From NCBI GenBank assembly GCA_963924555.1, contig OZ004585.1, positions 5,407,488 through 5,471,487 on the forward strand: DNA of 64,000 nt, in the 5' to 3' direction. A model generated the notes under the pieces. It made no database searches. It had not been told where the DNA came from and worked only from the letters and a program-made list of their open reading frames with translations. Below, piece after piece: positions 1 to 64,000 of the stretch. Made by a program: the position numbers and the translations under genes. Source of the stretch: Crambe crambe (taxonomy: Eukaryota > Porifera > Demospongiae > Poecilosclerida > Crambeidae). Position 1 is the stretch's first letter, and each line of letters starts with the position of its first letter.

Positions 1-2
1 AA

Positions 3-2424
3 TTTATTTGCGACCTACATGCAGACTCCAAATCCTTTCCAGCACAAACAGCCACAGAAGAAGATGCCGATGTTATTCATCAGACAATAGATGAAGTGAT
101 TGATACGTGCTCCCAACAACCTGTTTCTAAGGTTAGCTTAAGGGATTGCCTAAGTGGGTCACACAGTAAAACAATATGAATCAACTGTCTGGTTCACCTC
201 AATATGTATGCATAGTGCATGCTGTCTATCCGTTCACCTCAATATGTATGCATAGTGCATGCTGTCTATCTGTTCACCTCAATATGTATGCATAGTGCAT
301 GCTGTCTATCCGTTCACCTCATTATGTATGCATAGTGCATGCTGTCTATCCGTTCACCTCAATATGTATGCATAGAGTACACAGTGTATGACAGCAGTGG
401 AACCTCCCAAGGACTGCCCGATTATGGACTCCTCAAAATTAAGCACTCCAGTACCTTTAAGTGGGCATGGTCCTTAAGGTTATGGTCTACACTTGTCCCA
501 ATAATTAACGAGGCGAGTAGTTGTACTAGCTATGAGATGCTACAGTCAAAAATTACAGTTTCATCCCACTGATATGGATCCAACATATCTAACACATCAT
601 GCAGGTATTGGAGTACATGAGAACTGACGTCCATGTTGGTGGAAAGCAAGTATTGGCAATAGTTTTGGCTGACCTAGAGACTGCACTTACATTTCCCTTA
701 AGCCGCATACGAGTGGCAATGAATAGGGGGAATTTCGGACAGACCAGGATCACAAAGGACTTCTTACAACCAGGTAGCTCAAGCACTTCCATCACAAGAA
801 ATGCAAACAGTAGAAGAAGGAAGTGTGAAGCATTTACACTAAATAAAATAGAGTCGGACAAATGTGATCAACTCAAGGCTGGTAAGAATAGGACTAATAC
901 ATACCTGTGTCCCAATGTTATTTCATTCTCTGCATCCAGCTTGCAAAAAATCCAAATCAGATGTGAAGAGCACACCCAGCACATCTTTCATGGAGACTTC
1001 TATTGCTATGGAAGTAATTGTGCCCACATCGATATCTGAGGAAAATGAAGGTTTTTCAAACTGTTCAGGTACAGAAAGCAACACTTTACTCACAAAAGGT
1101 ATGAAAGATAAATCTCCCCAGACATAGAAGATGGAACTAGAACTATTAAAGCACCCACTCCTGATGATGTAGTCTCTCTGCAGGACATGAAAGTTGTCTC
1201 AAGCTGTGAGAGAAACTGCACAATAGTAGTGGTCTTACCAGTTTACAGTGGTTTTTTGACTTCACTTCTCCAGGCGAAAAAGAGGAGATTCTTCCAGTTG
1301 TCATTCCTGACACCTCGAATGATGATGTGGCTTCTCTTCGAGATACGAATGTTATCTATGAGAGTATAAGTGAGTTTATAGCAAATAGGGGTAGCGCATC
1401 TGTCAAATGGTAACACATAAGGCAAGCTCAGTGAGAATGGAAATCTCATATGGAACAAAGGGTAAAAGCTTGATTTTCAGTATGAATACAAACTGTGAAA
1501 GCATGGCCAATTTTACATGCAATCAGTAAAAAGATAAGTAAAACTAGTAAGCTGGACAGTTCTATTTAATACACAGCAAAAACAATAAAACAGCTATACA
1601 CTAGTTTAATCACCTAAATCGGTGATGCATTGGTTCTTGCTGATGGTGATTCATGACCTCTCAGGTGAAGAAACTTCTCCAGGTGAAAAAAAGGAGATCC
1701 CTCCAGCTGTCACTCCTGTGAAAGATGACATAGCCTCTCCTCGGGATGTGAATGGTAGGTTAGCTATGAGAATAACACAATGATTAAATTCTAATGGCAC
1801 CAACTAAACAAAGGTGGCTCTTTTTAAATTCTTTGACTTTTCCAGGTGACGAAGAGAAGATCCTCAAGAGTAGCAGTCAGGACATGAAAGGTGGCTCTCA
1901 CTCTAAGAGTAAAAGTGAGCAAAAAATTAATGGGACTGTCACTTAATCTACATGTACCAGTAGAGCCTTGCATATAACCAAAACTCTAAGGCCCTAGCTT
2001 GAGAGACTTCACTTGATAGTTCTATTAAATGCACAATAGATTTCTACAACTTAGGGTTTGGAGAGATAAGGGTTATGATTCCACTTTCTGAATAACAATT
2101 ACAAAATAATTCTATGCCATTTAGCTACATGGTCAGCATGTTTGACTTCTCCAGGTGATGAAGAGGAGATCCTTAAGAGCAGTCAGGACATGAAAGGTGG
2201 CTCTCGCTCAAAAAAGAGTAAAAGTGAGTTTATAGCTTCTATCCCTAGAGCATTATACGTGGTCGTGCATACTGAAATGCTGGATCCATGCACACTGTCA
2301 TGTCCTCTTTTAAATATTTATTTCAGGGCGAAAGAAAGATCAAATTTTACAAGACCACCTAACTGCATACTACATGCCAACACAGAAAAAAAGGAAAACT
2401 ACACAGAAAAAAAAGGAAAACTAG
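3..2424 (+). CDS. 3' part of an unrecognised nuclear-type protein with a C-terminal PIP-box-like motif
   Basis: Exons read in consistent phase: 3-131, 605-881, 940-1068, 1274-1369, 1683-1754, 1846-1914, 2155-2223 and 2327-2424 (stop 2422-2424). The 5' end lies outside the window. I do not recognise the family. The exon at 605-881 encodes a folded-looking stretch (GGKQVLAIVLADLETALTF). The next ones are acidic and Ser-rich, and the last is very basic. Exons 1274-1369 and 1683-1754 are diverged copies of each other (both read E-K-x-E-I-x-P, then D-D-x-A-S-x-R-D). Exons 1846-1914 and 2155-2223 are close copies (D-E-E-x-I-L-K-S-S, then Q-D-M-K-G-G-S). All four are phase 1-1, so any number can be spliced in without breaking the frame. 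The last exon reads QDHLTAYY followed by basic residues, which fits the PCNA-interacting consensus Q-x-x-h-x-x-a-a and resembles the tails of p21 or POLD3. A role in replication or repair is inference. Confidence 0.55.
192..376. repeat. 40-bp minisatellite, about 4.6 units
   Basis: Units begin at 192, 232, 272, 312 and 352 with GTTCACCTCAATATGTATGC (one unit has CATTATG) and differ by single bases. The array lies in the long first visible intron (132-604) of the gene ending at 2424. The remaining intron sequence shows no other feature. Confidence 0.9.
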
Positions 2425-3127
2425 GGTAATACTAAAACTTATATAATTATGACTCATCCACTGGATTGATTTACATCTTGAAATGATATTAAAGTTGAAT
2501 ACTAAAATTCTATATGCATGGATTCTTTTGCTTGCTGTGTAGCCACAATGATATCAAATTTGCTCTTACTTATCTATCAAGATATTCGCCCACACTGGTC
2601 GACAGTTTGGCCACTACTTGGTTCTACATATCAGTGATGGTTTTGATCGTCCAAAGGGACACCATTAAATAAATATTTATAAAGTGGGCATGGCAAAATA
2701 GATTGCTGGGCACGACACGAAATACAGGGGCGGACCCTCACTAATCCCAATAGCCTTGGGACACAGAGCCCTTTTGGATTAGTGAATGCATACAGTTTGA
2801 ATGGAGCACTTTCTAATTTCCATTCAAAATAGCCCTAAAATTTATGGCTATTTGGATATGTGAAGGTTCGGATCAAAGGGTTCAAATTAGAGCACATGCC
2901 AACCATCCAGACTTCCCAGGGGATTAGGAGACCCAGGAAATAACAGAAAAACCCAGGGAACACATTTTCATTATCATGCCTAGGTGCTCTATAATAGGTT
3001 AGATGATTATATGCATCTGAGATACATCAACATTAAATTTTAATAATTTCATTAATTCAAATCCAAGGAAAAAACAGTATCTCAGATCCAGAGAAGTGGC
3101 TTATGTAGCTAGTGTATTGCAGTGTTT
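2425..3127. other. Intergenic, nothing recognised
   Basis: AT-rich DNA after the stop codon at 2424. I see no ORF with coding character, no inverted repeat of note and no RNA gene. Confidence 0.5.
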
Positions 3128-4142
3128 TCACAGGGCACCACAGGCACAAGGCAGCATGGCACCAAGGACATGTACATAAGTACCATGGACACTAGAGGCA
3201 CACAGACACCCAGACGCAGCATGAATACTAAATGCGTCAAGACACCACAGTGATACTAAGGCACCATGCCACCAAGGACAAAAATGTGACACTAAGGCAT
3301 TGGACACCAGAGGCACCAAGGGCAAATAGACACAGTGCTGTGATACTTTACTCCATGGACACCAGAGGCACCCTTGACACCTGGCACCAAAGGCATCCTT
3401 GACACTGTGACACTATGGCACCAAAGCACCCTTGATACCAGTGGCACCATGACACCCTTGACACCATGACACTAGAGACCATGGCACCAAGGCACCACAG
3501 GAACCCTTGACGCCGTGACACTAAGACTCCTAAGCACCAGTGACACTATGGCACCAAGACACCACAGGCACCCTTGACACCATGACAGTAGAGGCACTAA
3601 GGCCCAGTGACACTATGGCACCAAGGCACCACAGGCACCCTGACACTAGAGGCACTAAGGCTCCTAAGCACCAGTGACACTATGGCACCACAGGCACCCT
3701 TGACACCATGACAGTAGAGGCACTAAGGCCCAGTGACACTATGGCACCAAGGCACCACAGGCACCCTGACACTAGAGGCACTAAGGCTCCTAAGCACCAG
3801 TGACACTATGGCACCACAGACACCCTTGACACCGTGACACTAGAGGCACTAAGACTCTAAGCACCAGTGACACTATGGCACCAAGGCACCACAGGCACCC
3901 TTGACACCGTGACACTACAGGCACTAAGACTCCTAAGCACCAGTGATACTATGGCACCAAGGCACCACAGACACCCTTGACACCGTGACACTAGAGGCAC
4001 TAAGGCTCCTAAGGACCAGTGACACTATGGCACCAAGGCACCCTTGACACCGTGACACTAGAGGCACTAAGGCTCCTAAGCACCAGTGACACTATGGCAC
4101 CACAGGCACCCTTGACACCGTGACACTAGAGGCACTAAGGCT
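3128..4142. repeat. GCACC/TGACAC minisatellite with a 60-85 bp higher-order unit
   Basis: A roughly 1-kb array of related short words (GGCACC, CTTGACACC, GTGACACTA, GAGGCACTAAG, CTCCTAAGCACCAG). From about 3480 these are organised into higher-order units of variable length that differ by presence or absence of a CACCAAGG block. The last unit is split by the transposon that starts at 4149 and resumes at 10562. The few ORFs across it are repeat translations. Confidence 0.9.
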
Positions 4143-4148
4143 CCAGAG

Positions 4149-4449
4149 TATGGCGGGGTATAAGCGTCTTAAACTCTGGGCGAATGTCCCAGTAATCACC
4201 CGGGCATATGTCCGGGCAAATGCCCGGGCAGTTGCCTGGGCACGGCACAAAAAAGGGGCGTGACGACCACACCTTACCTAAAAAGGGCGGGGCAGATCAC
4301 AAGTGGGCGTAGCTGGACTGCAGACAGATGCCCAGGCAACTGCCCGGGCAACTGCCCGGGCAGATGTCTGGGCGAATGCTGGCGTCCAGTAAAGGGTTCA
4401 GGCCAGTCTAGCTTTATGCCCAGGCAGAATCGGAATCAGACTTTGTGTG
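4149..4449. repeat. Left terminal inverted repeat of the 6.4-kb transposon
   Basis: It pairs with 10275-10561 over about 290 bp. The left copy has a stretch of about 15 nt near 4390-4406 that the right copy lacks. The TIR is itself rich in self-complementary GCCCGGGCA words, several in tandem at 4190-4235 and 4330-4375, so each TIR can fold alone. The longer ORFs over it are translations of this repeat. Confidence 0.95.
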
Positions 4450-4471
4450 CCCGTGTGTCTCTAGCACGTAA

Positions 4472-6017
4472 ATGGCAAGAAGAAGTAGGGCTGCTGTTTC
4501 ATTCAGCTCTATAGAAGTTCTAGAGGGCGTAGGAAGACTTCTATCAGAGGTACAGCATTCTTGCAGGGATGGTAGCATCTTCCATGATAGAATTCATGGA
4601 TTTCAACTGCGTCTAAGAGATTCCTCGAGGAATGTAGAACGTCTATCTCACTTGTTAGGAAGGGAGAACCATCAAAACATTATAGATGGTCTGCATGAAG
4701 TGTTGAGATCTTTGGGACAAAGAGGAAGAAGAATAGGTTCCAATGATGATGCTTACATATCTCATCAGGATTTTGATGGTAAACATACCAATAGTAGCTA
4801 CTTGGCAACATTGATATTAAATCAGGGTTCTTTATGATACAGGTCAGCAGGGAAGGCCTCCTTTCTCCATACCACAAAATCAACTCGAGTACCTGGTTGG
4901 AATTAATTTTACTGTTCCTGAAATTGCAACTCTACTCGGTGTGTCTCAGGCAACAGTTCGAAGAAGAATGCAACTGTATGGACTGTCCATTCGACAGACA
5001 TACGCTCCCTTACCTGACACAGAGCTTGATGATTTAGTGGCAGAAATTGTAAGCGAACATCCCAATTCTGGATATAGAATGATCCGTAGCCACCTGCTTA
5101 ATAGAGGACTCAGAATCCAGGAAAGAAGAGTCAGAGAATCACTTGCTCGCACTGATCCATTATCAGTAGCATACAGATGGAGTCGAAATGGCAGGATACA
5201 TCGAAGACAATATTCGGTACCATATCCCAATGCCATTTGGCACATTGATGGCAACATGAGCCTGAACAGGTGGAGCTTTACTGTTCATGGGGCAGTGGAT
5301 GGATACAGCCGCCTTGTGACTTACCTGCATTGTTCAACCTATAACAATTCTGAAACTGTTTTGGCTCAGTTTGTTAGAGGTGGTGAGAGATATGGTTTCC
5401 CATCTCGAGTGAGATCAGACTTTGGAGGAGAGAACATTTCTGTTGCTCACTTTATGACTCTTGTGAGAGGTACTGATCGGGGGAGCCATCTTACGGGAAG
5501 ATCAGTAAACAACCAGCGTATAGAACGCTTTTGGAGGGATGTATTCACTGGATGCCTGAGTACTTACTACCACCTCTTTTATTTCATGGAAAACAATGGC
5601 ATTTTGGATATCGAAAATGACCTGCATATTTTTGCACTTTAGTATGTTTATAGACCTCGAATTAATCGATCTCTGGTTGCATTTCTTGGGGCCTGGAACA
5701 GGCATCCAATACGAACAGCTGGTAACCTAAGTCCAATTCAACTATGGGTTACTGGAATGCTTCAAAACTATCATTCAGCACATTTGCCTATCCAAGAGGT
5801 TTTCGCTTCTGAGGCTACAAGCATGACAGATTGTGTACCTGATGTAGATAGGTCTAGAACCACAGAGTCAGAAGACAATGGATCATTACACGGAGTTCCC
5901 CTCCAAGACCTAGAACAGTCAATTGACCCATTGCAAGAAAGTTTCGTGTGGGGTATTGATATTTATGTTAGTGTTCTGGAATTTCTGATTGATGTGGCCA
6001 GTGAGTCCTCTGATTGA
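4472..6017 (+). CDS. DDE (rve-type) integrase/transposase of the IS3EU-like element
   Basis: Two exons, 4472-4778 and 4843-6017, joined in phase through a 64-bp GT-AG intron, give about 493 codons. It would cut and join the element's ends in the nucleus. After the splice comes an N-terminal helix-turn-helix region (VPEIATLLGVSQATVRRR, about residues 125-145). The DDE core follows: first Asp in WHIDGN (5240-5257), second Asp in RSDFGGEN (5413-5436), Glu in NQRIERFWRD (about 5509-5540). The tail YVYRPRINRSL ... LSPIQLW is typical of this family. An in-frame TAG at 5640-5642 separates the core from this tail, so this copy is probably non-functional unless the stop is read through. The start ATG at 4472 lies just inside the left TIR. 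It converges with the HECT gene, with about 300 bp between the stop codons. Confidence 0.88.
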
Positions 6018-6319
6018 ATGACCTATTATAGCCAATAACCTGTATCAAAATAATATTATTGATGAAGTAATTGCACAAATCTTGTGAAGTTGATTATGGG
6101 AGGAGTGACTGAGTTTAGAGTTATTGAGGTTCATGAGTGATTGTGAAAAAAAGAAAGAGGATAGCTAGCTATGAGTTTAGGTTCATGAGTGATCGTGAAA
6201 AAAAAAGACCATTATTCAAAGATTGTGACTGAATTTAGAGTTAAGGTTCATGAGTGATTATGAAAAAATTGAGCATTGTTCAAAGAGTGATCATGAGTGA
6301 GCAACTGTGAGAGAAGTTA
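6018..6319. repeat. Spacer between convergent transposon genes with a degenerate tandem repeat
   Basis: The phrase AGGTTCATGAGTGAT followed by a GTGAAAAAAA-like run occurs at about 6127, 6180 and 6245, spaced about 55-65 bp. No ORF of note. The 3' ends of both element genes must terminate here; AT-rich AATAATATT-like sequence follows the integrase stop. Confidence 0.6.
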
Positions 6320-9300
6320 TCAAAATACATCGAAAAACCACATATTCCTGTTGTTTATAACAGATGTAAATTCATCAGAAAAGGTAGTGTATGACTCATA
6401 AGATATGGGGAGGTGGAGAGTCATCGTGCATGTGTTTGCTGTGGGTCTTCTTTCGAAGCCTTCCATGGAATTAAATAACACTTTGATTTTCTTGTTGCTA
6501 CAAACCGAAAATCCAGTAATGAAACTGAGAAATCTTACCAGCACTTGAGGAACTAGAGAATAAACAAAACGGCGTAGAAAGTCATATACGGCTTCTTCAG
6601 ATTGATTCTTGAAGTCAGGTTCAGCTATCATCTCCCAGACTCGTGTGGTAGTTGGATGCAACATCTCATACATAGCATCAACCAGCAGTGTGTTGCCGGT
6701 ACACCTATTCCAAAGTGTGGGATGGGAACTGAGCATACCCCTTCTCATTTCACTGAGGGCGTAAAATGGCTTTGCTATCAAGGCATATCTTGCAGCTTGG
6801 GTGACTAACTTAGAAAGGTTTTCACGTGTTGCTACAGCTGACACATAAAATCGGCTCAACATCGGGGTGATTACCCTAGCAATCAAGTCACTTGTTAGTG
6901 ATTCACCTGTCTTTTCCAAAGCCGATCTTTCAAAGTCATCAATGTAGTCATAGAAGGAAGACACTATCTCACCATCAGATAAGGGAACATCCACACCATT
7001 TATCAAAATCTTGGCACAAACAACAGATAAGTTAACGGGGAAATAGCCAGTGAGAATATATGCATGAGATACAAAGCGACCAATATGATAAAACTGTGGG
7101 AGATAAGATGGAATTACTGGTGGCACCTTAGCACTGCTACCATCCATGACACGCTCGAACTCATCCCAGAAACAATTTACTACTTCACGACGTAGACCAC
7201 CCATATCAATCCCACGTTCATCATTGAAGTGGACTTTAATCTCCTTCCAATGTAGATTTTGATCCGAAGCATATGCATCGATTATACAAGAAACAACGTT
7301 AGAGCGATCCACATTTAATGTGGACACGCCATTTTGAATTAGCTTAGCACGAATATTTGCCCGCCCACCATCCATTTCCACTATATCTCGAAAAAATGAC
7401 CTGAAATAGTAATAATTATGTATGTGATTTCAGATGCATGCTTAACACTCTTAGCTAACCTTTCGCTTTCACTTGGAGATGCAGGCTCTACCTGTGTCAG
7501 ATCTACAATTTCGACAGCTTCCTACAGTGCACGATATTAGTGAACTCATAGGTGTAAATACCGGGGGAGGGGGGGCTTTGGGGGCTAAAAATCCCCAGAA
7601 ATTATAATTATTATTTTATAACATAATAAATGAATGTGCTGACTCATGACTCATAACCACATTACATACATGCTGATAGAGGGCAGGCTAAAAATGAATT
7701 TAGAATCCCCCCCACTATAAAATTTATGCCTACACCCATTCCCACACTAGCAAAGAAGATGCCCTCATCAGTTGAACAAGTGTATGTACTAATAATGATA
7801 CTTACGTGAACATCTGGGGGGGTTTCTGGTACAGCAACTTCCTCATTCTGCATAAGGGTATTAATATTTATTATTGGACCTAAATTCTGCTATGTGCGTA
7901 CTTACCTGTTTATTCTCTCCAATTACAACACAGAATGGTGGTAGACCTGATTCAGAAAGTCTCATTTCTCTATTCGTGGTGAGAGGTACTGGTATTGTAG
8001 AAAACCTTGCAAGCACTCGAAAATTTCGTGGGTTAATGGATTCGTGTGAACCAATTAATGCGTAAATGGCCTGTGTATGCGTATAAAAAAATCATGTACC
8101 AGTGATATACATGCATACGTACATCAACTCTGTCAGTCATCAGGAACCGTCTGGATATTCGGCTGCCGTCAGGAAAGAGAACTCGGACTTTCATTATGTT
8201 TGGCAATCCCATGGCAGGCTCTGGTGGTATCGTTAAGCTTAGATCAGAACGGATCTGCCGATGCCACTATTGTTGGTATTCAGAATGAAAGTGGCAACTT
8301 TTTTTTGCACAAGAACTAACCTCATTCATTCTTCTTTGTTGTTGTTGTTCATCCACTTCGTCTATCCTATTTTGAATTTCATCATCTTCAGTAATTTGTC
8401 TTGATATAATACTATTCCTTTGCTGCAGCAGAACATAACATTTGCACTATTGTGGGATCACAGTTTTTAAGACATCACCTGCTCTCTGTCAATCTCTAGG
8501 CTTTGCTGGAAAGCTCTATCTTGCTCTGCTCGTATACGTCTAGACTGGAATGTGCATGTGCAAAATTATATTCAATAGCTTGCTAAGACATAATTAGTAG
8601 CTAATACCTCTTCAAGTGATGCCCTCTCATTGATAGATCCAGCCTGTACTTCGACATCAGAGTGATTTGGTTCTTCGTTTTGACTGGGACTGCTAACACT
8701 AGACTCAGCTTGAACTTCTTGGACAACCTCAGATAAAGTCAGTTCTTCGTTTGGACTAGGCCTGGCACTGCTACCATCAGATCCATCAACAACCACCTCT
8801 TGGTTAGCTCCAAACTCATTCGGTTCTATGGCGTCATCAAGCTCATCAATAATTTGCTGCCCACCTCCAGCCTCTTGACTAAAGCTAGTGCTGTGTGTGC
8901 CAGCATCTCTGTGCATCGTTGCCATGCCACTACTATGTGAATTGCCACCATCGACTGGAGAACGAGTTAGCAAATCACGAAGAGTTGATTCACCATGAAG
9001 TCCACCTACTGAAGTAGTGTCAACCCGAGATTGAGGAGAACTATGGGTTGAGAAACCAAGGGATTCTTCAGGGGAATAGCGTGATGATCGAGGGGATCTG
9101 TTGTCAGTAGAGGTATGCCGAGTTCGAGGGGGTCTAAATAAATCACTATAGAACTCTGAAAATAAAATAAGTTATAGTGTCATCTCCAGAATTGAATTAT
9201 GCCTCCTACATAAATCGCACATAATTATAACACACCTGAATCACTTTCTGAAGTACTTATTAATTCAGGTTGATGATTGCACGTGTACATATGATCGGGA

Positions 9301-10214
9301 ATGTCTGCAATCCTGATCTGTGATACACAGTCAATGCAATCTATGGATCTCTTGGGTGTATATGCCTAAATTTGATGTATAATAAACACTAAGTTAGCTA
9401 TTAGACTGGAAGGAATTACCTCCACTTGTGATACTCGGTGTGATCCACGTACCTCCTTCAAGGGCCGAATATAAACACGGCCTTTTCTCCCTATTGAGGT
9501 TTTAAGCATCTCCACCGTGAAATATGGTAAAAACGGCTGGTCATTGCTTGGTATTCGAGTTGGGTCATCGATGGACAGGGGAACGATAACTTGGTGCCCT
9601 GGACCCCCTGCTCTGCAAAACTCATATGACGTGTTCTTGAGCATAGGGTATAGCGATACAACAAGGTAGTGTAACTCAGTTGAGCTGAGAAGGTCAAGTT
9701 CTAATGGTTCCTCATCTCTGCTGAACCATAGAGTTCCCATACCATCTCTGCAGAGGTCGTCCATTGCTGATTTGGTGGGCACTCTGCTAATATCTGGCTT
9801 AGAGAGACAGCAGGGTATGGTTTTCCATTTTGAGATCTTTCGTCTTTTTTGGCGTCTACCCCCCTGATTCAAGAATGGGAACCTGGTACCTAGCTCTGTT
9901 GGAAGAGGAGCAGTGGAGTTAAGGAGTGATAACCCATGCTGTACTGCCCGGTACACTCTCTCTGTAGCACTGGCTATTGGTGCAGTACCTGTCACTGTTG
10001 CAGTACTACTTGATACAGCAGTTGCTGCTGGAGTGGAAGATCTGCTTCTACCTCGTCCTCGGCTCCTACTGAAAGATGATGGAGATGGCTCTATAAACTC
10101 TTCCGCAGAATCAGTTGTCGTTGTTGTATCTCTGCTGGAGAGACTCTGAGCTCGAATCCTAGACGAAGATAGTTGCAAACGGCGCCCTCTGGATCTTATA
10201 GGCCTTTCAGTCAT
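6320..10214 (-). CDS. Transposon-borne UBX-HECT E3 ubiquitin ligase
   Basis: Ten exons (9420-10214, 9236-9365, 8608-9155, 8479-8544, 8321-8422, 8123-8254, 7906-8070, 7806-7847, 7460-7521, 6320-7400) join without a phase error into about 1040 residues with no internal stop. The N-terminus is Arg/Ser-rich. The end of exon 1 has the block LYPMLKN ... FCRAGG ... YIRPL that I recall from fish transposon-linked HECT proteins. A Ser-rich acidic linker follows. Next come a helix EQDRAFQQSLEIDREQ and a Q-rich coil, then a UBX fold (VRVLFPDGSRISRRF to GLPPFCVVIGEN, about residues 570-645) in the order seen in FAF1-type proteins. The p97-contacting FPR loop appears to read STIP instead. The HECT domain (about 690-1040) keeps the catalytic Cys in TANTCTM near residue 1005 (about 6430). 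Such a ligase would take ubiquitin from an E2 as a thioester; its role for the element is unknown. Confidence 0.85.
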
Positions 10215-10274
10215 CTCTAGCTCTAGCTATATTACACATGCATGCTCTACACCAGCTAGCCCGTAAATCAGGCT

Positions 10275-10561
10275 GACACACAAAGTCTGATTCCGATTCT
10301 GCCTGGGCATAAAGCTAGACTGAACGCCAGCATTCGCCCAGACATCTGCCCGGGCAATTGCCCGGGCAGTTGCCTGGGCATCTGTCTGCAGTCCAGCTAC
10401 GCCCACTTGTGATCTGCCCCGCCCTTTTTAGGTAAGGTGTGGTCGTCACGCCCTTTTTTTTGTGCCGTGCCCAGGCAACTGCCCGGGCATTTGCCCGGAC
10501 ATATGCCCGGGTGATTACTGGGACATTCGCCCAGAGTTTAAGACGCTTATACCCCGCCATA
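10275..10561. repeat. Right terminal inverted repeat of the 6.4-kb transposon
   Basis: Reverse complement of 4149-4449, ending in CGCTTATACCCCGCCATA at 10561 next to the CCAGAG duplication at 10562-10567. The start codon of the HECT gene (10214) lies about 60 bp inside it, so its promoter probably lies in or beside the TIR. Confidence 0.95.
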
Positions 10562-10567
10562 CCAGAG

Positions 10568-10919
10568 CACCAGTAAAAATTATCTTACCTATCATGCAGA
10601 TCTGACACATGCTGGAGAAAAGGAGGTCAAAGTTCGTTGGATCTCTGGGCATAACGTGATTCACTAAAATTTGTGCGGGGGACCTGCCGGGTCAGGGGAA
10701 AACCCTAACCCCACCCCCTTGTACAACAACAACAACAACGGATTATAATGAAGCATCAATGTCCAGATCGTATGAGTTTGAGCATGGTCTGAATCATCAT
10801 GAATCTTAGCCAGTTGGTTGATTTTTAGCTTTTTAGCTAGCTATGTAGTCTAGTAATCGCGTGCCAGCTAAGCTATAGCTTTACTATAACGGAATAGTTC
10901 AGTAAAACACACTACACAG
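10568..10919. other. Intergenic, nothing recognised
   Basis: It starts with the remnant of the minisatellite unit, then unique sequence with a CCCTAACCCCACCCCC stretch and a short (ACA)n run near 10725. The promoter and first exon of the following GLEBS gene may lie here, but I cannot place a start codon. Confidence 0.4.
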
Positions 10920-12761
10920 CCTTGGAGCAGAAATGTTTGGAGGTGGGACAGCAGTGAAGTACAAAGCAATAAAAGGAACTGACTCCTTCAACAAATATGG
11001 GCGGACTGTTAATGTGAATAACTATCCTGCACTGCATCACAGCTGCCAAAAGCTACTCCCGGAAAAGCATAGAGGAACTTCGATTTGAGGACTACTCTGC
11101 TGGGCGTAAGGGTCCCTCGGGTGCCAATGCATGCCCACCCACAGGCAAGTCCCCCCGTTATGATTACGTATGATAATATGCACATAGCACAGCAGGAGGA
11201 AGAGGTCGACAATTACTGACACAGACCACCAACACTGAACTGATAAGTGGACTAGAACAAAGAGCAGGTAGCCTTGGAGCAAGAATATTTGGAGGAGGGG
11301 TGACTGGGACAGCAGTGAAGTACAAAGCAACAAAAGGAACTGATTCATTCTGTAAGAATGGGCTGACTGCCAATAGCTACTATAGGAAAAGCATAGAGGA
11401 ACTTCGATTTGAAGACTACTCTGCTGGGCTGAAGCTTAAGGGTCCCTTGGATGCAAATGATGAGGTTGCAGGCTATGATAACTATGTACATTGTATTATG
11501 TAGGCGGTACAGAAGGAAGAAGACGTCGACAGTTACAGACCACCAACACTGGACTGATAAGTGGACTAAAACAAGGAGTAGGCAGCCTTGGAGCAGGAAT
11601 ATTAGGAATTGGGGTGACTGGGACAGCAGTGAAGTACAAAGCAACAAAAGGAACTGATTGGAGTAGTGGGTCAACTGTTCATGTAAATACTACAATGCAT
11701 TGCATCACAGCTGCCAATAACTACTCCTGGAAAAGCATGGAGGAACTTCGATTTGAGGACTACTCTGCTGGGCGGGGCGTAAGGGTTCCTTGGGGTGCAA
11801 ATGGTGAGGATCCAGATGTACACCCTCCCATAGCCATCGTAATAATTTATATATATATATAGGTAGTACAGCAGGACAAAGCGGAGAGAGAGGTGGTTTA
11901 CTGACACAGACCACCAACACTGGTAGACTCAGAGTGGACAGCCTTGTTGGATCAGGAATATTTGGAGGGACAGTAGGGAAGTACAAAGCAACAAAAGGAA
12001 CTGATTCATTCAATAAGAATGGGCTGACTGTTCATGTGAATACTACAATGCATTGCATCACAGCTGCCAACAACTACTCCTGGAAAAGCATGGAGGAACT
12101 TCGATTTGAGGACTACTCCGTTGGACGCAAGGGTCCCTCAGTGGACTCTTTAGGATCTCTGCATGGATTACAACACTCAACGAAAGCAATCATGAAGACA
12201 GAATTAGGAAAGGTAAGTTGAATCAACTCACAGGTCATTTTTATTATAGCTACAGACTTAGCTGGCTAGAGCTTTCATAGGTTGAACATGGTAGCTAGCT
12301 AATAAGGTGGCTATTTAGCTTCATGCATTAGGCTAAGGATCAAATCTATCACAACACATATTTCAACAAACATAACTTTTACTAGCTATGCATGTCAATT
12401 CCCTAAGCCATATCAGAAGACCAGCAGCAGGATTCATTTTCATGATCATAATTGGACTTCACATCAAGTGCCTTCAACGCAGCAACAAGTACCTGGATCA
12501 TATCCAACCCACCAACAGTCAACAACACAAAAGACGGTTTGTGATGCTGCAGCAGTTGTACATGAGCATGCCTGCACAGATGCTTCCACTATGCACACAG
12601 CTGGAGTCCAAGGTAGCTACTGAGATTTCACTTTTAGCTATAAGCTATTGACCATGATGATATCTCTATTATTTTTAGTGGGAAGGTCTCTTCAAGATGT
12701 CGAACTGAACAGCATTGCAGATCAACTGGAAGAAGTAGTTATTACTGAAGCTGATTCATAG
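10920..12761 (+). CDS. NUP98-like gene of four tandem GLEBS (Gle2/Rae1-binding) modules, partly decayed
   Basis: Four copies of one module start near 10920, 11189, 11511 and 11874. Each reads G-T-A-V-K-Y-K-A-x-K-G-T-D, then (in modules 3 and 4) VHVNTTMHCITAANNYSWKS, then EELRFEDYS and GRKGP. This matches the NUP98 segment before and within its GLEBS motif (KSLEELRLEDY ... NRKGP), which binds Gle2/RAE1 at the nuclear pore. Module 4 (to 12212) is whole. Module 3 is open, with a shifted end. Module 2 lacks the central dozen residues in frame. Module 1 has a frameshift near 11018. The module 3 to 4 splice is in phase (donor about 11809, acceptor about 11873). Downstream exons at about 12420-12611 (Gln/Thr-rich) and 12680-12761 (acidic, stop 12759-12761) complete the end. 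FG repeats and the NUP98 autoproteolytic domain are absent. The 5' end is not found. Confidence 0.65.
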
Positions 12762-12882
12762 GAGATGTGCACTGCAATGTTAGCTATAGCATCCACTCAA
12801 CTATTAGCTGCACAATATTGTACATTTATTTTAATTCTTTTATATTTATTATAGCCTGGGCCCAGCCTGGGATTGACTATTA

Positions 12883-13360
12883 TCAGAGAGTACGATAGTA
12901 GCTACTCTCTAAGTAAGGACATTAGCTCGTAGTTAAGTTGGTGATGGGTAAGGGGTTACTTGATAGTCTGGCGTAGCGGCGACCCTTACCAACCCAATCC
13001 TTCCCTTAACTGGAAAGATGGACTCCACCATACTTTCGTCTCTACATCAAAAATGTACATGAACAAGTAAAGAAAAAAATATTTATTCTAAATAAAAAAG
13101 GCAAGTAGGGATGGCTAATGTGTGTGGTTCAAAAAAGTTCAGCAACAAGAAACTGAACTTCAGTCAAGTAACTAGTCTGACCCTTACCAACCCAAGGCAT
13201 AAGATAACAGTGATAGCTAGCTGCAGGCCTTAATTCTTATGCTAACTGGAAAGATGGATTCCACCATACATTCGTCTCTACCTGAATTATATCAAAAAAG
13301 TAGATGAACAAGTATACTTCTTTTTTATTTAGAATAAATATTTTTTCCTTTATATAATAT
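12883..13360 (-). mobile_element. Degenerate hairpin-ended element (third copy of the Helitron-like family)
   Basis: The low-coordinate end carries the hairpin TCAGAGAGTA ... TACTCTCT, as in the insertions at 25124 and 55313. Inside, 13056 onward has the ACAAGTAAAG-AAAAA-TATTTATTC arm and a GTAGGGATGG word. A mirror-image arm ends near 13350 (AGAATAAATATTTTTTCC). Between the arms, CTGGAAAGATGGAYTCCACCAT is present twice (13009 and 13245). The high-coordinate end is decayed, so the boundary is approximate. Confidence 0.5.
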
Positions 13361-14675
13361 AGCAGAAAAGCTTCCTTCGTTTCCAAGTAATCAGTGGTAG
13401 ATTGCAGCAATTCATCCAGCAACGAAGATAATTCCTTAAAAGATGACTTAGCAAGGAAGATAATTCCTTAAAAGATGATTCTGTCTTCTATCACTCTGTG
13501 ATCACAGATGGACATATTAAAAGTGAAAGTTTTTGTGTGCAAACAGTTCATAGTATACGTAGCTATATATAGCTTTGCTACTTCAGCTAATCCCTAAACA
13601 ATATTCAATGTACTGAGTGATTAAAAATAGTTGTATAGCTATAGCTCATATCATGAATGCTATAATACTGTAGCTATAAAATCAATTATTGGGAAAATCT
13701 ATCATCGTTATTAAAAAAGAAAATTAATAACAATTGAATAATTCCCAATTCATGGTAGCTACACTTCATTTCCAAGTGAATGATTATGGTATTAAATCTG
13801 GCAGGATGAAACTATTAATTACTAACTCTCTCTTAGGATTCTTAGGAAAATGCTGCATGCAGAATTCTGGAAAAGAGTCTTGCAATTGTAGCCGTCATAA
13901 AATTATGGATAAGTGCTTAATTTTTGTGAAGAGAAAATGATTTTAATTTGTTGTCTTGAAAATAGCTAATGCACCCAAAACATTTCATCTCTAACTAGGG
14001 ACACACTATTTGTAAAAATCTTCACAGTTGGAATTCTATTTGTTAGCTACGTAGCTAGTAGTAGCTATAATAGTCTGCTTTGCCAATCCCTTTTCTTGCT
14101 TAGTAAGAGGCGTCGAAGGGATATGTTAGCCAGATCTCTTTCATCCTATAAAAGAGGTACAAGAAGTGTGAAGCACAGTGAGTAAACATTTCTCATCTTC
14201 TGGTACACTAAGCCAGTGACAGGTGTCTGTTTCAATCACTCTCTATGAATACCTTTTTCTTTATCCTGCAGCCTCTCACATGGAACAAAAGGGTAAAAGC
14301 ATAGTTCACAACTTTGAGAAACTAACTTCAGGGACACTAAATTCTACCACAAGTCACACCTACTTTTGAAGTCCCGCCCCTGTACCACGCCCATATTCTG
14401 GCAGACAGGAACTGTGGAGGAGAACAGTTTTCATGAACTGGACATAGTCATTGCATTGTCTGAATGCTGTGCAGTCAGTGTGGTGCATTCATTAGTGACT
14501 CTGGTTATGCTGTTAAGTAAACAAACTGCCACAGTCTGTAGCGCTAAAACGAAGCTTCCGGGACAAGTGGCGGGACGGGACTGTCCCGGACGTTTCGGGA
14601 CAGTTTGGAACTATGTAAAAGCTCAACAGCTACTTGCACAATACCAAACGGAGAAGAGAATAGCTGTAGTAGATG
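13361..14675. other. Mostly empty AT-rich DNA with one possible isolated exon
   Basis: No gene is clear. At about 14104-14179 a short basic reading frame (RRRRDMLARSLSSYKRGTR) ends at a GTGAGT-like donor. The phrase CATGGAACAAAAGGGTAAAAGC at about 14279 also occurs, with small changes, at 1449. Without partners I cannot assign either. Around 14560-14610 there is a GC-rich palindromic patch (GGGACGGGACTGTCCCGG). Confidence 0.3.
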
Positions 14676-15163
14676 AACTGATCTAGGGCTGTCCCAATTA
14701 TTCTATTTTTTAAACCTATTATTCTATTCAGAATTTCTCTCTAAATGCTCCTATTATTCCCAATGATTCCCCCATTATTCTCAATCAAAATTATAAAATT
14801 AGTGCATGGGTACAAAAACCAGTTGGGACTCGAGAGTCAGCGATTATACTGTAACATCAATGAGGACTCTATAGTCTTCGAGTGAAGAAGATTGTCTCTG
14901 AGTGAAGCAATTCTGTAAAGAGAAAATACTCGTTCAGCAGCAGCAGAACTCAGTCATGAGTATCAATGGAAGCTGCTGCTGGTTTCAGCCATGAGAGTCA
15001 TGACCCACCATGTGTCATGTGAGCAGATAATTGGCTTTAATTAGAGCAACTGACCTTTGTGGCCTTTGAAAGGCCCATTAGGCTGGAATAATTCTGTTAT
15101 TCTTGCAAGCACCTATTATTCCCAAAATTATTCTGGAATAATTGGGACAGCCCTAAACTGATC
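14676..15163. mobile_element. hAT-type MITE with perfect 8-bp target duplication
   Basis: The element is 14684-15155 (472 bp). It begins TAGGGCTGTCCCAATTATTC and ends with the complement. It is flanked on both sides by AACTGATC (14676-14683 and 15156-15163). An 8-bp duplication and short TIRs fit the hAT superfamily. It has no transposase and depends on one elsewhere. The intact duplication suggests recent arrival. Confidence 0.9.
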
Positions 15164-15179
15164 TTATGTTTTCACTGGC

Positions 15180-15470
15180 CAGGCACTTCCGGAACTCCAG
15201 CGCAAGGGTCTGGTAACACACAATACTTCGATTTGTTCCCGTTTAGCAGAAATCCTGCTAAAACGATGAATATCATTAATTATGACGTTTAATGACGTGT
15301 GGTAGCTATAACAACCATAATTATTACGGGATCGGGAGGCCATTTTCTTCGCGCTAGATGTGTTGCTATGACAATTAAACAAGATAACGTCATTTACGAC
15401 ACTAAAACGTCATATTTCGTAACTAAAAAATTTAGGCCGGACCCTTACGCTGGAGTTCCGAAAGTGCTTG
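15180..15470. mobile_element. Foldback/MITE-like element
   Basis: GCACTTCCGGAACTCCAGCG with following AAGGGTC near 15182 is mirrored by GACCCTTACGCTGGAGTTCCG and AAGTGC near 15438-15465, giving arms of about 30 bp around a 225-bp middle with no ORF. Target duplication not resolved. Confidence 0.6.
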
Positions 15471-16165
15471 GGGGTGGCTGCACCAGACTAGGGCGGATCC
15501 AGGAAATTTTCTGACTAGTTTCTTTAGTCTGATATAGCGCGCGCGTAAGCGCGCGCCGGGCCGGGGGGAATGAAACTACACCCACTTTAAACACACCCTC
15601 TTTCCCGTAGCAGCGGCCCGCGAGACTAGCTCAGTGTACGAGAGTATGTATTTTCAAGCATGCAGACTGTGTGGTTAGACTAAACTAACTAGTCTGAACT
15701 TTGACCAGTTTCCAGAAACCTTAGAAACCCCCCTGGATCCGCTACTGGTTTTACTAAAGAAATGTATGAAGGTTACTGAGGAAAAAGCAAAGAAGGAAGA
15801 TTAGAAAAAAATAGCTAGCTAATTTTTTTTCCAAGCCATCTCATAATTATATGCAGATGAATCGATGAAGTAGAAGAAATACTGGAGATCATGACTATTC
15901 TGTGTGATTATACACTTGGACCAGCTAGTGGTAATACATAATTAGCAAGACAGTAGCTATGGACCAAAGTTTTTCAGTTGGAAAAAATGAAATCAGTCCA
16001 TGTTTCCTGTGATTGATTTTAAAATGGCACTTTAATAGATGTATTAAGTCTTTGGCCAGTGTCACCACAATATTTATTAGCTAATGTTAATCTCTTAGCT
16101 ATAAACCCTAGCCTTGGCCTAGCACCCTGGCCCTGGCCCTTAGTCCTAGTCCCTGTCCCTAGTCA
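15471..16165. other. Intergenic, no gene seen
   Basis: It contains a CpG-rich patch (15535-15565, alternating GCGCGC words) and a short CCCTAG/CCCTGG tandem at 16105-16160. No coding signal. Confidence 0.5.
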
Positions 16166-16384
16166 GTTCGTACGCGCGCGTTCTAGCGATAGCGCGTGCT
16201 ATTAGTCATGTGATCAAGATAAGCATTGTATATCTATGATATCATCATTATGCGGTAGATAGAATTTATAATAATTTACATAGGTGCTTTCCCAGGGGAA
16301 CCCAGTGATATATTAAAGCAACCCTCCCCCTTATTTCTATCTGAACTGTCTTTTGTGCCTTGTAGCAGTGTAGCTATATTCAGC

Positions 16385-19300
16385 ATGACTTCACCTCTGC
16401 TCTTGGGTAAAAGGTTCCTGTCTGCTGGAAGATCTCTTCCATATCGTTTATCCTTTTCCAATGGACTAATCAGACAGAGTTTGAGAAGAGTGGCACTTCC
16501 TACCATCAGTAGCATCCATTGTGAAAAATCAGAAAAGGTACAGCTAAATTAAGTCAGCTAGCTACAAAAGGACCTTATAATATTTACCCATAGCTATATA
16601 TCATGGGATGATCAAGCTCATGGCCAGCAGGCTGATTAATTCATATGGACATAGTTGTTTTTTTTTGCTGGATAATTCCATCATATCAGAGAGTATATAC
16701 GATAGTCAAACATCAAAATTATGCTGCCTTCAATAATAATCCCTACATCGCTGCCTCCCATCAAGCTGCATTAATTCATGTCAGTGTAGAAGTCAGTAGC
16801 GTAGGAGCAGGGGGGGCTAGAGCCCCCCCCCCCCCCCCCCCCCCACTTTTGTGACATCCATGTATTGCATGATTGTACTAACTGCATGGCCTTGTATCTA
16901 TTAATGCTGAATGCAATTGATTTTTTGGTTCCTTTGTTTAGCTATTATTCCCAGCCCTACACCACTGGAAGTGTTCTGCTTGGTTTAGGCAGTGATGTAG
17001 GGATTATTATTGAAAGCAACATAACTTGATGAAACTGTTATAGGTAAAGTACAGCATCGTCCCCAAGCCTTCCTCTCTCACTGGTATAGTATCTCACAAA
17101 GAAAAGGTAAAATATTGCATGGGAAGAAAAAAAGAAGAAGAAGAAACATAATAAGAGAGAGGAAGGCCTGTGGGCAGTGCTGAACATTTACATCAATACT
17201 GCCCAAGTCCTTTCTACCCTCATGTGATAAGTTTTACAAGACCTTATTTTCTTCTTCTTCTTCTTCTTTTCCTCCCATGCAATACTTTACCTTTTCTTCG
17301 TGAGAGACTATACCAGTGAGAGAGGAAGGCCTGGGATGAGGCTAACCCTACATGGCCATTTTGTTTAGCATAATTTTTCCCCCTTCACTTGTTTGTTTAC
17401 TTTTAATATGATCTTCACTTATATGTTTTTTTAGTTTTATTAATGACCTTTGTTTACTTACTCCTTCCACTGCCTACATTTCATGCCTGTAACTTCAGGA
17501 TTACAAGCCACAATGTGCAGGTCCTTCATAGTGAGTCAGAAGAATCAACGAGAACATGGCCAAATATAAACTACCTTAGCTTGTAGGCCATCCCCCACTG
17601 AGAGATCTTTTGTCTAAGAAGCAAGATGTAAACTATAAACAGCGTAAGCATTGAAAGAACAGAATACAGGCCAAATCATGCCAGCTGCCAAGTACAAAAG
17701 CTATTAACATAACTGCTATGGCATTTTCGAGCTTGTCAGCATTTTACCAGCTTGCATGCCCCAGTCACAAACAGAAGCATCATATAAAAAATAACAATCA
17801 AAGCTGGATGCCAAGCAAACCACACCCATACCAGGGTTTCATCTAGGAATTTCACCTTGGAGGGGAAGCTCATGGAACATGTGGCCATAAGGGCACAGTG
17901 AGGGGGAGGGTGCGGGAGGAAGCCGAAAATGCCTAAAATAATGCTTGGATCCTACTAAGAAGTATTTTTGACCTAAAATTCTTTCTTTTGGCAATATCTT
18001 GGGGGAAAGCTGGGTCAGTTTGGGGGGGGGGGGGGGGGGGGGGGAAGCTGAGCTGTTTGGAGGGGAAGCTTCCCCTGCACCCCCCTCCTTAGATGAAACC
18101 CTGCATACCATACAATGATGATAAGAAGTTGTGCCGAGACATTCTAGTCTTTTAAAAAGACACGAGCTAACTTTTTCTTGTTATCCTGTAGCCTCGATAC
18201 TTGCACAACTATAGGAGAAGAGAATACAGTATTGGTGGTGCAATAGTAAATGAAGGTATGAATATTGCTAAAGAAAGAGCAAAGAGGGAAAGCATAAAAC
18301 TTCTTTTGTCCAAACCATCTCACGAGACACAGATGAGAAAAACAGAAATTGACGAAATTGAAGAAATATTTGAGAAAATAAGAAGAGATCATGCCAATTC
18401 TGTTGTCAGTGTAATTTTACTTGGTGCACCAGCTTGTGGTAAAACACAGTTAGCAAGACAATATGGATCAGTGTATTACAGTTTGCAAAAACAAAATCAG
18501 TCCAAGTTTCCAATGATTGATAAAAAAATAGTCATTGTTGGCACCTTAGATGTCAGGAATGAATCAAGTCTTTGGCGATCCTACAGCAGATTGGCTGAGG
18601 AATTGAACTATAATGTGAGAGCTGAAGGGCAACTGAAAGATCGACTGGCTATTTTGAAAGCTAAGGTTCAAAGGAAATTTCGAGAGAACCCTGGATGGCT
18701 TCTGATTGTTGATGGAGTCAATGAAAAGAGTAAGTTCCATTACAGTCTTGCCAAGTCATTTCCTTTAGCTAAAAAAATGTTAACTGCTTCTCTACACTTT
18801 TAAGCATGTTACCTTCGCACTAAGTCTTGCTTATAGATAGGAAATTAAACAGTGCCATTGGAGCGATAAAGACTGGATTAAGATTAATACTGCTCCGAGT
18901 GGACTGACACCATTTTATTTAGTGATAATTAGTTTGGTGTTATTTACATGCAATAATATAAGAGCATGATGAACCCCTTACCAAAATCACTATGTCACAA
19001 CATTTATTATTGCTTCTCACTTTCTTCTATGCTATTTTTTCCTGCTTTGTATGTGGTTTCTCTTAAAGAAAAAAAACAACTTATGAGCATTTAATAATTA
19101 TTAGTGGCACGTGAATTCGAAGATTATTGGCCCCAGCCCAACTCAGAGGGCTGGGGTGAAGGCAGAGTGCTGGTCGCAACTAGCTCCAAAGAAGTGGCCA
19201 AAAAATATGAGAGCAGCCCTTTCTCCCAGGAGTATGAATGTCCAAAGATGCAAGTTGATGATGCTGCCAATTTACTCCAAAAAATGAGTGATGTCTATGA

Positions 19301-22300
19301 AAAAGGAGCCAAGGCTGTGGTGACTACTCCATATATCAACAATAACCCATTTGATATAGCATGGTTAGTTAATAGCAGCAACTAGTCTTTGAATTACCCT
19401 AAAGGAATCATTGTATCGTGAAGCAAGCTAGGTGGGGTGGGTGGAGGGGGGGGGGGGAATGAGAGAGAGATACTTCATATCATGTTTTAGGAGCTGTAGT
19501 TCTCTGCTTCTCTATTTATTATCACTCTACAACTCTTTATGAAGTAGCTAGCTATCTGTCTCATTTCCTTTGCGTGTACAGTGCTGCTATTATAATTAAG
19601 GAAGAAAGATCAAAGAATGAAAAATATGGCTTCAGCGATTTCATTCAAAGCAGAGAAAAAGGTGAAACAAAATTGACAGTACCTTCGAGTCTTCCTGAAG
19701 CAGTAAAGAGATTGGCAACAGATGAAGATCTTAAGCTGGTAAGGCTTAATGTATGAGTTGGAGTACAAATTCAATCTTTTTTTATTTTTATTTTTTTAAT
19801 TATTTTTTTAGGTTTTTACAGCAATGGGAATGTGTGCTCATGATCCAATTCCCTATAGTGTTATGGATAGGCTGCTTGGAAAAGATATTGCTACTCTCAA
19901 ATCTATCAAAGAATGTCCTTTACTCCTAAAAATCCCTGAGCAGAATCCACCTGTGGATGTTTATGACAAGATACCAAGGATTTACGCCCATTTTAGCACT
20001 GTTAATCAGTTCAGGGAAGAGCTGATAAGTAAGTATTAAAAGAAAAAATATTATTGTAGTGTCTATAGGGTGAATGTTTACCATAAGAAGCTTAGTTTGT
20101 TATAGAAGCTTATTATGATGCAGGTAAATCAAAGAAAGATAAAGGATTACAAGACTTACAGAGGCAACTAGTGAAGTCTGTACTGGATGAGTATGATAAA
20201 GTTAGCATTAGTGAAACTGAGATGTCCAAGTGGATTCCGCAACTGCTATTCAGACATCTCCAACACCTTTTACACTATGAAGTATGTTGTCATGTAGCTA
20301 TGTATACATGTATGTGAATAGATGTGAATTTTATAGTAAGTGTAGCTATTATTGGATATCTGAGGAGCAATATTGCTCTGAATCATTGACTAGAGCAGTT
20401 TGATCATACAGATGCATCATTCAGTGTCCTTATTAATCACATTAAAATATTTTGCATGTTTTTATGCCATCGTGATGTGACTGTATGAAATACTGATATT
20501 CATGGTAGCTACTAGGTATATATTTGACTGGCATAGTTTGCCAAGGGTATAACATGCTAATGGTCCTAGATCATTGACAAGGGTGTGGTCTTAAATTTTT
20601 CATGCCCCTGCTTGCATGACTCCAAATGAGGAGTAATGCATCATTGAAAGAACTGTAATTTGATGGCTGAAGAAAACTGTTCATGGCTATTTTGAGCAGC
20701 AATAAACTAGCTGTGCATAGCTTGTGACTCATTACCCTGAGCAATCCTGTGAAGAGTTAGCAATTGATTTGATCTGTGTAAATACAACAGGGAAATTGCC
20801 AAATCCCCCATTGATTAGCACTCGGACAACTATAGCAATACTTCTATTGTCTCCTCAAGCATATAGTCATCCCAGAGTTAGGGTAGGTAGCCACACCCAC
20901 AAGGTTTGAATCCATTTTCCCCCTTCTTTTCCACAGGAAGATAAAACTCATTACTTGGATCAGGATCTGAAAATTAGGCTTGCAGCCACTCTGAGCAATG
21001 CTCACATTGAGCTCAATCAAAATCCAGAAAAGAGCAAGAGTATCTTAACAAAAGAACTCGAAAAAAATAATCTCAGTCCTTATAGTAAAGCTAAGCTTGA
21101 TTTGAGCTGGGCAAAAGTGTACAGGTGATTACATGTAGCTACCTGAAATATGTCTTACTGTATAAATTAGTGCTTATCATACAATATTCTGCTTTGTATC
21201 ACAAAATTCTAATAGTTTTCTAGGGTCTAACCTTTTATATTCATAGCTACCTAATTTTTTCTCACATACAGACACTTATGTGAGTATGAATCGAGTGCAT
21301 GTCGGTTATCTGATGCACTGAAAGGAATTGATCATATTCGTGACCAGCTCTCTGCCTCAGATGCTACTGAATGCTTGAAGGAATGCACTGCTCTATCACT
21401 TCATTACCATTCTTCTGGTTATGATGAAAGGTACGTATAGGTTGATTTCACACAACTGAGAAGTTTGATAATTATAACCACCATGTTAGCTACAGTAGTT
21501 ACATGTTGAGTTTCTTTGCATTTTGGAGATTTCGGCTACTATCTCTTATCATGCTTGCATCAGCAAGATAGAATTGAATTCTAGCTATACATGTAGTTCA
21601 TAGGTATTGCTCCCAAGGTAGATCCTAATATTTTAAGCGGGCTATATAATTGACTTCTTATATAATCCAATAGTGAAAATCTGAAAAAGTCTATGAATAT
21701 TTACCAAGAACACATGGGAAATGAACCAAGCAGTCATGTTTTAGGTGAAGCAAAGTGTGCTCTTTCCCATCTGTACTTAAAAATTGGAAAGTGGTCCAGG
21801 GGACAGGAATATTTAAATGAAGCAGAGCATTTACTTGATGGAAAAGTAAGTCACATGATTATGTATTGAGAAAAGTTAACTAATTAAAATGATCTTTATA
21901 GCTACAGAATTTCTCTGAACGTGAAAGTTTAGCAGTGGTTTACAGTGAAATTGGTAACCATAAGAAAAGTATTGAGATATTAAAAGAACTGATTGAGCAG
22001 ATGCAAGAATCCTACGATTTAGAGAATGCACCATCCTCTCTGCTGTCGATTCCTTATGCTCGACTATGCTCTGCTTATTACTATAATGGGCAAAGAAATG
22101 AAGCGTACAAGTTGATAGAGAAGTGTATTCAGTGTTTGGATCATGACTTATTAAAGAGTACGTATGTACATACATTATAGCTACAGTATAATCATTTATA
22201 TGTATTGATAAGGTAATCCAAGAGATACTCGTCTATTGGAGTTAAGTGATGTAGTGATGAGACGTACACCATATTTTCCTCCATGGACAGGTGAGCAAAT

Positions 22301-24030
22301 AAGTTGGTAATCAATAGTATGTTCTAATTAACAACAACCCACCATCATAATTATGTTGCATGCTGTTAGGAAGGAAAATTTGTATCTCCAATCTGGAAAG
22401 CTAGCCATAAGTGATACAGCAATAATTCTGTCCACAACTTTCATGTTCAATTTATCTTTTCGAGAGCAGAGAATTATTAATTTTAGCTCGCCACCACCAC
22501 CTTGGAATAATACCTGCTATGCATAACTATTTCAAATTTGATTTTATGCAGCCATGCACATCATCACTACACTTTTGTGTGATTTTGGAGATATCACTTA
22601 TCCCATGAGTACTCTCATCGAGAAGATAGAAAATTCAAAGTTTGAGGACACACCACTTCTGTTGGGACGGCTGTATCGCCACAGAGGCTATTATCCAAAT
22701 GCACAGAAAATACTGGAAGAACATTTGAGAGAAAATGATGGTTATCGAAAGAGTACTATTCGTAAGAATTAACAGTTATTGTAGCTCATGCTATGATGTG
22801 ATTTATTTTTCCAATTCAATATAACCTGCTAGTAATTCCAGTAAATGTTCATTTTCATATAGGCATTGGCTTGATTTGGGCTGAACTTGGTAAAGTTTAC
22901 AGAGAGCAAGGTTACATTATCAACGGATTGAGGGCTTTTGAGAAAGCTTATAATATTTACAGACAGTTTTATGTTAATCTTGATCATCCTGAGGTTAGCT
23001 ATAGTTATAAACATTATGATACTTGTATATATATGGAAAGGGAGTGGGACAGAAAATTTTGTTTACTAAGTAGCTATAATAACCACACAGTGCTTAAGTA
23101 TGGTACAGGTAATTGCTAGCTGTATATACGTATGTTTACTAAATTGACATGATTACTAAATTCTACTGACTACACAGGATATGTCATTACTTCTGAATAG
23201 CTAATACAATAATCTCATCCATGCAGGTGGCATTTATGCAGGCAGAATTAGGTCGAGTAATACAACTGAATGGAAACAAACAATTTGGAATGGAGATGAT
23301 GAAGAATGCCGTAGAGATCTGTAAACGACACATGGAAGATGAAGCCTGCAGATCCAAGAATACTTATGTTGCTATCAAATATGCTCAGATGCTGTCTGCA
23401 TTCGGTATTGTGTTGCGTTACGAATATCCTCCTGACAGAATGGATGAAGTTTTGCAATATCTCTATGAAGCTCTTGTTCTGCAGGACTCGACTTTAGACC
23501 AAAAAAGTATCAATCGTGTACGAACTCTGTATTATATCGGTTGTGCTCTTCAGAAAAAAGGAGATCTAGAAAAGGCCAGGGAAAAAATGATGGAATCTTT
23601 GAAACTGATTCGTGATAGTAATTATCATCACCCATATGAAGCTTCGATATGTACTGGCTTGGGTCGTTTGTTGCAAAAATCTGACCCTGAAGAAGCAGAG
23701 AAATATATGAAAGATGCCTTTGTGATTCGTAAGCTACCGGAAAAATTTTCTTCTGATGCACACTGGAAAGTTGCCTTTGCTTATCAAAATGTTGGAGAAA
23801 TAATGAGGGATAAAGGATCAAAACTTGACGCCTTTGATTATTTCCTCGATGCTAATGATATGTTCATGCGTTTGATTGAGAGAGAATCTTTGGAGTGTGA
23901 AGACTGGCTCGATTCCCGTTCATCCTCAGCTCCAGATTACGGCATTGATATTATAGAGCGCTGGAAAAAAGACAAAGAGAAGCTCCGTAACGAAATGCGT
24001 AGGCTGGTCAGTGAACAATCAAAGGAATGA
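16385..24030 (+). CDS. STAND-type NTPase with TPR repeats, copy A (possible mitochondrial presequence)
   Basis: Exons 16385-16537, 18192-18729, 19105-19363, 19582-19738, 19812-20028, 20124-20281, 20937-21124, 21272-21430, 21674-21845, 21902-22157, 22213-22290, 22552-22761, 22863-22993 and 23227-24030 join in phase into about 1159 residues. Exon 1 has seven Lys/Arg and no Asp/Glu in its first 46 residues (MTSPLLLGKRFLSAGRS...), like a mitochondrial targeting peptide. Direct splicing of exon 1 to exon 2 fits in phase but crosses a 1.65-kb intron, so it is inferred. The NTPase has Walker A GAPACGKT (about residues 129-136), Walker B LLIVDG (about 221-226) and an NB-ARC-like GRVLVATSS strand. The C-terminal half is TPR-like helical pairs, e.g. 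LYYIGCALQKKGDLEKA. STAND proteins act as ligand-triggered oligomerising switches; the ligand is unknown. About 92% identical to copy B in exon 2 by hand count. Confidence 0.85.
16826..16845. repeat. Poly-C run in intron 1 of STAND-TPR copy A
   Basis: About 20 C residues after CTAGAGCC, in the large first intron. Similar G runs occur at 18021-18044, 19447-19458 and 46447-46461. These are mononucleotide tracts where assembly length is unreliable. Confidence 0.7.
17055..17340. mobile_element. Foldback element inserted only in copy A
   Basis: Arms containing GCCTTCCTCTCTCACTGG and AAAAGGTAAARTATTGCATG are mirrored about an AAGAAGAAG / CTTCTTCTT core. Copy B reads straight through (GGTAAAGTACAG then ACTAACCCTA at about 44545-44565), which defines the empty site. 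Confidence 0.8.
17832..18103. mobile_element. CAGGG-ended MITE inserted only in copy A
   Basis: It begins CAGGGTTTCATCTA and ends TAGATGAAACCCTG. CAGGG/CCCTG ends are typical of hAT elements. The inside has a long G tract (18021-18044) and a second GGGGAAGCTTCCCC palindrome. The corresponding site in copy B (about 45045) lacks it. A clean 8-bp duplication is not evident. Confidence 0.7.
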
Positions 24031-25123
24031 GCAAAAAAACTTTAAACTTAAGTTGTAGCTATCATTAGTTGTTGTTGTGTTCTCAATCCTCTTTTTTTGA
24101 CTTTAAAAAAAATAGTAAATGACTGTGTGATCTTGCCAAAATTATGCAGAAAAATGACTAGGGCTAGGGATACACTCCAAAGGCCAAGTTCTTGGAGTGG
24201 ATTTGTACTTTATCAAGCAAGGTACAGCTATTTACATGGTAATGACCACTACTTGAGGTTCTACTTCTCTTCTGGAGTTCATGATTCAGCAATAATTATT
24301 ATAGGTACTCCAATGTGTAGTGATCATTATAATGGCAAAAGTAAGGACTGGAAATAGCTATCACCTGCACATGGTGATAATAATTATTGCTGGGAGACCC
24401 CGGCTTGATAACATTATTAGGTTACGAGGCTAGCTAATTGAGTGTGTACAATACAAGGTGGAACTGATAGTAGCATATTCTTGAGTTCTTCGAACAAAAA
24501 CATTCGCAGTGACAACACATCACAACAGTGTACATTGTATTGAATTAATTTTGAGTCACAGTTATTATTATTTTGCAATCTTCTCAGCATAATTTCTGAT
24601 CCCAGGTTACGGGATGAAGACCCCAGAGTGCGAAAAATTTTCGGAAGCAAGAAAATGTAAGTTGAAGGTGAAAGGGTAAGGAGTCCAGAGCCAAGAGTAA
24701 AATTTAAAAACACTGATAGACTAAGAATGTATAACTATCTTATAGCCTACTTGTGGTTAAGATCAAAGCACTGCTACTTGGTTGTAATTCTAGTACAGGC
24801 ACAACCACAGGGTGATATTGATACAACCCAGGAAGTTGGTCAGTGTGATATCAATATCACCCTGTTTTATGATAACAATGCCCAAACAAGGCTATAAATA
24901 CACCACTCAGGCTGTATGGTTAACCATACAGGCTTTGTGATTGTGGTAGCTCTAACGTATACTTACAGTATTTGCTTTTAATAGCATCAGCGTGTCCTGT
25001 GCATTGGTACCACTGCAACTGAGCTCCATGCAAGCAAACACATTTTCATTTAACTTTTCTAGAACTATTAGCTAGCTACTACTAACTTGATAAACTCATA
25101 CATGTAAGTTCTCATAATAATAA
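24031..25123. other. 3' region of STAND-TPR copy A and intergenic DNA
   Basis: No gene found. A pair of inverted words around 24775-24900 (CAGGGTGATATTGATACAAC and GATATCAATATCACCCTG) can fold. Most of it is conserved in copy B (51131-52370). The 98-codon minus ORF at 24417-24713 has no supporting feature. Confidence 0.4.
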
Positions 25124-26266
25124 TCAGAGAGTGCGGTAGCACTCTCTATGTAGGGATGACTCGGACGGCCGCGCGCGCCGCCTATTTTTTTTTTTTTTTT
25201 TTCCCCGTTTATTTTGCATATGCCCCTTGGGCTTTACATTGCTTGATTACATTACATTAGACTAATACTAAAGTGAAATTCTAGTTCTCCCACTTAGACC
25301 TAACAAAAGCTACTGTGAATGATTATCCAGCCTACTAGAGCCTACTACAATGTGCAGACCAAGTTTCAGGACCAGGGAGCTTACCGTTTCAGAAATACGG
25401 CAAGCAGGTAAATCGCTATATTCTTCTTCTTCTCTATTATTATTATTATTATTATTATTCTTAGACAACCATATCTCTCGAACCACTCAAGCTACAGCCA
25501 TGATTTCTGGACAAATCCACTCCAAATTCTACCAACTGCGATCTTTTCTATTCGTTGATCCTCGAAAGAGTCGATGAAAAAGGAGACACTATGGAGCACA
25601 GCACTCGACTAATTCAATTAGGAAGCCATCTTTTCTATAATACGCATGCGCATGTATTTGAATATCCAATTATTCGAAATCATAATATTACTCAGCTGTC
25701 TCTAGCTAGCTAGCTAGCTAGCTCTAGCTGATGATAGACTACTGTATCGATTCGGGGATTTAGATTCACCACGGTAGACTCTATTTCAGCATCTTCGACC
25801 TCCAAGTATGGCTCAACAACACAACACCTTGACTCGATAAATGATTGGGCTGGTATGCTATTGGAGAACTTCTTTCATCTGTCCCTGCATACACATAGAA
25901 GAATGAACTCTAATCATAGCTAAAACCATAAAAGAGAGGAAAAAAGACCAGGAACAAGTAAGGGAAAAAGCATTTCGTGAAATGAAAAAAAGATGTAGGG
26001 ATGACCACTGCTCAAAAAAGTAAGGAAACAAGAAGGATGGAAATGGGATCAATCTTTGTTCTGTATATCCAGCCAACAATCCCTACATATACGTCAGGTA
26101 ACTTCAGATTATAGTGTAGTAATGTGTGTATATGTAGGGATTGTTGGCTGGATATACAGAACAAAGATTGATCCCATTTCCATCCTTCTTGTTTCCTTAC
26201 TTTTTTGAGCAGTGGTCATCCCTACATCTTTTTTTTCATTTCACGAAATGTTTTTTCCCTTACTTG
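25124..26266 (-). mobile_element. Helitron/Helentron-like non-autonomous element, insertion private to copy A
   Basis: Copy B has the empty site AATAATAA-TAGACCTAA (about 52365), so the inserted block is exactly T25124-G26266 and lies between A and T with no duplication. On minus it starts CAAGTAAGGG and ends with a hairpin (9-bp arms AGAGAGTGC / GCACTCTCT, loop of 4) finishing in CTGA, the CTRR form of Helitron 3' ends. GTCATCCCTACAT stands just before the terminal hairpin, and its complement ATGTAGGGATGAC lies about 45 bp from the other end, like the subterminal inverted repeats of Helentrons. A further palindrome of about 150-bp arms (25954-26267) centres near 26110. No Rep/helicase ORF. 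The 5' TC of classic Helitrons is missing. Confidence 0.6.
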
Positions 26267-26351
26267 TAGACCTAATAAGCTATACATGTAGTTAAACTAA
26301 ATACTAATAACTAAAAACTGCTATAGCTAATTATTCTTCATTCTTGTTTTG

Positions 26352-27445
26352 TTATTTTCCATAATAATAACGGTAGTAATAATTATAAGGGTAGTAATCA
26401 TTATAACCATAGAGAGCTCCTGTGGCTGCCAGGCTGATTAATAAAACAATGGACACAATGACCATGATGACATAAAATACAATGCTCATGACAGTCACCA
26501 CAATATTGCAGATAAGGGCCTTTTTCCCCAACTGAGCGAGCCTTTTCAATCTCTCCCTCCTTGTTGTAGTCATATCCCTACAGGAATTAGAGAAGATCCA
26601 TGGAATGAGCTATAACTAATGCTGTGTGACGTTACTTTCGGAGGTAGGAGTGGTTAGAAACAATAATATTATATGTAGCTAGCTCTATAGTAACATATAA
26701 TTATGGCTATTAAAGTTAATGTCATCTGTTCATCTTTAAAAAAAAAAGAAATACCTATGGAAGGTACAGTAGCTATAACAATGCCTACAACCTGTGAACT
26801 TCAATTTCAGATACGTATTATAAAACAATTATAGCTAGCTGGTTATGGATATAAAAAATAAGTCATCTGATCATAGCTAACAATGCTTCCAACCTGTGAA
26901 CTTTGATTTCAGTATAAGGTTCTCCCATTTTCAGTATTTCACCATGAATTTTAGTAGCTATTTTCAACCATTAAAGCTAATATACATAGCTATAGGTTTA
27001 TGAATCAATATGGTTGGAGGCTCTAATAGCTATAGTTACAGTGAAACGTTTGAACGACAGGACAGGTCTTTGATCTTTATAGAGAGGTTGGCCCTTCTCG
27101 GAGGTTATTATAGGAAAGGTCATTTGACTGTTTTGGAGTCCCCTTGTTCTGTAGCTAGCTAGTATTTTGTAATTACAGTATCACCATTGCTGAACAGATG
27201 AGTGCTGGGAGCAAAGAAGCAAACCCTAACACATTGACGCCCAACACACAGCAGGTACACATCAAAGCCAAGGTCAGGAACAAGTGGTCATTAGCACGAC
27301 GAGGCAGGGGTTGTTGGAGTTGCTGATTAGCAAGGGGCTGCTGGAACTCGGCTGTAGGCTGACTAGCAAGTGTAATTGGGGCAGGGCGAAAAGTGGACGG
27401 TGGATATTGATCTTCTTTATTGAGCACTTCCATGCCATACTGCAT
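26352..27445 (-). pseudogene. CD225/dispanin (IFITM-family) gene, copy A, frameshifted
   Basis: Exon 1 is 27185-27445 and exon 2 is 26352-26577. Exon 1 encodes a Pro/Gln-rich N-terminus and the first membrane segment (NDHLFLTLALM ... LPALICSAM). Exon 2 should continue GYDYNKEGEIEKARSVGKK into the second membrane segment. Compared with copy B, exon 2 has one extra T at about 26531 (CTCAGTTGGGG for CTCAGTGGGG), which shifts the frame before the second membrane segment and ends translation early. An extra in-frame codon is also present later. Unless the T is a sequencing error, this copy cannot make a normal dispanin. See copy B for the whole gene. Confidence 0.82.
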
Positions 27446-28738
27446 TCATGATAAGAAATGATTAGCCTACAATGGTTGCATCTTACTTTACTGCCTAATT
27501 TAAGTACGTATAGCTAGCTGAATTGATGATTGGAGCTATACAGCTATATCTAGATAACTGAAAGAAAGAAGTTTTGATTCTATAGCTACATGTATCTATT
27601 TGAATTCACCTTGAGGCTTGCCCCTTGACCATTCACTATAACTGCTATAATTTTCTCAATTCTTAACAAAATACCTCATATAAAGCTATTAAATCCACTA
27701 TTGCTACGTAATATCACTATAATAAAAGGGCAACAAAACCCATTTAACATGCATTTGAAACACTAAACCTCTTTAGAAATATATAACGACCACAGGACTC
27801 AAACCTACATATACATGTACTAGCTTTCACTCACACTGTGCGTGCCACCTTACCTAAAATTTTGAATTCTAGTTTAATGCATCAACAGAGAGCTGATAAT
27901 CCACTTTCTCTGCTATTTTTTTTTTTTTGAAATTGAGAAAGTTATAGTAATTAATAGTGAATGATAAACGAGCAAGGTGAATGCAAATATATGATTATAT
28001 AATCATAAAACCCAAACAGGCTTATTTAAAATTGTTGCTGAAATTTAACTCTGTTTCTCATAGCTATCTCTAGATTTACATACACACAAGCATTTAAGAA
28101 GTGAAACTAGTTGATCGTATACTGTTTGGGTTTTATGATTATAATCGTAGTTAGCTATGATTATAATCATAAACCCAAATAGAATGTCTTTAGATAGCTT
28201 ATTTAAAATTGTTGCTGAAATTTTACTCTGTTTCTCATAGCTATCTCTAGATTTAGCTACATACACAAGCATTTAAGAAGTGAAACTAAGTAGATTGTAT
28301 ACATACGTAGCTGTACATATGTATAACTTATGAAATACATAATTGTGCACATGTTATGTAGCTATAGCTATCAGAACAGAGTATGAGCAGCAATAATCCA
28401 TTAGGTTTAGACACACTTCAAGTATGTGTTCAACAAGTGGCTATGATAAAGGTCAACAGTTGATTATAGACAGCAGCCATTCATGCATGTGTATAGCTAC
28501 TAGCCACTAGCTAATAGAAAGCCTGGGGAAATAAACAGAGAAGAGCTATATTCATTATGTATGTGATAGTTAAACCATGCCTAAGGGCGCTGTACAGAAC
28601 AATGATGAGGCATGGTTTAACAGCCTACGTACAATGGAAATGTATTGGCTTCCTGATAATGCCTTAACTGCATCCTATAGGTAATAAGAATAGTACCTCG
28701 CTCCCCCCTTGTTAGCTAGTGCTCAGCCTATGTAAACA
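27446..28738. repeat. Upstream of dispanin copy A: duplicated ~90-bp blocks, no gene
   Basis: A block running CTTATTTAAAATTGTTGCTG to CAAGCATTTAAGAAGTGAAA occurs at 28020-28110 and 28198-28288, each next to TTATGATTATAATCRT words that are partly palindromic. Copy B has the same pair in reduced form (about 53640 and 53770). A small palindrome GTTAAACCATGCC ... GGCATGGTTTAAC lies at 28568-28611. Confidence 0.6.
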
Positions 28739-29203
28739 ACAAGTTTGCTGAAATATAGTTCCATTATCAGCTGACTTTCTAAATTTCTTGTATTTTTCTC
28801 TTTTATATTCAGCTCAAAATTTCTTTTTAAAACCTACGTTTCGGCTATGTCTCTAGCCTTCTTCAGGGTTTTATGATTATAAAAATTAAATAAACAAAAA
28901 AAGAGGCTTTACACATCAAAAGTGAAACACCAAGTGACATTTTGAACAAGGATGGGGGTTTGGATATTCATGGATGCTGGGTAGAAACCATAAAAACACT
29001 AAAACAAAGACAAGAGACAGAATCTGCACAGGCTATTTACACAAACAACCTCTAGCCATGCAAATTTGTCTTTTTTGTTTATTTAATTTTTATAATCATA
29101 AAACCCTGAAGAAGGCTAGAGACATAACCGAAACGTACGTAGGTTTTAAAAAGAAATTTTGAGCTGAATATAAAAGAGAAAAATACAAGAAACAAGTTTG
29201 CTG
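28739..29203. mobile_element. Foldback element with 12-bp direct repeats, only in copy A
   Basis: Two long arms, about 28787-28907 and 29069-29191 (CTTGTATTTTTCTCTTTTAT ... and its complement), surround a 160-bp middle. ACAAGTTTGCTG stands at both edges (28739-28750 and 29192-29203) and once in copy B (about 56879-56890, with one change), consistent with a target duplication. Any encoded product is unlikely. Confidence 0.7.
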
Positions 29204-30609
29204 TATGACATATAGAGCAGTAGCATGGTACTTTCCGCAAGTAAGCTTTAAACCCTGTTATTGAGTAGCTACCTTAATCTCTTTTGTATACAATACCATT
29301 TGCTAATGTAGCTAGCTAGCTAGCTGCAACATAAAATAATATGGTAACAATAAATTTTCAAAATTTACACAAAGTTCAATATCAGACATTTTATCATGCA
29401 CAGACTATGACATCATCATTAACTCTACCATAATTTGGCCACTCTTTAAAATCAGCTTGCCATAACTCATGACTAGCTAGCTAGTTGTCAGTGGCCATGG
29501 TCTAGAAATTTTAATTTAGAGACCATTATGGAACACATGAATAGCTACATGGCAAAAGCATAATTATAAGGAAAACACACCTGTTAAGCTAAAGAAATGG
29601 CCTGCTAGCTCAGGTTGAAATGTATGCCAAAAGGACCTCTTGGGACATGGACCCCTGGCTGTTATAGTAGATCACTCCAGTCGGTCTGGTTTTCATCAGA
29701 CCACTTTTACTATGCATATGAAGCACCATGACATATATAGCTTTATCAAAACTCCTGATAGTGAAGTGGGTGAAGGATAAAATGGGCATGGTGATCCCAT
29801 GCACAAGCACACCGGGCCACTCAAAATTCTGTTGATACACCCCTGTATAGAGAGGTGACCTGCTTATACAGTGATTATTAGCTATAACCAGGTTCCACTG
29901 TGTAACCATAGTAACTATAGCTTGCTATTCAGAGTTATAGCTACCGTAGCTAATTGTAAGAAACTCCATTTCCTAAAAGTTAATTATTAGCTTATATCTT
30001 GTGCTCTGAGCTATATGCAGCTAGCTAAAGGTCTATAAATTGCTAAAATTAAACAAATTCTCACCTCTGCTTGATTCTTGTTCTCTACTAACTGTACATA
30101 GCCACATTCACCTTCCATAATTATTGTATCAACAGTTTCTTTTAGCTATAGCTACGTATTTTTGGACATGAAATCACTGTACTAATAGCTAATAGAGAGC
30201 TGAATCCCTTTTATAGCTACATAGGATAATGTACAGTATACAGAAGGCTGAGATGTTATGATAAACACATGCATGTGTTGGCATAATTAGTGGACTTAGA
30301 GAATCAGGGAATGGATTTTGTTGTCAACATAAAAGTTTACAGTGCTAGCTACCTCAACTAAACATGTTTATACGTACACAAAAACCAAACACTCAATGTC
30401 TTGGTGATTTGTTAGCAGTGAAATTTCATTTTGCCTCAGTATATTTAGTTGCTATAGAGAACGGTATTAGCTAGCTAGCTACATATAGTAAAATAGCATT
30501 GAAATTTTTTACATACACAAAATTTTCTCATGAAAAAATAATGCAATAACTACTCTAATGGAAAAGTGTACCTTGCATAACTATACTAGCTAGCTACAGT
30601 ATAAGTAAT
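29204..30609. other. Non-coding interval between dispanin and GPCR, copy A
   Basis: Collinear with copy B 56880-58310. Rich in GCTAGCTA words. No splice-consistent coding exon found. The 99-codon minus ORF at 29610-29909 is interrupted in copy B. Confidence 0.4.
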
Positions 30610-31494
30610 AGTTAGAACACGGTAGTCTGGTGATTATGGCCAATAAACAACCGAATCCGAGGGCGCAGCCCGAGGATAAGGTTGTTTATTTGGCCATAAT
30701 CACCAGGACTACCGTGTTCTAACTGAATATATATCCCCAGGGCGCACGATTTCATTGGTCGGTCTGTAGCTACCCCTTAGTTACAAAACAAAACGAAAAC
30801 TCCTGCCATGGCTAGCTTGTCCCTGTCCTGGGATGTGCCGTTGCTTAGACGCCAACTCTACGGAGCCTCGTGCTCTCGAGCAAGACTACGAACTACGAGG
30901 CTCAACTCGAACTCCTCCCATGCCCACACCCAGCTATTAACGAGTTCCTCCACCCACGTTTTGTGTTTGCTAGCGACAGCGAAGCTAGCGGAAGGTATGA
31001 CGCCAAAAAATACTGAAAAAATACCAAATGGGCCTTAGAAATAATTTCTTCTTGTGGAAAATTGCAAGAAAAAAATAGCTATAAAGTTTCCTTGTGACCC
31101 AGCACCAGATGACTTCTTCATTTTCTAACAATCAGCTATAAACGACCCAGAGACAGAAATAGATTCTAGTTAATGACAATGTTATCTGATCATTATCTTC
31201 ATAATCATCTTCTTCCAACAGTCAGCTATAAACTACCAACATAATACAGAGATACTCTTTAGTAATAGCTAGTTAATGACAATGTTATCTGATCATTATC
31301 TCATAGATCATCTTCATTATCATCTTCTTCCAACAGTCAGCTTCAGAAAACCTAAAACTGTTGTTATTCATAGCCTGGGGAACAGTGCGTTATGACTGTG
31401 CGTTATGAGTCATAACGCACTTTACCCTAAGGGAGGGAATTTATGACAGTAAGAGCACTTTTCTCTATGGGAGTAAATGTATTAGGTGGGATAT
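30610..31494. repeat. Mobile block A: 115-bp hairpin plus ~770 bp, at a different site in copy B
   Basis: It begins with a hairpin (30610-30724; AGTTAGAACACGGTAGTC ... GACTACCGTGTTCTAACT). A GC-richer stretch follows with an ATG frame at 30808 (MASLSLSWDVPLLRRQ...) ending at a GGAAG-GTATGA donor-like site, then GA/TC-rich text. The same block stands at 54167-55313 in copy B, but there it precedes the sequence that precedes it here. The frame at 30808 is not conserved in copy B, so I do not call a gene. Confidence 0.65.
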
Positions 31495-31617
31495 ATTACG
31501 TACATAGCTAATGCTAACTGAATATTTATAAGCAGCCACAATATTTGAGTCAGTATAAAAGATAAAATAATGAAAATACATGTTTTTTGGGCTTCAGTAG
31601 CTACCTTAGGCATTATT

Positions 31618-32390
31618 GTCCAAAGATTTAACCATGCAGTTTTTTAAAGGTAGAATTTGGTGAGATGATAGCCATTTCATTTTCTTTGCCTGTGGAAAGT
31701 GTTTCAGATTTATTGGAAGACACATTTGGTGAGAGATCTTTCATGGGATTCATTTTCATAAAGGTATTGCTGCTCGACTCTGTTGGTAGCAAATTTCCAA
31801 TCATCGAAGCAGTTTGTTTTTTAAAGGAGTATGCAATCTTGCATCTGCAGGATGTTAAATAGTTCTTCCAGAGTTTTCGGGCATCCGAGTTTCGCAAGCC
31901 ATGTAGTAAGAAGAGAAGAATGCCTTGAGCTCCAACAAAGATAGAAAAGAGGATCTGAAATATTCTTGTAATGCTTGTAGAACTGGTAGCCAGTAAACCA
32001 AAGCCCCATCCAAGACCCAGGACTATACTGCCAAAGACATAGCGATAAACGAGTTGTTTTTGTATGCTTTGATTTGTGAGAATCTCTCTGTCCCTTTATG
32101 TTTCATGTGGTTACATATTGAGATCATAATGCTTATAAAGATAATCCAGTTTTAGAGGTAAAGGACAAGAAATGGTACAATAATCCAAATATAAATGGCC
32201 ACATTGTTGCTCGACAGCTACAGAGGTATATAATGTACAATTGCCATAATTATTATGGAAAACTTTATTGACTAACTAGAGTGGCTACTGAGAAGTAACA
32301 TTTAATTCACTGCAGCAATTAAACTTCATGCACATGGATTATTGCTACAAAGCTGAAAACCAAGAAAAGACATTCAAATCTGTTAATAAC

Positions 32391-32461
<71 letters not shown>

Positions 32462-34670
32462 CACAGCTAGTAAAATCATGCACATTAAAAACATTAAAAC
32501 AATCGGTCATCGTAATTCTCTAAAGCCTCATTTGTTTTGGTAGCTGTTATTATGGTAGATCTAATAGCTTACAAAAATAATTCCTCACGATCATCGATGT
32601 AATTTTTGTTACTGACACTAGCACTGATTATGACAATGATGAGGGGGATACCTGTAGTATTGAAGTAATGCCACAATAATTGGAGTGGATAAGGTTCAAA
32701 ATGTCCTATAGGAAAAGGGTCCTTATATAACACTCAAAAGTTGCCATGTTAAAGTTTACACTATTTGCTCCTTGATCATTCACTATAACTGCTATAACTT
32801 TCTTAACCAAATTTTCAAATTCAAACACCAGCAGAGAGATTGGATAATCATGCAGCTCTCTAGTTGATTTATTAAACTAGAAATTTGGTTAAGGATTGAG
32901 AAAGTTATAGCAAGGGGCAAGGTGAATGCAAATAGAATTTTTTTAGATACGTACATCATGTATGTACATAGAGTGAAAAATTTATGAACCACCATTATAA
33001 TTACAGAACCACATGACTCTAATTTGCTGTGAGGAGTATTATAGCTAGCTGATATGTATTACATTGTAGTTAAGCTACTGTATGTATATGTACAGATACG
33101 TAGTTAATAATTTTAACCTAATCTAGCTACATGCCTACATGCTTTACCAGAATTATTATAGATGGAGATCTGATCATTAGTTACTTACTCCATGCCAGCA
33201 GTCCAGACTTTAAGGTATAATGAGACACATATCTTTCAATTCCAAATATCTTGACTAACTTCAGGTAAAGCCAAACAGCTTCTACAGAAGTCCAGGAAAA
33301 GAATACCAGCATGATGTAGTGCAAGAATGCAGCACTGATCCCACAGAGCTCTTTGATATCGGCCAGATTGATAAAACCGCTGATAAGGTAAAAGATGTAC
33401 AGACCAGCAAGAGAAATACTCAAATTTATAAGGATTTGACCATGCATACTTGTTCTCAGTTTCCTAAAAAAAATAAGGATAAAGATAAAATGAAGTATAT
33501 CTATTTAGCTATTTTCGGTAGAATAAAAATTGTGTAGAGCTAGTATAAAAAATTCCACAGCTATCAAATTACTTTGAATTAAGGTAGGTGAGAGTCAGAA
33601 CCACCAGGAAGAACAGAGATAAAGTCAGTCCAACATAAGTGATTATTGCAAGAGGAATTGGGTCAGTGTCTGGGCATGCTGAGGGATCCAGATCCTAATC
33701 ATTATAATTATTTAATTGTAATATTATTATTGTAATAAGAATAATGAGTGGCTAGCTATATATAGCTACATTAAATATATGGCTATCCAAGAGATGATAA
33801 TAATAATTTGAAAGTGGCAGGTTTGCACACAAAGCTGCCAACCTGTATTTATTGCTTGAGTATCTAGATCACACTTAAGCTGCATATATCCTCACAAATA
33901 GTATTGCAAAGTGAGTTAGCTGCAAATTAGTGGTACACTGACAGTGAACCCTATTGGCCTCTGTTTTGACAATGCTGCAACCTTGACGAGACCACTTTCC
34001 AGACACATCTGTGAAGTAAAGAATAAAATTATCTATTTTCCAGATTTCTGTGTTATAGCTAGTAGCACTTATCAGCACAATACACTTCAGTGGAACTTGT
34101 TTGGGTACCAAATCTGGCCAGATAGCTAGCTAGAGTGTAAAAATTTGGTAGCTACTTATAATAGGAAAAGTATAAGGTAGCTATAAATTTGTAGGCCACT
34201 CACTACTAAGCTGATCAGCTCTGATTAAGCATATTTGAAGGGAAGGACCCTACATACTATAAAGCACTAATGATGCTGAAAAGGAGGCCCCTGGACCCAA
34301 CTAATAATAATTATTGGTATAATTATTACCTTGTTTATTCATTGTTACACAAACTGTATTGCATGCCTGTTCTTGTATCTATAAAAGAATAAAAATTAAT
34401 ATCAGTAATATAGCTGCTTAAAGGATGCCATAAACACTGCAATTATAATTAATGGCTAATATAGTTCTTACAGATTCATTAACACTGTGGATTGTGGAGA
34501 TATTCTGAACTGAAGAGCAGTGTGTTACATTTAGTTTAATGGACAGAATAACTGATCCAATTGTGTTGTCACTGTTATCAGAAACATCATCAGACTGAAA
34601 AAAAATGTCCTTGAAAAACACAAAATTCCCCAAACGTTCCATCATTATCGTAGCATTGCTCTCATTATTA
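31618..34670 (-). pseudogene. Adhesion GPCR, copy A: 3' half only, frameshifted
   Basis: Matches copy B exon for exon: partial GAIN 34472-34670 (cut by the duplication edge), linker 34330-34378, GPS 33896-34008, TM1 33573-33694, TM2-3 33189-33463, TM4 32583-32651, TM5-7 and tail about 31618-32217. The signal peptide, stalk, hormone-receptor domain and most of GAIN are missing. Against copy B the last exon has three frame-changing differences: one base lost near 32195 (CAATAATCC for CAATGAATCC), two gained near 32024 (ACTATACTG for ACTACTG), and four gained near 31634 (CCATGCAG for CCAG). The other exons are open. It is a dead copy unless those indels are errors. Confidence 0.88.
32393..32458. 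repeat. (AG)n microsatellite
   Basis: About 33 AG units in a GPCR intron of copy A. Copy B has a longer tract at 59220-59313, and a third lies at 62579-62612. ORFs reading RERERE or SLSLSL across it are artefacts. Confidence 0.95.
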
Positions 34671-34795
34671 TCTGGAGTAGCTAGTGGCTAAGAACAATAG
34701 GGCTATGAAAACATTTTATTGTTCCCCAGCCACAAATACTTCAAAGCCACCACCTATTCCTGCCTGATGCATGACAACTGTTCTGGAAACTACTG
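34671..34795. other. Duplication edge to transposon
   Basis: Short unique sequence between the end of copy A and the TA target of the pogo element. Nothing recognised. Confidence 0.5.
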
Positions 34796-34842
34796 TAGAT
34801 ACCTGACCACTTGCAGGCCTAGCAAGTGGTTACTATATGATA

Positions 34843-34936
34843 TAGTGCCTCATTACATCAAAGGGAATTATTCATAAAATTGTCTAAGTGTTTAGACAAT
34901 TTTATGAATAATTCCCTTTGATGTAATGAGGCACTA
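34843..34936. repeat. Perfect 45-bp-arm palindrome nested in the pogo left TIR
   Basis: TAGTGCCTCATTACATC begins the left arm (34843-34887). A 4-nt loop GTGT follows (34888-34891), and the right arm is 34892-34936. I checked all 45 pairs and found no mismatch. In the right TIR the sequence runs uninterrupted (GATATAGAGTAG on the complement), so this hairpin was inserted, or grew, after the element formed. Confidence 0.93.
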
Positions 34937-35143
34937 CGTAGAGTAGGTCCACCAATTATGAGACAGAGGGTATTATGGGACACCTTTACAAAAAAGAAAG
35001 TTCTCACTCCTAGTTAGTAATAATAACTATCTTCTTTACTTCAGCTCTATTTGATGCGCAGCCTCTAATTTATATTTGACCTTTGACCTTTTATTTCAAA
35101 CCGCGTGGTGAATGGTGCTAGATAGTGCTAATATTAAGTGCTG

Positions 35144-36967
35144 ATGTCTCAAAAACAAAAAAGGAAGCTGTGGAAAGAAGAAAGTATGGGTGAAGCTATA
35201 AAATATGTCCAAAAAGGAAAATCTTTACGTGAAGCCTCCAGGCTATACAATGTGCCTGTGGAAACACTGAGGAGGCGAGCAAATGGCAGTGTAGATGTAT
35301 CATGTAAGCCTGGGCCCTCTACAATCCTTACTAAAGAAGAAGAGAAATGTTTGCTGGAATATGTGGTAGAAATGGCCGACCGGGGATTTGGTCTATCAAG
35401 TGATGATCTAAGGAGGGTAGCTTTTACCATAGCAGAACGTTCAGGACGTCCCCATCCATTTCATAGTGGGATGGCAGGGCGAGGTTGGTTGGACGCATTT
35501 AGACACCGTCACCCCCAACTTTCTCTACGGATTCCTCAAGCACTTTCATATTGCAGAGCTTCCATGGCAAGTAAGAACAAGATTGATGATTTTTTTGCTA
35601 AATTGGGTGCACTCTATGGGCGACTGAACTTAATATCCAAACCTATGCAAGTCTATAACATTGACGAGACTGGGATAACTGTTGTACATAAACCTGGTAA
35701 GGTTTTTAGTGTGGTTGGTAGGAAACATGTATACTCTCTTACAAGTGCTGAAAAGGGAAAAACCCACACTGTAGTGGCATGTGTGTCAGCAAGTGGGAAT
35801 TCAATCCCTCCCCTAATGATTTATCCAAGAAAAAAGGCTGTTCCAGAGGGAATGAAAATAGGTGCTGTTCCCGGAACAATTTTTATGAATAGTGATAATG
35901 GATGGATCACACAGGATATCTATTTAGAGTGGTTTAAATTTTTTATAAAAACTATACCTCCAGCAAGACCAGTGCTGCTGATTGAGGATGGTCATGGGTC
36001 TCACATCACTTTAGATGTGATCGAGTTGGCACGAAAAAATAACATACATCTTCTCTGTTTACCAGCTCATACATCCCATATATTGCAACCGTTGGATATT
36101 GGTGTATTCCATTCCTTTAAAACCCTGTACTCCAAAGCCTGCCGAAAGTACATTGCAAAAAATCCTGGTAGAGTGATCACATCTGAGGCAATTGCCTCAT
36201 TGGTTGGTGATACTTGGCCACAGTCTGTAACCCCAATCAACATTCTTAGTGGTTTTAAGAAGAGTGGAATTTCACCTTTAAACCCTAGTGAAGTTTCAGA
36301 CAGAATGTTGGCACCTGCCAAGGGTTTGAAATCCAATAACAGCAAATCTCCACCTACTTATAGTGCTGAGGAAATTGCTTTGTATGAAAAGAGATTTATT
36401 GAAGGTTATGATCTGTGTGATTCTCGGTATGAGCAGTGGTTGAAGGAAAATCATCCTGAGTCATCAGATGCAGATTCCATGAAGACGCATGTCAGCAGAT
36501 CCATCTCAACAGCATCATCTAATGAATCGAGTCTACTCAGTGATATTTTGAAATACCCAGAATCTAAGACTTCATCAAAAGCAAAGAGGAAGCCAGCAAT
36601 AAATACTAATGCTGTATGCTTGAGTGATTCTCCAGTCGTTCGACATTTGAAGGAAGAGGAAGAGGAAAAAAGGGAAGCAGAGAAAGAGAAATTGAGGAAA
36701 AAAGAAGAGCGTGAAAGAAAGAAGCTATTAAAAGCAAAGGAAAAAGAGGAAAAGAGACTACAGAAAACAGAAAGGAGAATGGTGAGAAAAGCAGATGATG
36801 AATTATCTGAAAATGAAGATGACATTGAATGTCCCATATGTTGCATTAAAGGTTTGGGATGTCAATGGATTTGCTGTGACAATTGTGATACTTGGTATCA
36901 TACCCATTGTACAGATGTCGATCCAGACAATGTTCCAAATATATTTTTTTGTACAAGTTGTGTGTAG
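35144..36967 (+). CDS. Pogo-family DDD transposase with C-terminal PHD finger
   Basis: A single open frame of about 607 codons; I start at the ATG at 35144. Order: an N-terminal psq-type helix-turn-helix (SLREASRLYNVPVETLRRR), a CENP-B-like second DNA-binding region (about residues 65-145), and the DDE_1 catalytic core with Asp in NIDETG, Asp in EDGHGSH and Asp in LQPLDIGVF. The last two are separated by 35 residues, as in pogo-like enzymes. A charged Glu/Lys coiled coil follows (about 505-560). The C-terminus is a PHD finger with the Cys4-His-Cys3 ligands visible (CPIC, CDNC, HTHC, CTSC). It would bind the TIRs and move the element by cut and paste. The PHD finger, which commonly reads histone H3 tails, could steer target choice; that is inference. 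Confidence 0.93.
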   Translation: MSQKQKRKLWKEESMGEAIKYVQKGKSLREASRLYNVPVETLRRRANGSVDVSCKPGPSTILTKEEEKCLLEYVVEMADRGFGLSSDDLRRVAFTIAERSGRPHPFHSGMAGRGWLDAFRHRHPQLSLRIPQALSYCRASMASKNKIDDFFAKLGALYGRLNLISKPMQVYNIDETGITVVHKPGKVFSVVGRKHVYSLTSAEKGKTHTVVACVSASGNSIPPLMIYPRKKAVPEGMKIGAVPGTIFMNSDNGWITQDIYLEWFKFFIKTIPPARPVLLIEDGHGSHITLDVIELARKNNIHLLCLPAHTSHILQPLDIGVFHSFKTLYSKACRKYIAKNPGRVITSEAIASLVGDTWPQSVTPINILSGFKKSGISPLNPSEVSDRMLAPAKGLKSNNSKSPPTYSAEEIALYEKRFIEGYDLCDSRYEQWLKENHPESSDADSMKTHVSRSISTASSNESSLLSDILKYPESKTSSKAKRKPAINTNAVCLSDSPVVRHLKEEEEEKREAEKEKLRKKEERERKKLLKAKEKEEKRLQKTERRMVRKADDELSENEDDIECPICCIKGLGCQWICCDNCDTWYHTHCTDVDPDNVPNIFFCTSCV

Positions 36968-37410
36968 CTTTAGTAGCTAGTATGATGGTTTCTATACATC
37001 TCATTTCATATTGCATCTTTTATACCTACATTTCTTGAGTTCTGAATGCTTGTCCCATAATATATGTAGTGTCCCATAATTTCAAAAATGAGTGTATATT
37101 ATTTCAAATCCTATGGCACATACAGTTTTACTTTTGTACAAAGGAAATATGGTGCACAATGGACTTCATAGATGGAAGGTTTCAAAATTCAAAAAATAAT
37201 TGGGGGTGCGGTTATGTTCTAATTATAGGAATCGGAAACATTTACATGTCTCATAACTATGGCGGCTACTCTATATCATGTGGTAACCACTTGCTAGGCC
37301 TGCAAGTGATCAGGTATCTATGTGTCACAGTTAGAGACCTGTGGTTTCACATAGAGACCTGTGGTTATCATAAGACTATAGCTACACAGTTTATACTATT
37401 GTCTAAGTCG

Positions 37411-37513
37411 GTTAGATCACTCCAGTGAGTGACTACTCTGTTTACAATAGACACCTCAGCTCCGCCTCGGTATCTATTGTAAACCTCATAGTCACTCACT
37501 GTCGTGATCTAAC
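37411..37513. mobile_element. Small hairpin element (~103 bp)
   Basis: GTTAGATCACTCCAGTGAGTGACT at the start pairs, with a few mismatches, with AGTCACTCACTGTCGTGATCTAAC at the end; inner arms GTTTACAATAGA / TCTATTGTAAAC. It resembles in build the GTTAGAACAC hairpins at 30610 and 54167 (same GTTAGA ... TCTAAC ends). Confidence 0.7.
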
Positions 37514-37817
37514 CTATACTAATGACACTAAGATAATAATTTACATAGCTACATACTTTTCACTCAGTCATTTCTTTTGTATACATTATAATAGGTGGAA
37601 AGATCTTGAGTGTAGGAAAACAAATGTATCCAAAGACTTCCTTCAGTTTGGTTGAAGGTATGCTTTTATTTCGTGTGTATAATTGTGACCAAATTTGAGA
37701 AAAGGAACAATTTCACGCAAATAAGAGATTCAGTCGATTATTCATTTTGTGTCTATGCATGGTTTGGCCACATACATACCAATGGAGTACTCATGAATTT
37801 TCATTGCATACATGCAG

Positions 37818-39330
37818 GTGCCTCCTGTGAAATCTCCAAAACCAAGCACACACTTAAAGTTGGTGAAGGGAGCAAGAAGAAGTACAGGTCAAAAAAGGAA
37901 GCTCCCTCTATGGAATCCACTACTGATTATTGTGGTAAGTCTGCCCTTTGCTACAGAAATTAATTCCCCACTCTTAAGTCTTGATCACTTTCTTATATTC
38001 TGCAGTTTCCCAATTGGTGCAGCAAAACTCACAAATTTTGAAATTGCTGACTACTGTCATTCAACAGTCACACCAGCCATCAATAGCTTCTTGTCTACAA
38101 CCTCAATTCCTCCCTCCCCAGCCACCATATTCACTCCAGCAGCCAACTCTCCAGCAGTCAATTCCGCAACCCACAGCTACCCAGCAGACCTCACTCCAGC
38201 AGCAAACTCTGCAGCAGACTTCATTTTAGCAACAACCTTCCCAGCAGACCTCACTCCAGCAACCACTTATAGACCTGACTTCCTTCCAGCAGCCTGCTAT
38301 CCAGCAGACTTCATTTCAGCAACAACTTCACCAGCAGACTTCACAGTCTTCACTTCAGCAGCAAACCTCCATCCAGCAGCCAGCTACTCAACAGATTTCA
38401 TTATCTCACCAGCAAACTTCACAAGATTCGCAGCAAACCTCATTCCAGCAGCCAGCTACACAGCAAACCTCAGTCCAGCAATTTCAACGGCATCAGCACT
38501 CTTCAATTCAACAGCAAGCTTCCCTGCAGACCTCACTCCAGCAGCCAGCTCTCCAGCAGACACAATTGCAAACTCCACAGTTTACTTCACTCCAACAACA
38601 GCCAACTACCCAGCAGGACTCATTTCAGCAGCCAGTGACCCAGCAATATCCAACCCCTTTTTAACAACAGCAGGCTCCCCAGCAAAGTCCTCGGACTTAT
38701 ATTCGGAAATCAAGTATGCAGTCACCTGTCCAGGAACTTGACGAAGATGTACAAGTTCTCTCACAAGAAAGTTCCCCCCCCCCCCAAGAGCTATGGACCG
38801 TATGGTTTCTTTAACAGACGAATTTTACAATGTGCTTGAAGATTCGGATTACTTGAGTTCATGGGATTTTTCTACCAGCGATAATGAAGGAACCAGTGAG
38901 GTTCAATTCTCATCACCACAGAATGAAACATCCTCTAGTACAGAAACAGCAATCTCCCGACCTTCAACACCAAGACTTACACCTAGCATGAAGATTCCAC
39001 CCCCTCCTTTCAAAACTCCACCAAAATTAAGGAAGGTAGAGGAAGTAATGAATGATCATGGTGGAACAGATGTTGCAAGTTTGAGAAACCTGACAACTGC
39101 TCTAGCTAGGGAAGCAATTTTTGGGAAAGAAGAATTGGCAAAAAACAGCTTAGCTAAGTGGTCGCAAAAATACTGGAATTTTAAATAAAGAAAAACTTAG
39201 TTATATCAAGACTTTGGTGAAATCACGAGTACCTGGAATGACACAAGTAGAATTTGAACATATCTGGACATTATGTAGAGGATCACTCTCTAAGTCTTGT
39301 CAAGCAATTCGTGCAAGTTTCAGGCGCAAT
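37818..39330 (+). pseudogene. Gln-rich protein with BEN-domain-like C-terminus, broken
   Basis: An exon at about 37818-37934 (Lys-rich) splices in phase to one starting at 38005. That exon encodes LVQQNSQILKLLTTVIQQ and then more than 200 residues of Gln/Ser/Thr/Pro repeats (Q-Q-T-S-L-Q-Q). The frame is interrupted by TAG at 38227-38229, TAA at about 38662 and a shift at the C run near 38777. After that run another frame reads LTDEFYNVLEDSDYL, a Pro/Ser-rich linker, and LTTALAREAIFGKEELAKNS. With one more shift near 39165 it would continue KLSYIKTLVKSRVPGMTQVEF to about 39332. This tail resembles BEN-domain-type modules in cnidarian and fish proteins by recall. The large plus ORF at 37812-38741 is the repeat read in a non-Gln frame. 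Confidence 0.5.
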
Positions 39331-39856
39331 TAGCAAATCTCACTTGAACAATTGATTCCTACTTTTTTCCTGTTAGCTATACTCCTAATTGAGTTTGGCA
39401 ATTATAAAATGCTTAAAATGTGAAATATAAATCAGTGGACTGATGTCTAAGGAAATTCCTATTTTATGTGAATGTGGTGTGCTCCAATTCAGATATAGAT
39501 AGCTCTGTCAGGGTTTTTTCACCCTTTAGTTCAGCTCACATGCATTATAGCTAATGAAAATAGAAATCTCCTGCACCTTTCCAACTGAACGATGGGCTGG
39601 GAAGCTAAGGAACACAGTAATAGTGGTATTATGCAGCATGCAGTACAAGCATTGTATTATTCGTATAGCTACTAAAAAGTGTTCAAGCTAGTATATGCAG
39701 CTAGCATGCACTAGAGTCAAAACTCTATATTTGCTTAATTGCTACTAGCTAGCTAAATTATATTCATTGCATGAATGCCACCCATAATTATCACAACGTA
39801 AATGGTATAGCTAGCTAAAAAGAAAGGGAAAAAAACAGCAGTAGCTAATATCCAGT

Positions 39857-40720
39857 TTAGTATCCAGTTGCATTTCCATTTAACTCTATTACTCTGGGAA
39901 GAACTTTTTTCAGATGATGTATATAACGCCTGCATTTGTGTATATCCACAGTACTCCAAAAATTATTAATTCCGTCAATTAGCCCTTCTTTAGTTGTTGG
40001 GTTGATCTCTCTACGAATGTATTCTTTAAGTTCATGCCAAATATTTTCGATAGGGTTCACGTCTGGAGATTCAGCTGGCGTTTTCCACCAATTAATATTA
40101 GAATCAATAAAGAACTGTTGGGCTGCACGTGAAGTATGCTTTGGATCGTTATCTTGCATGAAACAGTGGGTGGCAGGGGGAGGAAAGTGTTCTTGAATGA
40201 ATGGGATAAGCGTTTGCTGAAGAATTTCACAGTAGAGAGGAGCATTCATGATTCCCTCAAAAATACATACTTGAGTAGCTCCTTTTAGACTGATTCCAGC
40301 CCAGATACGGACTTTAGTTGGGTGTTTAGCTCTTGGTTTAGGACGAGGCTTTTCACCAAGCTTTCGATAGCAATGTCGCCTGTGTGTTTCCATGCAGTTG
40401 AACAGTTGTTTCGTCACTCCAGATAACATTGTTGAAATCATCATGGAGGTGAGTACGTGCCCATTCAAGTCACTTTTCTTTGTTCTGATGGCGTATAAGT
40501 TGGCAATAGGCTGAACCACGGTATGTCCATCCCAGCTGAATTCTATTACGAACGATTGTTGCCAGAGAAACATAAATTCCAGTGGAAGCCAGTTTTGCCT
40601 GCAATTGAGTTGCAGAGGTCTCGTCATCTTCTTGCATAGTTTATTCAATTAAATGCTGAATAGCTGGTGATAATTTGGGAGGTAGTCCTGATCCAGGCTT
40701 TCTAGCAATAGTCCCATATT
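39857..40720 (-). pseudogene. Tc1/mariner transposase, decayed
   Basis: The 3' two thirds are open (to stop 39857-39859) and encode RIWAGISLKGATQVCIF, HCFMQDNDPKHTSR with the second catalytic Asp, and SPDVNPIENIWHELKEYI with the Glu. That is the DD34E pattern of Tc1-like enzymes. The first Asp block (VIWSDETTVQL, about 40405-40440) and the N-terminal helix-turn-helix (about 40640-40720, ARKPGSGLPPKLS) are in other frames, so at least two frameshifts separate them. I could not define TIRs. An old plain DNA transposon. Confidence 0.85.
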
Positions 40721-40759
40721 TATTGTAGTGTTTGATGAATAGAGCGGTTGCATGTGATG

Positions 40760-41503
40760 TCACCGTGCACTGCGCGGATGGTTGCGCATGGCAAAAGCAG
40801 CACGGCAGCTGTGGGAGATCTATCAGATTACTACTACACTCTACAGGATACTGATGGTAGGAAGCGATATAAACAAAAGTTATCATTATTTGAAGGCATA
40901 GATCCTAATGTGATGCTCAAAAAGAACCAGCTCAGCCAAAGTGATGAGTTCCCAGACTTCAGGTATTTAATAATTATACCTACAACCATAATTATACAGT
41001 TTGCTAAGACATTAATTCTGAAACTCTTCTCTGTTAATGCAGCTATCCTGACATCTACCATTACTTAATCAATTCTATCAGTTTTGTTACAAAAGAAGAG
41101 GCTACAAGAGTCACTGCACACAAATATTTCAGGATTATAGGAACTTAGTGGAAGAAATTTAGTGACATATTCTTACTGGTTGGAAAAGTAAAGCATTCAT
41201 ATGCAATTAGTAGTTCACGTTTGCTACCATGTGTAGCTGTAAGAATGAATGGCTCTATCGAGTATGGCCACTGTACCTGTATAGCTGGACTAGGCAAGAC
41301 GTGTTCTCACATTGCCTCTATTCTCTATATACTGGCTAGAAACAGCTGCTTGCATTAGGAATACCACTTCATGCACCTCAATGCCAAATGGTTGGCTCCA
41401 CCTACATTACCAACAGCCTGCACAGAAGTGTCATATGTCACTTTAGAGGAGCTAGAACGAATTTCTAACAAGAAAGCCAAGACCAAAAAGAAAGAATGAC
41501 ACT
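40760..41503 (+). pseudogene. Remnant of a SWIM zinc-finger protein (YqaJ-associated type)
   Basis: The first part reads DTDGRKRYKQKLSLFEGIDP and FPDFRY, an exon ending near 40963. A following exon at about 41042 reads YPDIYHYL and EEATRVTAHKYF. Past a stop, another stretch has VGKVKHSY, YGHCTCIAGLGKTCSHIASI (Cys-x-Cys-x6-Cys-x-His, a SWIM finger, about 41265-41320) and AKWLAPPTLPTACTEVSY. This order matches, from memory, a family abundant in cnidarians and sponges where a SWIM finger precedes a YqaJ nuclease domain. The nuclease part is not found before the duplication edge. Stops near 41145 and 41357 interrupt it. Function in the intact family is not established. Confidence 0.5.
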
Positions 41504-42485
41504 ATAAATCAGCTATTAAATTTTTAAAAAGGGATTATAATATCACACACATTGTGCAGTGCACAGCATATTCTGACGATACTGTCCAAAATAACTGGAC
41601 CTCCTCCCTTGCTCCTGGTAAATTCAGTAGGCATGCAGTGTTGAGGTGGCATTAAGTATTGTGAACTTTTGGCGTACAGCTTCAGCCTTTTTATTACGTC
41701 TACACTTTATAGCTTCATATCGCCTCTGACTATGGATCTCTCTCCTTCCTGGCTCACTTCCAAAGATAGATAGATGGCACGTAACCTAGTGACTCAGGAT
41801 CAACAGCCTATACCAACATTCTCTTGCTGCGCTGTCTGCTCTGTTAATACAGAAGGGAGCACAGCAAGAAAGCACCATTTTCTAACAATCACTATACTGA
41901 TCATTGAGCTTTTGCCATGCGGAAGCGAAAAGTCAAATGATAGTCATGTGACCGTGCAACCGCTCTATTGGCGGACACCTTGCTTGGATACGACAATTTG
42001 GTCTTGAAGTACAAGATTTTCCACAATAGAATAGCAGAGATTTTGTATCCTTTCCAATACATGTTGAGAATTCGCTGCTAAATGAGAACATGAACATAAA
42101 GGCAGTCATTCATATCATAGCTATCAGCTTACCGTGGATTATGCCGTAGTTGAATTTGAATCAAAAAATTCGAGAGGTAGCTAGCTAGCTATATCGTTGA
42201 GCAGGTAGAGTCAGAGGCTCAAAGGCTTTAACGCATCCAAAGGTAATTTTAACAGCATCCAAGGAGAACAGCATGTGTCTTCGTGTGCAGAATGAATGTT
42301 CTGTACTTCGATTAAATAGCTCACGAAGCGTTCATGAAGCTCGCAAAGCTCGCGAAGCTCCCCAAAATTGTTTACATAGGCAACCGCAGTATCGTGAAGG
42401 AAGGCTCGCGAGTGAATTCGTGTTAAGTGCTTGACGAACCCTTCGCGAGCAAGTCGCAAAGAATGTATATGCGCGCGCATGATTA
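41504..42485. other. Spacer before duplication copy B, no gene
   Basis: No supported ORF. At 42320-42460 the words CTCGCAAAGCTCGCGAAGCTC and TTCGCGAGCAAGTCGC form short inverted repeats in a CpG-rich patch, and GCGCGCGCAT follows at 42473. The 89-codon minus ORF at 42211-42480 spans this patch and has no other support. Confidence 0.4.
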
Positions 42486-42651
42486 TTCGTACGCGCGCGC
42501 TCTAGTGATAATTAGTTGTGCGGTATCCGGTAATCATCATTATGCGGTATAATAGTTTACATAGGTGCTTTCCCAGGGGAACCCAGTGACATATTAAAGC
42601 AACCCTCCCCTTTATTCCTATCTGAACTGTCTTTTGTGCCTTGTAGCAGTC

Positions 42652-45600
42652 ATGACTTCACCTCTGCTCTTCAATATTCTCAGGACTAAAAGGTTCCTGT
42701 CTGCTAGGTCTCTTCCATATTGTTTCTCCTCTTCCAATGGACTAATCAGACAGAGTCTGAAAAGAGTGGGACTTCCTACCATTAGTAGCATCCATTGTGA
42801 AAAATCTGAAAAGGTACAGCTAAATTAGCTGATTGCTTTTGAAGTCAGCTAGCTACAAAAGGACCTTCTAATATTTACCCATATCTATATAATATTATTG
42901 TGGGATGGCTATAGCTGATCTTGTTTTCTAGTATACAAGCTTGTGGCCGGCAGGCTGATTAATTCATATGGACATAGTTGTTTGTTTTTTTTTTGTTTTT
43001 TTTTTGCTGGATTTCTCCATAATTAAATAGTATTCATTATGCAGTTTTTTGACCTGTTATTCCTTTACTTGTTTATTCACTCGCTGAAATGCTATATGCA
43101 TTGAGCATGGGTAGGTATGTTCATGAAACTTCATTGCAAGCTAATGATGTAGCTATTGAGACACACACAGTGGTAATGCTAGTCTTCCATAACTAATGAT
43201 GCACATTCTGAATCAGGAACTTCATTAGCTGTACTGTAGTCTCCAACTCATTCAACTCGGTGGGGTTCCAGTCTGGTTGTGGGACCAGGGCAAGAGAATA
43301 GTGAAAGAGCCTGGTATAAATTGCATGTGCATGCACTTCAATTACGTAACTACAAAGAATTGCATGCAGGTGCATGAATGTAACTTGTTGTATGTATGTA
43401 GCATAATTATGTGTTCTAATAGATATAGCTAGCTAGCTAGCTCTGGCTCAGGACCTGCTCCACATCAGCAAAATAACAACAAGAATAGTTGCATTACACA
43501 TCTTTGAATCAGCTTATGGTCAGAAACAAACGGTAAGACTTGATGGCAAAGACTCTAGTGATACAAATATCACTTTTCATAAACAGCTTGCACAGAATGC
43601 TTCCAAAAATGAGGTGAGCTGAATCTACAAATGCAACAGAATCTTTGTGAGGTTATAGTTCCAGCAGCATCACTGTAAAAAAATGTGTAAAAACAACCCA
43701 TTTTTAGGTTATCTGAGTTCCAATTTGCAACTCAGATAACCTAAAAATGGGTTGTTTTTACGCATTTGTTTTTACAGTGTAACCAGTCAGTAGTGATACA
43801 AACACCATATCACTTTTTCATAAAGAGCTTGCACAGAATGCTTCTGAGAGTGAGATGAGCTGAATCTACTGCAAATGCAACAGAATCTACCAGTCAGTAG
43901 CGATACAAACACCATATCACTTTGAGTGAGGTGAGCTGAATCTACAAATGCAACAGAATCTTTGTGAGAGTTCCAGCCGCATCATTGTAAAAAAATGTGT
44001 AAAAACAACCCATTTTTAGGTTATCTGAGTTCCAATTTGCTACTCAGATAACCTAAAAATGGATTGTTTTTACACATTTGTTTTTACAGTGTAACCAGTC
44101 AGTAGTGATATAAACACCATATCACTTTTTCATAAGCTTGCACAGAATGTTTCCGAGAGTGAGATGAGCTGAATCTACAAATGCAACAGAATCTTTGTGA
44201 GGCTATAGTTCCAGCCGCATCACTGTAAAAAAATGTGTAAAAACAGAGATTATAATTATGAGTTGCAAATTGGAATTTGTTTTTACCTTTTTACAGTATT
44301 AGGAAGTCAATGCTTATACGTAGCTAGCTATGAAGAAAAAAAAATAAAAAGGCCATGTAGAGTTAGTCTGTAGCTACTTTTACATATACATAGCAGTTTC
44401 TGTGAACAAACATCAAATTGTCACTTCCTCCCCACCAAGCTGCTTTAATTCATGTCAGTGTAAAAGTGTTCTGCTTGGTTCAGGCAGTTTATTATTGAAG
44501 GCAGCATAATTTGATGTTTGTTCACAGAAACTGTTATAGGTAAAGTACAGACTAACCCTACATGGCCTTTTTATTTAGCATAATTTTTTTCCCTTCACTT
44601 GTTTGTTTACTTTAATATGACCTTCACTTACTCATTTTTTTTTAAGTTTCATTAATGACATTAATTTTGCTTACTTACTCCTTCCACTGCCGACATTTCA
44701 TGCCTATAACTTCAGGATTACAAGTCAAAATGTGCAGATCCTTCAAGAATCAACGAGAATATGGCCAAATATAAACTACCCCAGCTTGTAGGCCATCCCT
44801 TAGCGGGAGATCTTTTGTCTAAGAAACCAGATGGTAAACTATAAACAGCATATAAGCATTGAAAGAACAGAATATAGGCCAAATCATGCCAGCTGCCAAG
44901 TACAAAAGCTATTAACACAACTGCTATGGCATTTTTAAGCTTGTCAACCTTTACCAGCTTGCATGCCCCAGTTGCAAAATATGTAATCTGCAACAATCAA
45001 AGCTGGATGAAAAGCATCAATAAGGGAGTACCTAACCACATCCATATCTTACAATGAAAATTTTACTGGTGTCATGCCGAGATATTCTAGTCTTTTAAAA
45101 AGACACTAATGTTTTCTTATTATCCTGCAGCCTCAACACTTGCACAACTATAGGAGAAGAGAATACAGTATTGGTGGTGCAATAGTAAATGAAGGTATGA
45201 ATATTGCTAAAGAAAGAGCAAAGAGGGAAAGCATAAAACTTCTCTTGTCCAAACCATCTCACAAGATACAGATGAGAAAAACAGAAATTGACGAAATTGA
45301 AGAAATATTTGAGAAATTAAGAAGAGATCATGCCAATTCTGTTGTCAGTGTAATTGTACTTGGTGCACCAGCTTGTGGTAAAACGCAGTTAGCAAGACAA
45401 TATGGATCGGAGTATTTCAGCGTGCAAAAACAAAATCAGTCCAAGTTTCCTTTGATTGATAAAAAAATAGTCATTGTTGGCACCTTAGATGTTAGGAATG
45501 AATCTAGTCTTTGGCGATCCTACAGCAGATTGGCTGATGATTTAAACTATAATGTGAGAGCTGAAGGGCAACTGAAAGATCGACTGGCTATTTTGAAAGC

Positions 45601-46410
45601 TAAGGTTCAAAGGAGATTTCGAGAGAACCCTGGATGGCTTCTGATTGTCGATGGAGTCAACGAAAAGAGTAAGTTCCATTACAGTCTTGCTAAGTGATTT
45701 CCTTTAGCTAGCTAGATTATCAGATTCTAGTTCTAAAATATAGCTATAAATTAAAGAAAAATAAATAAATGTTACTGTTTCTCTACACTTTTAAGCATGT
45801 TACATGCTACCTTCACACTAAGTCTTGCTTATAGATAGGAAATTAAACAGTTCTTTGCCATTGGAGCAATAGAGACTGGATTACTGCTCCAAGTGGACTG
45901 ACACCATTTTATATAGTGATAATTAATTTTATGCTATTTGCATGCAATAATATAAGAGCATGGTGGACCCCCTACCAAAATCACTAGATCACAACATTTA
46001 TATTCTATTATTGCTTCTCAGCTTCTTCTACACTATTTTTTCTGCTTTGTATATAAAGAAAAAAAACTTATGAGCATCTAATATTACTAGTGGCACGTGA
46101 ATTTGAAGATTATTGGCCCCAGCCCAACTCAGAGGGCTGGGGTGAAGGCAGAGTGCTGCTCACAACTAGCTCCAAAGAAGTGGCCAAAAAATATGAAAGC
46201 AGCCCTTTCTCTCAGGAGTATGAGTGTCCAAAGATGCAAGTTGATGATGCTGTCAGTTTACTCCAAAAAATGAGTGATGTCTATGAAAAAGGAGCCATGG
46301 CTGTGGTGACTACTCCATATATCAACAATAACCCATTTGATATAGCATGGTTAGTTAATAGCTAGTAATTGTAGTTTGAATCAACGTACGTATTATGTAG
46401 CTAGGTGTGT

Positions 46411-46448
<38 letters not shown>

Positions 46449-49400
46449 GGGGGGGGGGGGGAATGCGAGAGAGATATTTGATGTCATGTTTTAGGAACTG
46501 CATTAAAAGTGTAGTTCAGTAGGGGGGATAAGAGAGAGATACTCATATCATGTAAAAAGGAGTTGCATTAATCTAATAGTGTAGTTTAGTAGTACTCTGC
46601 GACTGTTGGCTTCTCTTTATTTATTATCACTCTACAACTATTGATTTCTTTATGAAGTAGCTAGCTAGCTGTCTCATTTTCTTTGTGTGTACAGTGCTGC
46701 TATTATAATTAAGGAAGAAAGATCAAAGAATGAAAAATATGGCTTCAGTGATTTCATTGAAACCAGAGAAAAAGGTGAAACAAAATTGACAGTACCTTCG
46801 AGTCTTCCTGAAGCAGTAAAGAGATTGGCAACAGATAAAGATCTTAAACTGGTAAAGCTTCATGTATGAGTCGGAGTACAAATTCAACTATTTCTTTTTG
46901 TTTTGTTTTTTGTTTTTAGGTTTTTACAGCAATGGGAATGTGTGCTCATGATCCAATTCCCTATAGTGTTATGGATAGGCTGCTTGGAAAGGATATTGCT
47001 ACTCTCAAATCAATCAAAGAATGTCCTTTACTCCTAAAAATCCCTGAACAGAATCCACCTGTGGATGATTATGACAAGATACCAAGGATTTATGCCCATT
47101 TTAGCACTCTTAATCAGTTCAGGGAAGAGCTGATAAGTAAGTATTAAAAGAAAAAAAACTTCACTTTATATTATAGTGTCTATAGCTATAGGGTGAATAT
47201 TTACCATAAGAAGCTTATAGTTAGTTATAGAAGCTCATTATGATGCAGATAAATCAAAGAAAAATAGAGAATTACAAGACTTACAGAGACAACTAGTGAA
47301 GTCTGTACTGGATGAGTATGATAAAGTTAGCATTAGTGAAACTGTGAGGTCCAAGTGGATTCAGCAACTGCTATTCAGACATCTCCAACACCTCTTACAC
47401 TATGAAGTATGTTTTCATGTAGCTACGTACATGTATGTGAATAGCTGACTGAACTTTAAAATAAGTATTATAGGGTATTGGATATCTGAGGAGCAATATA
47501 GCTCTGAATCATTGACTCTTTAGATGATATGATAGAGCAGTTTGATCATACGTATGTACAAATGTCCTTGCTAATCATATTTTTATGCCATGGTGTATGA
47601 AATGCCTATGCATGTAGCTACTATGTATATTTGACTGGCATAGTTTGCCAAGGGTATAACATGCTAATGGTTAACAAGGGTGTGGTCTTAAATTTTTCAT
47701 GCCCTGCTTCCATGACTCCAAACGAGTAATAATAAGCTGATGCATCATTGATGGCTGAAGAGAGCTGTTCATGGCTATAATTAGAAAACTGTTCATGGCT
47801 ATAAAACTAGCTGTGGCTTGTGATTCATTACCCTGAACAATCCTGTGAGGAGTGATTTGGTCTGTGTAAATACAACAGGGAAGTTTCTAAATCCCTCATT
47901 GATTAGCAGCAGATTTTCAGCACTTGGACAACTATTGCTATTATAGTCTTCCCAGAGAGTTAGAGTAGGTAGCCACACCCACAAATCATTTTTTTCCTTT
48001 TCCGCAGGAAGATAAAACTCATTACTTGGATCAGGATCTGAAAATTAGGCTTGCAGCCACACTGAGCAATGCTCACATTGAGCTCAATCAAAATCCAGAA
48101 AAGAGCAAGAGAATCTTAGCAAAAGAACTCGAAGAAAATAATCTCAGTCCTTATAATAAAGCTAAGCTTGATTTGAGCTGGGCAAAAGTGTACAGGTGAT
48201 GTCTTTCTGTATAAATGTGACAATTATAGCTATTTACTGTGTTTGTCATACAATATTCTGCTTTGAATCACTAAAATCTAAGTTTTCTAGAGTAACTTTT
48301 TATATTCATACCTTTTTCTCATAATTTTTTTTATTATTACAGGCATTTATGTGAGTATGAATCGAGTGCATGTCGGTTATCTGATGCACTGAAAGGAATT
48401 GATCATATTCGTAACCAGCTGTCTGCCTCAGATGCTACTGAATGCTTGAAGGAATGCACTGCTTTATCACTTCTTTACCATTCTTCTGGTTATGATGAAA
48501 GGTACATAGGTTAATTGATTTCACACAACTGAACAGTTTGATAATTAACTACCATGTCAGCTACAGTGAGTTTCGGAGATTTCATTTACTATCTCTTGTC
48601 TGCTTGCATCAGCAAGATATAACTTTGAATTTTTAGCTATATATATATAGTTCATAGGTTTTCCTTTCAATTTGCTCCCTAAGTACGTAGGTACGTAGAT
48701 TTTAAGTGGGCTATACTATTATTGACTTCTTATTTAATTCAATAGTGAAAACCTGAAAAAGTCTATGAATATTTACCAAGAACACATGGGAAATGAACCA
48801 AGCAATCACATTTTAGGTGAAGCAAAGTGTGCTCTTTCCCATCTGTACTTAAAAATTGGAAAGTGGTCTAGGGGACAAGAATATTTAAATGAAGCAGAGG
48901 GTTTAATTGATGGAAAAGTAAGTCATGTGCTTATATGTATTGAGATAAATTAAAATTGTCTCTATAGCTACAGAATTTCTCTGAACGTGAAAGTTTAGCG
49001 GTGGTTCACAGTGAAATTGGTAATCATACAAAAAGTATTGAGATATTAAAAGAACTGATTGAGCAGATGCAAGAATCCTATGATTTAGAGAATGCACCAT
49101 CCTCTCTGCTATCCATTCCTTATGCTCGACTGTGCTCTGCTTATTATTATAATGGGCAAAGAAATGAAGCTTACAAGTTGATAGAGAAGTGCATTCAGTG
49201 CTTGGATCATGACTTGTTAAAGAGTACGTATGTACATGCATTATAGCTACAGTATAATCATTTATATGTATTGATAAGGTAATCCAAGAGATACTCGTCT
49301 ATTGGAGTTAAGTGATGTAGTGATGAGACGTACACCATATTTTCCTCCATGGACAGGTGAGCAAATAAATTGGTAATCAATAGTTATGAAAGTATGTTCT

Positions 49401-51130
49401 AATTAACAACATCCCACCCACATAATTATGTTGCATGCTGTTAGGCAGGAAAATTTGTATCTCCACTCTGGAAAGCTAGCTATAAGTGATACAGCAATAA
49501 TTCTGTATGTTCAATTTATCTTTGCTGTTAGAAAGTGTAGCAGTCAAGAGCAAAGATTTATTAATTTTGGCTCGCCACCACCACCTTGGAATAATACCTG
49601 CCATGCATTAGATACATGACTATTTCAAATTTGATTTTATGCAGCCATGCACATCATCACAACACTTTTGTGTGATTTTGGAGATATCACTTATTCCATG
49701 GATGCTCTCACTAAGAGTATAGCAAATTTTAAGTTTGAAGACACACCACTTTTGTTGGGGCGGCTGTATCGTCACAGAGGCTGTTATCCAAATGCTCAGA
49801 AAATACTGGAAGCACATTTGAGAGAAAATGATGGTCATCAAAAGAATACTATTCGTAAGAATTGATAGCTATTGTAGCTCATGATGTGATTTATTTTTCC
49901 AATTCAATATAACCTGCTAGTAATTCCAGTAAATGTTCATTTTCATATTAGGCATTGGCTTGATTTGGGCTGAACTTGGTAAAGTTTACAGAGAGCAAGG
50001 TTACATCATCAACGGACTGAAGGCTTTTGAGAAAGCTTATAATATTTACAGACAGTTTTATGTTAATCCTGATCATCCTGAGGTTAGCTATAGCTATAAG
50101 TAAATTTGAGAATGCTATAGGAAGCTCTGTGGGAAAGGGAATGGGACAGAAAATTTTGTTTGCTAAGTAGCTATATTATTATAGCTAGCTAAGTATGGTG
50201 CAGGTAATTGTTAAGCTGTTATGTGTACTAAATTGACATGCATAATTATAGCTAATTACTAAATTCTACTGACTACACAGGATATGTCATTATTTCTGAA
50301 TAGCTAATACAATAATCTCATCCATGCAGGTGGCATTTATGCAGGCAGAATTAGGTCGAGTAATACAACTGAATGGAAATAAACAACTTGGAATGGAGAT
50401 GATGAAGAAAGCTGTAGAGATCTGTAAACGACACATGGAAGATGAAGCCTGTAGATCCAAGAACACTTATGTTGCTATCAAATATGCTCAGATGCTGTCT
50501 GCATTCGGTATTGTGTTGCGTTACGAATATCCTCCTGACAGAATGGATGAAGTTTTGCAATATCTCTATGAAGCTCTCGCTCTGCAGGACTCAACTTTAG
50601 ACCAAAAAAGTATCCATCGTGTACGAACTCTGTATTATATCGGTTGTGCTCTTCAGAAAAAAGGAGATCTAGAAAAGGCCAGAGAAAAAATGATGGAATC
50701 CTTGAAACTGATTCGTGATAGTAATTATCACCGTGATAGCCACCCATATGAAGCTTCAATATGTACTGGATTGGGTCGTTTATTGCAAACAATTAACCCT
50801 GAAGAAGCAGAGGAATATATGAAAAAAGCCTTTGTGATTCGTAAGCTACCGGAAAAATTTTCTTCTGATGCACACTGGAAAGTTGCCTTTGCTTATCAAA
50901 ACATTGGAGAAATAATGAGGGATAAAGGATCAAAACTGGACGCCTTTGATTACTTCCTTGATGCTAATGATATGTTCATGCGTTTGATCGAGAGAGAATC
51001 TTTGCAGTGTGAAAACTGGTTCGATTCCCGTTCATCCTCAGATCCAGATTACGGCATTGATATTATAGAGCGCTGGAAAAAAGACAAAGAGAAACTCCAT
51101 AACAAAATGCGTAGGCTGGTCAGCAAATAA
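42652..51130 (+). CDS. STAND-type NTPase with TPR repeats, copy B
   Basis: Exons 42652-42813, 45131-45668, 46091-46349, 46695-46851, 46920-47136, 47249-47406, 48008-48195, 48343-48501, 48746-48917, 48968-49223, 49279-49356, 49645-49854, 49952-50082 and 50330-51130 join in phase to about 1161 residues. Twelve of the fourteen exons have exactly the length of their copy A partner. Exon 1 has three extra codons (FNILRT for LGK region), and the last gains three (YHRDSH) and loses four at the end. The Lys/Arg-rich acid-free N-terminus, Walker A (GAPACGKT), Walker B (LLIVDG) and TPR tail are all kept, with RVLLTTSS in place of RVLVATSS. Since both copies stay open while neighbours decayed in A, both are probably under selection. 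N-terminal effector domains usual in NLRs (Death, CARD) are not seen. Confidence 0.87.
43540..44300. repeat. ~310-bp unit, three copies, each with a CACTGTAAAAA hairpin; copy B only
   Basis: Each unit has CACCATATCACTTT, TTGCACAGAATG, TGAGCTGAATCTACAAATGC, then a hairpin. Hairpins at 43674-43783 and 43984-44093 have about 50-bp arms (CACTGTAAAAAAATGTG and ACCCATTTTTAGGTTATCTG). The third, at 44221-44300, is reduced. They lie in intron 1 of STAND-TPR copy B and are absent from copy A. CACTGTAAAAA ends recur in hairpins at 59633 and 59839. Confidence 0.8.
44718..44996 (-). CDS. Possible membrane-protein exon inside intron 1 of STAND-TPR copy B
   Basis: An open frame of about 92 codons on minus with two hydrophobic stretches (KLKNAIAVVLIAFVLGS and LAYILFFQCLYAVYSL). 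The matching region in copy A (about 17516-17770) has a stop and frame-changing indels. It may be an exon of a small multi-pass protein nested opposite the STAND gene, or chance. No family recognised, and no clear partner exons. Confidence 0.25.
   Translation of the reverse strand: MLQITYFATGACKLVKVDKLKNAIAVVLIAFVLGSWHDLAYILFFQCLYAVYSLPSGFLDKRSPAKGWPTSWGSLYLAIFSLILEGSAHFDL
46409..46446. repeat. (GT)n microsatellite followed by a G run
   Basis: About 17 GT units then about 15 G in an intron of STAND-TPR copy B. Copy A has only the G run at the matching site (19447-19458). Confidence 0.9.
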
Positions 51131-52479
51131 TCAAAGGAATGAGCAAAAAATTTTAAACTTAAGTTGTAGCTATCATTGGCTAGTTGTTGTGTTCTCCTCT
51201 CTATTTTTGACTGTTTTTTTTAAATATAATAAATGACTGTGTGATCTTGCCAAAATTATGCAGAAAAATGGCTAGGTATACACTCCAAAAGCCAAGTTCT
51301 TGGAGTGGATTTGTACTTTGTACTTTATCAAGCAAGGAAGGTTCTACTTCTCTTCTGGAGACATGATTCAGCAATACTCCAATGTGTAGTGATTATTATA
51401 ATGGCAAAAGTACGTAAGGACTGGAAATAGTTATCACCTGCACAAGTCTTTATTAATTATTGCTGGGGACTCAGGCTTGATCACATTATTAGGTTAGCCT
51501 CGTCCCCAGGGTACGAGGCTACTGGGTACAAGGCTAATTGAGTGTGAAGACTTAGATTGATTTTTGTACAATACAAGGTGGAACTGATAGTAGCATATTC
51601 TTGAGTTCTTCAAACAAAAACAGTCACTGTGACAACAGTGTACATTGTATTGAATTAATTATGAGTTATAATAATAATTTTATTATTAATCTTCTCAGCA
51701 TAATTTCTGATCCCAGGTTATGGGATGAAGACCCCATAGTGCAAAAAATTTTGGAAGCAAGAAAATATAAGTTGAGGGTGAGAGGGTAAGGAGCTCATCT
51801 CATTTGCTGATCTTCATCCAAGAACCAAGACAGTGAACACTGATAGACCAACCTATGCTAAGAATGTATGTATAGGTTATACCACAATCACGAGATTTAC
51901 CATACAACCTGAATGGGCTCTTATTTGGGCATTGTTATCATAATATTGATATTACCCTGACCAACTTCCTGGGTTGTATCAATATCACTGCCTGTACTAG
52001 AACTGCAACCAAGTAGCGGTGCTTTGATCTTAACTACAAGTATAGGCTATAAGATGGTTGTAATTCTAGTGCAGGCAGTGATATTGATACAACCCAGGAA
52101 GTTGGTCAGGATGATATCGATATCATGATAACAATGCCCAAATAAGGCCGACTCAGGCTGTATGGTAAACCATACAGCATTCGTGATTGTGGTATAACCT
52201 ATACTTACAGCATTTGCTTTTAATAGCATCAGCATGTCCTGTGCATTGGTACCACTGCAACTGAGCTCCATGCATGCAAACACATTTTCATTTAACTTTT
52301 CTAGAGCTATTAGCTAGCTACTACAACTTGACAAACTCATACATGTAAGCTCTCACAATAATAATAGACCTAATAAGCCATAGCTAATTCTTCTAATAAA
52401 AATGATAATTAATAATACTAGTAACTAAACACTAGTAACTAAAAACTGCTATAGCTAATTATTCTTCATTCTTGTTTCA
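51131..52479. other. Intergenic DNA after STAND-TPR copy B
   Basis: Collinear with copy A 24031-25123 plus 26268-26351. Inverted words at about 51900-52200 (CAATCACGA and TCGTGATTG ends; GATATTGATA / TATCAATATC inside) form a large imperfect foldback. The single-copy join at about 52365 is the empty site for the copy A insertion. No gene. Confidence 0.5.
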
Positions 52480-53371
52480 TTATTTTCCATAATAATAACG
52501 GTTGTAATAATTATAACCGTAGTAATTATTATAACCATAGAGACCTCCTGTGGCTGCCAGGCTGATTAAAATAATGGACACAATGACCATGATGACATAG
52601 AATACAATGCTCATGACAGTCACCACAATATTGCAGATAAGGGCCTTTTTCCCCACTGAGCGAGCCTTTTCAATCTCTCCCTCCTTGTTGTAGTCATATC
52701 CCTACAGGAATTAGAGAAGATCCATGGAATGAGCTATAGCTAATGCTGTGTTATAGAAACAACTATAGCTAGCTAGTTATAGATATATATATAAAAAAGT
52801 CATCTGGTCATAGCTAACAATGCCTCCAACCTGTGAACTTTGATTTCAGTATAAAGTTCTCCCATTTTCAGTATTTTACAATGAATTTCAGTAGCTATTT
52901 TCTACTAATATATAGTTTATGAATCAATATGGTTGGAGGCTCTGATAGCTAGCTATAGCTACAGTGAAACCTTCGAACAACAGGACAGGTTTTTTGACCT
53001 TTGTAGAGAGGTTGGCCCTTCTCGGAGGTTATTATAGGAAAGGTCATTTCATTCCATTTAGTTGGAGTCCCCTTGTTCGGAGATTTCACTGTAGCTTGTA
53101 TTTGTAATTACAGTATCACCATTGCTGAACAGATGAGTGCTGGGAGCAAAGAAGCGAACCCTAACACATTGACGCCCAACACACAGCAGGCACACATCAA
53201 AGCCAAGGTCAGGAACAAGTGGTCATTAGCACGATGAGGCAGGGGTTGTTGGAGTTGCTGATTAGCAATAGGCTGCTGGAACTCTGCTGTAAGCTGACTA
53301 GTTGGGGCAGGGCGAAAAGTGGATGGTGGATATTGATCTTCCTTATTGAGCACTTCCATGCCATACTGCAT
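52480..53371 (-). CDS. CD225/dispanin (IFITM-family) membrane protein, copy B, intact
   Basis: Exons 53120-53371 and 52480-52701 give 157 residues. The donor is the GTGATA after ATG at 53120; using it keeps the family's conserved loop in frame. Layout: Pro/Gln-rich N-terminus (1-48), first membrane segment NDHLFLTLALM ... LPALICSAM (about 49-84), basic cytosolic loop GYDYNKEGEIEKARSVGKKA, second membrane segment ICNIVVTVMSIVFYVIMVIV, and a Tyr/Asn-rich tail ending YYYGK. The loop with A-x-x-x-G-K-K-A and the double-Cys before it (MCACCVLG, a site type palmitoylated in IFITMs) fit CD225. Dispanins sit in plasma or endosomal membranes; IFITM members restrict membrane fusion, and PRRT/TMEM members regulate other traffic. 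Which role applies is unknown. Confidence 0.83.
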
Positions 53372-54166
53372 TCATGATAAGAAATGATTATAGCCTACTA
53401 TGGTTGCATCTCACTTTACTGCCTAATTTGAAGTATACGTAGCTAGTTGAATTGATGATTGCAGCTATATACGTAGCTACGTACGTATATCTAGATAACT
53501 GAAAGAAAGAAGCATTCAAAATTTTGTTTGAAATTTGAAATCGAAAAAGTTATAGCAATTAGCTAATAGTGAATGATGAAGGGGCAAGGTGAATGCCTTA
53601 ATAGTTAGCTATGATTATAATCATAAAACCCAAACAGAATGTTTTTATAGCATTCTGTTTCTCATAGCTATCTCTAGATTTACATACACACAAGCATTTA
53701 AGTAGTAAATTGTACTTATACAAAGCTATTCTGTTTGAGTTTATAGATTATAATCATAAAATCCAAACTAACTAGCTTATTTAAAATTGTTGCTGAAATT
53801 CTACTCTGTTTCTCATAGCTATCTCTTCTAGATTTACATAGCTACACACAAGCATTTAAGAAGTGAAACTAGAGCCAATAAGTAAATTGTATACAGCTAA
53901 TATAGCTAGCTGTATAATTTGAAATACATAATTGTGTACATAATATGTAGCTATTGGTATCAAGACAGAGTATAAGCAGCAATAAAAACAATTCATTAGG
54001 GTTAGACACACTTCAAGTACGTATGTTTTCAACAAGTGGCTATAATAAAAGTCAACAGTTGATTATAGACAGCAGCCATTCATGCATGTGTATAGCTACT
54101 AGCCACTAGCTAATAGCTGTTTAAAATATAAAGCCTGGGGAAATGAAACGGGATCATTTATGTAAT
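53372..54166. other. Upstream of dispanin copy B, no gene
   Basis: AT-rich, with reduced versions of the duplicated blocks seen at 28020 and 28198. It would hold the dispanin promoter; no element is identifiable. Confidence 0.4.
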
Positions 54167-55313
54167 AGTTAGAACACGGTAGTCTGGTGATTATGGCCAA
54201 TAAACAACCGAATCCGAGGGCGCAGCCCGATAAGGTTGTTTATTTGGCCATAATCACCAGGACTACCGTGTTCTAACTGTTATATATCCCCAGGGCACAC
54301 GATTTCATTGGTCGGTCTGTAGTTTTAGTTAGCTATACAGCGAAAAATCTACAACTTGTAAGCATTCTGTAACAGGTATGTAGCTAACAGAACAAAAATC
54401 CGTAAACCCTAGGCACCGGAAGTACTAATTTTTGATCTGTAGGCAGTTGGTGGGGCAGCAGGTCTGATACAGTCCAAAAATACGGACCTGTTACAGACTT
54501 GTAGATTTTACTGACCCGTTACAGACCTGTGTACAGGTCATAACTGGTATGTGGGGCAGTCCAGACCTGTTACAAGTTGTAGATTTTTCGCTGTGTAGCT
54601 ACCCCTTAGTTACGAAACAAAACGCAAACTCCTGCCATGGCTTCTCCCTGTCCTGGGATGTGCGGTTATTCAGATGCCAACTCTATAAAACCTCGTGCTC
54701 TCGAGCCCGTTTGCGAAGACTACGACGACTCACTACGAGGCTCAACTCGAACTCCTCCCATGCCCACCACACCCAGCTATTAACGAGTTCCTCCACCCAC
54801 GTTTTGTTTTTGGTAGCGACAGTGAACTAGCTAAGCTAGCGGAAGGTATGACACCAAAGAACAAATACCAAAATTAATGTGCCTTAGACAATAATTTCTT
54901 CCAGTGGAAAATTGCAAGAAATAGCTATGAAGTTTCCTTGTGACCCAGTACCAGATGACTTCTTCATTTTCCAACAATCACCCAGAGACAGAAATAGATT
55001 CTTTAGTTAATGACAATGTCATTAATATCTTCATAATTATCTTCTTCCAACAGTCATCTTCCAATAGTCAGCTATAAACTACCAACATAATACAGAGACA
55101 GAAATAGACTCTTTTAGTTAATGACAATGTTATCTGATCATTAGCTATCTCAGGTTATCTTCATTATTATCATCTTCCGAAAATCAACTGTTGTTATTCA
55201 TAGCCTGGGGAACAGTGCGTTTATGAGTCATAAAAGCACTTTACCCTAAGGGAGGGAATTTATGACAGTAAGAGCACTTTTCTCTATGGGAGTAAATGTA
55301 TTAGGTGGGATAT
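54167..55313. repeat. Mobile block B, displaced relative to copy A
   Basis: Same hairpin (54167-54278) and following text as 30610-31494, but placed about 2 kb further from the GPCR. It contains a private MITE (54323-54594). TAATAGTTA occurs at its left edge (54164) and again at 56552, after the next insertion. Confidence 0.65.
54323..54594. mobile_element. MITE with ACAGCGAAAAATCTACAACT ends, private to copy B
   Basis: TIRs start ACAGCGAAAAATCTACAACT at 54337 and end with the complement at 54594. Copy A reads GGTCTGTAG-CTACCCC with no insertion. A GTAG repeat flanks the insert. The middle has repeated CTGTTACAGAC-like words. Confidence 0.8.
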
Positions 55314-56513
55314 CAGAGAGCGCGGTAGCGCTCTCTATGTAGGGATGACCTATGACCCTCCATAGGACTAATACAAAATGAAGTTGGATTTTCTCAGAAA
55401 ACAGTAAGTTGTAGCTGCTATGACTGCTTACCATGTCTCTTATGCACATTCTTATCATGCAGGAGAATTTTGGAGGCTGAAAGACTCAATAAGGAAGAAT
55501 AATAAAAGCGCACTTTTTCATGATTTCTTATTTCCTTGTTCTTAATCATCATAATAATCATCATAATGGCACGATCTGGAGAAAAATTGGGCCACGCTTG
55601 GGCCATGTTCTATATATGAATCTGTTCCATTTTACTCGGACCAGGTCCACGTCCCATCGGTTTAGCCTCTAGTTCACTCAGAAAAAAAGCCGCTATCTTA
55701 GTACAGTAGACTATACGAAGAAGCCATTAAACATAACGCTCATGCGTAAACAAGGAAGTTGCCATGACTCTCGATCACTGTTCTCAAACAAAACTCAAAA
55801 GCCATTTCTTCTGAGGTCATAACAAAAAAACTAATCAATTCTAAGATAAGGCTATCTGTACTAAGGAGAGCGTTTAAACTTTAAATGGTAAGTAACGCTC
55901 GAGTTCCAGTGAGGTGTGCATTATTTAGAAACGAAACCTGGCAGGCTGATAGAGCAGCTCAGCTGTATTTATTCAGAACTGAAGGCTTTAGTCTCACTAA
56001 GTTGTTTACCAGGCTTGATTATGATGCAACACAAGACTTGGTATAACTGGTATGTGTAGTTAATTTAAGAAAAAAAGAAGCTATAGATGTACAGCAGTGA
56101 CCACCTCCTGAAAAAGAAATCACAAAGAATAATGGGCCTGGGCCTGGCATAACAAGTAGCTAGCTAGCTATAATGAGATGAATATAATGACCTGCAAAAA
56201 ATAAATAAATAAATAAATAAAAAATGAAAGAAACAAGTAAAGAAAAAACATTTATTCAAATAAATGAAGGTGATGTAGGGATGACTATAGTTAACTGGTC
56301 AAAAAAGAGATGAAACAAGAACTGAATAGATGAGATTATGCAAGGATGAAGTCGAATCCGGGTACAGTCACTAGGTGTGACGTGCCCACATTCGACTTCA
56401 TCCTTGCATAATCTCATCTATTCAGTTCTTGTTTCATCTCTTTTTTGACCAGTTAACTATAGTCATCCCTACATCACCTTCATTTATTTGAATAAATGTT
56501 TTTTCTTTACTTG
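55313..56513 (-). mobile_element. Helitron/Helentron-like non-autonomous element, second complete copy
   Basis: Same build as 25124-26266. The low-coordinate edge is TCAGAGAGCGC GGTA GCGCTCTCT, then ATGTAGGGATGAC. The high-coordinate edge is a long palindrome (56233-56514) ending TTTTCTTTACTTG, followed by T. On minus it would end in CTGA before T and start after A, again A|T with no duplication. The hairpin stem differs from the 25124 copy at one pair, T-A there and C-G here, a compensatory change. The interior has a CATAATAATCATCATAA-like stretch and no long ORF. It abuts block B. Confidence 0.6.
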
Positions 56514-56559
56514 TATAATCACATATACATCATAATATTACCGTATACGTAGCTAATAG

Positions 56560-56712
56560 TTACAGTCGATTGCAGCTCCGTTCGAATTTCAGTCAGAAGC
56601 GTATGGTTTGTGCGGGCCATACAAATTTAGGCCTATCAACACTTCTATTTATGGCATGCACAAACCATATGCTCCATACGGAATGTTCGAACGGAGCTGC
56701 AATTGACTGTAA
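56560..56712. mobile_element. Hairpin element of 153 bp
   Basis: TTACAGTCGATTGCAGCTCC and GTTCGAA at the left pair with the complement at the right (TTCGAACGGAGCTGCAATTGACTGTAA region, one mismatch). Inner arms GCGTATGGTTTGTGC / GCACAAACCATATGC. Absent from the equivalent site in copy A (about 28567). Confidence 0.8.
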
Positions 56713-58429
56713 ACCACGCCTAAGGGGGCTGTACAGCACAAGGGTGAGGCATGCATAGTTTAGCTAACTATTTTAAAGCCTACAATGGAAATGTATTGGC
56801 TTCGCCTTAACCGCATCCTATAGGTAATAAGAATATTCCCTTGTTAGCTAGTGCTCAGCCTATAGCTATATATGTAAGCAACAAGTCTGCTGTATGGTAC
56901 TTTCCGCAAGTAAGCTTTATAAACCCTGTTATTGAGTAGCTACATAGCTACCTTAATCTCTTTTGTATACAATACCATTAGCTAATATATATATAGCTAG
57001 CTAGCTGCAACATAAAATAATATGGTAACAATAAATTTTCAAAATTTACACAAAGTTCAATATCAGACATTTTGTCATGCACAGACTATGACATCATTAG
57101 CTATACCATCATTTGGCCACTCTTTAAAATTGGCTTGCCATAATTCATGACTAGCTAGCTAGCTGCAAGTGGCCATGGTCTGGAAATTTTAATTTAGAGA
57201 TGGTCTATAACCATTAAGGAACACATGAATACATGGCAAAAGTATAATTAGCTATAATATTATAGCACCTGTTAAGCTAAAGAGGTGGCCTGCTAGCTGA
57301 GGTTGAAATGTATGCCAAAAAGGACCTCTTGGCCTGGCTGTTATAGCAGATATACCCGGCATCAGATTACTTTTACTATCCAATAATTATAATTTTATCC
57401 CATGCCTGCAGAGTTAGCTAAGTGATTATGTACATATGAAGCACCATGACCTTCAAGAATACATTAGCATATATAGCTTTATTGAAACTCCTGATAAGTG
57501 GGCAAAGGATAAAATGGGTATGATGATACCATGCACAAGCAGACTGGGCCACTCAAAATTCTGTTGATAAACCCCTGTATAGAGAGGTGACCTGCTTATA
57601 CAGTGACAATTAGCTACGTAAAATCAGGTTCCCATAGTAGCTATTGCTAGCTAATTGTAAGAAACTCCATTTCCTAAAAGTTAATCATTAGTTTATATCT
57701 TGTGCTCTAAGCTATACGCAGCTAAAGGTCTATAAAATTGCTAAAATTAATAAGCTTCTCACCTCAGCTTGATCTTTGTTCTCCACTAACTGTACATAGC
57801 CACATTCACCTTCCATAATGATTGTATCAGCAGCTTCTTTTAGCTATTATAGCTATACGTATTTTTGGACATGAATTCACTGTACTAATAGCTAATAGAG
57901 AGCTGAATCCCTTTATAGCTACTAGGATATGAACAGTATACAGAAGGCTGAGATGTTATTATAAACACATGCATGTGTGGGCATAATGTGGACTTAGAGA
58001 ATCAAGGGAATGGATTTTGTTGTCAACATAAAAGTTTACAGTGCTAGCTACCTCAACTAAACATGTTTATACGTACACAAAAACCAAACACTCAATGTCA
58101 TTGGTGATTCGTTGACAGCAGTGAAATTTCATTTTGCCTCAGTACATTTAGTAGCTATAATTATAGAGAACGGAATTAGCTAGCCAACCATAGTAAAATA
58201 GCTTTGAAATTTTTTACATACACAAAATTTTCTCATGAAAAAAATAATGCAACAACTACTCTAATGGAAAAGTGTACCTTGCATAACTATAGCTAGCTAC
58301 AGTATAATACTTACATATAGCTAATGCTATTTATTAGCAGCCACAATATTCAGAGTCAGTATAAAAGATAATGAGCTAATGCGAAATAAATGTTTGTTAT
58401 TGTTTTTTTTTTGGGCTTCAGTAGCTACC
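56713..58429. other. Non-coding interval between dispanin and GPCR, copy B
   Basis: Collinear with copy A 28568-28738 and 29204-30609. Nothing coding recognised. Confidence 0.4.
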
Positions 58430-63976
<5,547 letters not shown>

Positions 63977-64000
63977 CTAAGAATTACGAAATACTTGGCT

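Follow-up and report, generated by a model that had tools for sequence, protein, structure and literature searches.

The 64,000-nucleotide stretch of Crambe crambe DNA analyzed here (the window, whose numbering we use throughout) contains a 6413-bp element at positions 4149–10561, flanked by two copies of CCAGAG. Comparison of the flanks places the left copy of this target site duplication at 4143–4148 and the right copy at 10562–10567 (no strand assigned). Both terminal inverted repeats are whole, with inverted pairs at 94–100%. The left repeat (4149–4449, plus strand; about 300 bp) starts TATGGCGGGG and is made up of GCCCGGGCA-type subrepeats, and the right one (10277–10561, minus strand; 285 bp) ends CCCCGCCATA, giving the element TATGG..CCATA termini with TA..TA ends. 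Thus, the transposon does have the whole ends and target duplication that the original prediction had ascribed to it. A minisatellite-like array of GACACTAGAGGCACTAAGGCTCC and its variants occupies positions 3128–4143 and stops at the left target duplication, with the element sitting at the array edge. Immediately to the right of the element lie four tandem exon-like repeats (10917–12218, plus strand). The three repeat ORFs tested all match Nup98 GLEBS (PF21240; E 2.1e-14, 4.1e-11 and 1.1e-4, the last below the cut-off), and the one tested against the PDB matches Nup98 (3.4e-11); a tandem array of predicted Gle2/Rae1-binding segments would be odd.

The element carries an integrase gene on the plus strand, read as a two-exon frame with exon 1 at 4472–4778 and exon 2 at 4843–6017. 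Exon 2 encodes a helix-turn-helix ahead of an rva_4/rve DDE core, matched in Pfam by HTH_17 (E 1e-6) and rva_4 (PF24764; E 2.8e-64), and no zinc-finger family appears in the Pfam list for this exon. The D, D and E residues are invariant across a five-row integrase alignment. In the window copy the frame of 493 codons is interrupted by a single TAG at codon 369 (5640–5642), which is the stop previously noted in this gene.

TA..TA ends, a 6-bp target duplication and a DDE integrase-like transposase without an HHCC finger characterize the IS3EU/GingerRoot group, and all three are found here. The 6-bp duplication occurs at different sites in five of the six copies that have both ends (the window copy, L013, L014, L016 and L017); the sixth, L015, has neither a 6-bp duplication nor matching flanks. 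Judging from its ends, duplication and transposase domain, the element is an IS3EU/GingerRoot-type DNA transposon. IS3EU elements are described in the main text of Kojima and Bao (2023) as having TA..TA ends and a target duplication that is usually 6 bp (PMC10045372), and the main text on fungal IS3EU elements gives TAYGG..CCRTA ends and 6-bp duplications (PMC12730594).

The second gene lies on the minus strand, where ten exons between 10214 and 6320 join into a frame of 1044 aa with all junctions in phase and no internal stop; GT..AG borders are present at all nine introns in the five copies with the complete region. Exon 1 (9420–10214) starts with an ATG at 10214 and encodes a conserved N-terminal domain at residues ~129–252 (9830–9459), exon 2 (9236–9365) a C2HC finger, CIDC...HMYTC, at residues 275–294, and exon 3 (8608–9155) a low-complexity linker. 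A FAF1-like helix, EQDRAFQQSLEIDREQ, is encoded by exon 4 (8479–8544) and continues in exon 5 (8321–8422). The first half of the UBX domain is encoded by exon 6 (8123–8266) and the second half, without an FPR loop (RFSTIPVPL), by exon 7 (7906–8070). Linkers in exons 8 (7806–7847) and 9 (7460–7521) lead to exon 10 (6320–7400), which encodes the HECT domain and ends with the stop codon at 6320–6322. The model is based on splice sites, phase, domain continuity over introns and an intron position common to distant relatives. The count of about 1040 codons in ten exons with no stop was therefore accurate, and, as a prediction from sequence, the ten-exon model that places UBX and HECT in one gene within a whole transposon is confirmed.

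Pfam finds HECT in the joined protein at residues 778–1036 (E 3.3e-9; 37.3 bits, and 41 bits for the exon alone, against a cut-off of 23.9). The putative catalytic cysteine is C1009 (codon starting at 6430), in a TC motif whose position in the C-lobe we take to be that of the HECT catalytic Cys; every one of the 11 HECT loci inspected, the window and ten related ones, has this active-site motif. The claim that the HECT domain keeps its catalytic Cys is thus upheld. UBX is found at residues 572–636 (E 3.2e-5; 24.5 bits in the joined protein), and the scores for the window, 24.5–28.3 bits, exceed the Pfam cut-off of 21. In the PDB this part matches FAF1 (FAS-associated factor 1) best (phmmer 1.6e-7; helix plus UBX), in line with the FAF1-like fold first proposed. 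The N-terminal domain and the C2HC finger have no significant Pfam match. Both are conserved in the related loci L022 and L023, and pieces of the N-terminal domain also occur at C9:5612814–5613291 of the C. crambe genome; an AlphaFold model of the domain from two sequences only has a mean pLDDT of 33.5. To our knowledge, no host protein contains both UBX and HECT.

UBX varies in how well it is recognized across related elements. With junctions set at GT..AG, L031 scores 44.3 bits and L022 32.7, both above the cut-off of 21; junction correction raised these scores from 37.0 and 25.9, respectively, which supports the splice sites. Two others fall below the cut-off (L024, 14.0 bits; L026, 18.8 bits), and L025 and L029 have no Pfam UBX hit but align in the equivalent position, following the same helix. 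Upstream of HECT, L034 has the helix without a clear UBX, and L032 has neither the helix nor a clear UBX. A six-row profile of the UBX stretch, made with uncorrected junctions, retrieves UBX proteins as its top PDB matches, weakly (best E 0.0086); among the matches listed, 19 of 25 chains are UBX proteins, counting p47 and KIAA0794, which we assume to be such, and six are not. A UBX profile search of the C. crambe genome gave three matches, none within the element, because an intron divides the domain and the search proceeds exon by exon.

That intron is informative in its own right. In each of the eight loci checked (the window, L022–L026, L029 and L031, representing seven lineages, with L032–L034 left out), an intron starting with GT interrupts UBX at the same point, after the second strand and before the first helix. 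Its length by hand marks is 43–106 nt; the AG acceptor is offset from the mark by a few bases in L022, L023 and L024. The shared position indicates that UBX is part of a single old gene and favors the ten-exon model. The FPR loop, which is the p97-binding loop in the UBX domain of FAF1, is absent from the window, present in L031 (QFPRQ) and replaced by MPR in L024. Since the window UBX lacks this loop, in the window lineage it is more likely to be a protein-binding module than a p97 adaptor.

Our copy search covered the C. crambe genome (143 Mb, 119 contigs), and the resulting counts are lower bounds. At least six copies have both ends (the window and L013–L017); C3 holds a further piece of ~3 kb, and C20 two left-end fragments. 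The six are about 1% diverged, with pairwise differences of 0.1–0.6% in the ligase coding exons and 0–1.1% in the introns, and the window copy is young. Two of them, L014 and L015 (C1:5438679–5451653), have their integrase ends facing each other with ~130 bp between. The integrase is open in five of the six, its stop being private to the window copy, and the ligase is open in three (the window, L015 and L017) and broken in three: L016 carries a 1-bp frameshift, L014 a stop, and L013 has lost ~320 bp. The pairing of a dead integrase with a clean ligase had been read as a possible sign of selection. We reject this inference, as the copy counts mean that the contrast between the two genes in the window says nothing on selection.

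Beyond the window family, the two genes are repeatedly found together. The C. crambe genome yielded 155 integrase matches and 46 HECT exon matches; the latter were merged into 35 loci, and the linkage count used 111 of the 155 integrase matches. An integrase lies within 5 kb of HECT at 28 of the 35 loci and is convergent with it at 27, where about 0.8% would be expected by chance to have a convergent integrase within 5 kb, given the integrase list used. Without the window's own family (seven loci), 21 of 28 HECT loci have a convergent integrase, although some of these 21 are close pairs and not all are independent. The remaining eight of the 35, which have no convergent integrase within 5 kb, are all on C3 and count against our best explanation. 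C3 also holds numerous integrase and HECT pieces that are short or broken, and it may represent a chromosome with many repeats or little recombination. There are also integrase relatives with open frames of ~400–470 aa and no HECT match nearby (for example, C3:9518502 and C5:5793372), and such loci may carry other accessory genes.

Nine loci beyond the window family (L022–L026 and L031–L034) were read in part. HECT identity of relatives to the window is 27–37%, and L022/L023 and L026/L033 form close pairs. A further locus, L029, on a contig in a metagenome-assembled genome (MAG) of an Iophon sponge symbiont, has an integrase and a convergent HECT, 61–62% identical to L025. Scanning prokaryote genomes with the integrase alignment gave 33 pattern matches and four confirmed loci, all in sponge-symbiont MAGs, which we take, L029 included, as sponge host contamination in symbiont bins; among these four short contigs the ligase is visible by tblastn on L029 only. 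No relative was found in viral contigs scanned with the HECT exon, the integrase and the alignments of each. HECT and integrase distances correlate across eight lineages (Mantel r 0.62, p 0.016; without L023, L032 and L033). This is modest evidence that the pair may travel together.

Codon positions show how the ligase has been maintained over the longer term. In HECT, second positions are kept more often than third positions between the window and L022 (0.62 vs. 0.38; p 4e-10), between the window and L025 (0.57 vs. 0.34; p 1e-9) and between L025 and L029 (0.80 vs. 0.41; p 3e-25). The corresponding values are 0.64 and 0.23 for UBX exon 6 (p 1e-4; 44 codons) and 0.63 and 0.34 for the N-terminal domain (p 9e-8), and the integrase core has the same pattern. 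By this measure, long-term purifying selection is shown for the N-terminal domain, the UBX exon and HECT between old lineages. Within the young family, the signal of selection is weak: the six copies differ by 17 nonsynonymous changes (one of them a stop) and 10 synonymous ones (p 0.07 against neutral), and dN/dS is 0.36 (22 changes, p 0.019) between the window and a 96% partial copy on C3 whose exon 1 has a 32-nt gap and whose HECT is incomplete. In the close pairs, dN/dS is 0.81 for HECT and 1.25 for the N-terminal domain of L022/L023, and 0.56 for L026/L033, none different from neutral. The original prediction had offered selection or extreme youth as alternative reasons for the clean ligase; both hold, at different depths, with youth seen in the small pairwise differences between ligase exons and purifying selection apparent between old lineages.

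Taken together, the window contains a young two-gene transposon of the IS3EU/GingerRoot type in which a DDE integrase is accompanied by a convergent, predicted HECT E3 ligase, and we consider it probable that this ligase helps the element. Because distant relatives have the same gene pair, the ligase has the look of a functional component retained over a long time, not of a recent stowaway, and on this comparative evidence transposons of this group have long carried UBX-HECT as a second gene. The integrase would provide the DDE enzyme for cutting and joining. The N-terminal half of the ligase, comprising the unnamed domain, the C2HC finger and the helix with UBX, would bind a substrate or partner, and the ligase, presumably made and active, would ubiquitylate a protein that restrains transposition or acts after it, to the element's benefit. 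The likeliest target would be a host silencing or repair factor, followed by the integrase itself or the integrase-DNA complex. A specific version, in which HECT ubiquitylates the DNA-clamped integrase and UBX passes it to p97 for extraction in the manner of ClpX, strikes us as very doubtful. The unfoldase ClpX acts in this way for phage Mu. Under that version, L031-like lineages would keep the p97-binding loop and the window lineage would have swapped it for another contact.

A different target logic would make the ligase a brake. If it acted on the element's own integrase to lower its dose, the result would be self-limitation instead of help, and the fact that the two genes are paired convergently and show correlated divergence would be compatible with this, as would the finding of broken ligases beside open integrases in three of six copies, compared with one stopped integrase in six, since selfish copies might be expected to lose a brake. 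These counts are tiny, however, and the ligase has a frame of twice the length; in addition, long-term retention over lineages argues for a benefit to the element; we therefore regard self-limitation as unlikely.

Alternatively, the ligase could be a passenger, a host gene picked up recently and clean only because the copies are young. The ~1% divergence of the copies, the ligase already broken in half of them and dN/dS values in close pairs that are not below neutral would all fit a passenger. The deeper comparisons do not: the same two-gene layout is found where HECT is only 27–37% identical, and in a contig from another sponge, codon positions are constrained between lineages, and the UBX intron is common to every locus checked, so that recent capture seems highly improbable. 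Nor does it seem at all probable that UBX and HECT are separate neighboring genes or transcripts. The 284-bp intron between exons 8 and 9 could mark a boundary between them, yet the window junctions are all in phase in a joined frame without a stop, and the order of helix, UBX-like stretch and HECT on one strand recurs in seven lineages (the window, L022/L023, L024, L025, L026/L033, L029 and L031).

A ubiquitin ligase retained next to its integrase through deep divergence would be a case, open to testing, of a DNA transposon that places ubiquitin marks in its host, and the many lineages in one genome allow ligase–integrase co-evolution to be measured. Transposons with ubiquitin- or SUMO-kind proteases are known. 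Our searches of open-licence PMC returned no ubiquitin ligase in a transposon among the titles and abstract openings listed, and nothing on IS3EU with HECT, on HECT with UBX and a transposase, or on HECT with ubiquitin and a transposase in Porifera.

Each part of the predicted ligase has counterparts among known proteins. It resembles FAF1 in the EQDxAYxxSLxxDR helix and in the initial portion of UBX, which are the segments matched by phmmer, and differs in that the FPR loop is not kept; we know of no HECT domain in FAF1. With HECT ligases of the NEDD4/HUWE1/TOM1 kind it shares the catalytic TC motif. A five-row profile of the element HECT retrieves NEDD4 (2.9e-13), followed by TOM1, HUWE1 and AREL1, whereas the window HECT exon alone finds none of this kind by phmmer at E 0.01, and the N-terminal architecture is unlike theirs. 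As a transposon, the element agrees with the IS3EU/GingerRoot group in its TA..TA ends, 6-bp duplication and integrase-like DDE transposase without an HHCC finger, and differs in its second gene, as HECT, UBX and ubiquitin are not named in the main text of the paper describing that group (PMC10045372). The accessory genes of fungal IS3EU elements are a TET/JBP dioxygenase and an alpha-kinase, with HECT and ubiquitin absent from the main text of that report; like the window element, these transposons have the same kind of ends, 6-bp duplications and an accessory enzyme gene, the alpha-kinase, oriented opposite to the transposase (PMC12730594).
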